Source: Armatimonadota bacterium (lineage in GTDB: Bacteria; Armatimonadota; Fimbriimonadia; Fimbriimonadales; Fimbriimonadaceae). From it: a DNA stretch of 64,000 bases. Location of the stretch: positions 124,404 through 188,403 of the forward strand of contig JAFDWR010000004.1 of NCBI GenBank assembly GCA_018268355.1, written 5' to 3'. The first letter of the stretch is position 1, and every line of letters begins with the position of its first letter. This document shows positions 1 through 64,000 of the stretch, piece after piece. The position numbers and the translations under genes are program-made. The notes beneath the pieces were generated by a model. That model saw only the letters and a program-made list of their open reading frames with translations, had not been told where the DNA came from and did no database searches.

Positions 1-7
1 TGTTGCC

Positions 8-1216
8 TCAGCGGCGGTTGATGGTTTCGAGGACCAGATCGGGCGTCTTGCCCGAGCCATCGGATTGGCCGCCGTCGTCCTTGCCGTCCTCGCCCGTTGA
101 ATAGGCGCGGAAGGCGGCGCGGTCGGCCTTGTAGACAAAGCTGAGGCCCGTGTAGGGGTCGATCGAGAGCTCATCGCCCTCCTTGATCGTGGCGGGTGCC
201 GCCCCGGTCGATTTCACCGTGCTCCAAAGTCCGGCGTGGAGGCCGAGGAGCCGCGTCCGGGCGAGGCTCGCGGTCCACATTGGCAGCAGTCGCCGTCCAC
301 CCTTGAAGAACGCGAGCGAAAGCGTTGACCACGGTCGGTCGCGCTCCTTGTCGGGTTCGCCAATCTTCGCGTAAGGCTGCTGGCTGTCGTGGGTGACCGC
401 GCTGATCTCCTGGTCAATCTCGCCCGAGAAGCCCTGGAAGAAGTCGCGCCGCTTCGTATCGTCCTCGCGCAGCGATTGGAGCGCCTTGGCGGTGTCGCGG
501 CTGTTGCCGCCCAGCCGCGCGACGAGCGGGCCGATCTTGTTGTCCCGGACCGCGTCTTGGACGTTTTGGACCGCGTAAAGCATGTTCAACCGCTCGTGGG
601 CGAGGATGGACTCAAACTTGGGGCGGGCCTTCAGGATCTGGCGGATGCCTTGCCCCAAGGTCTTGAGGTCGTTCACCGGGAAGTTCTCGAGGTTGGGCGC
701 GATCGCGCGGCGACACTCGTCGACGATCTCGAGCCCGAGCGTCGCATCAACCACGCTGCCTCCGCAAAGGTTCATGCCGAACTGGATGCCCGCAAGCGCG
801 ATCTCCACCGCGGCCGACGTTCGATTCTCGGAGAGTGCGGTTTCGATCCGCCAAACGAAGTTGCGCCCGAGCATCCGCCAACCGACATGGTGGGGCGGCA
901 GGACGGTGGGCTCGCGGCCCACAAAGACGAACTCGAACGGCTTGCGCCGCGACCCGACGAGCTTGCGATAGCCGTTCTCCGAAAGCAGAAGCGCCTTGTT
1001 TCGCGCCTTCTTGTCAAAGGCCACGTAGTTCTTGAAATCCGCGGTGGCGGCTTCCACCATGTCGGCGGCGGCGACGTAGTCGGCAAAGGCGTTCTCCGAC
1101 GAGATCGAGGCCGCAGGCTCGTTGGGGACATAGTTTGGATAAGGAACTTCTACTTTTCCTCGACATCCAGCCGCAACCGCGACCACTCCTACAATCGTCC
1201 AGCCCATCCTTGGCAT
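8..1216 (-). CDS. Large lipoprotein of unknown function
   Basis: I do not recognise the family. The chosen start (position 1216) gives a short signal peptide ending in a lipobox (V-A-A-G-C), so the mature protein should be lipid-anchored; an upstream in-frame start at 1267 would put 17 extra residues before it. The body (about 400 aa) is helical and basic with no visible enzyme motif. The C-terminus carries Y-S-x-G-x-D-G-K-D-D-x-G followed by D-L-V-L. The lipoprotein at 4439-5773 has the same arrangement (Y-S-V-G-P-N-G-K-D-D-D-G, then D-I-V-V), so the two are probably distant paralogues. The Asp-rich turn could bind calcium (inference). It is divergent from the sugar nucleotidyltransferase at 1267. 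Confidence 0.7.
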   Translation of the reverse strand: MPRMGWTIVGVVAVAAGCRGKVEVPYPNYVPNEPAASISSENAFADYVAAADMVEAATADFKNYVAFDKKARNKALLLSENGYRKLVGSRRKPFEFVFVGREPTVLPPHHVGWRMLGRNFVWRIETALSENRTSAAVEIALAGIQFGMNLCGGSVVDATLGLEIVDECRRAIAPNLENFPVNDLKTLGQGIRQILKARPKFESILAHERLNMLYAVQNVQDAVRDNKIGPLVARLGGNSRDTAKALQSLREDDTKRRDFFQGFSGEIDQEISAVTHDSQQPYAKIGEPDKERDRPWSTLSLAFFKGGRRLLPMWTASLARTRLLGLHAGLWSTVKSTGAAPATIKEGDELSIDPYTGLSFVYKADRAAFRAYSTGEDGKDDGGQSDGSGKTPDLVLETINRR

Positions 1217-1266
1217 GGTTCGACCATACCACCCCGCGCTGGTAATCTGTCCAGGTAGGTTCAACA

Positions 1267-2184
1267 ATGAAAGGCGTCATTCTGGCTGCCGGCAAGGGAA
1301 GTCGGCTTTATCCCATCACTCACCACATCGCCAAGCCCCTCCTGCCGCTTGCGAACAAAATGACCCTCGCCTATGCGTTTGATGCGCTCAAAGGCATGGG
1401 AATCGACGAGATCTGCGTTGTCGTGGGCGAGAACGAGGGCCAGATGAAGGCCGCGCTCGGCGACGGCAGCAAGTTCGGCGTGAAGCTCAGCTTTGTCCGC
1501 CAAACTGAGCCGAAGGGCCTCGCCCATGCGGTTGGGTTTGCCCAGGAGTTCGTCGGCGACGACAGCTTTGTCCTCTACCTGGGCGATGCGATCTACGATC
1601 GCGGTTTTGGTGAAATCGCGGCCCGATTCCGCGATTCGGGATGCGCAAACCTTAACCTGGTCAAGCCGGTTGAGGACCCGCGGCGCTTTGGCGTTGCGAC
1701 CGTGGAAGGCGAGCGGATTGTCCGCCTCGTCGAGAAGCCCCAGAATCCCGAATCCAACCTTGCGATGGCGGGGATGTACTTCTTTGGCCCTGCTCTCTGG
1801 AAGGTCCTCCCGGACCTCCAGCCCTCGGGGCGCGGCGAGTTCGAGATCACCGATGCGATTCAGATGCTCATCGACCGGGGTGAGACCGTGCTTGCCGCCG
1901 TGTATGAAGGCGCGTGGTTCGACACCGGCACCCTCGATTCGTTCCTTGAAACGAGCCGATTCCTCGCCGGAGATGCCCCGGTCGTCGCAGGCCAGCTCTC
2001 TGGCGACGCCAGCGACCATGTGGTCATCGGCGAGGGCGCAGACGTGGCTTGTGGGTCAATCACCGACTCGGTGGTGCTGCCCGGCGCAAAGGTGAAGGTG
2101 AGCGGTTCCATCCGCCGCTGCATCATCGCCGGCAACGTCGACCGTGACGGCGACATCGAAAACGAGATCATCTACGGCGAATAG
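1267..2184 (+). CDS. Sugar-phosphate nucleotidyltransferase (RmlA/GlmU-N type)
   Basis: It transfers a nucleotidyl group from an NTP to a sugar 1-phosphate, making an activated sugar for surface polysaccharide. The N-terminus has the signature A-A-G-K-G-S-R-L-Y-P-I-T, followed by the K-P-L-L-P motif that binds the sugar phosphate. A G-D-A motif near residue 105 takes the place of the usual metal-binding G-D-N/D. After about residue 235 there are short hexapeptide-like repeats, as in long glucose-1-phosphate thymidylyltransferases, so 305 aa fits the long RmlA form. No other sugar-nucleotide genes lie next to it, so the sugar and nucleotide cannot be fixed from context. ATG start; a strong hairpin follows the stop. 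Confidence 0.85.
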   Translation: MKGVILAAGKGSRLYPITHHIAKPLLPLANKMTLAYAFDALKGMGIDEICVVVGENEGQMKAALGDGSKFGVKLSFVRQTEPKGLAHAVGFAQEFVGDDSFVLYLGDAIYDRGFGEIAARFRDSGCANLNLVKPVEDPRRFGVATVEGERIVRLVEKPQNPESNLAMAGMYFFGPALWKVLPDLQPSGRGEFEITDAIQMLIDRGETVLAAVYEGAWFDTGTLDSFLETSRFLAGDAPVVAGQLSGDASDHVVIGEGADVACGSITDSVVLPGAKVKVSGSIRRCIIAGNVDRDGDIENEIIYGE

Positions 2185-2193
2185 TCGACCTCC

Positions 2194-2240
2194 AAAAACC
2201 CGGAAGCCCGGCTGCTCACAAGGAGCGTCCGGGCTTCCCA
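2194..2240 (-). terminator. Rho-independent terminator, convergent gene pair
   Basis: A stem of about 10 bp (GGAAGCCCGG pairing with CCGGGCTTCC) sits between the two convergent genes. Read on the minus strand it is followed by a T-run, so it ends the small lipoprotein gene. The same stem may also help stop the nucleotidyltransferase transcript coming from the left. Confidence 0.8.
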
Positions 2241-2265
2241 CAGTTTGATTAAACTGCGATTCTGC

Positions 2266-2400
2266 TTACTTAGCAGCGGGCGACGTCGAAGCGGCGGGCG
2301 ATCCGCTGGCGCCAGCGCCGGCTTCGTCACCCTTGTTGCAACCAGTCATCACCATGCTGAGTGCGGCCACTGCCACGAGAATCGCGAAAAACTTCTTCAT
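2266..2400 (-). CDS. Very small lipoprotein (44 aa)
   Basis: The ATG at 2400 starts a 44-residue peptide: two lysines, a hydrophobic stretch, and a lipobox M-T-G-C at about residues 18-21. The mature part is only about 24 residues of Gly, Ala, Ser and Pro with one acidic patch. A full set of expression signals supports it: a consensus-like sigma-70 promoter at 2493-2521, a GGAGGT ribosome site ten bases before the ATG, and a strong terminator after the stop. It resembles entericidin-like or other tiny structural lipoproteins only in layout; no homology is claimed. The upstream in-frame start at 2481 would lie in the leader and spoil the signal peptide. Confidence 0.75.
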   Translation of the reverse strand: MKKFFAILVAVAALSMVMTGCNKGDEAGAGASGSPAASTSPAAK

Positions 2401-2410
2401 TTTGTTTAGT

Positions 2411-2416
2411 ACCTCC
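2411..2416 (-). promoter_or_regulatory. Perfect Shine-Dalgarno (GGAGGT)
   Basis: This sits ten bases upstream of the ATG at 2400 and fixes the start of the 44-aa lipoprotein. A short GC hairpin (CGCCC-ttcc-GGGCG) lies in the leader just upstream. Confidence 0.7.
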
Positions 2417-2492
2417 AGTTGTTGAACTCTTCCGGTCGCCCGGAAGGGCGAGAACCCACCGGACATTGCCCGGATGAACACCTCGCGACCGT

Positions 2493-2521
2493 ACTATACA
2501 GCAGGTTTTTTTGTTTTGCAA
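2493..2521 (-). promoter_or_regulatory. Sigma-70 type promoter for small lipoprotein
   Basis: On the minus strand, TTGCAA (2516-2521) and TATAGT (2493-2498) are separated by exactly 17 bases. This predicts a leader of about 85 nt before the ATG at 2400. Confidence 0.7.
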
Positions 2522-2537
2522 GGGGACCCAAGGATTT

Positions 2538-2960
2538 TTACGAGTTGCGGTGGGTCCTTTGACGCCAAAGCCGGATGGTCAGGAAGACCACGCCGATGCC
2601 ATAAACCGTGGCGCAAATGATGCTGATTGAGGTCAAAACGGTTCGGATGGGACCATCCGTGGTGCGGTCGGACAGCACGGCGAGGATGCAAAAAACCAAC
2701 GCGCGCAGAAGGACCCGAAAGAGTCGCCCAAGTTCGTTCTCGCCCTCGACATTTTGCAAAGGCGAATCGCTGGAGGCGTTTTCCACCACCCAGTCCGCAA
2801 CCGGGCGGCTCACCCCCCAGTGCTCGACCATGCGGTCGGAAAGCTCGCTCGCGAGGTAGCCCAGCGACTTCGCCGCCTGGATCGAAGCCATCATCACCCG
2901 AAGGTGCCTCGGCCCCATGCCTCGAAGCTCTTGCCGCACATCAGGAGGTGGTGTCGTCAT
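2538..2960 (-). CDS. Hypothetical membrane protein
   Basis: This is an unrecognised protein of 140 aa from the ATG at 2960. The first 85 residues are soluble and helical. The C-terminal part has two hydrophobic segments (about residues 80-97 and 108-130) and a basic tail, so it is probably an inner-membrane protein with a cytoplasmic N-terminal domain. It is divergent from rnhC, with starts only 40 bp apart. An in-frame start at 3038 would overlap rnhC and is less likely. Confidence 0.6.
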   Translation of the reverse strand: MTTPPPDVRQELRGMGPRHLRVMMASIQAAKSLGYLASELSDRMVEHWGVSRPVADWVVENASSDSPLQNVEGENELGRLFRVLLRALVFCILAVLSDRTTDGPIRTVLTSISIICATVYGIGVVFLTIRLWRQRTHRNS

Positions 2961-3000
2961 CCTAACCCCTATTCTAACGCCCGGGTACCCTCGACGACGC

Positions 3001-3630
3001 ATGAGCGAGGGACGAATCGGCGTGGACGAATCGGGCAAAGGGGACTTCTTTGGCCCATTGGTGGTGGCGGCGTGCTACGTCGGCCCCGAGCACTTGGCTG
3101 AGCTCGATGGGGTGAAGGATTCCAAGAAGCTGACCGACGCCCAGGCGATCCAACTTGCCGAACGCATCCAGCGCGTTTGTCCGTTCTCCATCGTGGCGAT
3201 TGGCCCGGAAAAGTACAACGAAATGTACTTAAAGTTTGCCAATTTGAACAAGCTCCTCGCCTGGGGCCATGCCCGCGCCATCGAGAATGTGCTTGAAGTC
3301 CAGCCCGCGAAAACCATCATCAGCGACGAGTTCGCCAAGGGCGGCGGGCGCGTGAAGTCCGCCCTGTTCGAGCGCGGCCGACAAGCGGAATTCGTCAGCC
3401 GAGTCCGCGCCGAAGCCGATCTCGCCGTCGCGGCGGCCTCGATCCTCGCCCGAGCAGAGTTTCTTCGCCGGCTCAAAAAGCTGAGCATCGAATTTGGCAT
3501 CGACCTCCCGAAAGGGGCGACCAACGTGATCGGCACTGGAAAGCGATTTGTCTCCCTCCACGGCCCCGAAGCCCTCGGCAAGGTCGCCAAGCTCCATTTC
3601 AAGACCTCCCAGCAGGTGCTCGCGCCGTGA
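3001..3630 (+). CDS. rnhC: Ribonuclease HIII, short form
   Basis: It cleaves the RNA strand of RNA-DNA hybrids, clearing primers and R-loops. The signature D-E-S-G-K-G-D-F-F-G-P-L-V-V-A (residues 9-23) is the HIII form; HII has D-E-a-G-R-G. Asp9, Glu10 and Asp109 are candidate metal ligands, and the V-K-D-S-K-K-L and A-A-A-S-I-L-A-R motifs are present. Known RNase HIII proteins are around 300 aa with an N-terminal TBP-like substrate-binding domain. Here the catalytic domain begins at residue 5 and the protein is 209 aa, so that domain is absent. The ATG at 3001 is chosen because the catalytic motif follows at once. It overlaps the next gene by 4 nt (GTGA). Confidence 0.88.
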   Translation: MSEGRIGVDESGKGDFFGPLVVAACYVGPEHLAELDGVKDSKKLTDAQAIQLAERIQRVCPFSIVAIGPEKYNEMYLKFANLNKLLAWGHARAIENVLEVQPAKTIISDEFAKGGGRVKSALFERGRQAEFVSRVRAEADLAVAAASILARAEFLRRLKKLSIEFGIDLPKGATNVIGTGKRFVSLHGPEALGKVAKLHFKTSQQVLAP

Positions 3631-4400
3631 TCCGCCTCTCGTCAATCACGATCTATCCGATCAAGTCGCTCGGTCCGGTTTCGCTCGAGGAAGCAGTGGT
3701 GGAGCCGCGCGGCCTGCGCGACGACCGCCGCATGATGATGGTCGACCCCGAGGGCAAGTTCATCACCCAGCGGCAGCACGCGGGCCTTGCCTTGTTTCGC
3801 GTGAAACCCCATGCCGAAGGCTGGGAGCTGAGCCACCCCGACCACGGATCTTGCCTCGTCCCCCGCGAACCCAGCGGTGGACGCCTCGACGTTGTGGTTT
3901 GGAAGAGCGACGTTTCCGCGCGGCTCGTCGATCCCACCGTCGATTCGTGGTTGTCCAAAGCCACCGGACTCTCGGTCCGGCTCGTGGCGATGGATGACGA
4001 GTCGCACCGGCCTTGTGGCGAGGGTGAGGTGAGCTTTGCCGACGGCTATCCAGTGCTCCTCATCGGCGAGGCCTCGCTGGCCGAGCTGAACCGCCGCGTG
4101 GGCGAGGGCCTCTCCATGCGCCGATTCCGAACCAACCTCACGACGACCGGTGGCAACCCCCACGATGAGGATGCCGCGCGTTGGGTCCGGCTCCCGGATG
4201 CCGAATTTGAGAACGTAAAGCCCTGCGGCCGATGCATCGTGACCACCCTCGACCCCGACACCGGCGAGGGCGGCGTCGAACCGCTCCAAACGCTCGCCAC
4301 CTATCGAAAGGAAGGCCAGAGTGTGAACTTCGGCGTGAACCTGGTTCCGACTCGTCTCGGGACCGTTCGTGTGGGCGACCTTGTCAATTTCGAGCGTTGA
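3627..4400 (+). CDS. MOSC domain protein (YcbX/mARC-like)
   Basis: The N-terminal MOSC_N beta-barrel part begins with Y-P-I-K-S-L and continues to about residue 110. The C-terminal MOSC domain contains R-R-F-R-T-N-L and the conserved Cys region C-G-R-C (about residues 200-203). Members of this family bind the molybdenum cofactor and reduce N-hydroxylated compounds. The GTG start at 3627 overlaps the rnhC stop as GTGA, indicating translational coupling. No electron-transfer partner (ferredoxin domain) is fused at the C-terminus, so the redox partner must be elsewhere. Confidence 0.85.
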   Translation: MIRLSSITIYPIKSLGPVSLEEAVVEPRGLRDDRRMMMVDPEGKFITQRQHAGLALFRVKPHAEGWELSHPDHGSCLVPREPSGGRLDVVVWKSDVSARLVDPTVDSWLSKATGLSVRLVAMDDESHRPCGEGEVSFADGYPVLLIGEASLAELNRRVGEGLSMRRFRTNLTTTGGNPHDEDAARWVRLPDAEFENVKPCGRCIVTTLDPDTGEGGVEPLQTLATYRKEGQSVNFGVNLVPTRLGTVRVGDLVNFER

Positions 4401-4438
4401 AAGTACTTGAAAAGTCAAAGATGCCGTAAAGTGTTCTC

Positions 4439-5773
4439 ATGAAGTGGGCCCTAACCGCTTCGACTTCGGTGGTGGCAGCTCTCATGTTGGTGGGCTGTGG
4501 CGGCGGAATGTCGGGAAACACCGTGCGCGCAGACTATGCGAAGGAAGTCGCTCGCGCCAAGACCAATGGCTTTGACACGTTGGACAACATCGCTCCACGC
4601 GTCTCGCCGGGCGACAATGCCGCGCCGTTGCTTGCGAATTTGCAAAAGACGATGGACACCAATCGTCAGATCAAATCCGACGCCAAGCTGCTCCTTTCTG
4701 GCCAGGTGAACTACGCCAGCAAAGAGGTGGGCGAGGCCACCCGCCGCCTCGATTCGACCTTCAACACCTCGCGGTCGATTGGCGCACGACGCGTCTTCCG
4801 CACCGAGCTGGAGCTCGACGACCCCAACGCCGCGCAGTATCCCGAGATTGGGCTGGTGCGACGGCTTTGCCGACTCTTCATGGCCCGCGCCCGGGTGCAT
4901 ATCTCCAGAAAGGAGTACGGGCCTGCCATTCAAGACCTAAGCGATTCGCTGAAGCTCTGCCAGGTCCTTCGGGGCCAGCCGCAGATCCTCTCGATTGGCG
5001 TCGAAGTGACCGTCTCCGAACTGGTCCTTCGTGAATTCGGCGACATCCTTGAGAAGTTGAACCGCCCGCAGCGCGAAAAGGTCATCACCGCGATCAAGGA
5101 CTGCCTCAAGGACGTGCCGTTCTGGGAGGCAATGCGGTTCGAGCAGGCGGTTAACATGCAGTTTCGAACGCTTTTCTTGCGCGATTCCTCCAACGGAAAG
5201 GCACCTGCGTTCATCGAGCAAGCCGCCGCCAGCCTCGTCGCCAAGTCCGAAGAGGAAGTGGAGCGGCTCAAGCCAAAGGGCCTGAATCAGGTCGAGTGGT
5301 TAGACGTTCTCTTCTCCGACCTCCTGCGACGTTGGAACAAGATCGCAGAAGCGACGGCGGGCAAGCGGTCGGACCTCGACGCCATCGACAAGGCGATCAA
5401 GGACACGAACTTCGATTTCGGACGTGCCACGGGCAAGAACCTCGTGAGCATCATGCTCTTTCCCGTCGTCCGCGAGCTGATCGAAGCGACCAAGGGCGGC
5501 CTAGCCCGTCGCGAGCTCCTGCTGTCGATGGCCGATATCCTGAGCTACCGCGAGGCGCACGGAGGAGCATGGCCAACGGAAAGCCAAATCAAGCTGCCGA
5601 AGGACGTCTATGGCACCGGGCCGATCAAGATGAAGAAGCTGCCGGAAGGGCTGATCCTTTACTCGGTGGGCCCCAATGGAAAGGATGACGATGGCTGGGT
5701 CGGTCCCACGCGCGACATCGTGGTTTCCTACCCGGGCACCCTTCGCGAGCAGCGCCGCCGCCCCGCCCACTAA
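4439..5773 (+). CDS. Large lipoprotein of unknown function
   Basis: The signal peptide ends in L-V-G-C (about residues 17-20), so the protein is lipid-anchored. The 444-aa body is almost all helical; residues about 140-175 (R-L-C-R-L-F-M-A-R-A-R) look like TPR-type helices, but I cannot assign a domain. The C-terminal Y-S-V-G-P-N-G-K-D-D-D-G-W motif is shared in form with the lipoprotein at 8-1216. It stands alone, 38 bp after the MOSC gene, and is convergent with the cytochrome b-c gene, leaving only 2 bp between the stops. Confidence 0.72.
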   Translation: MKWALTASTSVVAALMLVGCGGGMSGNTVRADYAKEVARAKTNGFDTLDNIAPRVSPGDNAAPLLANLQKTMDTNRQIKSDAKLLLSGQVNYASKEVGEATRRLDSTFNTSRSIGARRVFRTELELDDPNAAQYPEIGLVRRLCRLFMARARVHISRKEYGPAIQDLSDSLKLCQVLRGQPQILSIGVEVTVSELVLREFGDILEKLNRPQREKVITAIKDCLKDVPFWEAMRFEQAVNMQFRTLFLRDSSNGKAPAFIEQAAASLVAKSEEEVERLKPKGLNQVEWLDVLFSDLLRRWNKIAEATAGKRSDLDAIDKAIKDTNFDFGRATGKNLVSIMLFPVVRELIEATKGGLARRELLLSMADILSYREAHGGAWPTESQIKLPKDVYGTGPIKMKKLPEGLILYSVGPNGKDDDGWVGPTRDIVVSYPGTLREQRRRPAH

Positions 5774-5775
5774 GC

Positions 5776-7023
5776 CTAGCGGCGGTGGCTGAGGATGAAC
5801 TGCACGAGCAGGTTAATCTGGTCGTTGCTCAGCTTGCCCTCAAAGGCGGGCATCGTCGATCCCTTCTTGACCTTCTCCGGGTTCAAAATGTAGTCCCGAA
5901 GGACCTCAGGATCGCGAAGGAGGACGTCGCCCTTGGTCAGGTCCGGCCCCGCTGCGCCCTTCGTGCCGTCGGTGCCGTGGCAGTTGGCGCAAGGCTGGGA
6001 ATTGAACAGCCGCTGGCCCTCCTCCGCGAGCTTGGGATCGAGCTTAAACGCGGTCGGGCTCGTCGTCGGACCGGGATCGGGTGCCTTGATGTCTTGGCTG
6101 CCTGAAATGGGCGCGATCTGCGGTCGAACCCAAAGCGTCAGTCCACCGAGAACGGCGAGCGCGGAAACCGTCATCACCCGGATCATCTGGAGCGTGAACT
6201 TCCGGCCGATGAAAGGCAGGGCAAAGAGGAAACCCACCAACAGGCCGGGGAGAACCATCGCGCCCACCCAACCGATGGAGAGCTTGTCGAACGTGCTCAA
6301 CAGCACGTGCATTGGGGCGACGTACCAGCTGGGATGCGCGTCAAAGCTGCTCCAGTCACTGGCGGTCGCTGCCGTGCCTCCTGCTGGCTCAACAAGGAGG
6401 CAGAGCGCAAAGGCAAAGAACAGGCTCATGAACGCGGCAGGGACAAAGACCTTTGTGTCCTTCAGCCGGAAATGGGACACGAACGCGCCAAGGGTGCCGA
6501 CCACGAGCAGGATCGGCAAGCCAACCGAGTGGAGCTTGGTCCAAAGGGCAAGCGTCTGGGGACCGACTTCGGCTCCGCCGAGCATGAATTGACGCACGGT
6601 CGCGCCGAGTCCGGGCATCCGTGAGGTGATTCCTGCCTCCACCACGACGGTGCGAACATCGTGCTGGTCGAGCGGCAGGAAGTTGCCCGTGATCTGGAAG
6701 CCCAGCGCGGCCAAGAACAGGGTGATCGTCCCCCACCATCGCCACTGATGCGGCTTTTGATACCACCCACACCAGAGCATCGCCAAAAGGTGGAACGAGG
6801 CATGGAGGAGCAGGACAAACGAGCCCCAGTAGTGGAGCGAAACGAGCAATGCGTTGAAGCTGGATTGACTTCGGAGTGCTTCGATCGACCGTCGAACCTC
6901 ATCCGGCCCGCCGTGGACCTTGGTCGAAAGGTAGTAGCCGAGGACAATTTGCACCCCAGCGAGGACAAAGAGACCCGCAGCCGAAGAAGCCAGCAAATTG
7001 CCAGCCGGGTCGCGACGCCTCAT
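5776..7023 (-). CDS. Cytochrome b fused to C-terminal cytochrome c
   Basis: Residues 1-300 form a full cytochrome b. Helix B has His64 and His78 with 13 residues between, as required for two haems. A helix C/cd region reads G-x-x-I-T-G-N-F-L-P-L-D-Q, helix D begins with His165, and the quinol-site motif is P-S-W-Y (231-234) in place of P-E-W-Y. Residues about 330-415 form a class I cytochrome c with C-A-N-C-H (345-349) and a Met391 ligand. The usual second haem-ligand His on helix D (14 residues after His165) aligns with Gly179; His184 is the nearest alternative. It should take part in quinol oxidation at the inner membrane. No Rieske gene is in the window. It is divergent from the cyclase gene. 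Confidence 0.85.
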   Translation of the reverse strand: MRRRDPAGNLLASSAAGLFVLAGVQIVLGYYLSTKVHGGPDEVRRSIEALRSQSSFNALLVSLHYWGSFVLLLHASFHLLAMLWCGWYQKPHQWRWWGTITLFLAALGFQITGNFLPLDQHDVRTVVVEAGITSRMPGLGATVRQFMLGGAEVGPQTLALWTKLHSVGLPILLVVGTLGAFVSHFRLKDTKVFVPAAFMSLFFAFALCLLVEPAGGTAATASDWSSFDAHPSWYVAPMHVLLSTFDKLSIGWVGAMVLPGLLVGFLFALPFIGRKFTLQMIRVMTVSALAVLGGLTLWVRPQIAPISGSQDIKAPDPGPTTSPTAFKLDPKLAEEGQRLFNSQPCANCHGTDGTKGAAGPDLTKGDVLLRDPEVLRDYILNPEKVKKGSTMPAFEGKLSNDQINLLVQFILSHRR

Positions 7024-7107
7024 GCCTTGCAGTTTAGACGGACTTTGGGCAATTTCAAAGGTCCTTAGGGGAAATTTGGTCTGGGTTGTAAACTATCCGC
7101 AAGAAAC

Positions 7108-8346
7108 GTGAAATTGAAGTCCCTGGAATCGTCTCGTGATGACTCTGGCCTCGCCGGAGCGGAACAGGTTTTGCGCCTGGCCGATCGCCTTCGCGAGTCC
7201 AACGGGGGCGAGCTTGACGATAGCGCGATCCTGGCGGTTGCCGAGGCGACCGGTGCACCGATCGACTACGTCCGGCTCGTCATCACAACCCAAAGCACGA
7301 GCCAGAACCTCACGCCCTTCGAAAAGATCCGAAAGTCGTTCCTCGGGTTCGACCCTGGCATTCGAAACATCCTGGGCGCGAGCGTCTTTGCCAGCGGCTA
7401 CGTCCTTTTCAGCACCCTCAACGCGGTGATCCGGCAGTCCTATTACAACTGGACCGGCCTTCTCAGCATCCTGACCTTCCTTTCGGCCTTTGGCGCCGTC
7501 GCGATGGCGGGCACTTCGCGCGACAAGAAGAGTGCGCTTCTCGCGGGATTGGTCGGCGGAGCAGGTGCGGCGATCATGGGCTCTTTCCTGCGGCCTTTGT
7601 TCGGTCAGCCGGGGGATTCTGCCCCGATCATGATTCTCATGGCGGTGCTCGGGGCGGTGCTGGCCTTTGTGTTCCACGTGATCTACAGCGGTATCCGCCA
7701 CAAGCTGGGCCTCAAGGACCCGATCTCTGAGCGCCAAGAACTCCTCCAGCAGCTCGTTCAGATCCAGGACAAGCTGAAGGAGAACGAGCAGCCGGTCACC
7801 TTCGTCAGCGTAGACATCGTGGGCTCGACCAAGATGAAGCAGCTCGCCGACCGCCTCAGCGTTGAGTTCACGCTGAACGAGTATCACAAGTACGCCGAGA
7901 CCATCGCTCGAAAGCACTTCGGCCGTGTCCACTCGACCGCCGGCGACGGCATCACGATGGCCTTCGATTCGCCTCAATCGGCAGTCTCGGCGGCGAAGAA
8001 CTTCCAGGCCGGCCTGATCGAACTCAACACGTTCCGCAACAAGATCGGTGCGCCGATCCGTGTTCGCATCGGCGTCCACACCGGCACCGTGATTGCCCCC
8101 GACGCGGGCGACATCCGGTCGGTCAACTTTGCCTCTGTGATTGATATCGCCGCCCACCTGCAGAAGGAATGCCCTCCGGGCATGGTCGCGGTCTCGGAGA
8201 ACACGGCCCTCATGAGCCAAGGCGGCCCAAGCGCACTCGGCCAAACGTGGATTGAGGCTTCGGGAACGAGGGCGGTGCTTTGGGGCTCGCGAGCCATGAG
8301 CGAGGGCGAGAAACAAAAGAGTGGACCGCCTCCACCTCCGATCTAG
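7108..8346 (+). CDS. Membrane protein with class III nucleotide cyclase domain (possibly degenerate)
   Basis: Residues 1-60 form a small helical domain and residues about 85-195 hold four hydrophobic segments. Then comes a short coiled linker and a class III adenylate/guanylate cyclase domain (about 228-400). Both metal-binding aspartates are present (Asp236 in V-D-I-V-G-S-T and Asp280 in A-G-D-G). The motif that normally reads V-N-x-A-x-R and supplies the transition-state Asn and Arg reads I-D-I-A-A-H (345-350). Activity may therefore be altered or lost. A Pro-rich tail ends the protein. The start is GTG, preceded by an A/G-rich stretch. It would make or sense cyclic nucleotide at the inner membrane. 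Confidence 0.8.
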   Translation: MKLKSLESSRDDSGLAGAEQVLRLADRLRESNGGELDDSAILAVAEATGAPIDYVRLVITTQSTSQNLTPFEKIRKSFLGFDPGIRNILGASVFASGYVLFSTLNAVIRQSYYNWTGLLSILTFLSAFGAVAMAGTSRDKKSALLAGLVGGAGAAIMGSFLRPLFGQPGDSAPIMILMAVLGAVLAFVFHVIYSGIRHKLGLKDPISERQELLQQLVQIQDKLKENEQPVTFVSVDIVGSTKMKQLADRLSVEFTLNEYHKYAETIARKHFGRVHSTAGDGITMAFDSPQSAVSAAKNFQAGLIELNTFRNKIGAPIRVRIGVHTGTVIAPDAGDIRSVNFASVIDIAAHLQKECPPGMVAVSENTALMSQGGPSALGQTWIEASGTRAVLWGSRAMSEGEKQKSGPPPPPI

Positions 8347-8366
8347 CTTTTTCCCGGCGTAAGATA

Positions 8367-9113
8367 ATGAGGATCATGCCCGCGGTTGAGCATTCCTATC
8401 CAACGCTCGAAGCGCTCCGTCAAGACCTCGCTCGTGTTGGGGGCGGCATGCGTGTCCCTTGCCCCATGAAGCCGGTGGCCTCGCTGCTTTGGCCGGGACT
8501 GGAGATTCACGACCTGCGGCAATTCCACAACGGTGGCCAACCGCTCTTTGTTCGCGATGATGGAGCCTGGCGGCTCGAAGTCTGCCTCCGGGGTGCGCCG
8601 CAACCGGGCACCGAGACTTGGAATCCGTTCGTGGTCAATGTCTTCCTGAGTAGCGAACAGTTTCTCGACGTGCGCCGACGCTACTACCGACCGACAAGCA
8701 AGCCGACCGAGCGCGTGGTGAGCGGGAACCTCGGCCAGTGGCGGGAGGAGCAAACCTACGTGCTCTTCAACGCGCCGAACGACTCTATGCAGGTCGTGGC
8801 GGCAGACCGGATCGAGGCGTCACTCCAAACCGCATTTGAACTCGCCGAAGGCCTTGTCAGCCCGTCGATGTTTGGTGGACGGGGTGCCCTCTTGGGACCG
8901 GTCGCGTCGGTCGAGTGGTGCCTGATCGAGTTTGGACGCCGCGCCGCGGCCGACCTTCTGTGCGACCTCTTGCACCAAGACCGCGAGCTCGGTGACGAGT
9001 TCTATCGGCGGCTCATGAGCGACCGCAAAGTCGCCCTCGAAGGCTGGCCCGAGGCACCTGCCGCGCAAAACCTCGCCGCGATGGCGGCCGTGTTCCGATT
9101 CCGGCTGTCTTAG
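8367..9113 (+). CDS. Hypothetical cytoplasmic protein
   Basis: No family is recognised. It is 248 aa from the ATG at 8367, with no signal peptide or membrane segment. It is rich in Arg, Trp and Tyr with alternating beta-type stretches; residues about 55-110 look like a small beta-domain and the C-terminal half is helical. The coding frame is open upstream to 8280, but that would overlap the cyclase gene by 67 bp and has no ribosome site. It ends convergently with ribBA, with the stops overlapping by 4 nt. An ATG at 8376 is an alternative start. Confidence 0.65.
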   Translation: MRIMPAVEHSYPTLEALRQDLARVGGGMRVPCPMKPVASLLWPGLEIHDLRQFHNGGQPLFVRDDGAWRLEVCLRGAPQPGTETWNPFVVNVFLSSEQFLDVRRRYYRPTSKPTERVVSGNLGQWREEQTYVLFNAPNDSMQVVAADRIEASLQTAFELAEGLVSPSMFGGRGALLGPVASVEWCLIEFGRRAAADLLCDLLHQDRELGDEFYRRLMSDRKVALEGWPEAPAAQNLAAMAAVFRFRLS

Positions 9114-10315
9114 TTCCTTGGCAGCATGTGGCCAAGCTTTTCGCGCTTGGTCTCGAGGTAGCGCTTGCGCTCTTCCACCGGTTCCGCGATGATCGGCACG
9201 TGGTCGACGATCTCAAGCCCATAGCCAGAGAGTCCGGAGACCTTCTTCGGGTTGTTCGTCATGAGGAGCAGCTTCTTTAGGCCAAGATCGCTGAGGACCT
9301 GGGCACCGAGCCCATAGTCGCGCAGGTCGGCCTTGAATCCGAGCGCGAGGTTCGCCTGAACCGTGTCCATTCCCCGGTCTTGGAGCTCATAGGCCTTGAG
9401 CTTGTTGATGAGGCCGATGCCGCGCCCCTCTTGCATGATGTAAAGCACCACGCCGCGACCGGCTTCCTCGATCTTCTCCAAGGCAAGCGTGAGTTGGTCG
9501 CCGCAATCGCAACGCAGCGAGCCGAGGAGGTCACCGGTGAGGCACGACGAGTGGATCCGCACAAGGGTCGGCTCGTCGGTGTTGACGTCGCCCTTGACGA
9601 TCGCGACGTAAGGGTCGTGCTCGATCTGGGGCTGATAGGCGTACAGCTTGAAATGGCCGTACTTGGTGGGAAAATCGATGGGTCCCGCCGCACGCTCGAC
9701 GAGTCGCTGGGTTTGGCGACGATAGGCGATGAGATCGGCAATGGTCAGGATGTGGAGGCCGTGCTTCTCGGCGAACTTCACGAGGCCGTCCATGCGCATC
9801 ATCTCGCCGTTGTCGTCGATGATTTCGCAGCCGACGCCTGCGGGCTGGAGACCGGCAAGGAGCATGAGGTCAACAATGGCCTCGGTGTGGCCAGCGCGGC
9901 GGAGGACGCCGCCCTCTTCGGCGCGAAGGGGGATGACGTGACCCGGGCGGCCGAGGTCGGTCGGCTTGGCGTTTGGATCGACAAAGACTTTGGCGGTAAG
10001 CGAACGGTCAGCGGCGGAAACACCCGTCGTCGCGCCGTGGAGCGCGTCGACCGTCTCGGCCATCGCGGTGCCGTGGCGAGCGGTGTTCTGCTTGGTCATC
10101 ATCGGGATGCCGAGCTCTTGGAGTCGCTGCGCGGTGGTGGGGATGAACGGAACGCCTCGCCCGTGGGTGATCATGAAGTTCATGACCTCGGGAGTACACA
10201 TCTCTGCCGCAACGACGAGGTCTCCTTCGTTCTCACGATCGGGGTCGTCGACGACAATGATCATGCGCCCTTTACGCAGCTCTTCAAGGGCGGTGGCAAC
10301 CGATGCAAACTCCAT
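9110..10315 (-). CDS. ribBA: RibBA: DHBP synthase / GTP cyclohydrolase II
   Basis: This bifunctional riboflavin enzyme has an N-terminal half (1-205) that makes 3,4-dihydroxy-2-butanone 4-phosphate from ribulose 5-phosphate. Motifs there are D-D-P-D-R-E-N-E-G-D (23-32), T-T-G-V-S-A-A-D-R (96-104) and R-P-G-H (123-126). The C-terminal half (210-401) opens GTP. Zinc ligands Cys258, Cys269 and Cys271 lie in C-L-T-G-D-L-L-G-S-L-R-C-D-C-G, and the catalytic Q-E-G-R-G-I-G-L is at about 295-302. Length (401 aa) is typical. It stands alone, not with ribD, ribE or ribH. I see no FMN riboswitch in the short upstream gap. Confidence 0.95.
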   Translation of the reverse strand: MEFASVATALEELRKGRMIIVVDDPDRENEGDLVVAAEMCTPEVMNFMITHGRGVPFIPTTAQRLQELGIPMMTKQNTARHGTAMAETVDALHGATTGVSAADRSLTAKVFVDPNAKPTDLGRPGHVIPLRAEEGGVLRRAGHTEAIVDLMLLAGLQPAGVGCEIIDDNGEMMRMDGLVKFAEKHGLHILTIADLIAYRRQTQRLVERAAGPIDFPTKYGHFKLYAYQPQIEHDPYVAIVKGDVNTDEPTLVRIHSSCLTGDLLGSLRCDCGDQLTLALEKIEEAGRGVVLYIMQEGRGIGLINKLKAYELQDRGMDTVQANLALGFKADLRDYGLGAQVLSDLGLKKLLLMTNNPKKVSGLSGYGLEIVDHVPIIAEPVEERKRYLETKREKLGHMLPRN

Positions 10316-10356
10316 GGACTCCCGATTCTACGTCCGCAGCGGCGGAGAATGTCACG

Positions 10357-11232
10357 CTACCGGACGTTGTTGATGCCATTCCAGGCATAGCGACTGCGGT
10401 CTTCGATCACGCCGCTCCAGTTCGGTAGCAGGTTGCAACCTTCCGCGAGTCGCTCGGGGGCCACAGAGCTGGCGTTGCCATCGACGCGGATCACATTGAT
10501 CTTTTGCGTGTGCCAAGGATAGGCCGCGCCATAGCGGAACGGCGAAAGCGGATTGAGGTCCCAGCCCATCGGCATGTTGAACGTCTTGACCGGCACGTTG
10601 ATGTCAAAACCGAAGGTGTCGATAACGCCCGAGCCGCCTCTGGAATAGCGACAGGGCGGCGAAACGAGCCAGCTGCCGCTGCCGAGGCTTTGGACCTTCG
10701 AGCTTCGGTCGCCAATCGAGTCCACAAAGAGGAGGGTCTGGCTGGTGTCGCCGACCGAGGTCATCGAGCGCGGGAAAGCGGTCCAGGTGTTGCCAACGCG
10801 AGCGACGGGTGCGAGATACAGGTAGTTGTAGCCGACGTTGACGCGCTGGGAGGCCTGATAGAACCGAGAATAAGTGTCGCCGGGAACGAGGTCCTCGTCG
10901 AAGGTCATCTCGGGGCGCTCGCCGCCCATCTTGGCCGACGGACAGAAGAACGTGTCGAAGCTGCGCACGTACGGCATCAGGATTTGAACCCACGTGCGGT
11001 CGATGCGCGAGTTCACGATGCCATTCGGCTGGTGGTTCACCACGACGAACATGTCGTCGTAGTCGTTGGCGTAGATCGTGGTGGCGAGCTGGGCCTGGCG
11101 GAGGCTATTGAGACAAACACCCCGGCGCGCCTGCTCTTTCGCCGAAGAAAAAACAGGAAACAAAATCGCCGCAAGGATCGCGAGAATCGCGATCACGATC
11201 ATCAGCTCGATAAGGGTAAAAGCCCTTCGCAT
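10357..11232 (-). CDS. Prepilin-type N-terminal cleavage/methylation protein (pseudopilin-like)
   Basis: The N-terminus, basic then F-T-L-I-E-L-M-I-V-I-A-I-L-A-I-L-A, is a type IV prepilin/pseudopilin signal cut before Phe5, with Glu at the +5 position. Residues about 25-60 match the layout of the DUF1559-like proteins (A-R-R-G-V-C-L-N-S-L-R-Q). The C-terminal region ends with a V-D-G-N motif, as in the H-x-D-G exported proteins of Planctomycetota and Armatimonadota. These are usually substrates of a type II-like export machine. It lies 12 bp downstream of the GNAT gene and probably shares the transcript that starts at deoC. Confidence 0.85.
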   Translation of the reverse strand: MRRAFTLIELMIVIAILAILAAILFPVFSSAKEQARRGVCLNSLRQAQLATTIYANDYDDMFVVVNHQPNGIVNSRIDRTWVQILMPYVRSFDTFFCPSAKMGGERPEMTFDEDLVPGDTYSRFYQASQRVNVGYNYLYLAPVARVGNTWTAFPRSMTSVGDTSQTLLFVDSIGDRSSKVQSLGSGSWLVSPPCRYSRGGSGVIDTFGFDINVPVKTFNMPMGWDLNPLSPFRYGAAYPWHTQKINVIRVDGNASSVAPERLAEGCNLLPNWSGVIEDRSRYAWNGINNVR

Positions 11233-11244
11233 AGGCTACGCCGC

Positions 11245-12021
11245 TTACATTATAGCGACGTTCGACGAGATTGCCAAACGATAGACAATCACTCGCCCAA
11301 GATTGCTGAATCCGAGCCTCTCGTACCATTGCACGAGGTTCGGCTCGCATTGCAGGGTCACGGTTCGGCCCGATTCGTGAGCCCAACCAAGCACCCTGCG
11401 AACCACTGCCTCGCCCCATCCGCGTCCCCGCATCCCGTGGTCAACGCACAGGTTGTAGAGGCCGATCACGTCTGTGTCTTGGATCATCGCTGCCGCGACG
11501 AGCTTTCCCCGCTGACGAAAGCCAACGAGCGGGAGCGAGTCGGCCGCGGTGGTTGCCTGGCTGATCACGCGCCGAAAATCCGTGCTCGCGGTGGAGAAGA
11601 ACTGCTTGGCCATGAACTTGGCGATCTCCTCGCGGCCCGCTTCGTCGTGCGCCCATTCGGAGACGAGGTCGCCCTCGTAGGGCGCGCCACTGGCGCTCAT
11701 CACGTGGAGCCGGCTCGTTTCCTCGAAGCCGCCCCGCTTGAGCATCTCGGGGACCACGCCGGTCGGCGTGTCGAGCAGGGTGTGGAAGACCTGAAACCGG
11801 TGGTGCCGCCGGGCTAGGCCAACGAGACTTCGCACGACGTTCACATCGAGCCGAAGGCCAAGGGCGAAATTGCCAATCGGGTGATCTTGCCGTGAGAGGC
11901 AGGCCCGAAACCCGGCGGTTTCCACAATCCGGCTCCCAGGGACCGACTTGCCGAGGGCAAAGTAGGTCTCCGCCAGGTTCCGCTGGGCCGATTCGACGAG
12001 GTTCAAAGCACGATGCTCCAA
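11245..12021 (-). CDS. GNAT family N-acetyltransferase
   Basis: The C-terminal domain (about residues 120-250) has the GNAT core: a beta-strand pair, then acetyl-CoA motif A as V-D-H-G-M-R-G-R-G-W-G-E-A-V, then W-Y-E-R-L-G-F-S. The first 120 residues look like a degenerate second GNAT-type fold. The substrate is unknown. The start overlaps the end of the upstream hydrolase by 19 nt, which suggests coupling. Confidence 0.8.
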   Translation of the reverse strand: MEHRALNLVESAQRNLAETYFALGKSVPGSRIVETAGFRACLSRQDHPIGNFALGLRLDVNVVRSLVGLARRHHRFQVFHTLLDTPTGVVPEMLKRGGFEETSRLHVMSASGAPYEGDLVSEWAHDEAGREEIAKFMAKQFFSTASTDFRRVISQATTAADSLPLVGFRQRGKLVAAAMIQDTDVIGLYNLCVDHGMRGRGWGEAVVRRVLGWAHESGRTVTLQCEPNLVQWYERLGFSNLGRVIVYRLAISSNVAIM

Positions 12022-13211
12022 AGCAACCCGATTCCCACCCTCGCCGCCGACAGATAGGCCCCGACCGAGAGGTTGACGGTCAGCGGGAGCCCCAAGTAAA
12101 GCCGTGGCTCGCGCGGCGTGATGAGGAGCGAGAGGAACGGCGATCCGTGGCGCGAACGAATCAGGTCGAGGCCCACCGCCGCATCAAACCCCTTCGGTGA
12201 GAAGACGCCCGCCCCAATTCGGATCGTCGGAGTGAGGATGCCCTTCGGCGCGCGATAAAGCTGACCCGAGAACTCGCGGGAGAAGAAGGTCACCATCTCG
12301 CGGGTGAGGCGTCGCTGCACAAGCGCGCCCCCATAGTGCCCCGTGTCGATCTGGAGGATTTGGGGGTTCGGCAGGGCGTCGATGAGCTCTTGGGAGCAGA
12401 CCTGCGGCACCACCGTGTCGTAGCGAGCCTGGATGACGAACGCAGCTCCGGTCTTGCGTTGGGGCAGGTACAGGCCCGGCTCGACGCTTGCGAGCTCGTC
12501 GCGGAGCTTGGCCTCGGTGTAGCCCTTTCGGCGCAGGACATCGCGCTCGGTCGTGATCCTTGAGCTCGTCCAAATCAGCTTGGCGAGGTCGATGCCGCCA
12601 AGGGTGAAGCAGGCACTTCGGATGCGCGAATCGACCGCGTAGGTGAGCGAGGCCACGATGCTCCCGAGGCTGATCCCCGAGATCCCAATCTTGGTGCCGT
12701 CGAACTCGGGCCGGGTCAGCAGGAAGTCGACCGTCCGCCGAATATCGAGGACCGACTGGGTCATCATCTCGCGCAAGGCAGAAGGGTCGGGCCGGACCGC
12801 GAGCGCGCCCGAGACTGTGTTGGGTGGTCGCCGTTCAAGGTGATACGGAAGGCTGATGAGAGCCGCCCCGATGCCAAGCTCGTTCAGCTGAATCGCGATG
12901 CCCTCTTCGATTCGGAGGTCCTTCGCCCCCCAGTAGTGGAGGATCAACACAACGGGGACGGGACCCGTCGCTTGGGCGGGTACGTAGCACCGAACGCCCA
13001 CCGTGTTGTTCTCCACGACCTCGGTCGTGACGGGCGAAGGAAACCGTACGCTGAAGACCCGGCTGACGTCGTCGAGCCGGGACTCCCGAATCGCGGGAAA
13101 GGTGATCGAGGGTGGCGGCTCATTGACCGGCGGCAGGAGCGTCTGCGCCCACCCGCATGTTGCGGTCAACGCAAACAGCAACAGCCAAGCGAACCGCTTA
13201 ATCGCCAGCAT
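12003..13211 (-). CDS. Exported alpha/beta hydrolase
   Basis: From the ATG at 13211 there is a clear signal peptide (M-L-A-I-K-R-F-A-W-L-L-L-F-A-L then A-x-A-like cleavage at W-A-Q). The middle holds an alpha/beta hydrolase domain: the oxyanion region I-L-H-Y-W-G, the nucleophile elbow G-I-S-L-G, an Asp in Q-A-R-Y-D, and a late His in T-G-H-Y. After it about 90 residues look like an outer-membrane or beta-rich tail. The substrate is unknown; esterase or peptidase are both possible. An in-frame start at 13301 would overlap the D-aminopeptidase gene by 104 nt; the chosen start overlaps it by 14 nt. Confidence 0.78.
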   Translation of the reverse strand: MLAIKRFAWLLLFALTATCGWAQTLLPPVNEPPPSITFPAIRESRLDDVSRVFSVRFPSPVTTEVVENNTVGVRCYVPAQATGPVPVVLILHYWGAKDLRIEEGIAIQLNELGIGAALISLPYHLERRPPNTVSGALAVRPDPSALREMMTQSVLDIRRTVDFLLTRPEFDGTKIGISGISLGSIVASLTYAVDSRIRSACFTLGGIDLAKLIWTSSRITTERDVLRRKGYTEAKLRDELASVEPGLYLPQRKTGAAFVIQARYDTVVPQVCSQELIDALPNPQILQIDTGHYGGALVQRRLTREMVTFFSREFSGQLYRAPKGILTPTIRIGAGVFSPKGFDAAVGLDLIRSRHGSPFLSLLITPREPRLYLGLPLTVNLSVGAYLSAARVGIGLLWSIVL

Positions 13212-14043
13212 CGCTACCCGGGAACGAGAGGCCAAAGAGCATCCACGCCGCGCGGTGGGCTTCAAGGTAGGTTTCCCCGCGGACTTCCACCGTGTAGGCA
13301 TCCACGCGGCTGACCCCGCTCCCCCTCATGCAATAGTCCGCCTGCTCGGCACGGTTGAACTCGATTCGGATCACGCACGGATGCTCAAACGGCAGGCATC
13401 GAAGCTGGCCGATCGATTGGCAGGCCTTCTTCGCCGCCTCGCGGATCATCGGCTGGGTTTGGCTGGCAGGAAGGCAGTTCGCCATGTATCGCCCAAGGCC
13501 ATCCTTCACGCTCACCGTGGTCACGCCATAGAGTTGGCGATCCGCCTCCTGAGCTCCCGCGCGGTCGCTCGTGACGAGGCCGATGGGCACGTTGTAGGCG
13601 GCGGCGACGCCGGCAGAAAGGCCAATCTCGCCGTTCTCGGCGCCGTTCACCCAAAGTCGATGCACGCCGCCGGTGACGGTGTGTTCCATGACGCCGTGGA
13701 GGGTGCCCGCCATCGCGTGATAGCCAACGAGGAAGGCGATGTCGAAGCCCGATTCGACCCCGACCATCATCCCGTGGTCATGGGAGCCGTGACCGCTGAT
13801 GAGGCGCACGGGAAGCCCGTCGAACGCTTCGATCAGCAGGTTCTTCGAATTGCCATGGGAGTCCTTGATGACCACTTCGTCAGCGCCTGCATCAACGGCA
13901 CCCTGGACGGCGGCAAGGACATCGCCCGTCATCATTCGACGGGCAAAGGGGTAGTCATAGTGGTTGCTGTTGGGCCGGCCGCACTGCGACCAGCTGACAA
14001 GGCCCGTGCAACCTTCGATGTCGGCGGAAATATAGACTCGCAT
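13198..14043 (-). CDS. dppA: M55 family D-aminopeptidase (DppA-like)
   Basis: This zinc peptidase removes D-amino acids from the N-terminus of short peptides such as those released from peptidoglycan. Metal and active-site residues are visible: Asp8 and Glu10 in I-S-A-D-I-E-G, D-S-H-G-N at 61-65, G-Y-H-A-M-A-G around His109, and H-G-V-M-E-H-T-V at 116-123. Length (281 aa) fits DppA (about 274). It lies 6 bp after deoC and overlaps the hydrolase, so it is probably part of one minus-strand operon. It is cytoplasmic, having no signal peptide. Confidence 0.92.
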   Translation of the reverse strand: MRVYISADIEGCTGLVSWSQCGRPNSNHYDYPFARRMMTGDVLAAVQGAVDAGADEVVIKDSHGNSKNLLIEAFDGLPVRLISGHGSHDHGMMVGVESGFDIAFLVGYHAMAGTLHGVMEHTVTGGVHRLWVNGAENGEIGLSAGVAAAYNVPIGLVTSDRAGAQEADRQLYGVTTVSVKDGLGRYMANCLPASQTQPMIREAAKKACQSIGQLRCLPFEHPCVIRIEFNRAEQADYCMRGSGVSRVDAYTVEVRGETYLEAHRAAWMLFGLSFPGSDAGD

Positions 14044-14049
14044 CGTCGT

Positions 14050-15030
14050 TTAGGCCATGGGGTGTCGGTTGTAGGCCGAATAGCGACCGGTGACGTGGTG
14101 TTCAAGCTGCCGCTCGATGTCGCTGAGCAGGGTGCTTGCGCCGAGCCGAAAGAGGTGCGGCTCTTGCCACTCGCGTCCGAGCTCCTCGCGCATGAGGATC
14201 AGGTAGTCGGTGGACTGCTTGGCCGACCGGATGCCACCGGCGGGCTTGAAACCGACCTTGTAGCCGGTTTGTTGGTGGAAGTCGCGGATTGCGCGGGCCA
14301 TCACCAGAGCGAAGCCCAGCGTCGCGTTGACCGATTCTTTGCCCGTGCTCGTCTTGATGAAATCCGAACCCGCCATCATCGCGACGAGGCTGGCGCGGGC
14401 GACATTGGTGAGGGTGGCGAGTTCGCCGGTGGCAAGAATTGATTTCAGGTGGGCCTCGCCGCACGCCTCGCGGAACTGGGCCACCTCGTCATACAGGGCG
14501 GTCCATTCGCCGTTGAGCACGTGGGCGCGGGTGATGACAATGTCGATTTCCTCGGCGCCCGATTCGACCGCACGGTGGATCTCTTCGATGCGCTGCTTCA
14601 TCGGAGAGAGGCCGTGGGGGAAGCCTGCGGCTACGCTCGCGACGGGGATGCCTGAGCCCTCGAGGGCGCGAACCGCATCGGCCACTCGCTCGGGGTAAAC
14701 GCAGACCGCACCGCACTTCAGCTTCAGGTCGAGGACGCCAAGGGCTTCCAGGAGGTCTTCGCGCACCGGGCGCATCGCCTTTGCGCAGAGTCGGTGGACG
14801 TTGCCGGGGGTGTCGTCACCTGCGAGCGTGGTCAGGTCGATACAGGTGATCGCCTTGAGCAGCCACGCCGCCTGCCAATCCTTCTTCACCGTTCGACGAC
14901 CCGTCATCGTGGAACATCGTCGTTCGACCGCGCTCTTGTTGACGCGGCTCGACGTCACCCAATCGAGGTTAAGGGGAATCCCTGGATTCCGGACGGGCGC
15001 TTCAAGTATACGGTGGAGATCGGAAGCCAT
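14050..15030 (-). CDS. deoC: Deoxyribose-phosphate aldolase
   Basis: It splits 2-deoxyribose 5-phosphate into acetaldehyde and glyceraldehyde 3-phosphate in nucleoside salvage. The Schiff-base lysine lies in F-I-K-T-S-T-G-K, the second active-site lysine in G-F-K-P-A-G-G-I, and the catalytic Asp region in E-I-D-I-V-I. The ATG at 15030 gives 326 aa; the long in-frame extension to 15129 would run into pheA on the other strand. Compared with E. coli DeoC it has a longer N-terminus (about 50 residues), as in eukaryote-type DeoC. It is the likely first gene of a five-gene run to the prepilin-like gene. Confidence 0.92.
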   Translation of the reverse strand: MASDLHRILEAPVRNPGIPLNLDWVTSSRVNKSAVERRCSTMTGRRTVKKDWQAAWLLKAITCIDLTTLAGDDTPGNVHRLCAKAMRPVREDLLEALGVLDLKLKCGAVCVYPERVADAVRALEGSGIPVASVAAGFPHGLSPMKQRIEEIHRAVESGAEEIDIVITRAHVLNGEWTALYDEVAQFREACGEAHLKSILATGELATLTNVARASLVAMMAGSDFIKTSTGKESVNATLGFALVMARAIRDFHQQTGYKVGFKPAGGIRSAKQSTDYLILMREELGREWQEPHLFRLGASTLLSDIERQLEHHVTGRYSAYNRHPMA

Positions 15031-15119
15031 CGCCCCTCCATTGTACGCCCCCGGTTGACTCAAGACGACGTAAAATAGGGGCGCACCACGGTCAATGGGG
15101 ATCGTCGCACCGAAAAACC

Positions 15120-16211
15120 ATGGACCCAAATCTGCCCGACTTGCCTTCGATTCGCGACGAGATTGACCGGATTGATGCCGACCTTGTCCGCCTCCTCAGC
15201 CGTCGGGCCGAGTGCGCCCGGATGATCGGCCAAATCAAGGGCCTCGACGGCAAGCCGTTCTTCACCCCCGAGCGCGAGCGCCACATCTACAATCGGCTTC
15301 GCGAGATCAACCCGGGGCCGCTCCTGCCTGAACAGCTTTCCGGCATCTTCCGCGAGATCATCAGCGCGGCGCGCGCGGTCGAAAAGCAGCTCTCGATTGC
15401 CTACTGGGGTCCGCCCGGCACCTTCACTCACATGGCGGCGCGGCAGACCTTTGGCGCGTCGGCCGACTACACGCCGGTGGAGACGATCAGCGACACCTTT
15501 GCCGCCGTTGAGCGCGGGCACTGCGACTATGGCGTCGTGCCGATCGAGAATTCGGTGGGCGGCGTGGTTCCCGAGACGCTGGATGGCTTCCCGGTGACGA
15601 ACGTGAAGATCTGCGCGGAGACCTACATCATGGTCCGCCACCACCTGGCCAGCCATGCCCCTGACCTTGCTTCGATTCAGCGCGTTTATGCCGGACCCCA
15701 GCCTTGGCAACAGTGTCGCCGGTGGCTCCGGGATAACCTGCCCCATGCCGAAGTGGTGGAGGTGGTGCCGACCTCGCGGGCCGCTCTCCAAGCGGCGAAG
15801 GACCCCAACGGGGCGGCGATTGCCAACCCGCTCGGCGCGGAGGAGGCCGGATTGCCGCTCCTGCACGAGAACATCCACGACCTCAGCAACAACCGCACCC
15901 GCTTCCTCGTGATTGGCTACAACGAGCCGGCGAAGACCGGGAACGACAAGACGAGCTTGCTCTTTAACCTCCGGAACCGCCCGGGCGAGCTTTATCGCGC
16001 GCTTGGCGCGCTGGAGATGAACGGGGTGAACCTCACGATGATTGAGTCGCGCCCCGCGCCGCGGACGACGTTTGAGTACATCTTCTATGTCGATTGTGCG
16101 GGCCACCGTAGCGATGAGCAGCTGCAGGTCGCGATCCAGGAGCTGAAGGGTCATGCGCTGGAGACGGTGGTGTTGGGGAGCTATCCGAGCGCGGAACCCG
16201 CGTCGGGGTAG
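15120..16211 (+). CDS. pheA: Bifunctional chorismate mutase / prephenate dehydratase (P-protein)
   Basis: It carries chorismate through prephenate to phenylpyruvate in phenylalanine synthesis. Residues 1-90 form the AroQ-type mutase helix bundle (I-D-x-I-D-A-D-L-V-R-L-L-S-R-R). Residues about 92-270 form the dehydratase, with G-P-P-G-T-F-T-H, V-P-I-E-N-S-V-G-G and N-N-R-T-R-F. An ACT domain follows (280-355), with R-P-G-E-L-Y and I-E-S-R-P that bind phenylalanine for feedback control. It is divergent from deoC. A strong palindrome overlaps its stop. Confidence 0.95.
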   Translation: MDPNLPDLPSIRDEIDRIDADLVRLLSRRAECARMIGQIKGLDGKPFFTPERERHIYNRLREINPGPLLPEQLSGIFREIISAARAVEKQLSIAYWGPPGTFTHMAARQTFGASADYTPVETISDTFAAVERGHCDYGVVPIENSVGGVVPETLDGFPVTNVKICAETYIMVRHHLASHAPDLASIQRVYAGPQPWQQCRRWLRDNLPHAEVVEVVPTSRAALQAAKDPNGAAIANPLGAEEAGLPLLHENIHDLSNNRTRFLVIGYNEPAKTGNDKTSLLFNLRNRPGELYRALGALEMNGVNLTMIESRPAPRTTFEYIFYVDCAGHRSDEQLQVAIQELKGHALETVVLGSYPSAEPASG

Positions 16212-16242
16212 GTTCAACCCCGCCCTCGGGCGGGGTTGAACC
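16211..16242 (+). terminator. Long perfect hairpin at pheA stop
   Basis: A stem of 15 bp (GGTTCAACCCCGCCC paired with its complement) with a two-base loop overlaps the pheA stop codon. There is no T-run after it, so it may work as a Rho-linked pause, a stabiliser or a repeat rather than a classic intrinsic terminator. Confidence 0.55.
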
Positions 16243-16254
16243 TGTCTCTGCCCG

Positions 16255-16298
16255 CTGTCCCCGAGATAGTCAGTGGGTCAGACCGTGCTTTGGGGCAG
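16255..16298 (-). repeat. 44-bp intergenic unit, copy 1
   Basis: Inverted copy: on the plus strand it runs from CTGTCCCC to GTGCTTTGGGGCAG. It sits 5 bp from the 61-bp element at 16304. Confidence 0.75.
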
Positions 16299-16303
16299 CA
16301 GGA

Positions 16304-16364
16304 CCCCCTGTCTCTGCCCGCGCCTCGCCCTCGTCGCTTCGCTCCTTCGCCCAGAGACAGGGGG
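16304..16364 (-). repeat. 61-bp palindrome-ended element, copy A
   Basis: It begins CCCCCTGTCTCTG and ends CAGAGACAGGGGG, giving 13-bp inverted termini around a conserved GC-rich core. It is inverted relative to the copies at 30924 and 33930 and has the same length. Confidence 0.85.
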
Positions 16365-16448
16365 AGGGGGCGGCCGACCTCGGTGACAAGTCTGTGTTCA
16401 CTTATGATTGCCCTGGCTGACGGCGAAGTCGAGCCTGTTCCCCCGCGA

Positions 16449-16487
16449 CCGGGCGGAGCCCCGGCTTTGCCGGGGTGAGGGTGTGGC
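16449..16487 (+). repeat. GC-rich module with variable hairpin, copy 1
   Basis: Conserved flanks CCGGGCGGAGCC and GGTGAGGGTGTGGC enclose a small hairpin (CCGGCTTTGCCGG). The inverted copy at 29458-29494 has the same flanks but a different centre. Confidence 0.6.
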
Positions 16488-16506
16488 CCGGGCGGGAGCG
16501 GGACAG

Positions 16507-16550
16507 CTGCCCCAAAGCACGCTTCGCTGAGACCGGTAGCTCGGGGACAG
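16507..16550 (+). repeat. 44-bp intergenic unit, copy 2 (tandem)
   Basis: Starts CTGCCCCAAAGCACGC and ends CTCGGGGACAG. It is directly followed by copy 3, with one base different between them. Confidence 0.85.
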
Positions 16551-16594
16551 CTGCCCCAAAGCACGCTTCGCAGAGACCGGTAGCTCGGGGACAG
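16551..16594 (+). repeat. 44-bp intergenic unit, copy 3 (tandem)
   Basis: Near-identical to the copy at 16507, with one substitution (CGCTGAG becomes CGCAGAG). Confidence 0.85.
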
Positions 16595-16633
16595 CTCGGG
16601 CGGGCGCGGGCCGCCTGCAACCTCAATAGCCGC

Positions 16634-16677
16634 CTGCCCCATAGCACGCCTTTGCGCATTCAGGGGCGCGGGGACAG
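16634..16677 (+). repeat. 44-bp intergenic unit, copy 4
   Basis: Same ends (CTGCCCCATAGCACGC and GGGGACAG) and the same 44-bp length, with a diverged middle. Confidence 0.75.
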
Positions 16678-16697
16678 CTGCCCCCAAGGGGACAGCC

Positions 16698-17738
16698 CTA
16701 CTCGCCTCTGCCCAACTCTTTCGACATATCCACCAGCTGGTCGAAGTCGCTCGTCGGCGTCTCCGCTTCGAGCGCCCGCCGGCGGTCGGTCCACTTCTCG
16801 AACTCGCCGAGAGCCTTGCTCACGGCTTCCTCGTGGCTGACCCTCCCCGCGTTATCGAGCACGCCGAGTTCGTTGAACTGAAGGAATGCATCAAGCCGCT
16901 CCTTCCAATCCGCCATCGTCATGGCGCGCCGCCGCTCGGCCATCGACTCCGCAAAGTCGAGGTACTGCGTGACCAGGCGATTCAGGCGGCGAATCTCATC
17001 CTCGTTCAGGAAGTTCTTCGCGACCTTCACGTCCTCCCGACGGATCGGTCCGCCAGGAGCTTGCTTCCAAGTGGTGAGCCCCATATTCGGCTGCGAGGCA
17101 TCGACCCGGTCAGCGATCAGCTCGGCGGCGGTTTGACCATGAATCGCCCAGTGGAGCTTGTTCTGGACCGTCGCATAGAACTCCTGCGTAAGCGGATGCC
17201 GTTTGTCGTAATCGATCGCGGTGGCGTAGATGTCAGTGACCTTTTGGTAGAACCGCCGCTCGCTCGCGCGGATGTCGCGGATGCGTTCCAGGAGCTCCTG
17301 GAAGTAGTCGGCGCCGAGATTTCGACCCTCTTTCAGTCGTTCGTCGTCAAGCACAAAGCCCTTGACGAGGTACTCACGCAGCCGCTGGGTGGCCCAGATT
17401 CGAAACTGGGTGCCCCGGTGGGACCGAACCCGATAGCCGACCGAGATGATGACGTCGAGGTTGTAGTGGGTCAGGTTCCTTTGAACCTGCCGCGCACCTT
17501 CCGACCGAACTTGTAAGAATTCCTTACAAGTTGCCTCCGAACTTAGCTCGCCTTCCTCAAAGATCGATCGAATGTGCTGCGTGATGTTCTGGGGGGTCGT
17601 GTTGAACAACTCCGCCATTTGCGCTTGGGTCAGCCATACGGTTTCCCCGTAGAGCCTCACCTGAACGCAGGCAGCACCATCGGCGCTTTGAAACAGCAGG
17701 AACTCAGAACCATCCGGTCGTTCAGGAAGGCGACTCAT
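16698..17738 (-). CDS. RhuM family protein
   Basis: The protein has the features of the virulence RhuM family. The N-terminal domain (about 1-130) contains V-W-L-T-Q-A-Q-M-A-E-L-F and T-P-Q-N-I-T-Q-H-I, a helix-turn-helix-like segment, then H-Y-N-L-D-V-I-I-S-V-G-Y-R-V. The C-terminal part contains A-E-R-R-R-A-M-T-M-A-D-W. Length (346 aa) is typical. Family members are cytoplasmic, spread horizontally and often sit in defence or mobile regions; the molecular role is not settled. It has its own -10-like TATAGT just upstream and lies next to the repeat island, which fits acquisition as a separate unit. Confidence 0.85.
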   Translation of the reverse strand: MSRLPERPDGSEFLLFQSADGAACVQVRLYGETVWLTQAQMAELFNTTPQNITQHIRSIFEEGELSSEATCKEFLQVRSEGARQVQRNLTHYNLDVIISVGYRVRSHRGTQFRIWATQRLREYLVKGFVLDDERLKEGRNLGADYFQELLERIRDIRASERRFYQKVTDIYATAIDYDKRHPLTQEFYATVQNKLHWAIHGQTAAELIADRVDASQPNMGLTTWKQAPGGPIRREDVKVAKNFLNEDEIRRLNRLVTQYLDFAESMAERRRAMTMADWKERLDAFLQFNELGVLDNAGRVSHEEAVSKALGEFEKWTDRRRALEAETPTSDFDQLVDMSKELGRGE

Positions 17739-17752
17739 ACTAGAACTTCAAT

Positions 17753-17758
17753 ACTATA
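17753..17758 (-). promoter_or_regulatory. -10 element (TATAGT) before the RhuM gene
   Basis: It lies 14 bp upstream of the ATG at 17738, implying a very short leader. The -35 region is weak (TTTCGT at 17-bp spacing). Confidence 0.45.
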
Positions 17759-17788
17759 CACATCGCGGTCGCCCAACGAAAGCCCCCG

Positions 17789-18598
17789 TCACCGATGCTC
17801 GGCCAAGACGTGCTCGAGCAGCAGCGCGGCGGCGGCGACATTCGTTCGGTGGCCCGAGCGCACCGCGCTCACATTCAACAGCGACGCGGGCACGCCCGCG
17901 AGATAGAGGTCGCCCATGAGGTCGAGCAGCTTGTGGCGGGCAGGCTCATCGGGGAAGCGCACATCGTTTTTGTAGTCGCCGTCCCCCACAATCACCGCGC
18001 TGTTCTCGTCCAGGCCCTTGCCCAGCCCGTGCTGAACGATCATGGGAATCTCCTCCGCAAGGGCAAACGTGCGCGCGGGGGCGATCTCATGGGCGTAATC
18101 GCGGACCACGTCGGTCGACTCGTATCTCTGTCGATAGGGCCAGCGGTCGTCGGTCGCATACTCGTAGTCCCAGTGGCCGCGCCCGCGACCCATCGCAATC
18201 TTCACGTCGCCGATGTGGGCGTACACCCGCTTGAACGGAGTGAAGAACTCCGATTCTGAAATATTTTGCAAAGGAAACTTGGACAGTTCGACCACATAGG
18301 GCCGCGACGAACCATCCAGCCCCGGTAGCTCGGGGAAGGTCAGCTCGACCTCCGCGTCGGTGATCTCGAGGCCACAGAACGCGCTCATCAAGTGCTCAAT
18401 CGTCGAGACTTCGCCGAGCTTGGTACACCGGGTCGTTTCGGTGACTTCTTCGGGCCGGGCATTCCATCGCTGACCGTTGTAGCGAAAGGCGATCCCGTGC
18501 TCCCCGGGGTGAATCGTCACCTTCGTGGGTTCACCGCTGTGGAGTCCCCGTCCTTCGAGGACAATCGGTGCCCCAACCGTTTTTCGCATTAAGATCAT
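17789..18598 (-). CDS. lpxC: UDP-3-O-acyl-N-acetylglucosamine deacetylase LpxC
   Basis: This is the first committed step of lipid A synthesis, a zinc deacetylase in the cytoplasm. Visible features: G-R-G-L-H-S-G (16-22), T-I-E-H-L-M-S-A (66-73, Glu68 base and His69 zinc ligand), L-P-G-L-D-G-S-S, and R-H-K-L-L-D (His222 and Asp226 zinc ligands). S-G-H (248-250) holds the catalytic His. It is 269 aa, slightly shorter than E. coli LpxC (305). The start overlaps the lpxD stop by 4 nt (ATGA). It is the last gene of the outer-membrane cluster. Confidence 0.95.
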   Translation of the reverse strand: MILMRKTVGAPIVLEGRGLHSGEPTKVTIHPGEHGIAFRYNGQRWNARPEEVTETTRCTKLGEVSTIEHLMSAFCGLEITDAEVELTFPELPGLDGSSRPYVVELSKFPLQNISESEFFTPFKRVYAHIGDVKIAMGRGRGHWDYEYATDDRWPYRQRYESTDVVRDYAHEIAPARTFALAEEIPMIVQHGLGKGLDENSAVIVGDGDYKNDVRFPDEPARHKLLDLMGDLYLAGVPASLLNVSAVRSGHRTNVAAAALLLEHVLAEHR

Positions 18599-19629
18599 TG
18601 AGATTCGAGTTCCTTGACCTTCTTTTCAAGCTCGCGGATGCGGCGAGCGAGGTCGGGAAGTTTGGGCACCATCATGTAGCTGCGTAGTCCGTCGCCCACC
18701 GGCTGGGCGGGCATGCCGAAGTACGCGCCGGGCTCCGAAATGTCCTTCGCCGAGCCGGTGTGCCCGCCAAACGTGACGTCGGCGGTGATCGTGACATGGT
18801 CGCCGACCGCCGATTGGCCACCCATCACGATTCGGTCGCCCAGGGTCGAACTTCCCGCGATGCCGGTCTGCGAGGCAATCGCGCCATGCTCGCCAATCGT
18901 CACGTTGTGGGCAATCTGGACGAGGTTGTCAATCTTCGTCCCCGCGCCAATCGTGGTCGTGCCCGTGGTAGCGCGGTCCACCGTCGTGTTTGCACCGAGC
19001 TCGACGCCGGCGCCGAGTTCAACGCTTCCGGCCTGTGGGATCTTGAATCGCCGCTGACCGTCCCACATGAACCCAAACCCATCTGCCCCAAGAACCACTC
19101 CGGAGTGAATGATCGAGCCAGGTCCGACGCTTACATCCTTATACAAAACCGCATGGGGATAGAGGGTGGCCTTCGCGCCAATCCGGCAGCCGTCACCGAT
19201 GTAGCAAAAGGGATAAATCCGCGCTCCCGCCTCAACCACCGCACTCCGCTCGACCACCGCATAGGCTCCGACGCACGCGCTGGGATCGACCTGAGCCGCG
19301 GGGTCAACAATCGCGGTGGGGTGAATTCCCGCCTCGATCGGCAGGGCGCGATCGGCGAGGGCGAGCACCTTCGCAAAGGCAAGCCGGGGAACCGGATGTC
19401 GAAGAGCGGGCTTCGAGCTCGACAGTCCGGGAGGAAGGATTAATGCGCCAACCGATGTCGCTTCAGCCTTCGCTAGGTAGTCAGCCGACTCACAAAAAGT
19501 GATCCCTTCGGGATCATCAACGCCCGCGGAAACGGGTCGGCGAATCCGGGTGCCCGGGTCGCCCTCAACCTCACCACCGACCAAGGCGGCGAGGTCGCCT
19601 AGCGTCCAACCGATCGTTCCGTCAGCCAT
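18595..19629 (-). CDS. lpxD: UDP-3-O-acylglucosamine N-acyltransferase LpxD
   Basis: It adds the N-linked acyl chain to UDP-3-O-acyl-glucosamine in lipid A synthesis. The N-terminal uridine-binding domain (to about residue 100) is followed by a long left-handed beta-helix of hexapeptide repeats. The catalytic His lies in Q-I-A-H-N-V, and G-G-H-T-G-S-A-K and G-M-P-A-Q-P are in the right places. A C-terminal coiled helix ends the protein, fitting the trimer. The ATG at 19629 is chosen; an in-frame extension to 19704 lies inside the upstream lipoprotein. It overlaps lpxC by 4 nt. Confidence 0.95.
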   Translation of the reverse strand: MADGTIGWTLGDLAALVGGEVEGDPGTRIRRPVSAGVDDPEGITFCESADYLAKAEATSVGALILPPGLSSSKPALRHPVPRLAFAKVLALADRALPIEAGIHPTAIVDPAAQVDPSACVGAYAVVERSAVVEAGARIYPFCYIGDGCRIGAKATLYPHAVLYKDVSVGPGSIIHSGVVLGADGFGFMWDGQRRFKIPQAGSVELGAGVELGANTTVDRATTGTTTIGAGTKIDNLVQIAHNVTIGEHGAIASQTGIAGSSTLGDRIVMGGQSAVGDHVTITADVTFGGHTGSAKDISEPGAYFGMPAQPVGDGLRSYMMVPKLPDLARRIRELEKKVKELESQ

Positions 19630-20612
19630 CTCTGTAATTCTGACGTGGCATCGCGACCATCTGTTGGCCTCGTCGTGATTCGGTAGCCTTTCCCCTCCGC
19701 CCAAATCCGCGCTTGGCGCATAACGCGGCGCTTGGCTTCGCCGTCGGCATAGCCAGGGAGTCGAGGCCGGATCGGCGCGAGAGTCGGGCCGTTTTGGGGG
19801 CTAGGAACGCGGACCGAGAATCCGGGAACGGCGCTAAATTCGATGCTCTTTAGGTTCAACTTGGGCTCAGGAACGCTCCCGCGCGACTGGATCAGCGTGG
19901 CTGCTCGTTGGTCGCTGAGGTCAAAGTCCTCGAGGCGGCGCTGGGCGAGTTCACCTTGGAGTGCGGTGTTGTCCTTCGCCTCCATGCCCGAAAGCTGAGA
20001 AAGGGCGAGGTTGCGGTCGTCGAAGTATGCGCGGTCCTGGTCATCAAGCGCCTTGCGCACTCGATCCTTCGCAGCGGTGACCTCCTCGTCGGGTCGATTT
20101 TTCACGCGGCCGGTGTTCCACTTCGAAATCGTCTCGAGGTCAATCCGGAGCGGACCCCTCGCGGTGGCCCACTTCTCAAACCGGGCAAAAAGCTCGGCAT
20201 TCCACTTCTGGCGTCGCTCTTCGGTGGCCTTGTCGAGCTTGACTTGCTGCTCTAGGAACCAGCGGTCGGTTTCGCGGTCGGCAACCTTTTGGAATTGCGC
20301 GGAAAGGCTTCGGCGCGCGCGAGCGCGGTCCTGGGCATCCAGCTTGCGCAGCTCGGCGGCAGTCGTGAGGACCGGCCTCGTTTCGGTGGCCGCGCTGAGG
20401 CCCCCGACCGAGAACGATTCGCCACTCACCTTGATCGGCGCAACAGGAGCCGCCGCCGTGGCGGGTGACCAGCCTTCCGAAGGAACGGCGAGGCGATCGT
20501 AGTCGATGTAAACGGTCTCGATCGGAGCGACGCAACCGGGCAGGCCCACGAGGACGAGCCCCGCGAGCATCCACGCCGACTTATTGAGCGCCCATCGCGG
20601 CCAGCGTTGCAT
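19599..20612 (-). CDS. Coiled-coil lipoprotein in the outer-membrane cluster, unknown function
   Basis: From the ATG at 20612 there is a basic N-terminus, a hydrophobic stretch and a lipobox L-P-G-C. Residues about 90-240 are highly charged helices (R-R-S-L-S-A-Q-F-Q-K-V, E-R-R-Q-K-W-N-A-E-L) that look coiled-coil. The C-terminal part is basic and Pro-rich. No family is recognised. It lies between the skp-like genes and lpxD with overlaps on both sides (32 and 31 nt), so it is co-translated with them, which suggests a periplasmic role in outer-membrane assembly (inference). An alternative start at 20570 would remove the overlap but leave no basic residues before the hydrophobic segment. Confidence 0.72.
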   Translation of the reverse strand: MQRWPRWALNKSAWMLAGLVLVGLPGCVAPIETVYIDYDRLAVPSEGWSPATAAAPVAPIKVSGESFSVGGLSAATETRPVLTTAAELRKLDAQDRARARRSLSAQFQKVADRETDRWFLEQQVKLDKATEERRQKWNAELFARFEKWATARGPLRIDLETISKWNTGRVKNRPDEEVTAAKDRVRKALDDQDRAYFDDRNLALSQLSGMEAKDNTALQGELAQRRLEDFDLSDQRAATLIQSRGSVPEPKLNLKSIEFSAVPGFSVRVPSPQNGPTLAPIRPRLPGYADGEAKRRVMRQARIWAEGKGYRITTRPTDGRDATSELQRWLTERSVGR

Positions 20613-21210
20613 CGGTGATGTCGATCGCGCCATAAATCGCAAACTGACGATCGTAAACAAGCGTTACGCCCTGGGCCTTGGCGACGTTGGCGGTGGCCTC
20701 GCGGATCTTTTGCGTCAGCTTGTCCTGTTCGCCGTCGCCGAACTCCTGGATCTCCGACTGGAACGTCGACTGCCAGCCCTGGAGGTTGGCGAGGCACTTG
20801 TTGCGTCGGTCGCTCAGCTCGTTGTAAAGCGTCTTTTCGTCCGCCGTTGGCGTCGGGAGACCGGAGAGCGTGGTGAACTTCTTCGACGACTCCTTGATCG
20901 CGTTCTGCAGGGTCTGCAGCTTCAGCTCTTCTTCCTGCGACCGCTTGGTTCGCAGCATGACGTCGCGCAGGTTCTGCATCTGCTCGAAGGTCGCCACCGG
21001 ATTGTCGACGAGGAACTGAATCAGGTCCTTGCGGGGCTTGGTGAAGGCGTCAATCGAGGCGCGGGTGGCCTTGGCGGGACCGCTGTCCGAGATGAGCTTG
21101 TTCACGCTGACGACGGCGAACTTGTCGGGGGTCGACTGCATGGCGGTCGTGGTCCAGACCGCAGCAAAGGCAGCGGCAAAGATCCAGCCGAGTTGGAATG
21201 ATTTCTTCAT
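20581..21210 (-). CDS. OmpH/Skp-family periplasmic chaperone, copy 1
   Basis: After a signal peptide (M-K-K-S-F-Q-L-G-W-I-F-A-A-A-F-A), the segment F-A-V-V-S-V-N-K-L-I matches the first Skp strand. Two long charged helices follow, then T-L-V-Y-D-R-Q-F-A-I-Y-G as the last strand, and D-I-T-D at the C-terminus as in Skp (d-I-T). Skp proteins form a trimeric cage holding unfolded outer-membrane proteins for BamA. Relative to E. coli Skp (about 160 aa) the helices are longer. The ATG at 21210 overlaps the preceding stop by one base (TGATG); a GTG three bases earlier is possible. It is a paralogue of the upstream gene. Confidence 0.82.
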   Translation of the reverse strand: MKKSFQLGWIFAAAFAAVWTTTAMQSTPDKFAVVSVNKLISDSGPAKATRASIDAFTKPRKDLIQFLVDNPVATFEQMQNLRDVMLRTKRSQEEELKLQTLQNAIKESSKKFTTLSGLPTPTADEKTLYNELSDRRNKCLANLQGWQSTFQSEIQEFGDGEQDKLTQKIREATANVAKAQGVTLVYDRQFAIYGAIDITDATLAAMGAQ

Positions 21211-21842
21211 CACTTCTTGTTCGTCGCCTTGACGACAGCGTCGGTGACTTCGTTGCCGCCATAGGGCGCAACGACCTTGTCGAATACGATGGTGAACTGC
21301 TGGCTCTTGCCCACTTCGCCAATCGCGGCATTCACCTTGTCGGCGATGTCATTGCCGTACTTCGTCTGAAGCTGGTTGAGCTCGTCGCTGAGCTGGCCAC
21401 TCCACTCTTGGAGGAGGCGGCTGATGAGGCCGGCTCGTCGGCCCAGTTCGTCAAGCTGCTGCTTCTCGGCGCCAGAAATGCCGGTCTTGGTGCTCAGGGC
21501 GTCGTACTTCTTCTGGCCGTCCATCGCCTCGTTCTTCAGGCGGTTCAGCTCGGCGGTCTCGTTCGCGGTGGGCGATGCCTTCAGGAAGAGGTCGCGAAGT
21601 CGCTTGGCGTTTGCCTCGGTCATCACCGGATAGGTGCGGACGAACTCGATGAGCTCGGCGCGCCGCTTGTATTCAATCTGGAACATATCCGCGCTTTTGG
21701 CCTGCAGGTCACAGGTCAAGATCGCCTTCTGTCGGTCGACCACGCCGAACTTCGTGGTCGCTCCCTGGAAGCCGCTCAGGACGAGCATGCCTCCGAAAAC
21801 GGCAGCCAAAGGCCACCCGAGTTTTTCCCAATGTTGCTTCAT
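21210..21842 (-). CDS. OmpH/Skp-family periplasmic chaperone, copy 2
   Basis: It has the same architecture as its neighbour: a signal segment (residues about 10-28), the strand T-K-F-G-V-V-D-R-Q-K-A, long charged helices, and a final strand F-T-I-V-F-D-K-V-V-A-P-Y-G-G then V-T-D-A-V. Sequence similarity to copy 1 is low, so the duplication is old or the copies have specialised. The ATG at 21842 lies 13 bp after bamA. An in-frame start at 21914 would lie inside bamA. It should be a periplasmic holdase for BamA clients. Confidence 0.8.
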   Translation of the reverse strand: MKQHWEKLGWPLAAVFGGMLVLSGFQGATTKFGVVDRQKAILTCDLQAKSADMFQIEYKRRAELIEFVRTYPVMTEANAKRLRDLFLKASPTANETAELNRLKNEAMDGQKKYDALSTKTGISGAEKQQLDELGRRAGLISRLLQEWSGQLSDELNQLQTKYGNDIADKVNAAIGEVGKSQQFTIVFDKVVAPYGGNEVTDAVVKATNKK

Positions 21843-21855
21843 ATCGAGTTGCTTC

Positions 21856-23667
21856 TTAGAAAGACGTTCCAAGGTTGAAGTGGAGTTGGCTTTTTCCTTC
21901 TGGCGTGAAGCCATAGTCCACGCGAATGGGGCCGAAGGGCGAGTTGAAGCTCACACCAGGTCCAAAGCCGACGTGCATCTTAAAGGTCTTGGACTGGGTG
22001 AACGAGCCCACCGTGCCATAGCCGCCCCAAGCGCCGCCGTAGTCGACAAAGGCGATCAGGTTAAAGCTCTTCTGGATCGGCATTCGATACTCCAGGTTCA
22101 TGGTCAGGAGGTTCTTGCCCCAGAATCGATCCTGGAAGTAGCCGCGAACCGAATCCACACCACCAGCGAAGTACTGCTCGAAGTAAGGCACCTTCGGTCC
22201 GACGACGGTTCCTGCTCGAAGGCGGAACGCGAAGGTCCGACGGGGCGATTCCACGTCGCGGATCGTTCGTCGCTTTTGTCCCGGGCTCCAATAGGTTCGG
22301 TATTCGAACGTGATGCGGTTGAAGAAGCCGCGGCCGAGGAAGGTCGGGTCGTTGGTCTGGCCACCGACGCGGGTGATGTCGCTCACGCCGGGTTCGTACG
22401 TGAGCTGAAGCCAGTCACCGCGTGAGGGGTTCAGGTCGAGGTCACGGCGGTTGCGGGTGTAGCCGAGCTGGAGCACACCGAGCGAGCCGTCCTGCTGAAT
22501 GAAGTCGTTGGTGGTGACGGTGTCGAGGTTGTTCGTCTTGATTCCCTCGAATCGTCCGCCGAGGGTGATCGCTTGGCGCAGGTCCTTCGTGATCGGGCGC
22601 GTGACGCTTAGCGAGCCACCGGTGCGGCGCTCAAAGTACTGCTTCGCGTCGGTCGGGTTGCCGCCGCCCGCACCAAAAAGGCCGGTGAATCGGAAGACGA
22701 CGCGGCTATAGACCGAGGCGTTGATCGTGGAAAGCCGGTTATCGACGAACGGGTTACCGTAGTTGAGGTCAATGCTCGTTCCGCCAACCGCAACCTGCTG
22801 GAGGTTGATGCCAACGGTCTGACCCGTGCCAAAGAGGTTGGAATCGAAGACCGCGAGCTGGCCACCGATGTTGTTTCGGGGGTCGAGGACCGCGCCGAAG
22901 TTGAAGTTTCCGGTTCGCGCTTCCTTGAGGCTGATCGCGATATCGATCTTGCCGGGCTGGCCGTTCACCGGGGTCGCGGAGACCTTCGGCTCTTCGAACC
23001 AGCGCGTGTTTGCAAGGCGAATGACGTCCTCGGTGAACTTGTTGATGTTATAGGCTTCGCCCGCCTTGCTGAAGATCAGGCGGCGAAGAACGGCAGGCCG
23101 GGTTCGGAGCGTTCCCGTGGCGCCGACGAGTTCAATCTTGTTGATCGTGGTGACAATAAGGCTGACGCCGAGGGTCTCGGGCGACTCCTCCAGCATGTCA
23201 AAGCTTTCAACTTCAGCCTGGAATCCGCGATCTTCGAAGAGCTTGGAAATTCGCTCGCTGATGACCTTGGCGCGGGTCCTTCGGAACGGAAGGCCAGGCT
23301 CAATCGCCTCACGAATGACCTTAAGCACGTCCTCGCGGTCGATCTCCTTCACGCCGGTGAGTCGAATCTCCTTCACCGCGGCGTACTCGTTCACGTTGAC
23401 AAGAACGCGATAGCTGCCGTCCTGATCGAGCTCGGCGCGAGTATCGACCGCCTTGAACCAGCCTTGGATGTCGATCGAGTCGCGGTCTTGATCCAGCGTC
23501 CGCTGGGAGAAGGGCTGGCCAACCTTGGTCGCCATACGCGCCCGAATCGCATCCTCAGTGATGAGTCGATTGCCGGTGACCTTGACCTCCTTGACGAGCC
23601 CGGTCTGGGCCATGAGTGAAGCCGAAAAGGCCAAGAACGCTAAGACAGTGGACAATCGACGATGCAA
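21856..23667 (-). CDS. bamA: Outer-membrane assembly factor BamA (Omp85)
   Basis: It inserts beta-barrel proteins into the outer membrane. After the signal peptide come POTRA domains (about residues 25-260; I count about three, fewer than the five of E. coli). They are followed by a 16-strand-type barrel with the Omp85 loop motif V-R-G-Y and a C-terminal strand ending in Phe. The TTG at 23667 is chosen because GGAGGG lies 4 nt upstream and the signal peptide then starts directly; the ATG at 23697 is the alternative. It sits between tamB and the skp-like genes, the classical order. Confidence 0.93.
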   Translation of the reverse strand: MHRRLSTVLAFLAFSASLMAQTGLVKEVKVTGNRLITEDAIRARMATKVGQPFSQRTLDQDRDSIDIQGWFKAVDTRAELDQDGSYRVLVNVNEYAAVKEIRLTGVKEIDREDVLKVIREAIEPGLPFRRTRAKVISERISKLFEDRGFQAEVESFDMLEESPETLGVSLIVTTINKIELVGATGTLRTRPAVLRRLIFSKAGEAYNINKFTEDVIRLANTRWFEEPKVSATPVNGQPGKIDIAISLKEARTGNFNFGAVLDPRNNIGGQLAVFDSNLFGTGQTVGINLQQVAVGGTSIDLNYGNPFVDNRLSTINASVYSRVVFRFTGLFGAGGGNPTDAKQYFERRTGGSLSVTRPITKDLRQAITLGGRFEGIKTNNLDTVTTNDFIQQDGSLGVLQLGYTRNRRDLDLNPSRGDWLQLTYEPGVSDITRVGGQTNDPTFLGRGFFNRITFEYRTYWSPGQKRRTIRDVESPRRTFAFRLRAGTVVGPKVPYFEQYFAGGVDSVRGYFQDRFWGKNLLTMNLEYRMPIQKSFNLIAFVDYGGAWGGYGTVGSFTQSKTFKMHVGFGPGVSFNSPFGPIRVDYGFTPEGKSQLHFNLGTSF

Positions 23668-23671
23668 GGAT

Positions 23672-23677
23672 CCCTCC
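23672..23677 (-). promoter_or_regulatory. Shine-Dalgarno supporting a TTG start of bamA
   Basis: GGAGGG on the minus strand, 4 nt before TTG at 23667. The alternative ATG at 23697 has no comparable site. Confidence 0.6.
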
Positions 23678-23745
23678 GCACCCAACGTCGGGTGCATCCT
23701 CGTTAATCTACCATTCTGGACACCGTTCGAGTGCCCGCGTGAACC

Positions 23746-26700
23746 CTAAAACCTAAATCCGTACTCAAAACTAATTCGGATCGGATGGTCTTGGTCGGCA
23801 CCAAAGACGATGCCGAATCGGCCGAATCGGCGAGGCCGATAGGCTAGTTCAAGCTCCCACAGCTGGCGCACACCCGGGAGCGGGTTCGTCAGCTCGCGGC
23901 GACCGTAGAGCGTGAAATCGGGACCCAGGCTCTTCGTGAAGCTCACCGCGCTGCTCGCGCCGAGGCCGAATTCGACGATGAGCGAATCGAGGCCGAGCGA
24001 GTTGCCCAGCTTGTTCGTGATCGGGTTCAAGAGGCTGGGGGCGGCGAGACCGAGGAAGGCATCGCGGAGGCGCTGTTGGGTCAGGCCGCCGCCGCTCAGG
24101 ATGCCGCTGAGAGCCTGGATTTGGTCGGCCTGGCCGAGAAGGCCGAGGATGCGCTGGCGGTCGAGGTCGGGCGGATTGGCGGTCGCGTCGAGGAAGAGTC
24201 CCTTCGCGTCGAGCATGTCGCCTTTGATCGTGAGGTTGATGTTGTAACCCTGGACGCGGCCAGTCGGCGCGAGGGTGAAGAGGCGGGTTCGGCCCACGAG
24301 ATCAACGTCGAGGCTTGCCGCTTGAGTGACGCCGGGGGCAGGGGCATAGCGGGCCCGCACGGTGCCATCGCGCTCCAGCCGAATGTCGGCGGCCTGGAGC
24401 CGGAAGCTGCCACGATCCACCTTCATCTCCGAGTTCACCACCGGCTCGTTCAGGTTGCCGCCAATGCGAGCGAATCCGTTCAGGTTCAGATTCAGCAGCG
24501 CGCTACGAACGTTGAAGGGGTCGTCGGTATTGACCGTGATGTTGAACTTTGGCGCAATCGCAAACTGGGTGGATTCGCCCGGAGGTGCTTCCTTGGTCGG
24601 CAGGCTCAGCTTGCCTCCCCGAAGGAGCAGCGTGCCTCCGATTTCCGGCGTGCGAAGCACCCCACCAAAGGCGAGCCGGCCGTCGATCGTGCCTGCCGCG
24701 CGGCCTTCGCCGGGCAGAGCCTCATCGAGCACCAGGCTATTCATTTGGAGATAGCCATCAAGGTTGACCTTGTACAAATCGTCGGTCGAATCGCTTCGGA
24801 AGAAGTCGCGCAGGCCCCTCAGGGTCGGGGCGAAGAGGGCGATACGACCTTCCACGCTGCCGCCCTGCGCGCTCTGGGCTCGGAGGTCGAGGAAGGGGTC
24901 CTTGCCTTCCTTGCCGCCGTTTAGCCCAAGGTTCAAAGCGACGTTGTTGAACTGGCGGGGTGACTTGGCAAAGGCGAGCACCTTCGCGTCAAGCCTGATG
25001 CCGTCGCCGACAAACCGCAGATCATCCAGGGGGCCGCCGATGCCGAGGTCGACGCTGAGGGCGCCGTCGCTCTTCGTCGGGTCGAGGCCGCTGATGAGGC
25101 CCTCTAGTTCCTTCACCGACTTCTTAAACTGGATCTTCGCGAGGAGGTTGGCGTCGGAGGGGATCTCGAACGGATAGATCAGCGGGACCTGGATCGTCGC
25201 CGCCGATTCAACGCCGCGGTACGCGATTCGACCTTGGGCGGTGAGCCCGCCGTGATATCCGGTCGCCGTCTTCACCGATTGCCGTAGGTTGATTTCGTCG
25301 AAGATGATGCGGAGCTCGGGGACCCGGGTGACGGTGCCGTCTGCGCCGATGAGGCCGAAGTACGACTCTTCATCCTTGGCGTCGCTGGTCGCGGTGTCGA
25401 GCGAGGCGCGCAGGGTTGGGCTCTTCGTCGGACCCTCGGCAAGGAATGAGAAGTTGCCGATCTTGCCCGCCACGCGGGCAAAGGGCTCGTAATACGCGCC
25501 GATCAGGTTCAGCCGGAAGTTGCTAAGGTCGCCGCTGATCGCGAGGTCGCCATTGAGGTCGACCTTGCCTGAGGCGCCGAGAACGCCCTGAGTCGAATCC
25601 CACTTCAGGTCAATTCCGTCGATCAGCGAACCCTTCTTTTCCGCCTTCACGCGGAGGGTGCCGCCCTCGCGACCGTTCAGTGCGAGCTTCTCGATTTCGC
25701 CGACCGAAACCTGCCAATCGGGGTCGGAGAGGCTTCCGCTCACCCGCGCGCTGAGGTTGAGTTCGCCGTTCGTGTCGTTCAGGATGCGATTGAGGTCGGG
25801 GTTGGAGGACTTCAGCAGCGGCCCTGCAGCGTGGAAGAGGTCGCTAAGCGGCGTCTTCGCGGTGGTGATGTCGGCGGAGATCGTCTTCGCCTTCCAATCG
25901 AGGATCAGGTTGTCGATCAGCTCGTAGCGGTCGACGTTTCCGATCTGGGCATAGCCGGTGACCTTGGTGTCTCTCACCCGAAGGTCGATGCCGCCCGAGC
26001 CGAACTCGATGCCGTTCAGACGGAGGCGATCCACCGCGCCCGCGAACTCGCCCTTCCAGTCGCCGGGTTTGGTCGAGCGCCACTTTCCGGTGCCGTTGAG
26101 CAATCCCTTAAGGTCGCCGCTCTCGGCGGGAATCGCAGCCACATCGCCGATCTGGAGTTCGTTGAACTTCGCTTCGGCAAGGCCCTGGCCGGTCTTGAAA
26201 TCGTAGGTCGCGGTCGCAGTGGCGTTCCCGCCAAACGCGGTGGCGAGGACATCGTTGACAATCAGTTTTGTGCCGTTTAGTTGTACTTTTCCGGTGACGC
26301 TGTCCACCATTCGACCCTCGAAGATGAGGTTCTTGGCGTCGAATTCACCCTGGACCAGAGGCTTGTCGAGGGTTCCGCTGATCGAGAGTTTCGGCACGTT
26401 GATCAGAGCCAATAGCTCGCTCGTGGGGTCAATCGTGCTTGGAAGGATGTTCTTGGCGGAAAGCTCGCCCTCAAGCCGCTTGTTCTTCAGGTTCAGCGCG
26501 AGGTTGCCCTCGAGCACGCTCGGCCCGCGCACCGCGCGCAAGTTGGACAGCCGCACCGAGTTCAAATCGGCGGTGAGGTCGGCGGTGGAGAACGGAAGCT
26601 TGTAGTCGTCATAGGCGACGTTGTACGCCTCGATCTGGCCCGACAGCTTGGCCGACTTTGCGGTGCCGGTGAGCTTGCCGTGGAACGTGCCTTCGCCGCT

Positions 26701-28305
26701 TGCGTTCTCGACAAACGGTGCCAGCGCGAGTCGGTTGCCCTCCACGTCCAGGTTCAAACCCGAGGGGCCGCTGCTCGCCTCACCCTTGGCATAAAGGTCG
26801 CCCGAGTTGGTCCGCCAAATCGCGCGTTGCAGGTCGAGCTTGTTGTCGCCAAACTTGCCGGCGACCGCGAAGGGCCCCTTCAAGAGGTCGGAGTACTGGG
26901 CGCGACCCGTGGCTTGGAACTGGGCAACCGGCCGCTTGGCCGTCCCCGAAAACGAGAGCGCGACCTTGGCTTGTCCCGAAACCTTGTCCGCGCCGAACCG
27001 CTTCGCGAGGCGGTCGAGCCGGACGTTGCCCGCCTGGAGGCCGCCTTCGAACCGGACGGGCTTGAGACCAATCCGCATCGCGCCCCGCGCGGGCTGGCCT
27101 TCCCAAGTTGCCTTGAACCGGGCTAGGAGCACTGACTTGGGGTCGAGGCCGAGATCGACGCGCACGTTCTGGAGGGTTTCGCCATAGGCCTTCGCGCGGT
27201 CAGCCGAGGCGGGACCCTGGAGGTACCAGCCGGTGCGGTCATAGGCAACCGAGCCGACATAGCGCACTCGGTTCAGGTCGACGTCGCGCGGGAGGACACC
27301 GCGAAGCCACTTCGGCACCTGGGACCAGGTCGGAGCGCCCGCATTGAGGTTGCCGGCCAGGACGAACTTCTTGCCCCACATTGCGCCGCCCCGGAACGAG
27401 CCCGAAAGGCCGGGGAGCTTGGCCTCGAGTGAGCCCCGTGCGCCGGAATCGGTGAGGAGTCCAGCGAACTTCGCGCGGTCGATCGCGAACTCGTCGAACT
27501 TGACGTCTTCGCCCAGGACCTTCGTATTGGTCACAAATTCGGGCGGGTGAATCCGGTCCCAGTTCAGCGTGAACGGACCATCGAACGAGAGCCGCTTGGC
27601 GGAAATGCGCTTCAGCTCGGGGATGCGGCGACCCTCGGCGGTTTTCCGGATCGAAGGCAGCGCGGGACCTATGTCGAGATTGCGCGCGGTGCCTTCCGCA
27701 AAGATCGTCCCCTCGGGCGACACCTGGACCTTGGCATTCAGCCCACCGAGACCCTTAAACGTGCCGTCGATGATGGCGGTGAACTCGTCGCCGATGCCAT
27801 CGAGCCGCAGCTTCTCAAAACTTGCATCCTGGAACCAGCCCGGATCTTCGAACACGATCTTCGAGCGGTCGAGCTTCACCGAATAGGGCACCGGCGTCTT
27901 CAGCCCCTCCGACTTCGGCAAGTAGGATTGGAATTCGAACGTGCCGAGGCCATCGCGCCGGATCGTCAGGGTGGCGTCGCTCGCGATCACGCCGATCGGG
28001 CCGTCCGATTCGCGGTTGAGTTTGAGCCCCGTCGCCTCGATTCGCCCCGCCTTAAACAGCGAACCCTTTGGGCCGACCACGTGGGGCGCGGTCGCCGTGA
28101 GGGTGCCCGTGCGCCACTCGTACGAGAACGACTTGGCATAGAGCCGGATCTCGCCGCCCTGGGTCGGGACCTTCACCAAGATCGGCACCCCCGGCGAGGT
28201 GAGCATGTTGAGGCAGTTCAGCAGGTAGGCAAGGCCCCACCCTGCGATCAGAAAGACCGGAAGGATGAACGTTGCCGTTCGCAGGAACCTGGACCAACCC
28301 AGCAT
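23746..28305 (-). CDS. tamB: TamB-like translocation/assembly protein (AsmA-like)
   Basis: This 1519-aa protein has one N-terminal membrane anchor (about residues 8-32) and then a very long repetitive beta-rich body. It ends in a C-terminal DUF490/TamB domain, recognisable from G-R-V-Q-G-Y-N-I-N-L-T-I-K-G-D and the final strands Y-G-R-R-E-L and I-S-F-E-Y-G-F-R-F. TamB proteins bridge the periplasm and work with an Omp85 partner in barrel insertion or carry phospholipid to the outer membrane. Here the only Omp85 gene nearby is bamA, directly downstream, and no separate tamA is seen. The protein is long compared with E. coli TamB (1259). Confidence 0.9.
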   Translation of the reverse strand: MLGWSRFLRTATFILPVFLIAGWGLAYLLNCLNMLTSPGVPILVKVPTQGGEIRLYAKSFSYEWRTGTLTATAPHVVGPKGSLFKAGRIEATGLKLNRESDGPIGVIASDATLTIRRDGLGTFEFQSYLPKSEGLKTPVPYSVKLDRSKIVFEDPGWFQDASFEKLRLDGIGDEFTAIIDGTFKGLGGLNAKVQVSPEGTIFAEGTARNLDIGPALPSIRKTAEGRRIPELKRISAKRLSFDGPFTLNWDRIHPPEFVTNTKVLGEDVKFDEFAIDRAKFAGLLTDSGARGSLEAKLPGLSGSFRGGAMWGKKFVLAGNLNAGAPTWSQVPKWLRGVLPRDVDLNRVRYVGSVAYDRTGWYLQGPASADRAKAYGETLQNVRVDLGLDPKSVLLARFKATWEGQPARGAMRIGLKPVRFEGGLQAGNVRLDRLAKRFGADKVSGQAKVALSFSGTAKRPVAQFQATGRAQYSDLLKGPFAVAGKFGDNKLDLQRAIWRTNSGDLYAKGEASSGPSGLNLDVEGNRLALAPFVENASGEGTFHGKLTGTAKSAKLSGQIEAYNVAYDDYKLPFSTADLTADLNSVRLSNLRAVRGPSVLEGNLALNLKNKRLEGELSAKNILPSTIDPTSELLALINVPKLSISGTLDKPLVQGEFDAKNLIFEGRMVDSVTGKVQLNGTKLIVNDVLATAFGGNATATATYDFKTGQGLAEAKFNELQIGDVAAIPAESGDLKGLLNGTGKWRSTKPGDWKGEFAGAVDRLRLNGIEFGSGGIDLRVRDTKVTGYAQIGNVDRYELIDNLILDWKAKTISADITTAKTPLSDLFHAAGPLLKSSNPDLNRILNDTNGELNLSARVSGSLSDPDWQVSVGEIEKLALNGREGGTLRVKAEKKGSLIDGIDLKWDSTQGVLGASGKVDLNGDLAISGDLSNFRLNLIGAYYEPFARVAGKIGNFSFLAEGPTKSPTLRASLDTATSDAKDEESYFGLIGADGTVTRVPELRIIFDEINLRQSVKTATGYHGGLTAQGRIAYRGVESAATIQVPLIYPFEIPSDANLLAKIQFKKSVKELEGLISGLDPTKSDGALSVDLGIGGPLDDLRFVGDGIRLDAKVLAFAKSPRQFNNVALNLGLNGGKEGKDPFLDLRAQSAQGGSVEGRIALFAPTLRGLRDFFRSDSTDDLYKVNLDGYLQMNSLVLDEALPGEGRAAGTIDGRLAFGGVLRTPEIGGTLLLRGGKLSLPTKEAPPGESTQFAIAPKFNITVNTDDPFNVRSALLNLNLNGFARIGGNLNEPVVNSEMKVDRGSFRLQAADIRLERDGTVRARYAPAPGVTQAASLDVDLVGRTRLFTLAPTGRVQGYNINLTIKGDMLDAKGLFLDATANPPDLDRQRILGLLGQADQIQALSGILSGGGLTQQRLRDAFLGLAAPSLLNPITNKLGNSLGLDSLIVEFGLGASSAVSFTKSLGPDFTLYGRRELTNPLPGVRQLWELELAYRPRRFGRFGIVFGADQDHPIRISFEYGFRF

Positions 28306-28345
28306 GAGCGATTCTTAGGCGAGCGGCGAGCGAGAGGGTCGGAGC

Positions 28346-29239
28346 TTAGACGCCTGCCGTTTCCATTTCGGCGAGACGTTCGGCCATGACCTTCTTGCTG
28401 AACTCGATCGCATTATAAGACGACCGAATGAAGGGTCCGGAAGCCACAAATGCAAAACCGAGCTCTTCGCCAATCGCCTCGTACTCTTTGAAGACGTCGG
28501 GATGGATGTATTCCGTCACCGGGAGATGCTTCATCGTGGGGCGGAGGTATTGGCCGATCGTCACCGCTTCGACGCCGTATTCGCGAAGGTCCTTGAGCGT
28601 CTTGATGACCTCGTCCTTCGTTTCGCCGAGGCCGAGCATGATGCCCGACTTGGTGTGGATCGTTGGATCGAGCTCCTTGACCAAGCGCAGCAGCTCCAGC
28701 GTGCGCGAGTAGCGCGCCTGGGGCCGAACGATGGTGTGGAGTCGCTCGATGGTTTCGATGTTGTGGTTGTAGATATCGGGTCGGGCGTTGCAGACGATCT
28801 CGATGCACTCTCGCTTGCCCTTAAAGTCGGGGGTGAGCACTTCGATGATGGTGAGCGGGTTGGCCTTTCGGATCGCCTCGATGGTGCGGGCGAATTGGCC
28901 TGCGCCTTCGTCCTTGAGGTCGTCGCGGGCGACGCTGGTGACGACGACGTGCTTGAGTCCGAGGTCGGTGCTGACCTGGGCGACGTTGGCGGGCTCGTGG
29001 GGGTCGATGTTTTCGCCCCGTCCGACCTTGATCGCGCAGAAGCCGCAGCTTCGGGTGCAGGTGTCGCCGAGGATCATGAAGGTCGCTGTCTTCTTCGACC
29101 AGCACTCGGGGAGGTTCGGGCAGCGAGCGCTCTCACAAACGGTGTGGAGGTTCTTTTCTCGCATCATCGACTCAACGACTTTGATCGTGTCGGGCTTGGG
29201 GAGTCGGATGGTAAGCCAGTCTGGAAGGCGCTGATTCAT
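28346..29239 (-). CDS. lipA: Lipoyl synthase
   Basis: This radical SAM enzyme inserts two sulfurs into octanoyl groups on lipoyl domains. The auxiliary cluster cysteines are Cys35, Cys40 and Cys46 (C-E-S-A-R-C-P-N-L-P-E-C). The radical SAM cysteines are Cys61, Cys65 and Cys68 (C-T-R-S-C-G-F-C). The conserved R-S-S-Y near the C-terminus supplies the serine ligand to the auxiliary cluster. Length (297 aa) is typical. It precedes tamB with a 40-bp gap; whether they share a transcript is unclear. No lipB lies nearby. Confidence 0.95.
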   Translation of the reverse strand: MNQRLPDWLTIRLPKPDTIKVVESMMREKNLHTVCESARCPNLPECWSKKTATFMILGDTCTRSCGFCAIKVGRGENIDPHEPANVAQVSTDLGLKHVVVTSVARDDLKDEGAGQFARTIEAIRKANPLTIIEVLTPDFKGKRECIEIVCNARPDIYNHNIETIERLHTIVRPQARYSRTLELLRLVKELDPTIHTKSGIMLGLGETKDEVIKTLKDLREYGVEAVTIGQYLRPTMKHLPVTEYIHPDVFKEYEAIGEELGFAFVASGPFIRSSYNAIEFSKKVMAERLAEMETAGV

Positions 29240-29258
29240 GCTGTGCTCGTTGGTGGGG

Positions 29259-29264
29259 AGTATA
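29259..29264 (-). promoter_or_regulatory. -10 element (TATACT) before lipA
   Basis: It lies 19 bp upstream of the lipA ATG, with no clear -35 at 17 bp. Confidence 0.4.
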
Positions 29265-29308
29265 CCGGCCCCCTCCTTCTACGCCTCCTGGTAACTGTTT
29301 TGGGGCAC

Positions 29309-29352
29309 CTGTCCCCGCGTTAGTCAGTGTGCAGAGGCGTGCTATGGGGCAG
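29309..29352 (-). repeat. 44-bp intergenic unit, copy 5
   Basis: On the plus strand it starts CTGTCCCCGCG and ends GCGTGCTATGGGGCAG; same 44-bp length as the tandem copies near 16.5 kb. Confidence 0.75.
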
Positions 29353-29394
29353 GTGGCGTCTAATTCTGCTCATGTCCGCCCGCGCCCGCCCGGG

Positions 29395-29438
29395 CTGTCC
29401 CCAAGTTTCTGGGATCGACAAAACTTTCTATGGGGCAG
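29395..29438 (-). repeat. 44-bp intergenic unit, copy 6
   Basis: On the plus strand it starts CTGTCCCC and ends CTATGGGGCAG; the middle is diverged. Confidence 0.65.
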
Positions 29439-29457
29439 GCGGTCCGTAGGCAACGAA

Positions 29458-29494
29458 GCCACACCCTCACCTCGCTTCGCTCGGCTCCGCCCGG
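29458..29494 (-). repeat. GC-rich module with variable hairpin, copy 2
   Basis: Inverted copy of the module at 16449-16487. The flanks are conserved; the centre is replaced by a GAGCGAAGCGAG sequence. Confidence 0.6.
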
Positions 29495-29542
29495 GCGCGG
29501 GCCCCGCATTGATGATTAGTCCTGTATGCTGGTCGCATCACC

Positions 29543-30793
29543 ATGACTTTCGGTAGTTTGCTCCTTGCCTTCGCCCTTACCCAGCAACCTCCGGCGTATG
29601 ACATCTGGATTTCAGATCCATCCACCGTGAAGGATGAGCTCACGCTCGAAGACCTTTCGAGGGGCTGGGGCCCTCGCTTCATCCGCGCCGTCACCGACAA
29701 GGGGGAAATTTTCTGTGCAAAGCCGCCTGGCTACTGGTCGGCGAAGCAGTTTCGAGCCATTCCGGATCGAACCCCAGAGCAAGCTCTCAATGAGACATCC
29801 AACCGAATAACGTTCTCGTTGCCAAATGGTGGTGTGACCTACGGTGGGCACATCTTGTTAAACAACCTTCTCCATGGAGTGGATGGTCCCCATAACAGTT
29901 ACCAGGGCGGGATTCTTTGGTCGGGCCGTGCAGTGCCGTTCAAAGACAAGTGTTATATCACCGCCTATTCTCAGGGCATGAAATTCGCGGGTGTTTTGGG
30001 CAATCTGGACATGTACAAGCAGATCCCCGAGATGATGGCCGATATGCTCATCCTTGGCGAGCTTGGTACTCCTTGTCGCATCGTCAATGGGCGGGCCAAG
30101 GTTCTTCCCATCCCAAGCTCGATGTATCCCTGGCAAGTCATTCCTCGGGCCATCAATGATCGGGGCGACATCATCGCCACCGCACCTGATCCAACCATCT
30201 TCAACCGCAAGGCGCCGCGCTTGAATACTGGAAACGTTACAATGATCTCGGGTGGCTATGGTCCCGGCTACTTCGATCCGACGACGCATCAGTGGGTCAG
30301 CGCCTGTCAGAGCATCGTTTGGAACGCGAAGAATCGGTATTTCACCACGCGTTCGCGATTCAATCTGAAGGGTTCTGTGGTCAGATTCGATTGCTTTCTA
30401 GGCTCCGGTGGCTACGGCGGAGCAGTGATTGATCGAGCGGGACGAACTCGGGCGATTGTCTCGGATGGGCACAAGATTTCGTTCCTCCCCGAGCCGGAGA
30501 ATGCCGAGTACAGCGTGGTGTCGATGGAGATCCCAGGAGGTTACGCTGGCGGCTACCGCCTCAAAGGTGAGTATGCGCCTTACACCGGATGCGTCTGGAT
30601 CGATGGAAAGTTCTATTCGATTCGAGACCTCGTTGATATCGAGAAGGACTGGAAGATCAGCCCCGTCCAGGCGGTAGGAAAGAACGGTGAGCTCGCCGTT
30701 GGACTCTACAGAGAGGTTAAGCAGGAAGACGGTGGTTCCCAAAGTCAAGTCCGCGTCGCGCTACTCACGCCACGGTCGATCAAGCGGCCTTGA
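29543..30793 (+). CDS. Exported protein of unknown function with HAF-like motifs
   Basis: A short hydrophobic N-terminus (M-T-F-G-S-L-L-L-A-F-A-L) looks like a signal peptide. Phrases such as A-I-N-D-R-G-D-I-I-A, A-V-G-K-N-G-E-L-A-V-G and A-V-I-D-R-A-G-R-T-R-A-I-V recur through the protein. They resemble the short beta-motifs of HAF-type extracellular repeat proteins (A-I-N-x-x-G-x-V-V-G). I would not claim a catalytic role. It stands at the left edge of the accessory island, after repeats, and its codon use is visibly less GC-biased than that of the housekeeping genes. Confidence 0.6.
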   Translation: MTFGSLLLAFALTQQPPAYDIWISDPSTVKDELTLEDLSRGWGPRFIRAVTDKGEIFCAKPPGYWSAKQFRAIPDRTPEQALNETSNRITFSLPNGGVTYGGHILLNNLLHGVDGPHNSYQGGILWSGRAVPFKDKCYITAYSQGMKFAGVLGNLDMYKQIPEMMADMLILGELGTPCRIVNGRAKVLPIPSSMYPWQVIPRAINDRGDIIATAPDPTIFNRKAPRLNTGNVTMISGGYGPGYFDPTTHQWVSACQSIVWNAKNRYFTTRSRFNLKGSVVRFDCFLGSGGYGGAVIDRAGRTRAIVSDGHKISFLPEPENAEYSVVSMEIPGGYAGGYRLKGEYAPYTGCVWIDGKFYSIRDLVDIEKDWKISPVQAVGKNGELAVGLYREVKQEDGGSQSQVRVALLTPRSIKRP

Positions 30794-30923
30794 TGTGACC
30801 GTTCTGATTGAAGGCAGCTGATTCCGGCCCGGTTCCGGGGACCAGACTTTCGCCTGCGCCTTCACCAGAGATGGAAAGGGACTTCCAAAGGAGTCCCTCG
30901 ACCGCAGGGAGCGGCCGCCAGGG

Positions 30924-30984
30924 CCCCCTGTCTCTGGGCGGAGGAGCGAAGCGACGAGGGCGAGGCGCGGGCGGAGACAGGGGG
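30924..30984 (+). repeat. 61-bp palindrome-ended element, copy B
   Basis: Same ends as copy A, with one mismatch in the right arm (GGAGACAGGGGG). It is followed 24 bp later by a 44-bp unit, the same order as in the other two copies. Confidence 0.85.
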
Positions 30985-31008
30985 CTCATTGGCAGAACCA
31001 GGAGCCGC

Positions 31009-31052
31009 CTGCCCCCACACCACGCTCGCTGCACCGACAAACTCGGCAACAG
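31009..31052 (+). repeat. 44-bp intergenic unit, copy 7
   Basis: Starts CTGCCCCCACACCACGC and ends CGGCAACAG; diverged but the same length. Confidence 0.6.
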
Positions 31053-31248
31053 CGGGCAGAGGCAGGGGGCCGTTGCCGGCAACTTCCATTCGACGCTTTG
31101 CGTTGATACTATCGGTGGTGGTTTGCCGTGCGGACGCCATCGCTGTTCGGGCCGAGAGGGCCTCATGAAAGTTGCCGCGGCGAAGGATTGGTAACTCACG
31201 GTCGATTTCGCTTCTTCGAGGGCGACCGGAAACACTTGGACTTAGCAC

Positions 31249-31623
31249 ATGGCTGTTGCACCACTTCTGATTGCCGGTTCTGCACTCATGTTCCTCGTGC
31301 CAATCCTGTCGGCCCTCCTGTTCCGAAAGGCTGCCCTGAAATTGCTCGAGAAAGCAAGGCCGTTTCACGAGAGTTTGTTCGATGGCGTCCGACCGATCGC
31401 CGACCCGTTTAAGCTTGCGAACAGGTCTGCTTATAATCCCAGTGCTTGTGCGCTTCTATGGAGTCTGCCGGTCGTGCTTCTTGGAGGAGCGGTCGGGCTT
31501 GGGTTACCGCTAAGCAAGGATAGTCTAGGGATCGTGTTTGGATGCTCGATCGCTTCCGTTCTTCCGGTCGTTGTTCTGTTCCACATTTGGGAAAAGCAAG
31601 GTCTGAAGGATGGTGAAGAGTGA
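31249..31623 (+). CDS. Small membrane protein, unknown
   Basis: This 124-aa protein has three hydrophobic segments (about residues 4-24, 66-86 and 93-113) and a charged loop between the first and second. No family is recognised. It overlaps the next gene by 4 nt (GTGA), so the pair is probably translated together. It lies in the accessory island upstream of the Rhs tip gene. Confidence 0.55.
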   Translation: MAVAPLLIAGSALMFLVPILSALLFRKAALKLLEKARPFHESLFDGVRPIADPFKLANRSAYNPSACALLWSLPVVLLGGAVGLGLPLSKDSLGIVFGCSIASVLPVVVLFHIWEKQGLKDGEE

Positions 31624-32159
31624 CCCTTGCTCGAATCGTTGTCGTGGTCGTCGGTATCCTTCTCGCCGTCGCTGGATGCGGCAATGGATCGGCCAAGAAG
31701 GCAACAGAAGCCTCGCCTCAAACAGGGCCGAAGGTGGTTTATGTCGGCAGAGAGGGTGACCTCGACCATTTCGTGTCTTCGGCAGATGTATTCTTTGACT
31801 TGAAGATTGGACAACCGAGAGAACTCCACAAGTGGGAGGTGCGAGATTTGGAAAGCTTCTTGCCATCCGTGGTTGCACGGGACTTTCAGAGGGTTCGAAA
31901 GTCATCCGGCGAATGGAGTGAGCCTCAATGGCGTGTATACGGAGTCAATCGATTCTATGGGGTGATGAGGTTGGAACCAAGATACGAAGTATGGACGGGC
32001 TATCTGGTTGTTCAAAACTACATTTGCGAACTTCAAATGTGCCTGCCGCGTGGCGAGAGCTATCGAAGGGTCCGTCAGTCGATGTTTGACTTCACCGCAG
32101 GTTTACCGAAGACCCTTCCAAAGGAAGTCCTTAGTGCCGGACCAACGCCAAGGAACTAG
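31620..32159 (+). CDS. Lipoprotein, unknown
   Basis: The GTG start at 31620 is coupled to the preceding stop. A hydrophobic signal segment ends in the lipobox V-A-G-C. The mature 160-aa part has alternating charged and aromatic residues (W-T-G-Y-L-V-V-Q-N-Y) suggesting a small beta-domain. No homology is recognised. Its position right before the Rhs fragment is compatible with either an accessory protein or an unrelated passenger. Confidence 0.6.
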   Translation: MTLARIVVVVVGILLAVAGCGNGSAKKATEASPQTGPKVVYVGREGDLDHFVSSADVFFDLKIGQPRELHKWEVRDLESFLPSVVARDFQRVRKSSGEWSEPQWRVYGVNRFYGVMRLEPRYEVWTGYLVVQNYICELQMCLPRGESYRRVRQSMFDFTAGLPKTLPKEVLSAGPTPRN

Positions 32160-32198
32160 TTACTCACGGAAATGTAGTTTGCCTCAGCGAGCATTGAC

Positions 32199-33326
32199 AT
32201 GACCAGAACGCAAGCTTGCCAGATTCAAGACTTCCTGTTTTCTGCGGCGGGCCGCACGACGTCGGTGGTCACCTCGGCGGGGACGACGAGTTTGACCTAC
32301 GACTATGAGTCGCGGCTGACGTCGGTCACGGGGCCGGGGATCACGGCGAGCTACACCTACAACGGGCTCGACACCCGGGTCGGGAAGACGGAGAACGGAA
32401 GCACCCAGGTCTACAAGCGGGATGGGGTGTACGTCACTGATGATGTCCTCAGTGACAGCAGCGCGTTTTACACGCCGGGAGTGAGCGAACGTCGCGCGGG
32501 GACGACGAGCTACCTCCATGGTGGCCTCAAGAACCAGACCCGCCAGACCAATTCTTCGCAAACCACCACCGCCACGCGAACTTACGATGCCTTTGGCAAC
32601 GTTACTTCTAGTAGCGGGACGTGGAACGGCCTGTTTGGGAATGCTGGTGCCTTTGGATACCAAGAAGACGCCACCGGCCTCAAGCTCCTTGGACACCGGT
32701 ACTACGACTCGTCGCTGGGTCGGTTTATCACCCGCGATCCGGCAAAAGATGGAAGAAACTGGTATGCGTATTGTGGGAACGATCCCCTTAACTGGGTTGA
32801 TCCCAGTGGCTTTCGTCTGTGGGTGGTCGTTGCCATAGAGCCTGGCGGTTTTCAAGGTTCAGGCAGTCATGCTATGGTCGGTGTCTGGGACGATGTCACG
32901 GGCCAGATTGAATGGTGGGGGTTTTACGGTGATGGATATGTTCAAGACGAAAAGAATGCGCCATCAAAGAAAGCCAAAATATTCATGAAAGAGATCACTA
33001 AGGAGAAGGCAAAGGAAGTACGGGACAAGGCGAAGCAAGAGAAGAAAAAGGGAAAACAGGGGTACAAACTTAGAGGGAAGAATTGTGCTGACTTTGTCTT
33101 TGACTTTCTTCAGTCTCTTGGGTTAATCGATGATGACGGAGATTCGGGTTCCAACGCGACCAGTGGGTATGGTTTTAGTCCAAAGGATTTTGCTGGATTA
33201 CTAGAGAAGCAAGGTTGGCGACCAGCTCCGTCAACAGGCAAGACGATTCCTAGGTCAAATGGCGGAAACGGCGGAAGCACCGGCGGCAGTTCTGGCGGCA
33301 GTTCTGGTGGAGGAGGAGGAAATTGA
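32199..33326 (+). CDS. Orphan Rhs core fragment with C-terminal tip domain
   Basis: Residues 15-200 are YD-repeat/Rhs sequence ending in the conserved core G-R-F-I-T-R-D-P (174-181), Y-A-Y-C-G-N-D-P (189-196) and D-P-S-G (201-204). Full Rhs proteins are over 1000 aa; here the N-terminal cage is missing and an in-frame stop lies just upstream, so this is an orphan or silent tip cassette. The tip (205-375) is more A-rich in codons. It has S-H-A-M-V-G-V with His224 and K-N-C-A-D-F-V with Cys296. That His-then-Cys order suggests a permuted papain-like (NlpC/P60, LRAT or PPPDE type) fold (inference). It ends in a Gly/Ser-rich tail and overlaps the next gene by 4 nt. Confidence 0.75.
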   Translation: MTRTQACQIQDFLFSAAGRTTSVVTSAGTTSLTYDYESRLTSVTGPGITASYTYNGLDTRVGKTENGSTQVYKRDGVYVTDDVLSDSSAFYTPGVSERRAGTTSYLHGGLKNQTRQTNSSQTTTATRTYDAFGNVTSSSGTWNGLFGNAGAFGYQEDATGLKLLGHRYYDSSLGRFITRDPAKDGRNWYAYCGNDPLNWVDPSGFRLWVVVAIEPGGFQGSGSHAMVGVWDDVTGQIEWWGFYGDGYVQDEKNAPSKKAKIFMKEITKEKAKEVRDKAKQEKKKGKQGYKLRGKNCADFVFDFLQSLGLIDDDGDSGSNATSGYGFSPKDFAGLLEKQGWRPAPSTGKTIPRSNGGNGGSTGGSSGGSSGGGGGN

Positions 33327-33820
33327 CAGGATTAGTCTGCTTCATCGCCCTAGCGGCGAAGCAAAGTGACGGGGACGCTGCGCTTCGAAAGGTGGCGCGG
33401 GCCTACATTCTCGAGCCAGACCGGCCCTACCAAAGGGTTCTTGCGAAGAGCTTTGCCGGGCGACCTGAACCCCATCGCTACCGAATCCTTGCCGAAGAGC
33501 TGAAGGGCCTCTATTCCAAGAAAAAGGCGATACTTCAATTGACCCGAGGCACCTCAACCCAGCAACCGGGAACGACGGTCTGGAAGTGTCTGATCTTTGA
33601 CTCGCCGAAGTGGGCGACGAAGGACGAATGGTACGGCTGGATTCTTCAGGTTCGCTACGGCGGTGGTCGGCAGTGGCTCTACGAGATGTACCCCTTGGTG
33701 AAGTTGGAGCGGTGGAAGTTGAAGCTCATCCAAGACCTCGAGGCACGCGACAACGATGAGCTTGAAAGGCTTCCCGACGGAAGCTTCCGTTGGAAGAGAA
33801 AAGGCAGCCCAAAAAGCTGA
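33323..33820 (+). CDS. Small protein overlapping the Rhs tip gene; possible partner
   Basis: A TTG start overlaps the Rhs stop (TTGA). The first 13 residues are hydrophobic (L-V-C-F-I-A-L-A-A), which could be a short signal peptide, then A-A-L-R-K-V-A-R-A-Y. The 165-aa protein is rich in Trp, Lys and Arg. No family is recognised. Rhs and other polymorphic toxins usually have the immunity gene directly downstream, so this is the obvious candidate partner. The likely export signal would then place it in the periplasm, as for immunity to a cell-wall or periplasmic toxin (inference). Confidence 0.55.
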   Translation: MTGLVCFIALAAKQSDGDAALRKVARAYILEPDRPYQRVLAKSFAGRPEPHRYRILAEELKGLYSKKKAILQLTRGTSTQQPGTTVWKCLIFDSPKWATKDEWYGWILQVRYGGGRQWLYEMYPLVKLERWKLKLIQDLEARDNDELERLPDGSFRWKRKGSPKS

Positions 33821-33929
33821 GTCCTGTCCGAGAGTGTGCTCGCTGAGGCTTTCTGGGATGTTTGCACGAGGCATGCGAGCGACGCGCGTTCCTGACGGCC
33901 CCCCTCACCCACGACGCGTCAGTCGCAAG

Positions 33930-33990
33930 CCCCCTGTCTCTGGGCGAAGGAGCGAAGCGACGAGGGCGAGGCGCGGGCAGAGACAGGGGG
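33930..33990 (+). repeat. 61-bp palindrome-ended element, copy C
   Basis: Full-length copy with exact 13-bp inverted termini. It is followed 5 bp later by a partial 44-bp unit. Confidence 0.85.
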
Positions 33991-33995
33991 CTCTC

Positions 33996-34020
33996 CTGCC
34001 CCATAGCACGCTCTTCTGGG
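33996..34020 (+). repeat. 44-bp intergenic unit, truncated copy
   Basis: Begins CTGCCCCATAGCACGCTC but lacks the GGGGACAG end; the right part has been lost or replaced. Confidence 0.5.
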
Positions 34021-34043
34021 CGGACTCCAATGACGCCCCAAAA

Positions 34044-34718
34044 TCACCCCCGACGAGTCAGTCGCAGCCCCGCCGGGGGCGTCGGGAAGGGGTCGATGAC
34101 AATCGAAAGGATTCGCGTGTCAGGCTCCAGGGGCTCATAGCGGTGGGTCTCGGCGGCCCAAAAGTAGATGCTGTCCGCGACGCCGAGGTCCACCTGCATG
34201 TGGTCAAAGATCACCCGGCAAGCGCCCGAAAGCACGATCATAAACTCCTCGCCCCGGTGGGACCGCGCGGGAGTGGGGCCGGTGATCACCATCAAGTTGG
34301 GGTTGAACCGGTGGTCGGGGTCGCGACTCGCGAGCGGTGAAAACGGGAGCTGGCCCGCCGCCCAGTTCTCGGGCAGAGGGGAGATCTCCGGGCTCGTGGC
34401 GACCGACCCATCGTAGGTGTTCACATCAAACCACCGGCCCTCGTTCGCGTGATGGACAAAAACGGTCTGGCCGAGGTCGAATTCGGCCGCAACGAGCGAT
34501 TCCGGCCGAATCCGAAGCGCGCGCGCCAGGATGCGCAGCGTCTCGAGGTGGACCGGCTGGCCCTTTTCCAGCCGGGTGATCGTGTTCTTGCTCACCTGGG
34601 CGCGGTCGGCAAGGTCGCGAACCGAAAGTCGGTGGAAGGTGCGCGCCCGCCGAATCCTTTGACCCAGGGTCGGAAAGCCGACCTGCGCGACGCGGTTCTT
34701 AAACTCCTCAGACTTCAC
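34044..34718 (-). CDS. XRE-family transcriptional regulator with cupin domain
   Basis: An N-terminal helix-turn-helix (G-Q-R-I-R-R-A-R, then S-V-R-D-L-A-D-R-A-Q-V-S-K-N-T-I-T-R-L-E) is followed by a C-terminal cupin with H-R-G-E-E-F and a late His-containing strand. XRE-cupin regulators bind DNA with the HTH and a small ligand with the cupin, often controlling amino-acid, polyamine or antibiotic genes. The GTG at 34718 is chosen because the HTH follows within 17 residues; the frame stays open to 34847 but would run through the terminator of the neighbouring gene. No target operator was found. Confidence 0.85.
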   Translation of the reverse strand: MKSEEFKNRVAQVGFPTLGQRIRRARTFHRLSVRDLADRAQVSKNTITRLEKGQPVHLETLRILARALRIRPESLVAAEFDLGQTVFVHHANEGRWFDVNTYDGSVATSPEISPLPENWAAGQLPFSPLASRDPDHRFNPNLMVITGPTPARSHRGEEFMIVLSGACRVIFDHMQVDLGVADSIYFWAAETHRYEPLEPDTRILSIVIDPFPTPPAGLRLTRRG

Positions 34719-34760
34719 GATGAGCTGTATTCTGACCGACTTCAGATAAGAAGTTGGGAC

Positions 34761-34800
34761 AAAAAAAGGCCCTCCCGCCCCAAGATCAGGCGGAAGGGCC
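34761..34800 (-). terminator. Rho-independent terminator
   Basis: On the minus strand, a 12-bp stem (GGCCCTTCCGCC with GGCGGGAGGGCC) is followed directly by seven T. It ends the transcript of the secreted protein at 34810. Confidence 0.85.
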
Positions 34801-34809
34801 AAACCGCGA

Positions 34810-35385
34810 CTACTTGACGGGCAAAAGCTCGTAGCGAATGCCGCCAATCGGGCCGGTGGTGACCACCTTGGCCTGGACCAGGCGACCCGTCTTCGGGTTG
34901 ATCCATCGCTCCACGGTGTGGGTCGATCGCGAATCCTTGGCCGTGCTCGTGATCTTGGTGAGCTCCTTCTCGGTGGTCACCTTCGAGGTGTAAAGGTTGC
35001 CCTCTGCGAACCCAGCAAAGGCTTCTTGGTCCTTCGTCGGGAGCATGAGCGCGATGAGCAGCTGCTCGCCCTGGATGTTCATGCCTTGACCGGGGCCGGT
35101 GGGCACGAGCTGGGGCGAAACCTCCCAAACGCTGGTCATGTTGTTGCCGGGGCCCTTCTCGCCGTTCATCTCGAACTCCACCTTGTGGTTGAGGGTCATC
35201 TGCCAGTTCTTGCCGCTTGGCATCGCGTCGAACTTCACCTTCATGTCGCCGATGATGGTGTAGGGCTGCACGTCGACCTTTGCCTTCACCTTGAAGGTCC
35301 AGGTGTCGCCGGTTTGAATCTTGTACGTGGGATAGGGCTCGGCGCGCAGGACGAGCAGGGATGAAATCAGGGCCGTCGTGATCAT
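34810..35385 (-). CDS. Secreted protein, unknown
   Basis: The ATG at 35385 begins a signal peptide (M-I-T-T-A-L-I-S-S-L-L-V-L). The mature part (about 175 aa) is beta-rich with W-T-F-K-V-K-A-K-V-D and E-R-W-I-N-P-K-T-G-R-L-V. It resembles the general shape of periplasmic or extracellular proteins that measure or bind lipids or polymers (DUF3108-like), but I cannot assign it. GTG at 35406 is an alternative start. It is monocistronic, with a strong terminator 10 bp after the stop. Confidence 0.65.
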   Translation of the reverse strand: MITTALISSLLVLRAEPYPTYKIQTGDTWTFKVKAKVDVQPYTIIGDMKVKFDAMPSGKNWQMTLNHKVEFEMNGEKGPGNNMTSVWEVSPQLVPTGPGQGMNIQGEQLLIALMLPTKDQEAFAGFAEGNLYTSKVTTEKELTKITSTAKDSRSTHTVERWINPKTGRLVQAKVVTTGPIGGIRYELLPVK

Positions 35386-35472
35386 GGTTGACCAAGAGTG
35401 TGCCACGTCCAGTGGCCCAATTTAGGCCCAAAACTAGGTTCAAAACTGAGATGAAGACTGTCCCAACTTTCT

Positions 35473-36786
35473 TCAGCGCCGCTCGAGAAGGGTCATCAGC
35501 CGACCTGCGATCCGCGCCGGATCGTGGCGAACAAAGTCGGTTGAGCTCATGAAATCGCCGGTGATGACCTTGTAGCCAAGGCCGCGAACCAGGTCGATGT
35601 CGGCGTCAACCAGGTGCTGGCCGCTCTCGCGATACCGGGCCAAGGTCTCTTCCGAAGGCAGCCCGGTGTTGACCATCACATAGTCAAAAATGCGCGCTTC
35701 CACGCTGCGAAGGATCGCGGTGACGTGCTGGCTCGCGCTGAATCCCTCGCTCTCGCCGGGCTGGGTCATGATGTTGCAAACGTAGACCTTGATCGCCTCG
35801 CTCTGGCGCAGCGCATCGACCATGCCGGGGACCAATAGGTTGGGGATGACGCTGGTGAAGACGCTTCCGGGGCCGATGACAACGATGTCGGCCTCGATGA
35901 TCGCGGCAATCGCCATCTTGTTACCGAGGACATCCATCGGGTCAAGGAAGATCTTGTTGATCTTGCCGCCCGCATTGGCGATGTTGGTTTCGCCGCTGAC
36001 CTCGCGTCCGTCGTCGAGGATCGCGCGGAGGCCGACGTGGTCGAGGGTCGATGGGGTGACCCGGCCACGAATATTGAGGACTTCACTCGCGCGTTGAATC
36101 GCCTGCTCAAAGTCGCCCTTGTTCTGGTCGAGCATCGCGGCAAGGAGAAGGTTGCCAATCGAGTGGCCGCTCAATGAGCCGCTGTCGTCCTTAAAGCGGT
36201 GCTGAAAAAGGTCGGTCATCGCCTTTTCCGCGTCGGCAAGGGCGACCAGACAGTTGCGGATGTCGCCGGGCGGGATCATGCCCTTCTCTTGGATCAGCTT
36301 GCCGCTAGAGCCGCCATCGTCAGTGACGGTGACCACCGCGGTGATGTTCGAGGAGTACTGCTTCAGTCCGCGCAGGAGGGTGCTGAGGCCAGTGCCGCCG
36401 CCCATCGCGACGATCTCGGGCCCTTCCGCGAGCTGCTTGCGGCGGACGAACTCGTTGAGCACGCCCGACTTGAGGTTCGGGTTGATCGTCTCATTGATCT
36501 GCCGATAGGCGGTGCGGACCCCGAGAAAGGTGACGTACAAGCCCATGAAGAGCATCGCGCCCGCAAGCAGGTGGGCCGCACTCTCCTTCGAATCGACCGG
36601 CACAAAGGAACCCATCAGGTCGACCGCCCACTTGCGCAGCGATTCCAGGCTCGGGCCGATGACGCCCGAGAAGCTCAGCGCAAACCCAAAGAAGAGTAGG
36701 GCGATGCCAAAGAAGACGACGAGGCCGGACTTACGGAGTCCGGCGGCGGGGGCCAGGATCTTGCGAAGGCTCGGACGCCGAATCAT
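35473..36786 (-). CDS. yvcK: YvcK/CofD-like protein with N-terminal membrane segments
   Basis: After two hydrophobic segments (about 20-45 and 68-90), the YvcK fold begins with G-G-G-T-G-L-S-T-L-L-R-G-L-K. The motifs V-T-V-T-D-D-G-G-S-S-G-K-L, P-P-G-D-I-R-N-C-L and G-H-S-I-G-N-L follow. YvcK proteins bind UDP-sugars and link carbon metabolism to cell-wall synthesis. In Bacillus YvcK is soluble (about 317 aa); this protein is 437 aa because of the membrane extension, a form seen in other deep lineages. It overlaps the holin-like gene by 4 nt. Confidence 0.92.
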   Translation of the reverse strand: MIRRPSLRKILAPAAGLRKSGLVVFFGIALLFFGFALSFSGVIGPSLESLRKWAVDLMGSFVPVDSKESAAHLLAGAMLFMGLYVTFLGVRTAYRQINETINPNLKSGVLNEFVRRKQLAEGPEIVAMGGGTGLSTLLRGLKQYSSNITAVVTVTDDGGSSGKLIQEKGMIPPGDIRNCLVALADAEKAMTDLFQHRFKDDSGSLSGHSIGNLLLAAMLDQNKGDFEQAIQRASEVLNIRGRVTPSTLDHVGLRAILDDGREVSGETNIANAGGKINKIFLDPMDVLGNKMAIAAIIEADIVVIGPGSVFTSVIPNLLVPGMVDALRQSEAIKVYVCNIMTQPGESEGFSASQHVTAILRSVEARIFDYVMVNTGLPSEETLARYRESGQHLVDADIDLVRGLGYKVITGDFMSSTDFVRHDPARIAGRLMTLLERR

Positions 36787-37175
36787 GAGTCGTCGCTCAC
36801 CAAGGTGCCAAGAAGGCCGCTCATGATGCTGATGAGCGCGCTCGCCACGAAGGCGGCAATGAACCCGCGCATGGGCTGGGCCTCATCAATCCAGAAGCCG
36901 AACTTCAGCTTCGCGGCGGCAAAGAGCACGCCCGCGTTGATCACAAGCGCAAAAAGGCCAAAGGTCAAACAGTTGAGCGGGATGGTCAGGAATTTCAGCA
37001 GCCGACCGATCGTCCCATTGAGAAATCCGAGGATGATCGCGCCCAGCAGCAGGATGAGAAAGTCCTTCACGCTCTCTACGCGGGCCTCGAAACCCAGCCC
37101 GAACGCCTTGCACAGAAACGACGCCCCCAGAATCGAGAGGGCCATCACAATCGTTCGAATCAGGCGGCTTTTCAT
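36783..37175 (-). CDS. Phage holin family (superfamily IV, 4-TMS) membrane protein
   Basis: From the ATG at 37175 the protein is 130 aa with four hydrophobic helices. The segment G-A-I-I-L-G-F-L-N-G-T-I-G-R-L-L-K follows the PF04020 pattern (l-G-l-v-N-a-l-i-r-P-i-l). Despite the family name these are usually chromosomal membrane proteins without a phage link. It is co-translated with yvcK, so a role near the cell envelope is plausible. An in-frame start at 37283 would run into mutS on the other strand and is rejected. Confidence 0.82.
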   Translation of the reverse strand: MKSRLIRTIVMALSILGASFLCKAFGLGFEARVESVKDFLILLLGAIILGFLNGTIGRLLKFLTIPLNCLTFGLFALVINAGVLFAAAKLKFGFWIDEAQPMRGFIAAFVASALISIMSGLLGTLVSDDS

Positions 37176-37239
37176 GCGTAGGATGACCAGTCTACTGCTT
37201 CGCGATAATGGAGGGCTAGCGGGATACACTAGGGTCGAA

Positions 37240-39792
37240 ATGAAGGCGCGCACCCCCATGCTGCAACAGTATTTCAGCATCAAGGCAGAGCGCCCCGAGG
37301 CCCTCCTGGCGATGCGGGTGGGCGACTTCTATGAGTTTTACGGCGAAGACGCGGAGATCGCCGCGCGCGCCCTCGAGATCACGCTCACCGGTCGCGACGA
37401 TGGCGGCGAGCGCATTGCGATGGCAGGGGTGCCGTTCCACAGCGTCGAGAAGTACCTCGCCCGGCTCGTCCAACAAGGGCTGAAGGTCGCCCTGTGCGAC
37501 CAGCTCGAAGACCCGAAAACGGCGAAGGGCCTTGTCAAGCGCGGCGTCACGCGGGTGCTCACGCCGGGGACGATCATGGAGGACAGCCTCCTCGCTGCCT
37601 CATCGAACAACTACCTGGTCTCGATCTGCATCAGCGACGGCAAGGCGGGCATCGCGAGCCTCGACCCCTCGACCGGCGAGTTCCTTGCCACCGAGGTCGG
37701 CGGTGCGGACCTCATCGATCGCCTGATCCAAGAACTCGCGCGGTTGCGGCCCGCCGAGCTCCTCACCACGCCGGATTCCGAGGAAGTCAAGAACATCATC
37801 CAAACCCTGCTCGGCCTCCAACCAACCGAGTGGAAGTCCGACCGCATTGACCGCGCGGTCCGGATGCTCCAAGAGCAATTCAACGTCTCGAACCTGGCTG
37901 GCTATGGTCTCGATGACCGGCCCGCCGCGACGATGGCCGCCTCGATGATCCTTTCGTATGCGGATCGGGCCAAGCTCCCGCTTGACCACGTGATGGGCCT
38001 CAGCACCTATCAGGTCGATGCCTTCATGCGGATCGACGCCGCCACCCGGCGCGCGCTCGAACTCTCGCAGTCAATGACCGATGGCTCCCGGAAGCACACC
38101 TTGCTCGGCGTCCTCGACGAGGCGGTGACGCCGATGGGCTCGCGCATGATCCGCAAGTGGGTCGAGCAGCCGCTCCTCGACCGAAACACGCTGTTGGAGC
38201 GACAAGAGTCGGTCGCGCGGCTCCATCGAAACCCGATCCCGCGGGGTGACCTTCGCGACGCCTTGAAGCGGCTCGGCGACCTTGAGCGGCTCGTCAGCCG
38301 CACCTGCGCCAACCTTGCCTCCCCCCGCGACCTCGGCGCATTGCGCGATTCGCTGCTCGCAATTCCCGGCCTGCAGGGACCGCTGTTCAAGCTCGGCGAG
38401 GGCCGCATCCAGGCCCTGCGCGAAAAGCTCGTCGACCACCGGCCACTCGCGGAAAAGCTGAACGTCGCCCTCATGCCCGAGCTCCCCGCCCACCTGCGCG
38501 ATGGTGGCGTCATCCGGCCGGGGCACGACACGGAACTTGACCACCTCAAGGAGCTCGGCAAGAACGGCAAGAACTACATCGTCGCCCTCGAAAGCCAGGA
38601 GCGCGCGGCAACGGGAATCTCGACCCTAAAGGTGGGGTTCAACTCCGTGTTTGGCTACTACCTTGAGGTCGGCAAGGCCCACCTGAGCAAGGTGCCTTCG
38701 CACTACATCCGCAAGCAGACCACCGCCGCTGCCGAGCGATTCATCACCGCCGAGCTGAAGGAGCATGAGTCGCTCGTCCTCGGCGCAGAAGAGAAGGCGA
38801 TCGCCCTCGAACAAGACCTCTTCCAGCGGCTGCGCGCGGCGATCATCGAGCAAGCCGCTGGACTCCTGCAGACCGCCCAAGCCCTCGCCGAAATTGACGC
38901 CCTCGCCGGGCTTGCCGAGGTCGCCTCGCGGCGCGGCTATTGCCTTCCCGAACTGGTCGAAGAGGACGTGCTTGAGATTGATGGGGGACGCCACCCGGTC
39001 GTCGAGGCGACGAGCAAGAGCTTTGTCCCGAACTCGCTGAAGCTCGGTGAGCGTCGTTTGATCGTGCTCACCGGACCTAACATGAGCGGCAAGTCGACCT
39101 ACCTTCGGCAGATCGCGCTGATCGTCCTCATGGCCCAGATGGGCAGCTTTGTCCCCGCGAAGTCGGCGAAGATCGGACTCTGCGACCGAATCTTTGCCCG
39201 AATTGGCGCCAAGGACGAGCTCGCGCTGGGCCAAAGCACCTTCATGGTCGAGATGGTCGAAAGCGCGAACATCCTCAACCATGCGACCGACCGCAGCCTC
39301 GTCATCCTCGACGAGGTCGGACGCGGAACCTCGACCTTTGACGGTCTCGCGATTGCTTGGTCGATGGTGGAGTACCTCGCCGAAATGGGGACCAAGGCGC
39401 TCTTTGCCACCCACTATCACCAGCTGAACGCCCTCGCCGACCAGATCCCCACGATTGCCAACTTCTGCGTCGCCGTCGATGAGCGCGGCGACGACATCAT
39501 CTGGACCCACCGCGTCATCCCCGGCGGCACCAACCGCAGCTATGGCATCCACGTCGCGAGGATGGCGGGATTGCCACCCAGCGTCCTGAGGCGCGCCGCA
39601 GAAGTCCTCGACGAGCTCGAAGATCGTTCGGAGGCCCCGCCCGTTTCCAAGACGGCCCCGACCTACCAGCTCACCCTCTTCGAAGCCGAAGAGCCACCCG
39701 TGGTCCGCCAGCTCAAGGAGCTCGACGTCAATTCGATGACGCCGCTCGACGCGCTGCGCTGGCTCGACGAGGCAAAGCGCGGCCTCAAGTAA
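37240..39792 (+). CDS. mutS: DNA mismatch repair protein MutS
   Basis: It recognises mismatches and starts repair. The N-terminal mismatch-binding motif is G-D-F-Y-E-F-Y-G-E-D-A (Phe-x-Glu). The connector, clamp and lever domains fill the middle. The ATPase has Walker A T-G-P-N-M-S-G-K-S-T, then D-E-V-G-R-G-T-S-T-F-D-G and F-A-T-H-Y-H-Q-L. The ATG at 37240 gives 850 aa, the standard MutS1 length; the frame stays open 435 bp upstream, but that part lies antisense to the holin-like gene. No mutL is nearby. Confidence 0.96.
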   Translation: MKARTPMLQQYFSIKAERPEALLAMRVGDFYEFYGEDAEIAARALEITLTGRDDGGERIAMAGVPFHSVEKYLARLVQQGLKVALCDQLEDPKTAKGLVKRGVTRVLTPGTIMEDSLLAASSNNYLVSICISDGKAGIASLDPSTGEFLATEVGGADLIDRLIQELARLRPAELLTTPDSEEVKNIIQTLLGLQPTEWKSDRIDRAVRMLQEQFNVSNLAGYGLDDRPAATMAASMILSYADRAKLPLDHVMGLSTYQVDAFMRIDAATRRALELSQSMTDGSRKHTLLGVLDEAVTPMGSRMIRKWVEQPLLDRNTLLERQESVARLHRNPIPRGDLRDALKRLGDLERLVSRTCANLASPRDLGALRDSLLAIPGLQGPLFKLGEGRIQALREKLVDHRPLAEKLNVALMPELPAHLRDGGVIRPGHDTELDHLKELGKNGKNYIVALESQERAATGISTLKVGFNSVFGYYLEVGKAHLSKVPSHYIRKQTTAAAERFITAELKEHESLVLGAEEKAIALEQDLFQRLRAAIIEQAAGLLQTAQALAEIDALAGLAEVASRRGYCLPELVEEDVLEIDGGRHPVVEATSKSFVPNSLKLGERRLIVLTGPNMSGKSTYLRQIALIVLMAQMGSFVPAKSAKIGLCDRIFARIGAKDELALGQSTFMVEMVESANILNHATDRSLVILDEVGRGTSTFDGLAIAWSMVEYLAEMGTKALFATHYHQLNALADQIPTIANFCVAVDERGDDIIWTHRVIPGGTNRSYGIHVARMAGLPPSVLRRAAEVLDELEDRSEAPPVSKTAPTYQLTLFEAEEPPVVRQLKELDVNSMTPLDALRWLDEAKRGLK

Positions 39793-39861
39793 ATCCCAGT
39801 AACCAAACCAGAGGACTTCGCCCTCAGCGTTCCGACAATCCTCGTGAGGGTTAGGGCATTT

Positions 39862-41229
39862 ATGGCAAGGTTTGGTCACGAAGTTAGGATCGAAACGGGG
39901 GCACAGTTACGTGTCGACCCGCGCGTGGTCATGGCGAGCCAGGTTCTCCAGCTGAACTCGATGGAGCTTGAGCAGTACATCGAGAGCGAGCTCAACGAGA
40001 ATCCTGCCCTTGAGCGGCTCCAGGATGACGAGGAGCGGATGAGCGACGAAGCGATCCTCCAGGTCATCGCCCCCGACGAATTTCGACCCCAGAGCGACGA
40101 CTATGAGGTCAAACGCTCGCTTCCCAACGACGAAACCCTCGATTGGCTCGACTTCGCTTCCAGCTCGACCAGCCTTTGGGAGCACCTTGAAGCTTCGTTG
40201 TTGCCCCAACTCCCGCCCGAACTGCGCGGCTGCGGCCAATATGCAGTCCAGAACGTGAACGAGCGCGGCTACTTCGAGTCGACGGTCGAAGACCTCGCGC
40301 TTGAAACGGGCGTGTCGCTCGAAGAGGCGGAAGCCGTCTTGCGTGCGCTCCAGACTTGCGAGCCGCACGGCGTCGGCGCAAGGGACGTCCGCGAGTGCCT
40401 CATCCTCCAGCTTCAAGGCTCGGAAGAGCCGATCGACCGGCTGGCGAGGGCGATCCTCACCCACCACATGGACGACTTCATCGCCCGGAAGGCGCACCGC
40501 ATCGCGCGGCGGTTCAAGATCGACATCGACGTCGTTGAGCAGGCCTTTGGCGTCATTTTGGGCCTCAACCCCTATCCGGCGGAGGGCTATCAGACCTCGT
40601 CTGCCCCCACTCGCGAAAGCCGCGCGGTGAGCGTCATCCCCGACCTCGTGATTGACCGAACCGAGCAGGGTTGGGTGATCGAGGTGAAGGGGGCACACCC
40701 GGCGAGCCTCGCCCTGAACCGGGAATACAAGAAGCAGTTTGAATCGGCGAAGTCACTGGATGTTGGCGAGCGACGCCACATCTCGACCTACGTCTCGCGG
40801 GCACAGGACTTCATCCAATGCCTCCAGCAAAGACGGGCGACCCTCATGCGGATCGGCGAATACCTCGTCCAGCACCAGGCGGGATTCGTCACCACCGGCG
40901 AGTATCAGTACCTTCGCGCGCTCACCCGGTCCAAGATGGCGGCCGACCTCAACGTTCACGAAAGCACGATGAGCCGGGCCACCCAGGGCAAGTTTGTCCA
41001 ACTCCCGAACAAGGACATCGTCCCGTTCGAGGTGTTCTTCAAGCCCGCCCTTCGGGTGCAAAAGATGATCGAGGAGATCCTCGCGACCGAGAACCCGGGG
41101 CGACCCCTTTCCGATGATGCGATTGCCCAGATGCTCGCGGAACGCGGCATCAAGGTGGCCCGGCGCACGGTGAACAAGTACCGCGACCGGACCAAGCTGC
41201 TTAGCTCACGTCGCCGACGTGCGGCTTAG
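39862..41229 (+). CDS. rpoN: RNA polymerase sigma-54 factor
   Basis: Region I is Gln/Leu-rich (Q-V-L-Q-L-N-S-M-E-L-E-Q-Y-I). The core-binding region follows (about 90-250). The DNA-binding region ends with the RpoN box A-R-R-T-V-N-K-Y-R near the C-terminus, which reads the -24 element. The ATG at 39862 is preferred over the GTG at 39844 (six residues longer). Sigma-54 needs enhancer-binding ATPases; none is encoded in the window, and no convincing TGGCAC-N5-TTGC promoter was seen. The stop overlaps the convergent neighbour by 4 nt. Confidence 0.95.
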   Translation: MARFGHEVRIETGAQLRVDPRVVMASQVLQLNSMELEQYIESELNENPALERLQDDEERMSDEAILQVIAPDEFRPQSDDYEVKRSLPNDETLDWLDFASSSTSLWEHLEASLLPQLPPELRGCGQYAVQNVNERGYFESTVEDLALETGVSLEEAEAVLRALQTCEPHGVGARDVRECLILQLQGSEEPIDRLARAILTHHMDDFIARKAHRIARRFKIDIDVVEQAFGVILGLNPYPAEGYQTSSAPTRESRAVSVIPDLVIDRTEQGWVIEVKGAHPASLALNREYKKQFESAKSLDVGERRHISTYVSRAQDFIQCLQQRRATLMRIGEYLVQHQAGFVTTGEYQYLRALTRSKMAADLNVHESTMSRATQGKFVQLPNKDIVPFEVFFKPALRVQKMIEEILATENPGRPLSDDAIAQMLAERGIKVARRTVNKYRDRTKLLSSRRRRAA

Positions 41230-42161
41230 TCGTCGGTTCGGACGAGCCGGAAGTCGGTGCCGAACTCGGCATCCTTGAAGCCCGCCTTGTTGAGGCGCTG
41301 ATTCAGACCGATCGAGAACTTCTCCGCAACGCCGGTGATCATGTTGGCTGCTTTTTCCACCCCCGCCATGTCGTTGGCTTGGATCGCGGTGCCAAGGCTC
41401 ATCATCACCTTCGGAAAGGTCACGTAGAGGTCGTTCGCGATGTAGCTGTGGACGCCTTCGAGGCTCTTCGGCGGCTTGATCTTCAGGAGCAGGGTTCGGT
41501 AGGCCGACATCTCGGAAGCGAAGCCTTGGAACGCCTTCTTCGCCACGCGGCGGCTGTCCTTCGAGATTCCGTCCGACGTCTTCTTGTTGCCCATGTAGAG
41601 CTGGAGGCGGGTGGCCGACTGGGTTAGCTTCTCCGCTTGCTGGTTGAGCGCCTTCTCGTATTCGGCGACGGAAAGGTGGGGCGCGCGGACAAATCCCTTG
41701 TTGGCGTTGAACTTCGCGTAGTCAAACCCGGCGTCGTCCATCTCGCGCATGAGGTTCTTCATCATGCCGTCCATCCTCGCGCCAATGTTGACCTTGCTGA
41801 GTGTGCTCGGGTCGTTGCCCGGGTTCTTCATCGCCCGGAGGGCGCGCTCAAGGTCGGGGACCACGCCCTGGCCAAGTCGGCCCCAAGCTCGGTGGAATCG
41901 CTGCAGTTCGACCGGCGGGGTCACTTCGAGTGCATCGACCTCCACCGCGTTGAGGGCGTCGATGAGGATGCTCAGATTCGAGCTAATCGCGTTGAGGTCG
42001 CCAGCACCGCTGAACTGGGCGGCAGTGACGCGCGGAACGAGAATTGTCTGCGTGTAGTTGCGGAGCCAGTCGTTGTACTTCGACAGCGACATCGGCGTTT
42101 GAGCTTGAACGGCGCCGACAACGAGCAGGGCAGCGAGAGAAAGGAAGGTTCGCGATTTCAT
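41226..42161 (-). CDS. Exported protein with two copies of the P-P-x-E-L/F-H domain (array member 1)
   Basis: The ATG at 42161 begins a signal peptide ending A-V-Q-A-Q, with no lipobox Cys, so it is secreted rather than lipidated. It carries the unnamed domain twice. Copy one has T-P-P-V-E-L-Q-R-F-H-R-A-W and then A-G-F-D-Y-A-K-F. Copy two has K-P-P-K-S-L-E-G-V-H-S-Y and then A-G-F-K-D-A-E-F-G-T-D-F-R-L-V. Each copy is mostly helical. It is the last gene of a three-gene operon with 4-nt ATGA overlaps. No function is known to me. Confidence 0.75.
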   Translation of the reverse strand: MKSRTFLSLAALLVVGAVQAQTPMSLSKYNDWLRNYTQTILVPRVTAAQFSGAGDLNAISSNLSILIDALNAVEVDALEVTPPVELQRFHRAWGRLGQGVVPDLERALRAMKNPGNDPSTLSKVNIGARMDGMMKNLMREMDDAGFDYAKFNANKGFVRAPHLSVAEYEKALNQQAEKLTQSATRLQLYMGNKKTSDGISKDSRRVAKKAFQGFASEMSAYRTLLLKIKPPKSLEGVHSYIANDLYVTFPKVMMSLGTAIQANDMAGVEKAANMITGVAEKFSIGLNQRLNKAGFKDAEFGTDFRLVRTDD

Positions 42162-42718
42162 GGGTTCGGTTTGGCGACGGGGACAAATTCCGTCTTCTGT
42201 GTCCAAGCGTTGACGTCGTAACCAGCGACGATGAGAGCCCGCTCGATCTTCTGGCGGTTCTTCTCGCTGGAGTCAGTGATGGCATTGAGCGCGGTGTCGA
42301 GAGCGGCGTCGGAATCCATGTTGGCGGCTCCGAGCGAGATGTCTCCAAGGCCGGTGGTCAGGGCGGTCAGAGCATCGGAATAGGCAAGATGGAACTCGTT
42401 GAGGTCGACGGGGTGCGGAAGGCTTCGCAGCTCGGGCGCGAGGGCGTCGAGCGATGCCTTCGCCTTACCCGCCAGCTCGGCAAGGGCCTTGCGCCGTCCG
42501 GCGACGTCCATCGACTTCAGGGCTTCTTGCTTGTTGCCGAACTCAGAGAGGACGGCTCCGACCTTGGCGTTGAACTCCTTGATCTTCCCGGCGTAGGTCT
42601 TGAGCGCTTCGGGGTCAACCCGCCCGACCTTTCCGATGTCGGTGGTCTGGACCTTCGGCGTGCATCCGGCGGCAATCAACGCAACGGCGACCGCGCCGAG
42701 TAGGGCGTTCTGCCTCAA
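42158..42718 (-). CDS. Lipoprotein of the tandem family (array member 2)
   Basis: The signal peptide ends in a lipobox I-A-A-G-C (residues 15-19). The 186-aa protein has the family layout: an N-terminal helical half, a central P-H-P-V-D-L-N-E-F-H-L-A-Y turn, a second helical half, and the C-terminal A-G-Y-D-V-N-A-W motif followed by E-F-V-P-V. It is the most diverged member around the central motif. Its start and stop overlap both neighbours by 4 nt, so the three-gene operon is tightly coupled. Confidence 0.75.
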   Translation of the reverse strand: MRQNALLGAVAVALIAAGCTPKVQTTDIGKVGRVDPEALKTYAGKIKEFNAKVGAVLSEFGNKQEALKSMDVAGRRKALAELAGKAKASLDALAPELRSLPHPVDLNEFHLAYSDALTALTTGLGDISLGAANMDSDAALDTALNAITDSSEKNRQKIERALIVAGYDVNAWTQKTEFVPVAKPNP

Positions 42719-43266
42719 CTTCCCGCCTCCAGCGCGAAGTCGTTCTGCCAGGCCACCATGCTGTAGCCCGCCTTCGACACCGTATCGAGCAGTTCCGCTT
42801 GTTGCAACTCGCTCGCCTTGGCGAGCTTGGATACGGCGGCCTTAAAGTCGTCGATCTTTCCGGTCTTGAGCGCGGCAATCACCTCACCGATTTGGACGTC
42901 GGTCTCGGCCATCTGCTTCGCTCGAAGCTCGTGGAATGCGGCAAGGGCGGACGGCGGAGTGAGCGACTTCCATTCCTGCATCGCGCCTTCGCCGATCATG
43001 CGGACCTTTTCAAAGTGCTTGGCGGCGGCGGCAAAGGCCTCAGGCGTTGCCCCTTTCGCGAGCGCGTCGGCAACCGCCTTATCTTCCGATTCCAGCGCCT
43101 TGCTTTTCTCGGTCATCCCATCATAGAGCTTCTTCACCTTGGTGGCGTAGTCGCCCATCGGGGCTCCCCCCGCGGGAGGGGCGGATGCCGCTGGCGATTG
43201 ACACCCAGAGACAACTCCAATGATCGCCAGCCCGGCGAGGAGGATTCCAAGAGCAAACCGCTTCAT
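42715..43266 (-). CDS. Lipoprotein of the tandem family (array member 3)
   Basis: The ATG at 43266 begins M-K-R-F-A-L-G-I-L-L and leads to the lipobox V-S-G-C. The central motif is T-P-P-S-A-L-A-A-F-H-E-L and the C-terminal motif is A-G-Y-S-M-V-A-W. It is the first gene of the operon with members 2 and 1. Upstream it has the TTTGACA box 30 bp before the ATG and the CCTCTTGG sequence at the start codon, both shared with member 4. It is 183 aa. Confidence 0.75.
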   Translation of the reverse strand: MKRFALGILLAGLAIIGVVSGCQSPAASAPPAGGAPMGDYATKVKKLYDGMTEKSKALESEDKAVADALAKGATPEAFAAAAKHFEKVRMIGEGAMQEWKSLTPPSALAAFHELRAKQMAETDVQIGEVIAALKTGKIDDFKAAVSKLAKASELQQAELLDTVSKAGYSMVAWQNDFALEAGS

Positions 43267-43303
43267 TCCAAGAGGTTGTCGGTTTTGGGGGTGAAATGTC
43301 AAA
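43267..43303 (-). promoter_or_regulatory. Conserved upstream box, array member 3
   Basis: TTTGACA (43297-43303) lies 30 bp before the ATG, followed by CCCCCAAAACCGACAACCTC and then TTGGA at the start. The same layout precedes members 4 and 5. It could be a promoter or an operator; no good -10 is visible. Confidence 0.5.
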
Positions 43304-43320
43304 GGGTTGGGCCCTTGAGC

Positions 43321-43360
43321 AAAAAAGCGCCAGGAGGCTTTGAACCTCCCGGCGCTTTGC
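43321..43360 (-). terminator. Rho-independent terminator, array member 4
   Basis: On the minus strand, a stem AAGCGCCGGGAGG...CCTCCTGGCGCTT is followed by a T-run. It separates member 4 from the downstream three-gene operon. Confidence 0.8.
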
Positions 43361-43381
43361 GGATTGTAGAAAGGAAAGGGC

Positions 43382-43972
43382 TTACTTGGCCTTCTTGACC
43401 AACGTCAAGTCCTTCCTGTAAGCCGGGATGTCAAAGCCAGCCTCTTCGAGTGCCTTGAACTGCTTCTGATCGCTCTCAACGACTTTCTGGCTCACTCCCG
43501 CAATGGCGACCTTGACCTGAGCGACGTCACCAGCTTTGAGGGCGTCAATCAAGTTTCCCATCGCCTCCAAAATCTCGGCTGAGCCCTCGGTCGCAGCCCG
43601 ATGAAACTCCTGTAGCTCCGCAGGTGGAGTCACGGAGGCCAACTCGGCGAAACGGGCACTCGATTGGCTCTTCGCCGTGACCATCAAGCCCTCAAACTCC
43701 TTCATGGCTTCGGCCCTTTTTGCAGGATTGGAGAGGCTCTTCACAGTCTCTCCCATCTTGGCGTTGAGCGGCTCCATTTCGGCATTCATTGCGCGGGCCA
43801 TTTTTATGAGAGTCGCCTGATACTGTTCAAGAGTCAGGGCAGACGTGGTGGCCGGATTGGTACTGGCACCGCCATTGCCAACCGCTGGGGCAGGAGCTTC
43901 GCCACCTCTGCAGCCAAAAAGAGCGACGGCAACGGAGAGGCCAGAAAGAACCATAAGAAAGGTTCGCTTCAT
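43382..43972 (-). CDS. Lipoprotein of the tandem family (array member 4)
   Basis: The ATG at 43972 starts M-K-R-T-F-L-M-V-L-S-G-L and leads to the lipobox A-L-F-G-C. The Ala/Pro/Thr-rich linker (about 21-40) should span from the membrane. The helical domain has the motif T-P-P-A-E-L-Q-E-F-H-R-A-A and ends A-G-F-D-I-P-A-Y-R-K-D-L-T-L-V-K-K-A-K. It is the closest relative of member 5. It has its own upstream box and its own terminator, so it is expressed as a single gene. It is 196 aa. Confidence 0.78.
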   Translation of the reverse strand: MKRTFLMVLSGLSVAVALFGCRGGEAPAPAVGNGGASTNPATTSALTLEQYQATLIKMARAMNAEMEPLNAKMGETVKSLSNPAKRAEAMKEFEGLMVTAKSQSSARFAELASVTPPAELQEFHRAATEGSAEILEAMGNLIDALKAGDVAQVKVAIAGVSQKVVESDQKQFKALEEAGFDIPAYRKDLTLVKKAK

Positions 43973-44009
43973 GCCAAGAGGGTGCCGCCTTGGGCTTGAG
44001 ATTGTCAAA
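43973..44009 (-). promoter_or_regulatory. Conserved upstream box, array member 4
   Basis: TTTGACA (44003-44009) lies exactly 30 bp before the ATG, followed by CCCAAGGCGGCACCCTC and TTGGC at the start codon. It matches the layout before member 3. Confidence 0.5.
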
Positions 44010-44031
44010 GGGGTGGTGCCAAGAAACGAAG

Positions 44032-44063
44032 AGCGCCGGGCAGGTTTGAACCTGCCCGGCGCT
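44032..44063 (-). terminator. Perfect 15-bp hairpin after array member 5
   Basis: AGCGCCGGGCAGGTT pairs perfectly with its complement around two bases. The T-run on the minus strand is weak, so termination strength is uncertain. Confidence 0.6.
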
Positions 44064-44089
44064 GAATTTCAAGTGTAGTTACGAGAGCC

Positions 44090-44698
44090 TTACTTGGCCT
44101 TCTTAACGAGCTTCTTGTCCTTCTTGTAGGCCTCGACATCAAAGCCGGCGGCTTCGAGAGCCTTCATGCGCTTCTCTTCGCCTTCCATCTGGAGCTTGCC
44201 CATGGATTCGGTAGCTTCCTTGACCTTGGCTTCGTCGCCCGTCTTGAACGCATCGATCATCGCGCCCATCGAGGTCATCAGCTGGCCCGAGCTCTCCTTC
44301 GAGATCTCGTGGAACTCCTTGAGCTCGGCGGGAGGATTGACCGCCGACATCTCAGCGATCAGCGTGGCAGCCTTGTCCTTCACCTTGGTGAAGATCTCAG
44401 CGATCTTGTTCATCGCTTCAGCCTTCTTGGCGGGATCGGCAGCGTTCTTCTGCGCTTCGGCCATGTCGGCGTTGTGCGTTTCCATTTCGGCGTTCATCGC
44501 CTTCTCCATGGATTCGACCTTGGCCTGATACTCTTCGACGGTCAGGGCTGCGGTGGTTGCGGGAGCGCTGCTGCCGCCGGTAGCCTTGGGAGCTCCGCTG
44601 TCGCCTGCGGTTGCTGCAGGAGCGTCGCCGCCTTTACAGCCAAAAAGGGCGCCGGCGACCATGAGGCCAGCGAGAACGAGAAGTGAAGTTCGCTTCAT
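44090..44698 (-). CDS. Lipoprotein of the tandem family (array member 5)
   Basis: Signal peptide M-K-R-T-S-L-L-V-L-A-G-L then lipobox A-L-F-G-C, followed by a long Ala/Gly/Ser/Thr linker (about 22-50). The domain has N-P-P-A-E-L-K-E-F-H-E-I at its centre and ends A-G-F-D-V-E-A-Y-K-K-D-K-K-L-V-K-K-A-K. The helices are rich in Ala, Glu, Lys and Met and look like a helical bundle. It is 202 aa. It is monocistronic between the hairpin at 44032 and the next gene. It shares the TTTGAC upstream box with members 3 and 4. Confidence 0.78.
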   Translation of the reverse strand: MKRTSLLVLAGLMVAGALFGCKGGDAPAATAGDSGAPKATGGSSAPATTAALTVEEYQAKVESMEKAMNAEMETHNADMAEAQKNAADPAKKAEAMNKIAEIFTKVKDKAATLIAEMSAVNPPAELKEFHEISKESSGQLMTSMGAMIDAFKTGDEAKVKEATESMGKLQMEGEEKRMKALEAAGFDVEAYKKDKKLVKKAK

Positions 44699-44736
44699 GC
44701 TCCCAAGGGTGGCCTTTTTTGACCTCTAAAGTCAAA
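44699..44736 (-). promoter_or_regulatory. Conserved upstream box, array member 5
   Basis: TTTGACT (44730-44736) lies 31 bp before the ATG, with CCACCCTTGGGAGC adjoining the start codon. It is a looser match than before members 3 and 4. Confidence 0.4.
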
Positions 44737-44746
44737 TCGCAGGCGT

Positions 44747-45358
44747 CTACTTGAGCGGAACGAAGGCCTGATTGGCCGCAAAGCGGTCGGGATCGAAGCC
44801 CGATCTGCGCAAGATTTCACCAGCTTCTTTATCCATTTCAAGGTTCCGTCGACGAAACTCGTCGGCGCGGGTGCGAAAGAGCAGGGCATCGGCCTTCTCG
44901 GCCGCATCGGCGAGCTTTTCGATGCCGATCACCGTTTCGTCCGCCTTCTGCAGCTGATAGCTGTTCCACTCGTCGAGCTCGGCGGGCGGATTGATTTTCT
45001 CCATCGGCTCGGAGATTCGGTGAAGGTCCCGGGCAAAGGCATAGAGCGTCTCTGCGCCGAGCTTGAGCTGGTTTCTGGCCTCGCCTTTGGCCTGATTCAC
45101 TGCCGCCAGTAGGAGGCTGATCTTGGGCGCGTACTTTTCACCCACGCGGCCAAAGTCGCTCGAATAGCGGTGGATTCGCTCCTGGAACTGGGCAATGGTC
45201 ATCTCGCCGGGAGCGCGCTTGGCCGGACGGGCCTTTTTGACCACCGGCTTGGGCGTTCCGGGTGCCTGCACGGGCGTGGCAGCATAGTCCGAACGGCACC
45301 CCGTGAGGGCGATCGTCAGCACGAGTCCAGTCCCGAGCCAAGTTCGACGTTGCAGCAT
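44747..45358 (-). CDS. Lipoprotein of the tandem family (array member 6)
   Basis: The ATG at 45358 (M-L-Q-R-R-T-W-L-G-T-G-L) leads to lipobox A-L-T-G-C. A basic Pro/Lys linker precedes the domain. The centre reads N-P-P-A-E-L-D-E-W-N-S-Y, with Trp-Asn in place of the usual Phe-His, and the C-terminus reads S-G-F-D-P-D-R-F then A-F-V-P-L-K. It is therefore the most diverged single-domain copy. The frame stays open to 46096, but that region is antisense to the acyltransferase and is not part of the gene. It is 203 aa and divergent from the lipoprotein at 45419. Confidence 0.75.
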   Translation of the reverse strand: MLQRRTWLGTGLVLTIALTGCRSDYAATPVQAPGTPKPVVKKARPAKRAPGEMTIAQFQERIHRYSSDFGRVGEKYAPKISLLLAAVNQAKGEARNQLKLGAETLYAFARDLHRISEPMEKINPPAELDEWNSYQLQKADETVIGIEKLADAAEKADALLFRTRADEFRRRNLEMDKEAGEILRRSGFDPDRFAANQAFVPLK

Positions 45359-45418
45359 AGAGATTCCCGTTTCAATTCTCGGATCGAGCAGGCGGAAACT
45401 TTCGTGTAACCTGTAGCC

Positions 45419-45715
45419 ATGCGCACGATTTGCCTCGCCGTTCTCGCACTTTTCGCAGTAGGTTGCGCGAAGAAAGAAGACCCCGCCCCGACGTCGGCTC
45501 CGACTGCCGCCCCCAAGTCGGCCCAGAACGAGCAAGGTGGCGGCACCCCCCAAGCGGGAACGCCCTATGCTCCCGGTGCGGGACCGGTGTCGCCGGTTTC
45601 GGGCGAAGGCGTTGAGGGAGGCGGAAGCGCGGCGGGCCAGGTCGCCAAGGACCGCGCCAAGCAAGCCGCCCAGCGAGCCTCGGGATCGTCGCTCGATCAG
45701 GCCGAGGGCAACTAA
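45419..45715 (+). CDS. Small low-complexity lipoprotein
   Basis: The signal peptide ends in the lipobox A-V-G-C (residues 13-16). The mature 82 residues are rich in Pro, Ala, Gly and Ser, with a charged C-terminal helix (A-K-D-R-A-K-Q-A-A-Q-R-A). No family is recognised. It is followed 9 bp later by the acyltransferase gene, so they may share a transcript. Confidence 0.65.
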   Translation: MRTICLAVLALFAVGCAKKEDPAPTSAPTAAPKSAQNEQGGGTPQAGTPYAPGAGPVSPVSGEGVEGGGSAAGQVAKDRAKQAAQRASGSSLDQAEGN

Positions 45716-45724
45716 CCTCGAGCC

Positions 45725-46405
45725 TTGGGGACCCAAGAATCCGGGATCGTCGGAACGTTTGTCGGCAACTACATTCGCCGCGCGGTGCGCAAGGCGTTTC
45801 GCCGACTCTATTGGATTCCGCCCACTGACCTGCCCGAAGGGCCGATCATCTACGCCACGAACCATCACGGCTGGCACGACGGCTATGTGATGTTCCACGT
45901 GGTCAGCGCGCTCCAGCGTCCGGCCCTCGATTGGATCGCCGAGTTCGAGGCATTCCCCCTGTTCAGGACCGTTGGCGGCATGCCGTTCCCGCCGAATGAC
46001 CCCCAAGCGCGGGCGATCACGATCCGCAAGACGATCCGGCGGATGCGCGACGAGAAGAAGGACCTGATTCTCTTTGCCGAGGGCATCCTCCATCACGGGC
46101 CCGACCTGCTTCCGTTTGGCGAGGCGCTAGAGCTGGTCGCGAAGAAGGTGCCCGGCGTGAAGGTCGTCCCCACCGCGATTCGCTATGAGATGAACATGCA
46201 CGAGCGGCCCGAGGCCTATGTCCTCTTTGGCGCGCCTCTCGATCCGGAGACGAAGAACCTGCGCGTGGCGACCCGGGACGAGGTGAAGCGGCTCCTCGCC
46301 GAGGCATCCTTCCGGGTTCGGAAAGAGCCCGACACCTTCAAGGTCCTCGCCCAAGGCACGCTTGATGTTAACGAACGGTGGGATGTTCGCAAGTTCAAAA
46401 AGTGA
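45725..46405 (+). CDS. 1-acylglycerol-3-phosphate acyltransferase-like protein
   Basis: PlsC-type acyltransferase. The catalytic H-x4-D is N-H-H-G-W-H-D (His47 to Asp52). The substrate motif F-A-E-G (117-120) stands for F-P-E-G, and the lipid-binding P-T-A-I-R-Y follows. The start is TTG; no ATG fits. It lies 54 bp before phytoene synthase, and acyltransferases of this type are common in carotenoid clusters, where they add fatty acids to glycosylated carotenoids. It may therefore act on carotenoids rather than phospholipid (inference). It has no predicted membrane helix. Confidence 0.82.
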   Translation: MGTQESGIVGTFVGNYIRRAVRKAFRRLYWIPPTDLPEGPIIYATNHHGWHDGYVMFHVVSALQRPALDWIAEFEAFPLFRTVGGMPFPPNDPQARAITIRKTIRRMRDEKKDLILFAEGILHHGPDLLPFGEALELVAKKVPGVKVVPTAIRYEMNMHERPEAYVLFGAPLDPETKNLRVATRDEVKRLLAEASFRVRKEPDTFKVLAQGTLDVNERWDVRKFKK

Positions 46406-46459
46406 ACTTGTGACGCATCATGAACGCACCTCGTATGCACTATCCAGGTTTTAACCGCT

Positions 46460-47359
46460 TTGCCCTTGAGTCTCGATTCCCACCCGACGGACCACGCCCC
46501 TTTTGCATCGGAGCAAGACTTCGAGGCCTGTCGTCGCCTGCACCGCACGTACGGAACCACCTACTACTTCGCGACGATGCGGTTCCCGAAGGAGATTCGA
46601 CGCCGAACCCACGCGATTTATGGGTTTGTTCGGGTGCCCGACGAATGGGTGGATAACCCTGGCGAGTTGAGCCTTGCCGACCGCAAGCAAAAGCTTGATG
46701 AATGGCGCGACTCCTTACACCATGGCCTGGAAGGCGTCCGCCCCGCCCACCCGGTCATGCGCGCCTTCGTCGACGTCGTCCGTGAGGCCCAGATCGACGT
46801 CCGCGAAGCCGATCTCTTCCTTGATGCGATGGAGGCCGACCTCGATGTTCGCCGCTATGCGACCTACGACGATCTTCGGGGCTACATGCGCGGGAGCGCA
46901 GCGGCCGTCGGACTGATGATGTGCGATGCGCTCCGTGCGGACCGTCGGGAGGACATTCGCGAAGGGGCAATTGCACTCGGCGAGGCGATGCAGCTGACCA
47001 ACTTCCTCCGCGACGTGGGCGAGGATTCCACCCGGGGGCGGCTGTACATGCCGCTGGAAGACCTCGACCGATTCGGCGTGACCGAGGCCCAAATCTCGGC
47101 GGGGCAGGTCAGCGAGGGTTGGCGGGCGTTGATGCAATTTGAAATTGACCGGGCGCGCGCGCTCTATGCCCGCTCGGACGAATCAATCCCCTATCTGCCA
47201 TCCGAGATGCGGCGGGCGGTGCGGCTTGCCCGCGAGCTGTATGCCCGGATCCTCGACCGCATCGAGAGTCAGGATTACGATGTCTTCAGCAAGAGGGCGC
47301 GAACCACGACGCTGGAAAAGCTGGCGGTCGCCGCCCGCTACTCGCTCGTTCGACCGTAG
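46460..47359 (+). CDS. crtB: Phytoene synthase
   Basis: It joins two geranylgeranyl diphosphates to phytoene, the first carotenoid step. The two Asp-rich motifs are D-E-W-V-D (61-65) and D-V-G-E-D (185-189), and the signature N-F-L-R-D-V-G-E-D-S-T-R-G-R-L-Y-M-P is complete. Length (299 aa) is typical. The first in-frame start is TTG at 46460 (another TTG at 46466). No phytoene desaturase or cyclase is in the window, so the rest of the pathway is elsewhere. Squalene synthase-like enzymes share the fold, so the product should be confirmed. Confidence 0.88.
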   Translation: MPLSLDSHPTDHAPFASEQDFEACRRLHRTYGTTYYFATMRFPKEIRRRTHAIYGFVRVPDEWVDNPGELSLADRKQKLDEWRDSLHHGLEGVRPAHPVMRAFVDVVREAQIDVREADLFLDAMEADLDVRRYATYDDLRGYMRGSAAAVGLMMCDALRADRREDIREGAIALGEAMQLTNFLRDVGEDSTRGRLYMPLEDLDRFGVTEAQISAGQVSEGWRALMQFEIDRARALYARSDESIPYLPSEMRRAVRLARELYARILDRIESQDYDVFSKRARTTTLEKLAVAARYSLVRP

Positions 47360-48300
47360 CGGAAGACGAGAAAGAAAATCGCCGCGAGCTCAGCGGTGCC
47401 GAAGAGCACCTTGAAAACGGCCGGCACGGACGCGTTGAAGCTGATGAAGCCCTCGATGGGCGCGGCAATGTAACAGCCGATCACGCCAAAGAACGTGAGC
47501 ACGATCGCATCGATGCCAGCCGCCTTCACCGCGTCGCCGCGCCGCCGACGGCCAGGAAAGAGGACGGCTCCGCCAACGATGAACCCCGCCGCACAGGCAC
47601 AAAGGATGCCGCCGATTTCGGGGACGCCGTGGGCAAAGATCGAGGTCGCCACGAAGCCCTGGCGACCGGTCTCCCGAACCTCGTGAAACAGCGCCCCGAG
47701 CGAGGCACCGTTGATGAAGTTGAGGTTGTACGACTCAATGCCGAGGGTGGCGGCACCCATCGCGGCGGTCATGACCGCCACGCGCGGGTTGTTGGTCGCA
47801 TAAAACAGGGTGGCCTGCGCCCCTTCCGCGGTGGAGCGATTTGGGTACTGGCCCTTCTTCCACATGTCAAAGCTGCTCTCAAAACCACCCGGCACCACCG
47901 CACTGCGAACTTGGGGGGTAACGTCGAGCGCGACATAGGCGACGATCGCGCTGGTCATCATCGTGACGAACGCAAACACCACCGCGAGGCGTCGGCGGTA
48001 GAGGGTTTGGATAGCGAGAATGATCGACGTGAGGATCGTGTCTAGAAACGATCGCCGCGGAGCGGTGTAAAGTTGGGCATGGGCTCGCGCAACGACGTCG
48101 TTCAATTGATCGACCGATTGGGACGTCGATGCCCGGGTGCGCGCATAGGCGAGATCCGCCGAGGCGAGGCGATAAAGGGCAATGAACTCGGCGAGCTCGG
48201 TCGGGCGCAGGCGGCCAATTCCGCTTTCGCAAAGCCGACAAAGCTCTTGGAGGCGGAGCCACTTCGCCGCCCGCCGGTTCCAAAAAATCGCCTCCTTCAT
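47338..48300 (-). CDS. SpoIIM/DUF95 family membrane protein
   Basis: The N-terminal soluble part (residues 1-95) begins M-K-E-A-I-F-W-N-R-R-A-A-K-W, typical for the stage II sporulation protein M family. About five to six hydrophobic helices follow. The conserved G-V-P-E-I-G-G-I and G-A-V-L-F-P-G motifs are present. In sporulating Firmicutes SpoIIM takes part in septal peptidoglycan removal; in other phyla the family is common without sporulation and usually lies near carotenoid, RDD or transglutaminase genes. It ends convergently with crtB with a 22-nt overlap. The ATG at 48300 is chosen. Confidence 0.87.
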   Translation of the reverse strand: MKEAIFWNRRAAKWLRLQELCRLCESGIGRLRPTELAEFIALYRLASADLAYARTRASTSQSVDQLNDVVARAHAQLYTAPRRSFLDTILTSIILAIQTLYRRRLAVVFAFVTMMTSAIVAYVALDVTPQVRSAVVPGGFESSFDMWKKGQYPNRSTAEGAQATLFYATNNPRVAVMTAAMGAATLGIESYNLNFINGASLGALFHEVRETGRQGFVATSIFAHGVPEIGGILCACAAGFIVGGAVLFPGRRRRGDAVKAAGIDAIVLTFFGVIGCYIAAPIEGFISFNASVPAVFKVLFGTAELAAIFFLVFRYGRTSE

Positions 48301-48303
48301 GCC

Positions 48304-49098
48304 TTGTGCATCTATCTTACATGCTTCCTCGCAGCACCATCGGTCGCGGCCCCGGTCAAAGGCCGTTGGCTTCGCGCGGAGGAGGATGCCTTGTTCATCC
48401 AGGTGGACGAAAAGGAGCGCCGCGTGACGCTGGAGGGCCAAGCCACCGCTTGGATCGAGGGTCAGCGAGCGACCCTCGACAAGCTCGAAGAGGGCACCCC
48501 GGTTTGGGTTCGCAAAGGGCCGAAGGGGACGGAGGTGTGGGACCTCGCCTCCGAAGGGCTTCGCCTCAACCTGCTGCAAAGGGTTCGCCGTTGCCGCGTG
48601 GTCGAGGTCAGCGCCAAGGGGCTCCAGTTGGAAGACCTCGTTTCGGGGCTCATCTTCTTCGCGCGGGTGCCGCGCGAGGTGGGGGTGGCCGTCCAGGGCC
48701 GAAAGGGTCAGGTTCGGTCGTTCCGAAGCGGCGAGTGGATTTGGGCGAGCTTTGAGGATCGAACGGACGGCCTGGAGGTCGGCGAGGCGGCCGAACATCC
48801 CCTGTCGCTGAGCACCGTGGCGAAGAAGTCCGCCGCCTCGTTTCCCAAGCAGGGCAAGGCGTTTGGCCTGTTTATTGCGGCCTTGCCCAGTGCAAAGATG
48901 ATTGATGTGCTGGTGGACGACACCGTCGTCCATTTCGCCTACGATTCATCCACGAAAATAACACTTGACGGTCGGCCCGTTCAGGTTAAGACTTTGGTCG
49001 AAAACCTGTCGATTTCGATGGTGTTCACCCGTGGATCAAACGGTAGAATTCGCGCGTTGATCGTCGAAGCAAAATCGTATTCAAAGAAAAGAACCTGA
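48304..49098 (+). CDS. Exported protein, OB-fold-like, unknown
   Basis: TTG at 48304 starts a signal peptide (C-I-Y-L-T-C-F-L-A-A-P-S-V-A-A). The mature part is a series of beta-strands with V-K-G-R-W, V-T-L-E-G-Q-A-T-A-W and K-I-T-L-D-G-R-P-V, resembling tandem DUF5666-like OB-folds. The function is unknown. The start lies only 3 bp from the divergent SpoIIM start, and the frame stays open into that gene on the other strand, which I reject. It is followed by the sigma factor gene. Confidence 0.62.
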   Translation: MCIYLTCFLAAPSVAAPVKGRWLRAEEDALFIQVDEKERRVTLEGQATAWIEGQRATLDKLEEGTPVWVRKGPKGTEVWDLASEGLRLNLLQRVRRCRVVEVSAKGLQLEDLVSGLIFFARVPREVGVAVQGRKGQVRSFRSGEWIWASFEDRTDGLEVGEAAEHPLSLSTVAKKSAASFPKQGKAFGLFIAALPSAKMIDVLVDDTVVHFAYDSSTKITLDGRPVQVKTLVENLSISMVFTRGSNGRIRALIVEAKSYSKKRT

Positions 49099-49164
49099 GC
49101 ACGATTTCCATCGTCAAATCATTTGAGGGGCAAATTCTCCCTCATTCCTGAGCCACTGATCGCC

Positions 49165-50004
49165 GTGCAATCCTACGAACACGAGGAGGGGGTCCCGAGT
49201 TACCTCGGAAGGTTGACCCAATCACCGCTTCTGACCGCAGAAGAGGAGATCCTTTTGACGCGTGCGGCTAAGCTCGGGGACGGCCGCGCCCGCCAACGCC
49301 TCATCGAAGCCAACATGCGCCTGGTGATCAACATCGCCAAGTCGTATCGCCATCGGACGATCCCGCTCGAAGACCTGATCCAAGAAGGCGCGATCGGCCT
49401 CATGCAAGCGACCGAGCGATTTGACCCCGAAAAGGGCTTCCGATTCTCCACCTACGCCACCCACTGGATTCGCCAAGCTATTGGCCGAGCAATCGACAAC
49501 AAGGGGAAGGCGATCCGAATCCCCGCCCACGTTTCCCAGTCGATCCGGCGCATCGAGCGCGAAAAGATCCGCCTCGCCCGCGAGCTCGGCACTGAACCCA
49601 CCCTGGCCCAGGTCGCGACCGCGATGGGCATGACGGAAAAGAAGCTTTCCGCCCTCATCCAAAGCTCCCAGGAGCTGCTCTCGCTCGACATGACGGTCGG
49701 CGATTCGGGAAGCGTCACCCTCGGCGGCCTCATCCGCGACACCGACGAACACAGCCCCGAATCCCACGTGATCTCCCGCCAAGTGGTCGAAGAGCTCCAG
49801 GGCATCATCGAAGAATTGAACGAGCGCGAACAGCGCGTCATGCGTATGCGATTCCAACTCGACGGCGAGACCGTTGAGCACCCCCAAGACGAGGTCGCGA
49901 AGACCCTCAAGCTCTCGCGCGAGCGCGTCCGCCAGATCGAAATCCAAGCGATCAAGAAGCTCCGCCAGTTGGCGATGCGGCGCCGCCTTCGCGAAATTAT
50001 CTAG
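49165..50004 (+). CDS. Sigma-70 family RNA polymerase sigma factor (RpoD-like)
   Basis: Region 1.2 (Y-L-G-R-L-T-Q-S-P-L-L-T-A-E-E-E), region 2 (L-E-D-L-I-Q-E-G-A-I-G-L and F-S-T-Y-A-T-H-W-I-R-Q-A-I), region 3 and region 4 (S-R-E-R-V-R-Q-I-E-I-Q-A-I-K-K-L-R) are complete. Region 1.1 is absent, so it is a short primary or group 2 sigma factor of 279 aa. The start is uncertain: GTG at 49165 is used; TTG at 49123 would add 14 residues. The dgcA-like gene follows after 12 bp. It directs transcription from -10/-35 promoters. Confidence 0.92.
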   Translation: MQSYEHEEGVPSYLGRLTQSPLLTAEEEILLTRAAKLGDGRARQRLIEANMRLVINIAKSYRHRTIPLEDLIQEGAIGLMQATERFDPEKGFRFSTYATHWIRQAIGRAIDNKGKAIRIPAHVSQSIRRIEREKIRLARELGTEPTLAQVATAMGMTEKKLSALIQSSQELLSLDMTVGDSGSVTLGGLIRDTDEHSPESHVISRQVVEELQGIIEELNEREQRVMRMRFQLDGETVEHPQDEVAKTLKLSRERVRQIEIQAIKKLRQLAMRRRLREII

Positions 50005-50016
50005 GCGGGTAGGCTC

Positions 50017-51072
50017 GTGAGGATGCTGCGCCTCACGTTCCAACGCCTCCACCTCACCAAGCTTTTCCCATTGGCGATCAGTCGCGGCACGACGTCCGTG
50101 ACCGAAAACCTCTTTGTCCGCCTCAGCGACGGCGTCCATGAGGGGATCGGCGAACTGAGTCCGGCCACCTCTAGCGCGTGGACCGCCGAGCGCGGCGAAG
50201 CCCAGCTTTCTGCGTTTTTCCAATCCAACCCCGACCTTTTTGACCAGGCCGCGATCAACCCCCACGATGTTTGGGCGAAGATGAAGGAAGCGGCGATTGA
50301 CCCGCCCGCCATGGCCGCGCTCGATGTCGCGGTTTGGGACCTCTTGGCCAAGCAAGCGGGCATGCCGCTCTACCGACTTCTCGGCCTCCCCAAGCGGGGT
50401 GTTCCCACCAGCGTCACCATCGGCATCAACCCCGCCGAGGTCACTCGCGAGCGCGTCCCCAAGATCCTCGAACTCACGGGCGCGAAGTGCCTGAAAATCA
50501 AGCTCGGCTCGCCCGAGGGCCGCGACCACGACAAGGAGCACTTTCTCGCCGCCGCTGAATCGGCGAAGCCCTTCGGCGCGAAGCTGCGCGTGGATGCGAA
50601 CGGCGGCTGGACGGCGGACGAGGCGGTTGCGATGATCCGCTGGCTCGCCGAGCGCGGGGTGGACTACGTCGAGCAGCCTCTGGCCGAGGGTCAGGAAGCC
50701 GACCTGCCGCGCGTTTATGCCGAGCGTGCCTTGCCGATCTTCATCGATGAATCGTGCCGCTGGGCGCCTGATGTCGTCCGACACCAGGCCTATGTCGACG
50801 GCGTGAATCTGAAGCTGATGAAGTGCGGTGGCATCACCGAGGCCCTGCGCATCGTCGCCGCCGCGCGGGCCTGCGGCAAGATGACGATGATCGGCTGCAT
50901 GAGTGAGTCGTCCATCGCGATTGCGGGTGGCGCGGCACTGAGTGCCCTCTTTGACTACATCGACCTCGACAGCCACACCAACCTGAACCCCGACCCCGCG
51001 ACGGGCGCGCCGCTGGTCGATGGCGTGGTCACCCCGCCCGACGTTCCTGGCCACGGAGGCCACCTTGCTTAG
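50017..51072 (+). CDS. dgcA: Enolase-superfamily epimerase/racemase (dipeptide epimerase; DgcA-like)
   Basis: Enolase-superfamily features: the catalytic K-x-K in C-L-K-I-K-L-G, metal ligands in R-V-D-A-N-G-G-W, V-E-Q-P-L and I-D-E-S, and K-L-M-K-C-G-G-I with the second lysine. The G-C-M-S-E-S motif is typical of L-Ala-D/L-Glu epimerases. Directly downstream, overlapping by 8 nt, is a DUF1611 gene. That pairing matches the DgcA/DgcN D-glutamate pathway, where DgcN N-acylates D-Glu and DgcA racemises the N-acyl product. The alternative is muropeptide recycling (Ala-Glu epimerase). GTG at 50017; ATG at 50023 is possible. Confidence 0.82.
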   Translation: MRMLRLTFQRLHLTKLFPLAISRGTTSVTENLFVRLSDGVHEGIGELSPATSSAWTAERGEAQLSAFFQSNPDLFDQAAINPHDVWAKMKEAAIDPPAMAALDVAVWDLLAKQAGMPLYRLLGLPKRGVPTSVTIGINPAEVTRERVPKILELTGAKCLKIKLGSPEGRDHDKEHFLAAAESAKPFGAKLRVDANGGWTADEAVAMIRWLAERGVDYVEQPLAEGQEADLPRVYAERALPIFIDESCRWAPDVVRHQAYVDGVNLKLMKCGGITEALRIVAAARACGKMTMIGCMSESSIAIAGGAALSALFDYIDLDSHTNLNPDPATGAPLVDGVVTPPDVPGHGGHLA

Positions 51073-52081
51073 GCCCGATCAGCGACTCGCGATCACGATG
51101 CAGGGCGCGAGCAACGAGGACATTGGCAAGATGGCCTATGGCCTCCTGCGCTATTCGAAGAATCCGATTGTTGCCGTCATCGACAGCCGCGCGACCGTCC
51201 GCGACATGGCCGACTATGGCCGCGTTGACCGCCGTTGTCCCATCGTCGCTGACCTGAAGTCGGCGATCGACCTGGGTGCGGAGGTGCTCGTGCTCGGCAT
51301 CGCACCCCCCGGGGGCCGAATCCCGGCCGACTGGTTCGCCGAGATCGACGAGGCGGTTTCCGCCGGACTTTGCGTGATGAACGGGCTGCACGACCGGCTC
51401 GCCACGCGCTACCCCGAGCTGCGCGCCGGACAGTGGATTTGGGACCTGCGCCAGGAGCCTCCCGGACTTGGCACCGGGATGGGGCTTGCCGCCAAGCTCA
51501 CCGTCCCCCGCCTGTTGATGATCGGCACCGACATGGCGATTGGCAAGATGACTGCCGGGCTCGAAATCATGCGCGCGGGTGAGGCCCTAGGCCGGCGAGT
51601 GGGCTTTGTCGCCACCGGCCAGATCGGCATTTCGATCACCGGTCGCGGAATCCCGCTCGACGCGGTGCGCGTGGACTATGCGAGTTCGGCGGTCGAGCGC
51701 GAGGTGCTCGACGTGGCGGAGGGCAAGGACCTCGTCATCATCGAGGGCCAGGGCTCGCTCCTCCACCCCGGAAGCACCGCCACCTTGCCGCTCATGCGCG
51801 GCTCGATGCCCACCGACCTCGTGCTTTGTCACCGCGCGGGCCAGCGGTTCTTGAAGCGGCTCCCGGATGTGGCGATTCCGCCGCTCAAGGAGTTCGTGGC
51901 GCTGTACCAAGAGCTCGCGACGGTGTGCGGCGCCTTCCCACGCCCGGTGATGCGCGGGATCGCGCTCAATTGCGCCCACCTTTCGGCGGATGAGGCGGCG
52001 CGGGCTTGCGCGGAGCTTGAGGACGAGACGGGCTGGCCGGTCGTCGACCCCGTCCGCGGCGACGCGGGGCGGTTGGTGTGA
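51065..52081 (+). CDS. dgcN: DUF1611 protein, probable D-glutamate N-acyltransferase (DgcN-like)
   Basis: The N-terminal Rossmann-like half (R-L-A-I-T-M-Q-G-A-S-N-E and V-A-V-I-D-S) leads to a P-loop-containing C-terminal half with I-G-T-D-M-A-I-G-K-M-T and G-F-V-A-T-G-Q-I-G. The segment I-I-E-G-Q-G-S-L-L-H-P is also characteristic of DUF1611. TTG at 51065 is chosen because the family N-terminus begins directly there; ATG at 51098 would cut the first strand. Length (338 aa) fits. It overlaps dgcA by 8 nt. The function assignment comes from the dgcA neighbour and is not proven here. Confidence 0.8.
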   Translation: MLRPDQRLAITMQGASNEDIGKMAYGLLRYSKNPIVAVIDSRATVRDMADYGRVDRRCPIVADLKSAIDLGAEVLVLGIAPPGGRIPADWFAEIDEAVSAGLCVMNGLHDRLATRYPELRAGQWIWDLRQEPPGLGTGMGLAAKLTVPRLLMIGTDMAIGKMTAGLEIMRAGEALGRRVGFVATGQIGISITGRGIPLDAVRVDYASSAVEREVLDVAEGKDLVIIEGQGSLLHPGSTATLPLMRGSMPTDLVLCHRAGQRFLKRLPDVAIPPLKEFVALYQELATVCGAFPRPVMRGIALNCAHLSADEAARACAELEDETGWPVVDPVRGDAGRLV

Positions 52082-52225
52082 CAAGACGGGTGATGCGGGA
52101 GGGCAGTTCTGAGACTGAATTTCGTATCGGCGTCCTCACGCCGGTGAAGTGACCCCCCACCCCGCAAAAACCCAGTAAATCTCCACTCCAGACCCCAGGC
52201 AAATCCGCCAATACCATCCTTGGGT

Positions 52226-52408
52226 ATGGAGATCGGATCAGTTTCAATGCCGGACGTGGCGGAGATCACGCAGACCGCGCAAGCCAATGTGCAGGCTAAG
52301 CTGCAAGTCGGCATGCTGCGCAAGATGCTCGATGCCCAACAGACGGAAGCCGCCGCCCTCATGAAGATGATGGAAGGCAAGGGTCAAAACGTCGACCTGC
52401 GCGTCTAA
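52226..52408 (+). CDS. YjfB-like small motility-associated protein
   Basis: This 60-aa protein begins M-E-I-G-S-V-S-M and has a single amphipathic helix with K-L-Q-V-G-M-L-R-K-M-L-D-A-Q-Q, the pattern of the YjfB family (putative motility protein). In Bacillus yjfB is under motility control. No flagellar genes are in the window. The ATG at 52226 is chosen over TTG at 52220. It ends convergently with the DUF5009 gene with a 4-nt overlap. The upstream 144 bp holds no other gene. Confidence 0.75.
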   Translation: MEIGSVSMPDVAEITQTAQANVQAKLQVGMLRKMLDAQQTEAAALMKMMEGKGQNVDLRV

Positions 52409-53955
52409 GCCCGCATCACCACGCGCTTTCGGGTGAGCCAGGCCGCAAAGGCCACCACCATCAGGGACTTCACGAGTCCCCATCCCGTTTGGAACCACGG
52501 GTCCATCGAAAGATCGGCCAGCTTGTCATTGAGCTGGGTCAGGCCGGTCACCGCAGGAATCACATTCGTGATCGCGATATAGGCGAGGATCGGGTTCTGT
52601 CCACACGCCGCGAGCCAGCCGCCGTTCCATGCCTCGGACTTCGCCTCAAAAAGCGATTCAAACGTCGCGATGAGGGCAATCGAGAGCGCGCTCGTCATCC
52701 AGAAGTAGCTGAGGGTCGGCGGGTCCTTGCGCAGTCCTCCGCCCCCGAGGGGTTCGGCGAGGAGCCCGATCACCAACAGTCCAAAGCCGAGGGCGAGCAT
52801 CCGCCGCAGTTCGGGCCGCTCGGCGATCCGGAAAGCCAAACCATAGAGCCCCACCAGCGCGAGCGACGCCACCACAACCGGGCGCGACACCCATTCGCCC
52901 GCCTCGAGCGCCTTCCAAAGGTCGGTGAAGGCGGGAAAGGTCGGATTCTCGTGATGCCGAACGGTGAACCCCCAAAACGCCACCAGCAGCATCGCACCGG
53001 TGACCGCCGCAAGGGCCCACGCCTTTCGCCGCGGGGTGACGATCGCCTCGCGCGGGGCGCGCAGCCACTCGCCGACAAAGGTGGCGGGCAGAACGATGAG
53101 CAGATACTTGTGGTACTCGAAGTGATAGAGGATCGGCTTCCATCGGTCGGGCCAGCCCATCGACTTCATGAACTCGCCAAGGTCAAACCAGCCGGGAAAA
53201 TGGCCCTTGCTGAGCAGGTGCCACGGCTCCCAATCCCAGATGAACTTCGCCAGTCCGGGCCGGGTCGCGCCGAGGATGATCAGGGTCACCGCCGCCGCGC
53301 ACAAGGCTCGCACCCAGGGCCGTGAGCGCGTGAACAGCCAGATCAGGCCGCCCGAAACCGCCACGTTGGCAAGCACCATGAGAATGACGTCGTTTCGGTA
53401 GTTGGCAAAGCCGGTGGTGTCATCGGGATAGGCGTGGGTGAGGATGATTCCCGCCGCCAGGGCATAACCGGCGCCCCGCGCCCCGATCACCGCCCGCCGG
53501 GACCAGGTCGCAGGGAGTCGAACGAAGACGAGCAGCAGCGCGACGAACCCCAGCAGCGCGAGGCCCCAAGTCCCTGCCTTGGGCGAGCCCTCCATGACGT
53601 AGGGCCGCAGGTGCTGACCCAAGAGAGCAAAAATCGCCAGTCCAAAGCCCCGGCTGACCACGTCCCACGCCACCGACCGCGGCGAATCGCCCTTTTCCAG
53701 TCGACCCCCGAGCGCAAAAGGAATCGCCACCCCGAGGCAGAACAGGAAGAGCGGAAAAACGAGGTCCACCCAGGTGATGCCATAGACGTTGGGGTTGAAT
53801 TCGCGGCTGGGCGGCGGAAGCTGAGCGTGGTACATCCAAGCGGGAAGGGTTTCGTACGGCACCATCCCCGACCAGCTCATGCCGAGAATGGCCAGACCAC
53901 GACAGTGGTCCACGCTGATTGACCGGGGCGAAGCGGAGGGCATCGCCGCTATCAT
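52405..53955 (-). CDS. DUF5009 / NagX-like acyltransferase membrane protein
   Basis: The N-terminus S-V-D-H-C-R-G-L-A-I-L-G-M and the segment W-V-D-L-V-F-P-L-F-L-F-C-L-G-V-A-I-P match the family related to heparan-alpha-glucosaminide N-acetyltransferase. About ten to twelve hydrophobic helices follow through 516 aa. Members carry acyl groups across the membrane to sugars, and neighbours often include glycan enzymes; here the neighbour is a ceramidase-like gene read in the opposite direction, with only 11 bp between starts. M5 at 53943 is an alternative start. Confidence 0.85.
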   Translation of the reverse strand: MIAAMPSASPRSISVDHCRGLAILGMSWSGMVPYETLPAWMYHAQLPPPSREFNPNVYGITWVDLVFPLFLFCLGVAIPFALGGRLEKGDSPRSVAWDVVSRGFGLAIFALLGQHLRPYVMEGSPKAGTWGLALLGFVALLLVFVRLPATWSRRAVIGARGAGYALAAGIILTHAYPDDTTGFANYRNDVILMVLANVAVSGGLIWLFTRSRPWVRALCAAAVTLIILGATRPGLAKFIWDWEPWHLLSKGHFPGWFDLGEFMKSMGWPDRWKPILYHFEYHKYLLIVLPATFVGEWLRAPREAIVTPRRKAWALAAVTGAMLLVAFWGFTVRHHENPTFPAFTDLWKALEAGEWVSRPVVVASLALVGLYGLAFRIAERPELRRMLALGFGLLVIGLLAEPLGGGGLRKDPPTLSYFWMTSALSIALIATFESLFEAKSEAWNGGWLAACGQNPILAYIAITNVIPAVTGLTQLNDKLADLSMDPWFQTGWGLVKSLMVVAFAAWLTRKRVVMRA

Positions 53956-53966
53956 AAACGATAGTC

Positions 53967-55157
53967 GTGGTCTTGAGCCTCCTCCTTCTGCCTGCGTTGC
54001 GCGTTGCTTACGCCGAAGGCTCGATCACGCCGCCCGAAAAGCTCCCTCTCGGCGGCTACACCGAGCGGGGATTCAAGCGTATGGTGGGGGTGGGCGACGA
54101 CCTCGAGCTGCGGGTTTGGATCTTGCGTCCGCGCGGCCAAGCGCCGATTGCCCTTGCGGTCATGGAGACCCTGACCATCCCCGAAAGCCTGCGAAAAGAA
54201 CTCCAAGACCAGCTGCCGAGCGACTACCGGCTCATCCTCTGCGCCACCCACACCCATTGCGCGCCCGACAGCCAGATGTTCAACGACCGGATGACCTTTG
54301 CGATCCCCGGCATCGCGAAGTACGACCCGTATTGGCTGGGTTGGACCGGACTCCGCGCGGGCGAGATCTTTAGGCAGGCGATCCGCGCCCAAGACCTTCC
54401 CGTGCCCTATCTTGGGGTGCGACGGGCCCGCCTAAATCTCAATCGCGGGCGTCGTCCGGGGGCAAAACCTGACCCGCTCGGTACGCGGGTCGACTTTGGA
54501 CCCCGCGTCGGGTTTTGGCACTATGCCGCCCACGCGACGTTCTATGATTCGAGCGAGATGCGCACCCGGGGCGATTGGCCGGGCGCAGTGATGGCGACCA
54601 CGAAGGCGCCCGTTCTGCTCGGCCCGATCGGCGACGTTTCGCCGCAGTCGCCCGGCGACACCGCGCCCGAGAAGATCGCCGCCTTCACCCGCGAGTTTCG
54701 CGCTCGCCTCGCCGGACGTCCGAGCCGGGTTTGGAAGCCCGAAGATCCGATTAACTTCGTCGAGGTGGCGATCAAGTTGCCCAAGCGACGTCCCCACCCC
54801 GCGTTTGCGAAGACCTACAAGATTCCCGAGACGATGGCCCAGAACCTCGTCGAGCGGTTCGCGCCCGAAAGCGCGAAAGTAGGCGTCCTTCGGATGGGCA
54901 GCATGGCGGTTGTCGCGGTCCCCGGCGAGCCGACGGCCGAACTCGGGCGTCAGATTCAAGCGTATGGAGAACGGCGGGGCTTTCGACCGACGCTCGTGCT
55001 CTCCCACGCGAACGGCTGGATCGGCTACCTTTTGGCCCCCAACGACTACGACCGGGGCGGCTACGAGGCCAATCTGTCGTTCTATGGTCGGGATGCCGGC
55101 GCGGCCGTGGTCACCACGGCCTATCGGGCGATTGACGCAATGAGTAAGGCGAAGTAA
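53967..55157 (+). CDS. Neutral/alkaline ceramidase-like protein
   Basis: A short signal peptide is followed by the ceramidase-family motifs P-L-G-G-Y, T-H-T-H-C-A-P-D (zinc-binding His pair), H-Y-A-A-H-A-T-F, G-D-V-S-P and A-N-G-W-I-G-Y-L. The protein is 396 aa, shorter than true ceramidases (about 650) because the C-terminal domain is missing. Many such short homologues in soil and aquatic bacteria have unknown substrates. Start GTG at 53967. It is co-transcribed with the metallophosphoesterase, 2 bp downstream. Confidence 0.8.
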   Translation: MVLSLLLLPALRVAYAEGSITPPEKLPLGGYTERGFKRMVGVGDDLELRVWILRPRGQAPIALAVMETLTIPESLRKELQDQLPSDYRLILCATHTHCAPDSQMFNDRMTFAIPGIAKYDPYWLGWTGLRAGEIFRQAIRAQDLPVPYLGVRRARLNLNRGRRPGAKPDPLGTRVDFGPRVGFWHYAAHATFYDSSEMRTRGDWPGAVMATTKAPVLLGPIGDVSPQSPGDTAPEKIAAFTREFRARLAGRPSRVWKPEDPINFVEVAIKLPKRRPHPAFAKTYKIPETMAQNLVERFAPESAKVGVLRMGSMAVVAVPGEPTAELGRQIQAYGERRGFRPTLVLSHANGWIGYLLAPNDYDRGGYEANLSFYGRDAGAAVVTTAYRAIDAMSKAK

Positions 55158-55159
55158 GC

Positions 55160-55978
55160 ATGAATTGGAAGCGGATCTTTTGGGGAAGCGTTGGCATCGG
55201 GGGCGGAATGCTCGCCTATGGCGCGCTCGTTGAGGCTCGGCGACTCGTGGTCGACCGGGTCCACGTTCCGCTCGATGATTGGCCCTCACGGTTGAACGGC
55301 TTTCGGATTGCGGTGCTCGGCGACTTCCACGTGAGTGGCCGCCAAAGCGCGGTGCTCGCCCGGCGAGCGGTGGAATTGGCCCTCGATGAGCTTCCCGATA
55401 TGGTCTGTCTCGTCGGCGACTTCGTGCGCAATTGGAAGCCGTCCGTGATCCCGCTCCTGGGGGATGTCCTTGAGCCGCTTCTGGCGATGGAGGGCTCGGT
55501 GGTCGCCGTCCCCGGCAACCACGACTACGAAGACGGCCAGGCCGACCTGCTCTATCCGATCATGGATGAGCTCAACATTCGGCTCCTGCGCAACGAGACG
55601 TGGCGGCACCTCGGGATCGATTGGGTCGGCATCGACAGCTTTGTTGAAGGTTACGCCCGCCCCGAAGAGGCTTTCAAAGGGGCCAAGCAAGGGCCGCGCG
55701 TGGTGCTTTGGCATGAGCCCGACCTTGTTTGGCGGCTCCCCGAGCCTGCCTCGCTCCAGCTGAGCGGCCACTCGCACGGCGGGCAGTTCGTCTTCCCCGG
55801 CGGCTGGGCACCGATGCACACGAAGCACGGCGAGCGATACGTCGACGGGTTCTATCCGGAAGCGCCGACCCCGATCTTTGTGACCCGGGGGGTCGGGACG
55901 ACATTCCTGCCGTCCCGATTCCTGTGTCCGCCCCAGGTCGCGATCCTGACCGTTACTGGCCGAGACGCGATCGGTTGA
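55160..55978 (+). CDS. Membrane-anchored metallophosphoesterase (YkuE-like)
   Basis: An N-terminal hydrophobic segment anchors the protein. The calcineurin-like phosphoesterase motifs are in order: G-D-F-H, V-G-D-F-V, G-N-H-D and G-H-S-H-G-G-Q. This set is typical of the YkuE/LpxH-like subgroup, which acts on lipid-linked phosphates such as UDP-diacylglucosamine or phosphatidyl substrates. As the window holds lpxC and lpxD, an LpxH/LpxG-type role is possible, but the gene is far from that cluster. It ends convergently with the M14 peptidase gene, overlapping 26 nt. Confidence 0.85.
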   Translation: MNWKRIFWGSVGIGGGMLAYGALVEARRLVVDRVHVPLDDWPSRLNGFRIAVLGDFHVSGRQSAVLARRAVELALDELPDMVCLVGDFVRNWKPSVIPLLGDVLEPLLAMEGSVVAVPGNHDYEDGQADLLYPIMDELNIRLLRNETWRHLGIDWVGIDSFVEGYARPEEAFKGAKQGPRVVLWHEPDLVWRLPEPASLQLSGHSHGGQFVFPGGWAPMHTKHGERYVDGFYPEAPTPIFVTRGVGTTFLPSRFLCPPQVAILTVTGRDAIG

Positions 55979-58547
55979 GCACCGCGTTGAACACCAGCGG
56001 CCACGATCCGTGGGTCGATTGACGCCACATCGGATTAATCGCAAAGAGCAGCACGTTGCCGCGTCCCACCGGGCATCGCACCAGGGCAGCCTTGCCTTCC
56101 AGCTCCTCCGCGTGGTCGAGTCCGCCGCTGATGAGCAGGTCCTTGGCCGCCGAGAAGCGAAGCAGGACCTGGGGCCGGGGCGCACCCGCTTGGGCATTGC
56201 CGCCGAACCCTTGGGCATCGTCAGGCTGCGAGCGGGCCACATGCGGCGGGCGACCCTGCACGACGTCGGGATCGTTCAGGTCCCCTCGGCCACTCGGTCG
56301 TCCTCCTGCGCCTTGGTTCCGGCGACCGCCCCCGCCGCCAACATTCAGCAGGGGAGCCTGGCTGAAGTACACGCCGACCGTATCACCGAAGCCATCGAGC
56401 ACCGGTGAGGTCGGCGCCGCATTGTCGGTTCGGAAGACGCCGCCGGGAGCAAACAGGGCCGACGGCTCCGAGATCGAAACCCCGCTGACGAGGCCGTACT
56501 GAATCGGAATCGCGCAGGTCTCCTGCATGCAGATGAGCAGTCCGCCGCCCTGGACAAACCGCTGGAGGTTCAGCACGCCCTGAAGCTCGATGCCGCCGCG
56601 AATGTTGTCGGTCGAATCCACGCCGCCGAGGTGCGGGAATCCAGGAAGAGCCTTCCACGGGATGGGCGGACCCTCCTTCGGGATGCCGTTCACGATGCTC
56701 TGCGCCGAACCGTTCGTCGGCGAAAGAATGATCGTGTCGTACTTCGACTTCAGGTCGGCGATGTCGCGGAGTTCGTGGACGGAGACGTAGGTGTAGGGCA
56801 CTCCGGCGGCATCAAATGCCATCCGCACCCACCCTTCGTCCTGGGTCGACTGCCACGTGTGGACAAGGGCGATCCGGCCAAACTTCTCGGCGGGGGCGGG
56901 GAACTTCGGTCCGTCGTTCCAGGTCGCGGGGGCAGGAGCCGCTGATTGCTTGAGGACCTCCATTGACTTCACGCGGCTGACCTCAAGGTCAAAGAGCGGC
57001 CCCAGCGTCCAACCCGTGTCGTCGTAGGGCGAAGGATCGTCGGCGCGGTAGTACTGCTTATCGAGCAGCATGTCAGCCATGCGGCAGTAGGGCTGGTCCA
57101 TCCGAACCACGAGGCTGCCCTTCGGATAGGTCTTGTCGCCGTCCTTCACGTCGGCGGTGAGGCTGGTCACCTCAACGCCCTGGCGGTTGAGGAGCGCGCG
57201 GAGCGACTCCCGGTTCCACTCGCGCTTGGCGCGCGCCTGGATGACGTAGGCACTGGGCCCCTCGTTCCACGGCTTCAGCACGCTGCGCTTTGATTTGAGA
57301 TAGTAAGACCGCAAAAACTTAGTCTTATTCGCCGCTACATTGTCCATCCCGAGCAGAAGCGCGGACTGCATGAGGTTGGTGTTGTTGCGGATCGACCATC
57401 GCACGCTGCTCAGCGGCGGGTTGGGCCGGAACCAATCGCGCTGACTCTGCGCGCCAACCTGGATCAACCGCGTATCCGCGCCGCTGCCGCCTTGGGTCTC
57501 ATAGAACCGGCCGATCGCGTTGTGGCCGTTGGCAATGTAGAACGCGTAGTTCGGTGCCCAGCCGTCATAAAACCCGTGGGTCCAAACGCCGGGGACGCCG
57601 CGCTTGGTCATTTCGCCGACCTCGTGGTAGGCCATCTGGTGCCATTCGTCGATCGTGATCGGGTCGAGCCAGGCGTTGTAAGCGCCGGTGCCGGTCGAGA
57701 TGTAAAGGAACGGCACGCTCTCGTGGAGGTCGTGGAGGACAACGGGGTGATAGCCCCGCCACAGGTTGACGAGGTTCTTGCTGAGCGCGAGGCCCATGCC
57801 GACGTTGTCGCGGTTGTTGTCGTGGGCGACGTATTGGCCCCAGTAAACGAGCGGGATCGCCGGGCTGGTCGGATTCTTCTTTCGGTAAAGGTAGGTGTCG
57901 ACGTACCGGTCGCGACCATCGACATCAAGCACCGGAGTGAGCATCACCACCGAGTTCTTCCGGATGTTCTGGATGAGCGGGGTTTCCTCGACCGCGAGTC
58001 GGTAGGCCAGCTCCATGACCATCTCGGGCGGGCCGCTCTCCGGCGAGTGCATGCCGCCCGTCGCATAGTAGATCGGCAGCGTCTTGCCGATCAGCTCCTC
58101 GGCCTTCTCGTCCGCCCCTGCGAGGTTGCCGTCGCCTTGATAGTTCGCGAGCGAGCGCGGGTCGCCGAGGGCTGCGTTCGCCTTCGCGATCTCGGGCAGA
58201 CGGGCGAGGTTCGCCTCGTCAGAGATGATCACCGCGATCATCTCGCGTCCGCCTTCGCTCTTGCCCATGCTGACCACTTTCACGCGCGGGCTCTCCTTGG
58301 CGAGCAGCCGCATGTAGGCGTTGATCTCGTCAACATGGTGGAGCACATTAGGTGCGCCGATGATGTCGCCAAAGTGCTTCAGCGGGCTCGTCACCTTGCT
58401 ACTGGCGGGAAGGTGGTCGACGAGCTCGGTGAGGAAGAACGGCTCGGTGGTGTACTTCCGGATCCGCTGGGTGTAGTCCGGATCGTTTTGGGCGAGCCCG
58501 GTGCCAACCACGGTGGCGAGAGTGGAGAGGATCAAGAGCGAACGCAT
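55953..58547 (-). CDS. Exported M14-family zinc carboxypeptidase
   Basis: Signal peptide M-R-S-L-L-I-L-S-T-L-A-T-V-V then an M14 domain. Zinc ligands lie in H-S-P-E (His167, Glu170) and a later His in L-H-D-L-H-E. The N-N-R-D substrate-binding motif is at 244-247. After about residue 400 an extra beta/alpha domain follows (about 545-860) resembling the class I glutamine-amidotransferase-like fold seen in M14 proteins of Acidobacteria and related groups, with a Gly-rich low-complexity insertion near 745. It is probably a periplasmic or secreted peptidase. Length is 864 aa. Confidence 0.87.
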   Translation of the reverse strand: MRSLLILSTLATVVGTGLAQNDPDYTQRIRKYTTEPFFLTELVDHLPASSKVTSPLKHFGDIIGAPNVLHHVDEINAYMRLLAKESPRVKVVSMGKSEGGREMIAVIISDEANLARLPEIAKANAALGDPRSLANYQGDGNLAGADEKAEELIGKTLPIYYATGGMHSPESGPPEMVMELAYRLAVEETPLIQNIRKNSVVMLTPVLDVDGRDRYVDTYLYRKKNPTSPAIPLVYWGQYVAHDNNRDNVGMGLALSKNLVNLWRGYHPVVLHDLHESVPFLYISTGTGAYNAWLDPITIDEWHQMAYHEVGEMTKRGVPGVWTHGFYDGWAPNYAFYIANGHNAIGRFYETQGGSGADTRLIQVGAQSQRDWFRPNPPLSSVRWSIRNNTNLMQSALLLGMDNVAANKTKFLRSYYLKSKRSVLKPWNEGPSAYVIQARAKREWNRESLRALLNRQGVEVTSLTADVKDGDKTYPKGSLVVRMDQPYCRMADMLLDKQYYRADDPSPYDDTGWTLGPLFDLEVSRVKSMEVLKQSAAPAPATWNDGPKFPAPAEKFGRIALVHTWQSTQDEGWVRMAFDAAGVPYTYVSVHELRDIADLKSKYDTIILSPTNGSAQSIVNGIPKEGPPIPWKALPGFPHLGGVDSTDNIRGGIELQGVLNLQRFVQGGGLLICMQETCAIPIQYGLVSGVSISEPSALFAPGGVFRTDNAAPTSPVLDGFGDTVGVYFSQAPLLNVGGGGGRRNQGAGGRPSGRGDLNDPDVVQGRPPHVARSQPDDAQGFGGNAQAGAPRPQVLLRFSAAKDLLISGGLDHAEELEGKAALVRCPVGRGNVLLFAINPMWRQSTHGSWPLVFNAVLNRSRLGQ

Positions 58548-58594
58548 GTCGGCATTTTCGCACTTCTTAACTTTTCGCGGTTAGACTTCCTCGC

Positions 58595-59002
58595 GTGAGC
58601 CGAGTCGTTCTTTTCGTTTGTGTCCACAATGCGGGTCGATCGCAGATGGCAGAGGCCTTTGTGAACCACCTTGCCGCGGTCCGCGGACTGGATGTCGTCG
58701 GCGAATCGGCGGGGACGATGGGCGGGAAATCGCTCAACCCGGTGGCGGTGGAGGCGATGGCCGAGCTGGGCATCTCGATGGAAGGCCAGACCCCGAAGCT
58801 GCTCACTCAGGAGATGGCTGACCGCGCGGAGCGGATCATCACGATGGGCTGCGGCGTGGACGCCGAGGCCTGCCCTGCGCGGTTCTTGGTCACCGAAGAT
58901 TGGGGCCTCGACGACCCCGCCGGACAGGGGATCGATGCGGTGCGCGTGATCCGGGATCAGATCAAAGAGCGCGTCGAGGCGATGCTAGACGAAATGAGCT
59001 AA
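58595..59002 (+). CDS. arsC: Arsenate reductase, thioredoxin-coupled LMW-PTP type
   Basis: The phosphatase loop is C-V-H-N-A-G-R-S (Cys9 to Ser16), followed by Q-M-A-E. The second and third redox cysteines are Cys86 and Cys93, the 7-residue spacing of thioredoxin-type ArsC, and D-D-P near the C-terminus supplies the general acid. It reduces arsenate to arsenite. No arsR, arsB or acr3 is adjacent, so resistance would need genes elsewhere. Start GTG at 58595. It is divergent from the M14 peptidase gene; its stop overlaps the convergent GNAT gene by 4 nt. Confidence 0.9.
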   Translation: MSRVVLFVCVHNAGRSQMAEAFVNHLAAVRGLDVVGESAGTMGGKSLNPVAVEAMAELGISMEGQTPKLLTQEMADRAERIITMGCGVDAEACPARFLVTEDWGLDDPAGQGIDAVRVIRDQIKERVEAMLDEMS

Positions 59003-59766
59003 AACTGGTCGCTCAGGAACATCTCGGGGCACACGTCGATCCCGCGGCCCATCAGCGACATCGTCTTGAGGCGACTCACGAGCGGCAGATCGAGCTTATC
59101 CGCCATCGACTTGAGGCCAAACCACTCGATCCCCGCGCCAAGGCTCAACGGGGTGCCCGGGGTGCGGATCACCTCGCGGCATTGGCCGTTCTCAAGGCAG
59201 GCATAGCCGCCATCCACGGCGTAGGCATCGCGATACACCCACCGCCAGTAGGTCCAGCGTTGTTCGTCGCGGCGGAGTCGCATCCGGTCGGCGGCCGCCC
59301 ACCCGTCATAGAGGTTTTGGAGCGCTCCCAGTTCAATCGGGAAGTGGGTGAGGTTTCGGGTGCTGAGGAGCGGCCCTTGGATGACGTCGTCGAGCGGGGC
59401 AAATCCGAGCCGTGCATAAAGCTCGGGCTGGCGAGCGAAGAGGAGCGAGGCAGTTTCGCCGTTGCGGGCGGAAACGTCGAGCACCTTCTTCATCAGCGCC
59501 CCCGCAAAGCCTTCCTGACGGCGGGCCTCTCGGGTGGCGACACCCGCAATCCCCACCGCGCGAAAGTCACCAAACTGCAGCGGCACCGTGGTCATGATCG
59601 AGACCATTTCGCGGCCTTCGAAGAGTGCCCACTTGCGGTTGAGGTCAAAGAGCGGCTCGGTGAAGAAGATCGGCTCCGCCCGGTTGTAGTCGAGGCCAAA
59701 GACCTCACAAAGGAGCTCGAGGTACGCCGGGGCTTCTTCCTCGCGAATGGGTCGAATCTCGCGCAA
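58999..59766 (-). CDS. GNAT N-acetyltransferase, Eis-like
   Basis: The N-terminal GNAT domain begins I-R-P-I-R-E-E-E-A-P-A-Y and has the CoA motif V-A-T-R-E-A-R-R-Q-E-G-F-A-G-A-L. It is followed by Y-A-R-L-G-F and a second helical/GNAT-like half ending in a short C-terminal tail. The layout fits Eis-type enhanced intracellular survival proteins, though shorter (255 aa against about 400), so the sterol-carrier domain is absent. It follows cdaR by 2 bp and is probably co-transcribed with cdaA-cdaR. Confidence 0.78.
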   Translation of the reverse strand: MREIRPIREEEAPAYLELLCEVFGLDYNRAEPIFFTEPLFDLNRKWALFEGREMVSIMTTVPLQFGDFRAVGIAGVATREARRQEGFAGALMKKVLDVSARNGETASLLFARQPELYARLGFAPLDDVIQGPLLSTRNLTHFPIELGALQNLYDGWAAADRMRLRRDEQRWTYWRWVYRDAYAVDGGYACLENGQCREVIRTPGTPLSLGAGIEWFGLKSMADKLDLPLVSRLKTMSLMGRGIDVCPEMFLSDQF

Positions 59767-59768
59767 CG

Positions 59769-60716
59769 TCAGTTCCCCTCGGACGGCTCCACGACAACGC
59801 GAACCAACACTTGCTTGCCGGTGGCGTCGTTCACGCCTTCGGGCAGCTTTAGCCCCGGACGGAACTCAGCGGTCGCCTTGAGGCCGGTGATGTCGAAGGG
59901 CTGAGTTTCCACCGTGCTCAGGTTGGAAAGCAGGCTCGTAGCTCCCGAGAGCTTGGCCTGGTTCGGCAAGATTTCGATGCGGACGATGCGATAGCCGGGG
60001 GCAGGTTGGCCGATGACGACCGGCGAGATCACCAAGCGGACTTCCTCGGGTCGCGGCGAAAGGGCGAAGCGAACCTTGACCGTTTCGACGTCGGCGGAAA
60101 CCGTGGAATCGGCAGGGACGGCGTTCTCCTTTTGCAAGAAGATCGGGGCCTCGATGGTCTGCCCTGACCGCACGGTGGAAAGGTCAACGCCGACCACTGC
60201 CCGCGCTACTTGTTCAAGCTTCTTTGAGGGGCCGCGAACGAGGATTCGGGCCGGGTCCGCTTCAATCGTCGAAACGAGGAATCCAGACGGCGGCATGCCG
60301 GTGGATTCGACCACGACGGGCACTGCGCGGCTCGCCATGCGGTCGAAGGTGAGGCGGATGCCGCTTGGCCGGTTCTTGAATTCGACTTCAAGGCCATCGG
60401 GGATGTCGATCGTGTAGCTGAAGTCGCCTTCCTCGCCCGCCTTTGCCCGTTGGCAATTCACGTGGATGGTCGCGCCGCGCTTGCCCGAGGAATCCAGGCG
60501 ATAAAGCTGCTGGAGGTCGAGCGACGGCCCTTGGGGGAATAGGGTCAGCTTGGACGGCCCCGCGTCGAGGGCGAGGTCGGTCGGCACGTTGTCGAGGACA
60601 ATCGGGATGTCGATCGGCTTGTAAGTGAGGTCGCGGTAGTTCTGGCCGTCGACATACACATACAGCACGATCGCCATGAGCAGCGAGACAAGCACGAGCG
60701 GGATCTTGCTCTTCAT
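59769..60716 (-). CDS. cdaR: CdaR/YbbR-domain protein, CdaA regulator
   Basis: A single N-terminal membrane anchor (about 4-22) precedes four YbbR-type beta-domains outside the membrane. CdaR binds and modulates CdaA. The repeats are visible as I-P-I-V-L-D-N-V-P, V-P-V-V-V-E-S-T-G and the later I-L-P-N-Q-A-K-L-S-G type segments. Length (315 aa) fits. The start overlaps the end of cdaA by 4 nt. Confidence 0.87.
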   Translation of the reverse strand: MKSKIPLVLVSLLMAIVLYVYVDGQNYRDLTYKPIDIPIVLDNVPTDLALDAGPSKLTLFPQGPSLDLQQLYRLDSSGKRGATIHVNCQRAKAGEEGDFSYTIDIPDGLEVEFKNRPSGIRLTFDRMASRAVPVVVESTGMPPSGFLVSTIEADPARILVRGPSKKLEQVARAVVGVDLSTVRSGQTIEAPIFLQKENAVPADSTVSADVETVKVRFALSPRPEEVRLVISPVVIGQPAPGYRIVRIEILPNQAKLSGATSLLSNLSTVETQPFDITGLKATAEFRPGLKLPEGVNDATGKQVLVRVVVEPSEGN

Positions 60717-61573
60717 GCGCCCGTTTTCTCTCCTCGCTCCGTTCGGCGGCGCAGGAATCGTCGCTGACGCTCCTCGGGCGACTCAATGAGCTCGGCGGCG
60801 AGGAACTCCGAGAGGTCGATGGGGGCGGCGAGGGTCTTCAGGAATCCGTTTTGAGCAACGCTGACGGTGCCGCGCTCTTCGCTCACCGCGATGGCGATGC
60901 AGTCAGAGTTCTCGGTGACGCCCACCGCGGCTCGGTGCCGCATGTGGACGCGGCGGTCGATGGTGCGCGAATCGCTCAGGGGAAGGCGACAGCCGGCGGA
61001 AAGCACGCGGTCGCCGCGCAGGATCGCCGCGCCATCGTGGAGCGGGTTTCCGTCGTGGAAAAGCGATTGAAGGAGGGGCGCGCTGACCTTGGCGTCGAGA
61101 TGCTGGCCGGTGTCAGCGATGTCATCCAGGGCAAGCGAGCGGTCGATAACGACGAGCGCACCCACGCGGTCGCGGGCGAGCTGACTGACCGCGCGGACGA
61201 TCTCGTCGATCGTCGAGGCATAGGTCGGCACCTCTTTCGCGACAATGCGCTGCACACCGAAGAGTCCAAATTTGCCGAGGCCTTCGAGGCCATGCCGCAA
61301 TTCGGGGAGAAAGAGGATGACAAGGGCAACCGGCCCGAGGAGCGTCATCCGCTCAAGAATCCAGTTCAGGCTCACCAGTTTGAGCTCGCTGCTGAGGGCA
61401 AGCAGCGCGAGGAAGACCACGAGTCCCGCAAAGATCTGCCATGCCCGAGTCCCCCGAACAAGGAGCAGGAGCCGGTAGATCAAAAAGGCAACGATGGCAA
61501 TATCAAGCCAAGGCCTCAGTGAGGACCAACTAGGCTTGAAAAGGTTCAAAAACGAACGTTGATAGGCTTCCAC
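60713..61573 (-). CDS. cdaA: Diadenylate cyclase CdaA
   Basis: It makes the second messenger c-di-AMP from two ATP. Three N-terminal membrane helices (about 20-90) precede the DAC domain with D-G-A (180-182, in N-P-L-H-D-G-A) and R-H-R (212-214), the two defining motifs. Length (286 aa) is typical. It is followed by cdaR; no glmM completes the usual cdaA-cdaR-glmM trio here, and a GNAT gene takes that place. It controls potassium, osmotic and cell-wall homeostasis in lineages where it is known. Confidence 0.95.
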   Translation of the reverse strand: MEAYQRSFLNLFKPSWSSLRPWLDIAIVAFLIYRLLLLVRGTRAWQIFAGLVVFLALLALSSELKLVSLNWILERMTLLGPVALVILFLPELRHGLEGLGKFGLFGVQRIVAKEVPTYASTIDEIVRAVSQLARDRVGALVVIDRSLALDDIADTGQHLDAKVSAPLLQSLFHDGNPLHDGAAILRGDRVLSAGCRLPLSDSRTIDRRVHMRHRAAVGVTENSDCIAIAVSEERGTVSVAQNGFLKTLAAPIDLSEFLAAELIESPEERQRRFLRRRTERGEKTGA

Positions 61574-61641
61574 GAACGGACCCTTCTAGTTTAGTCCTTC
61601 CTCGTGAGCCATAAGGTCCCGATTGGTGAAATGGTGGGGCT

Positions 61642-62199
61642 TTATTCCCCTTGGATGCCGAGATTTTCCGCTTGGGCTTGCAGCGCGGTTAGGATGTTGC
61701 CCACGTGCTCTTCAAGGTCGATGCCGATTTCGGCTGCACCCTGGGTCACATCGTCACGGTTGACTCCGGCGGCAAAGGCAGGCGTCTTCAGTCGCTTCAT
61801 CACGCTCGGAACGTCGACCTCGTGGATCGACTTGTTCGGCTTCACCCTCGAAACCGCGACGCAAAAGCCGCTGATTTCATCGCAGGCAAAGAGGTAGTGC
61901 TCCTCGCGGGTTTCTCTCGGAATGCCGAGGGCATCGTTGTGAGAGCCAATCGCCCGGATGAAGGTTTCGTCGTAACCCAGGCCGCGAAGGATCTCCATGC
62001 CTTGGCGCGGGTGATCCTCGGGGAACTTCTCGTAGTCAAAGTCGTGGAGGAGGCCAAGAACGGTCCATCGCTCCACGTCTTCGCCCAGCTTGGCCGCGTA
62101 CCAGGCGAGGCTGGCGGCGACGCAGCGGCAATGGCGGCGAAGGGAAGGCGATTCGACGTACTGCTCCAGCAACTTCTCGGCGTCTTGGATCGAGGGCAT
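61642..62199 (-). CDS. HD-domain protein
   Basis: The HD phosphohydrolase domain spans about residues 1-145, with the metal motif L-L-H-D-F-D-Y-E-K (H-D) and a later I-G-S-H-N-D. A first His lies in R-R-H-C-R. Closest by layout are the small bacterial HDIG-type proteins with a C-terminal helix of unknown role. Nucleotide or phosphate-ester substrates are possible. The ATG at 62199 is chosen; the frame stays open to 62298 into the divergent DUF4127 gene. Confidence 0.8.
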   Translation of the reverse strand: MPSIQDAEKLLEQYVESPSLRRHCRCVAASLAWYAAKLGEDVERWTVLGLLHDFDYEKFPEDHPRQGMEILRGLGYDETFIRAIGSHNDALGIPRETREEHYLFACDEISGFCVAVSRVKPNKSIHEVDVPSVMKRLKTPAFAAGVNRDDVTQGAAEIGIDLEEHVGNILTALQAQAENLGIQGE

Positions 62200-62236
62200 A
62201 GGCGAGTCATACCCGCTCACGGGTATCTTTCGACCG

Positions 62237-63832
62237 ATGCGGGCCCTGGCAGTGCTAGCGATGGTGGTGGCTTGCGCTTGCACATGGGCGGAGCGCATCT
62301 TGCTGATTCCCCTGGACTCGCGCCCAGCCTCGGGTCAATTTGTCGCCTCGATCGCCCGCATGGCGAGTGTGGACGTCCAATCCCCGCCCTACGAGGCATT
62401 GGGCCGGTTCACCAGCCCCGGCAACCCCGAGCGAATCCTCAAGTGGCTTGAGGGCCAGAACTTCAAGGACGTCAGCGCGGTCATCATCAGCACCGACATG
62501 GTCGCCTACGGCGGCCTGATCGCCTCGCGCACGGACGACGTGACCCTGGAGCAAGCACTGGGGCGACTCAAGCGGCTGGCCGAGATTCGCCGCAAGGCCC
62601 CTCGGACCAAGTTCTATTGCTTCTCCGCGATCATGCGGCTCGCCCCCACCGCGACGAAGGCGACGGCGGCATGGCGGATCAACCTCGCGCGCTACGCCGA
62701 GCTGCGCGACATGGTCCACCGCACCGGATCGCAGGCGACCCTGCAGCAGATGCAGAACCTGCTCGCAAAGATCCCCGCGAACGAGGTCCAGCGGTACGAG
62801 GCGGTCCGCCAGCGCGACGTCGCGCTGCAACAAGAGCTGATCCGAATGCTCGTGCGGAAGGAGTGCGACTTCCTGCTCTTTGGTCAGGATGACGCCAAGC
62901 AGTACGGTCCCCACTTCGGCGAAACCCGCTTGCTCAAGGCATTCGCCGAGTCGAAAAAGGTCACTTCGCGGACATTCTTTGGTGAGGGCATCGACCAACA
63001 GGCGAACATCCTCCTCAGCCGCGCCTTGCTCCTGAAGGCGGGTTGGAAGCCAAAGCTGCGGGTGGTCTATAGCGACGAGGCGGGACGAAGCGTCATCGCC
63101 CCCTATGAGTCAAAGCCGGTTGAACAGAGTCTGCAGGACCAGATCGCCGCGAGCGGCGCGCAGGTCGCCGACCAGGGCGAGGATTACGACTATTCGCTGT
63201 ATCTGAACACTCCAAACCCCGGCGAAGAGCCGATGAAGAACTTCATCAATGCCCTGACGAGCGAGATCGACCAGGGCTTTCCCGTCGCGGTTGCCGACAT
63301 CAACATCGGCAAGGATGGGACCGCCGACCCCGAGCTCTTCAAGGTTCTCACCGAAGAGGACCGGATGCACAAGCTCCTCGCCTATGCGGGGTGGAACACG
63401 GCGGGGAACACGATGGGAACGACGATCCCCGCCGCCAACGTCTACTTATTGGCAAGGCGACAAAACCGAAACCCCCTCCAACGCGAAGTGGCGCAGCAGG
63501 AATTCTTGCTCCACCGCTTTGTTAACGATTATTGCTACCATAAATTTACTAGGCCGCGGGCGTATCAGATGATTGATGCCAGCCCGTTTGCCTCCCGAGA
63601 AGAAACGTATGGCGAAGCATTTGCGGCAGTGGACCGTTTTGTGCGAACCGACCTCTCGGAATACCTGCAGGATTACTGGAAAAATGAGTTCCAGGGAAGG
63701 AAATTCTTTGCTGGCTCGCAACAATATCAGCTTGCAGAACTGAGGGACCTACGCGTATTCTTACCCTGGCCAAGAGCCTACGAAGTTCGGCTGGAGTTTC
63801 GAATCATCGCCGAGCCAGTAAGTAGGTACTGA
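62237..63832 (+). CDS. DUF4127 family exported protein
   Basis: Signal peptide M-R-A-L-A-V-L-A-M-V-V-A then the family opening I-L-L-I-P-L-D-S-R-P and later I-I-S-T-D-M-V-A-Y-G-G-L-I-A-S-R. G-Q-D-D-A, A-D-I-N, and the A-G-W-N-T-A-G-N-T-M-G-T motif are also typical of DUF4127. The function of the family is unknown; the conserved Asp and Asn suggest a metal-dependent hydrolase. From about 63440 to the stop the codon use becomes clearly more A/T-rich than in the first two-thirds, and the next gene shares this. It is 531 aa. Confidence 0.82.
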   Translation: MRALAVLAMVVACACTWAERILLIPLDSRPASGQFVASIARMASVDVQSPPYEALGRFTSPGNPERILKWLEGQNFKDVSAVIISTDMVAYGGLIASRTDDVTLEQALGRLKRLAEIRRKAPRTKFYCFSAIMRLAPTATKATAAWRINLARYAELRDMVHRTGSQATLQQMQNLLAKIPANEVQRYEAVRQRDVALQQELIRMLVRKECDFLLFGQDDAKQYGPHFGETRLLKAFAESKKVTSRTFFGEGIDQQANILLSRALLLKAGWKPKLRVVYSDEAGRSVIAPYESKPVEQSLQDQIAASGAQVADQGEDYDYSLYLNTPNPGEEPMKNFINALTSEIDQGFPVAVADINIGKDGTADPELFKVLTEEDRMHKLLAYAGWNTAGNTMGTTIPAANVYLLARRQNRNPLQREVAQQEFLLHRFVNDYCYHKFTRPRAYQMIDASPFASREETYGEAFAAVDRFVRTDLSEYLQDYWKNEFQGRKFFAGSQQYQLAELRDLRVFLPWPRAYEVRLEFRIIAEPVSRY

Positions 63833-63850
63833 ACCAACCTGGGCGGCACC

Positions 63851-64000
63851 ATGGACCAGAAGCGGACTATTGATTTAAACAATCCCGATTTGCGCATCGT
63901 CGCGATGGGATATGACAAGCAGCAGACGAAAGAGTTGTTGCAAGAGCTTGCGCGTGAGATCGCTCGATTGAACGCCGAGCTGGACGAGGCGTATGCCCAG
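63851..64000 (+). CDS. Truncated gene start, DivIVA-like (cut by window edge)
   Basis: ATG at 63851 opens a frame to the end of the window (50 codons, no stop). The peptide contains V-A-M-G-Y-D-K-Q-Q-T-K-E-L-L then a coiled helix E-I-A-R-L-N-A-E-L. This resembles the G-Y-D motif and first coil of DivIVA-type cell-division proteins, but the match is short. The low-GC codons continue from the end of the previous gene. Confidence 0.4.
   Translation, partial: MDQKRTIDLNNPDLRIVAMGYDKQQTKELLQELAREIARLNAELDEAYAQ

Follow-up and report, generated by a model that had tools for sequence, protein, structure and literature searches.

Six consecutive genes on the minus strand of a 64,000-nucleotide stretch of an Armatimonadota genome (contig JAFDWR010000004.1; hereafter the window) encode exported proteins that share two motifs and had not been recognized as belonging to any family, which raises the questions of whether they are homologous, what kind of protein they are, and why one chromosome carries them as an array. 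The array occupies positions 41226–45358 and contains seven homologous domains in all (Table 1). The layout given in the original prediction proved correct at the level of the open reading frames: five products have a lipobox (m6 to m2), m1 has a plain signal peptide and contains the domain twice, and the only Cys found among the six proteins is that of the lipobox. Read in the order of transcription, the first three genes, m6, m5, and m4, stand apart from one another, and m3, m2, and m1 overlap stop-to-start, the ATG of m1 overlapping the stop codon of m2. This arrangement agrees with the coupling described earlier, and the three genes are very probably cotranscribed. The hairpins noticed after m4 and m5 are likewise present; they have in common a sequence pattern that chance would not be expected to produce in the window, can be aligned with each other, and adjoin the aligned gene ends, suggesting that the latest duplication carried gene and terminator together. 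Sigma-54 control of the array was considered and rejected: a string resembling GGCAC...TGGCA before m4 abuts the start codon, is absent from m3 and m5, and was judged by eye to be due to chance.

Table 1. Features of the array and its divergent neighbors (positions in the window).
Feature	Positions	Strand	Description
m6	44747..45358	-	Lipoprotein (LTGC), 203 aa, one domain, C-terminal Lys
m5	44090..44698	-	Lipoprotein (LFGC), 202 aa, one domain, C-terminal KKAK; four-helix bundle model, pLDDT 96
Terminator-like hairpin 3' of m5	44032..44063	-	z -6.6
m4	43382..43972	-	Lipoprotein (LFGC), 196 aa; closest paralogue m5; lowest codon adaptation among genes compared
Terminator-like hairpin 3' of m4	43326..43356	-	z -5.3; resembles the m5 hairpin
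m3	42715..43266	-	Lipoprotein (VSGC), 183 aa; opens the coupled trio
m2	42158..42718	-	Lipoprotein (AAGC), 186 aa; TTG start overlaps the m3 stop
m1	41226..42161	-	Secreted, signal peptidase I type signal, 311 aa; tandem domains at about residues 23-160 and 161-311
plsC-like acyltransferase	45725..46405	+	Divergent neighbor; syntenic with the two-gene F. ginsengisoli version
Squalene/phytoene synthase (crtB-like)	46460..47359	+	Adjacent to plsC in the majority of loci examined in the order

The shared motifs on which the array was originally proposed to be a single family, PP..L..FH and AGFD...LV, are collinear over all seven domains when these are aligned, with exceptions in m6 (N in place of H), m2 (HP in place of PP), and m3 (no final LV). 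Smith–Waterman comparisons against shuffled sequences yielded z 48 for m5/m4 and z 4–15 for m4 or m5 against the other copies. The pairs m3/m1a, m1a/m1b, and m6/m3 (m1a and m1b being the two domains of m1) score no better than noise when taken singly, and their link runs only via m4/m5 or a profile. When the whole 2.7-Mb genome was searched with m5, m4 was matched at 1e-54, m6 at 4e-7, m3 at 1e-6, and m2 at 5e-5, with m1 weak at 0.34, and a profile of the seven domains matched the seven known places with no further copy in the genome. By these sequence comparisons, chance is excluded for the set of seven domains, not for each pair, and the homology of the array members appears statistically solid, mainly through m4 and m5.

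Scans of the members, their alignment, and their consensus against Pfam and NCBIfam returned nothing above cut-off, so that neither library claims the domain that the original prediction had failed to recognize, and no characterized family in them strongly matches all copies. DUF7018 (PF22872), with a cut-off of 27.8 bits, ranked first among Pfam models both for m5 and for the consensus of the family; the best member reached 18.8, and the consensus scored exactly 27.8, a borderline value to which we give little weight because coiled-coil families follow close behind. DUF7018 resembles the array family in also matching weakly the C-terminal domain of an M48 metallopeptidase and one zinc-ribbon protein (see below); it differs in that single array members fall below its curated cut-off, and its function is likewise unknown. 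The YkyA profile (PF10368) matched none of the six proteins and nothing in the window's genome at E ≤ 0.01. A sequence search of the PDB retrieved mostly designed bundles and coiled coils, and literature searches on lipoproteins of the lineage yielded nothing about the family. We conclude that this is a real, nameless family of four-helix-bundle lipoproteins, the members of which would carry a hypothetical-protein annotation since neither Pfam nor NCBIfam names them.

The bundle is a predicted one. An AlphaFold model of m5, computed with 13 aligned domains, comprises four helices (residues 5–37, 43–69, 75–104, and 107–134) and a capping helix, with a mean pLDDT of 96.3 and a pTM of 0.86. The second domain of the m1 model repeats the helix pattern with a pLDDT of about 80; in the first, the helices come in a similar order but are modeled with low confidence, probably because too few sequences were aligned. 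The most conserved columns (Y8, PP73-74, H81, A101, G136, D138, an aromatic residue at 142, and LV148-149) would for the most part fall at the same end of the up-down bundle, and in the model the two motifs therefore probably cap that end. No catalytic, haem, or metal residue set is conserved among the copies. Four-helix bundles are common, and structural neighbors are to be read against that background: a Foldseek search of the PDB with the m5 model found nothing significant (best E 0.026), the best matches being designed proteins, and the top VIA-align match was 2ap3, at Z 11.0 and an rmsd of 3.0 over 138 residues, Z 11 being within the background for helical bundles. The matched entry is a staphylococcal protein of unknown function, which we take to be a YkyA-family structure.

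Close relatives of the array proteins are rare. With the seven-domain profile (E ≤ 1e-4), 113 genomes of the order yielded relatives in three other genomes only, and an enriched profile run over 291 Armatimonadota genomes added one more (G062) and weak matches. The original prediction had proposed looking for tandem arrays in related genomes: Fimbriimonas ginsengisoli (G045) has two adjacent genes, for a lipoprotein and then for a protein with a plain signal peptide, and the few other genomes have single genes. The two-gene version is divergent from plsC-crtB, as is the array in the window, and this pair is the array's only conserved neighbor. In a survey of 40 plsC-anchored loci of the order, matches to the array profile stood beside plsC only in F. 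ginsengisoli and the window. Most of the plsC loci examined contained crtB as well, in many cases accompanied by carotenoid-type genes and with no member of the array family, so the association is one of chromosomal place and does not imply a role in carotenoid synthesis. The convergent neighbor of the array is rpoN. Outside Armatimonadota, the search consisted of pattern scans, plasmids, the PDB, and family libraries, and the spread may be wider than was seen there; a genome-contig scan with m5 and a plasmid scan found no match, and a genome-contig scan with an alignment of m4, m5, and a relative from another family (G040) found a single contig, JACDEQ010000154, equal in length to the G040 contig.

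A remote version of the domain is far more widespread. Six of the weak matches of the seven-domain profile, from six genera (E 0.001–0.009), were to one protein, in which a zinc ribbon, a transmembrane (TM) helix, and a linker precede a helical domain that bears a PP..C turn and forms the C-terminus. A profile–profile comparison, the type of check that the original prediction had proposed, related the array domain to this C-terminal domain with 92–93% probability over the domain core, and the kinship of the two is probable at the profile level. A profile that included two zinc-ribbon proteins and the M48 C-terminus matched 155 of the 291 Armatimonadota genomes, usually once in each, a figure that measures spread and not kinship since the zinc-ribbon proteins are themselves in the profile; the window's own genome is among those with a zinc-ribbon match (L160). 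By weak profile similarity, two other proteins also end in a remote copy: L138, an M48 metallopeptidase lipoprotein, and L104, a TPR protein.

Why the copies are kept is a question for which the original prediction offered two answers, selection for dosage and a diversified surface function, and the divergence data argue against the first. Only m4 and m5 are similar (about 50%); the other copies are mostly 15% to 26% identical to m5. Between m4 and m5, dN is 0.35 and dS 1.17 (dN/dS about 0.30), indicating purifying selection. The codon adaptation of these two copies is opposite: after correction for amino-acid composition, the high raw adaptation of m5 shrinks to z +2.1, m1 stands at z +3.0, and both tend toward the usage of ribosomal-protein genes; m4, at z -7.0, deviates more than any other gene in the comparison. 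In the tree, G040 is nearer to m4/m5 than are the other array copies, the remaining branches being unresolved, and the test of the array as one clade gave a p-AU of 0.24. A redundant family maintained by dosage or drift, with no division of labor, would fit the duplication of m4/m5 along with their terminator, but the low identity of the other copies, their differences in anchor and domain number, and the opposite codon adaptation of m4 and m5 make it unlikely; functional diversification of the copies is a plausible proposal.

As to what such copies might do, periplasmic small-molecule binders resembling chemoreceptor sensor domains (TarH, PcaY_PP), each delivering or sequestering a different ligand, are also an unlikely reading, if a slightly better one than redundancy. 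The sensor domains TarH, CHASE3, and 4HB_MCP are four-helix periplasmic bundles too; Tar, Tsr, and PcaY_PP ligand-binding domains are among the VIA-align neighbors of the m5 model (Z about 8–8.8), TarH, CHASE3, and 4HB_MCP_1 profiles match weakly, and the placement of the remote domain after a zinc ribbon and TM helix is sensor-like. Yet that structural similarity is at background for bundles, the profile matches are below cut-offs, the conserved residues in the model resemble an end cap and not a pocket, and, unlike chemoreceptors, in which the bundle sits between two TM helices and is joined to a cytoplasmic part, the array proteins are lipid-anchored or free, end with the bundle and cap, and have no transmembrane signaling part. 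The weak match of m4 to the cytochrome b562 profile (E 0.0012) and the cytochrome c' chains among the Foldseek matches could hint at haem or metal carriers of that fold, but the proteins have no CXXCH, no Cys beyond the lipobox, and no conserved Met or Met-His pair, and m6 has Asn at the position of the near-invariant His, which leaves this the least credible of the readings. Several array members share with Braun's lipoprotein (Lpp), a 58-residue coiled coil, the build of a small helical lipoprotein ending in Lys, and could be envelope spacers cross-linked to peptidoglycan through that residue by YkuD-type transpeptidases. Lys is C-terminal in 7 of 12 close members, all lipoproteins (m4, m5, m6, G040, F. 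ginsengisoli 1, G049, and G062), compared with 9.5% of 410 genes in relatives, and neither of the two plain-signal proteins ends in it; the binomial probability of the excess, 4e-5 or about 1e-3 with obvious duplicates merged, is optimistic, since the members are related and the excess was spotted only in hindsight. The genome also encodes two YkuD proteins, and m5 has fairly high codon adaptation. Against this, m3 and m2 lack the C-terminal Lys, m4/m5 and G049/G062 are not independent, YkuD is common, the adaptation of m5 is modest once corrected for composition, and, unlike Lpp, the array proteins are four-helix bundles of 150 residues and belong to a phylum for which outer-membrane lipoproteins are not expected. 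The Lys endings and YkuD proteins thus permit, but do not show, a Braun-like link, which is a long shot: a spacer role of this kind is improbable, and a covalent membrane–wall link that arose convergently with Lpp is more improbable still.

Armatimonadota belong to the Terrabacteria. According to a paper that does not name Armatimonadota, diderm Terrabacteria lack outer-membrane lipoproteins and the Lol pathway, and the distribution of Lpp is narrow (PMC11784454), so the lipid anchors of the array are probably in the inner membrane, facing the periplasm, and the surface location of the original prediction is doubtful. Since no catalytic, haem, or metal set is conserved, a tether or adaptor role becomes the likeliest. 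A precedent is provided by YkyA/PdcF (PF10368) of Bacillus and Staphylococcus, four-helix lipoproteins that serve as tethers and cofactors of secreted enzymes; for PdcF, both tethering and support of secreted deacetylases have been reported (PMC12700454). The five lipoboxes and the confident m5 model give the array the same build, an exported lipoprotein with a four-helix bundle as its mature part, and the YkyA/PdcF domain is also found fused to enzymes (PMC12700454), as a remote copy of the array domain is to the M48 peptidase. The array differs from YkyA/PdcF in having no sequence-profile match, in its tandem arrangement, and in its surroundings: in the open reading frame list of the window, neither a secreted deacetylase nor any other evident client was noticed beside it. 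By analogy, the array may work as YkyA/PdcF does, and we claim no membership in that family.

The variable helices, the persistence of cap and size, the usually lipidic anchor, and the PdcF precedent together favor membrane-tethered, periplasm-facing bundles that act as adaptors or cofactors for diverged partners; we put this forward tentatively, as the leading reading and one that falls short of an even chance. One end of each bundle would be closed by a cap to which helix 1 contributes its Tyr, the junction of helices 2 and 3 the PP..L..FH turn, and the C-terminus the AGFD...LV segment. Five copies would be held by lipid most likely at the periplasmic face of the inner membrane, and m1, the distal gene of the coupled trio, would supply a free two-domain form. 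Scaffold and cap would have been retained while the faces of the helices diverged, allowing different exported partners, possibly enzymes or wall components, to be bound. On this reading, one exported domain would have undergone a lineage-specific expansion to give the array, a proposal made jointly with the adaptor role and held just as tentatively.

The array looks like ordinary membrane-held binding or helper proteins and not like a new type of system. Its probable link to the zinc-ribbon protein, which about half of the genomes sampled contain, opens a way to study a domain common in a poorly studied diderm phylum, and the simple two-gene version in F. ginsengisoli, which is cultured, would be amenable to testing.

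Remote copies of the array domain appear to occur in other protein contexts. One forms the C-terminus of an M48 metallopeptidase with a lipoprotein-like N-terminus, encoded in genome G050, and another is probably the helical PPPEC domain of a protein that also carries a zinc ribbon and a transmembrane segment, encoded next to a rimO-like gene in the window's own genome. Of 291 Armatimonadota genomes searched with a profile, roughly half encode a relative of the latter protein, mostly as one copy per genome; the protein itself is without a match in Pfam.

A gene for a small low-complexity lipoprotein separates the array from the plsC-crtB pair, and a similar small lipoprotein with an AAKD.A...AA tail is encoded upstream of plsC at another plsC locus (L067). 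Most plsC loci of the order Fimbriimonadales keep the pair, often with a carotenoid-type desaturase gene alongside; in the window and in F. ginsengisoli, no such desaturase gene adjoins it. Elsewhere in the window, a RhuM-like protein and the terminal part of an RHS-repeat-type protein, which carries a C-terminal extension, were identified by eye.

Features in the window and at related loci
Feature	Location	Strand	Source
RhuM-like protein	16698-17738	-	window
RHS-repeat-type end and extension	32199-33326	+	window
m4	43382-43972	-	window
TTTGAC strings (m3, m4, m5)	43258-44780	-	window
Small lipoprotein, between array and plsC	45419-45715	+	window
plsC-crtB	45725-47359	+	window
Similar small lipoprotein	~3434-3802		L067
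Zinc-ribbon protein	L160:4100-5050		window's genome, contig C3
M48 metallopeptidase	L138:1498-2799	-	G050

Among the window genes compared, m4 deviates most in codon usage (z -7.0), and its GC3 of 0.65 is lower than that of any other array gene; codon usage in its sister m5 leans the opposite way. A TTTGAC string lies ~35 bases upstream of the ATG in m3, m4, and m5, accompanied by no recognizable -10 box; these strings may represent a promoter of unfamiliar type.
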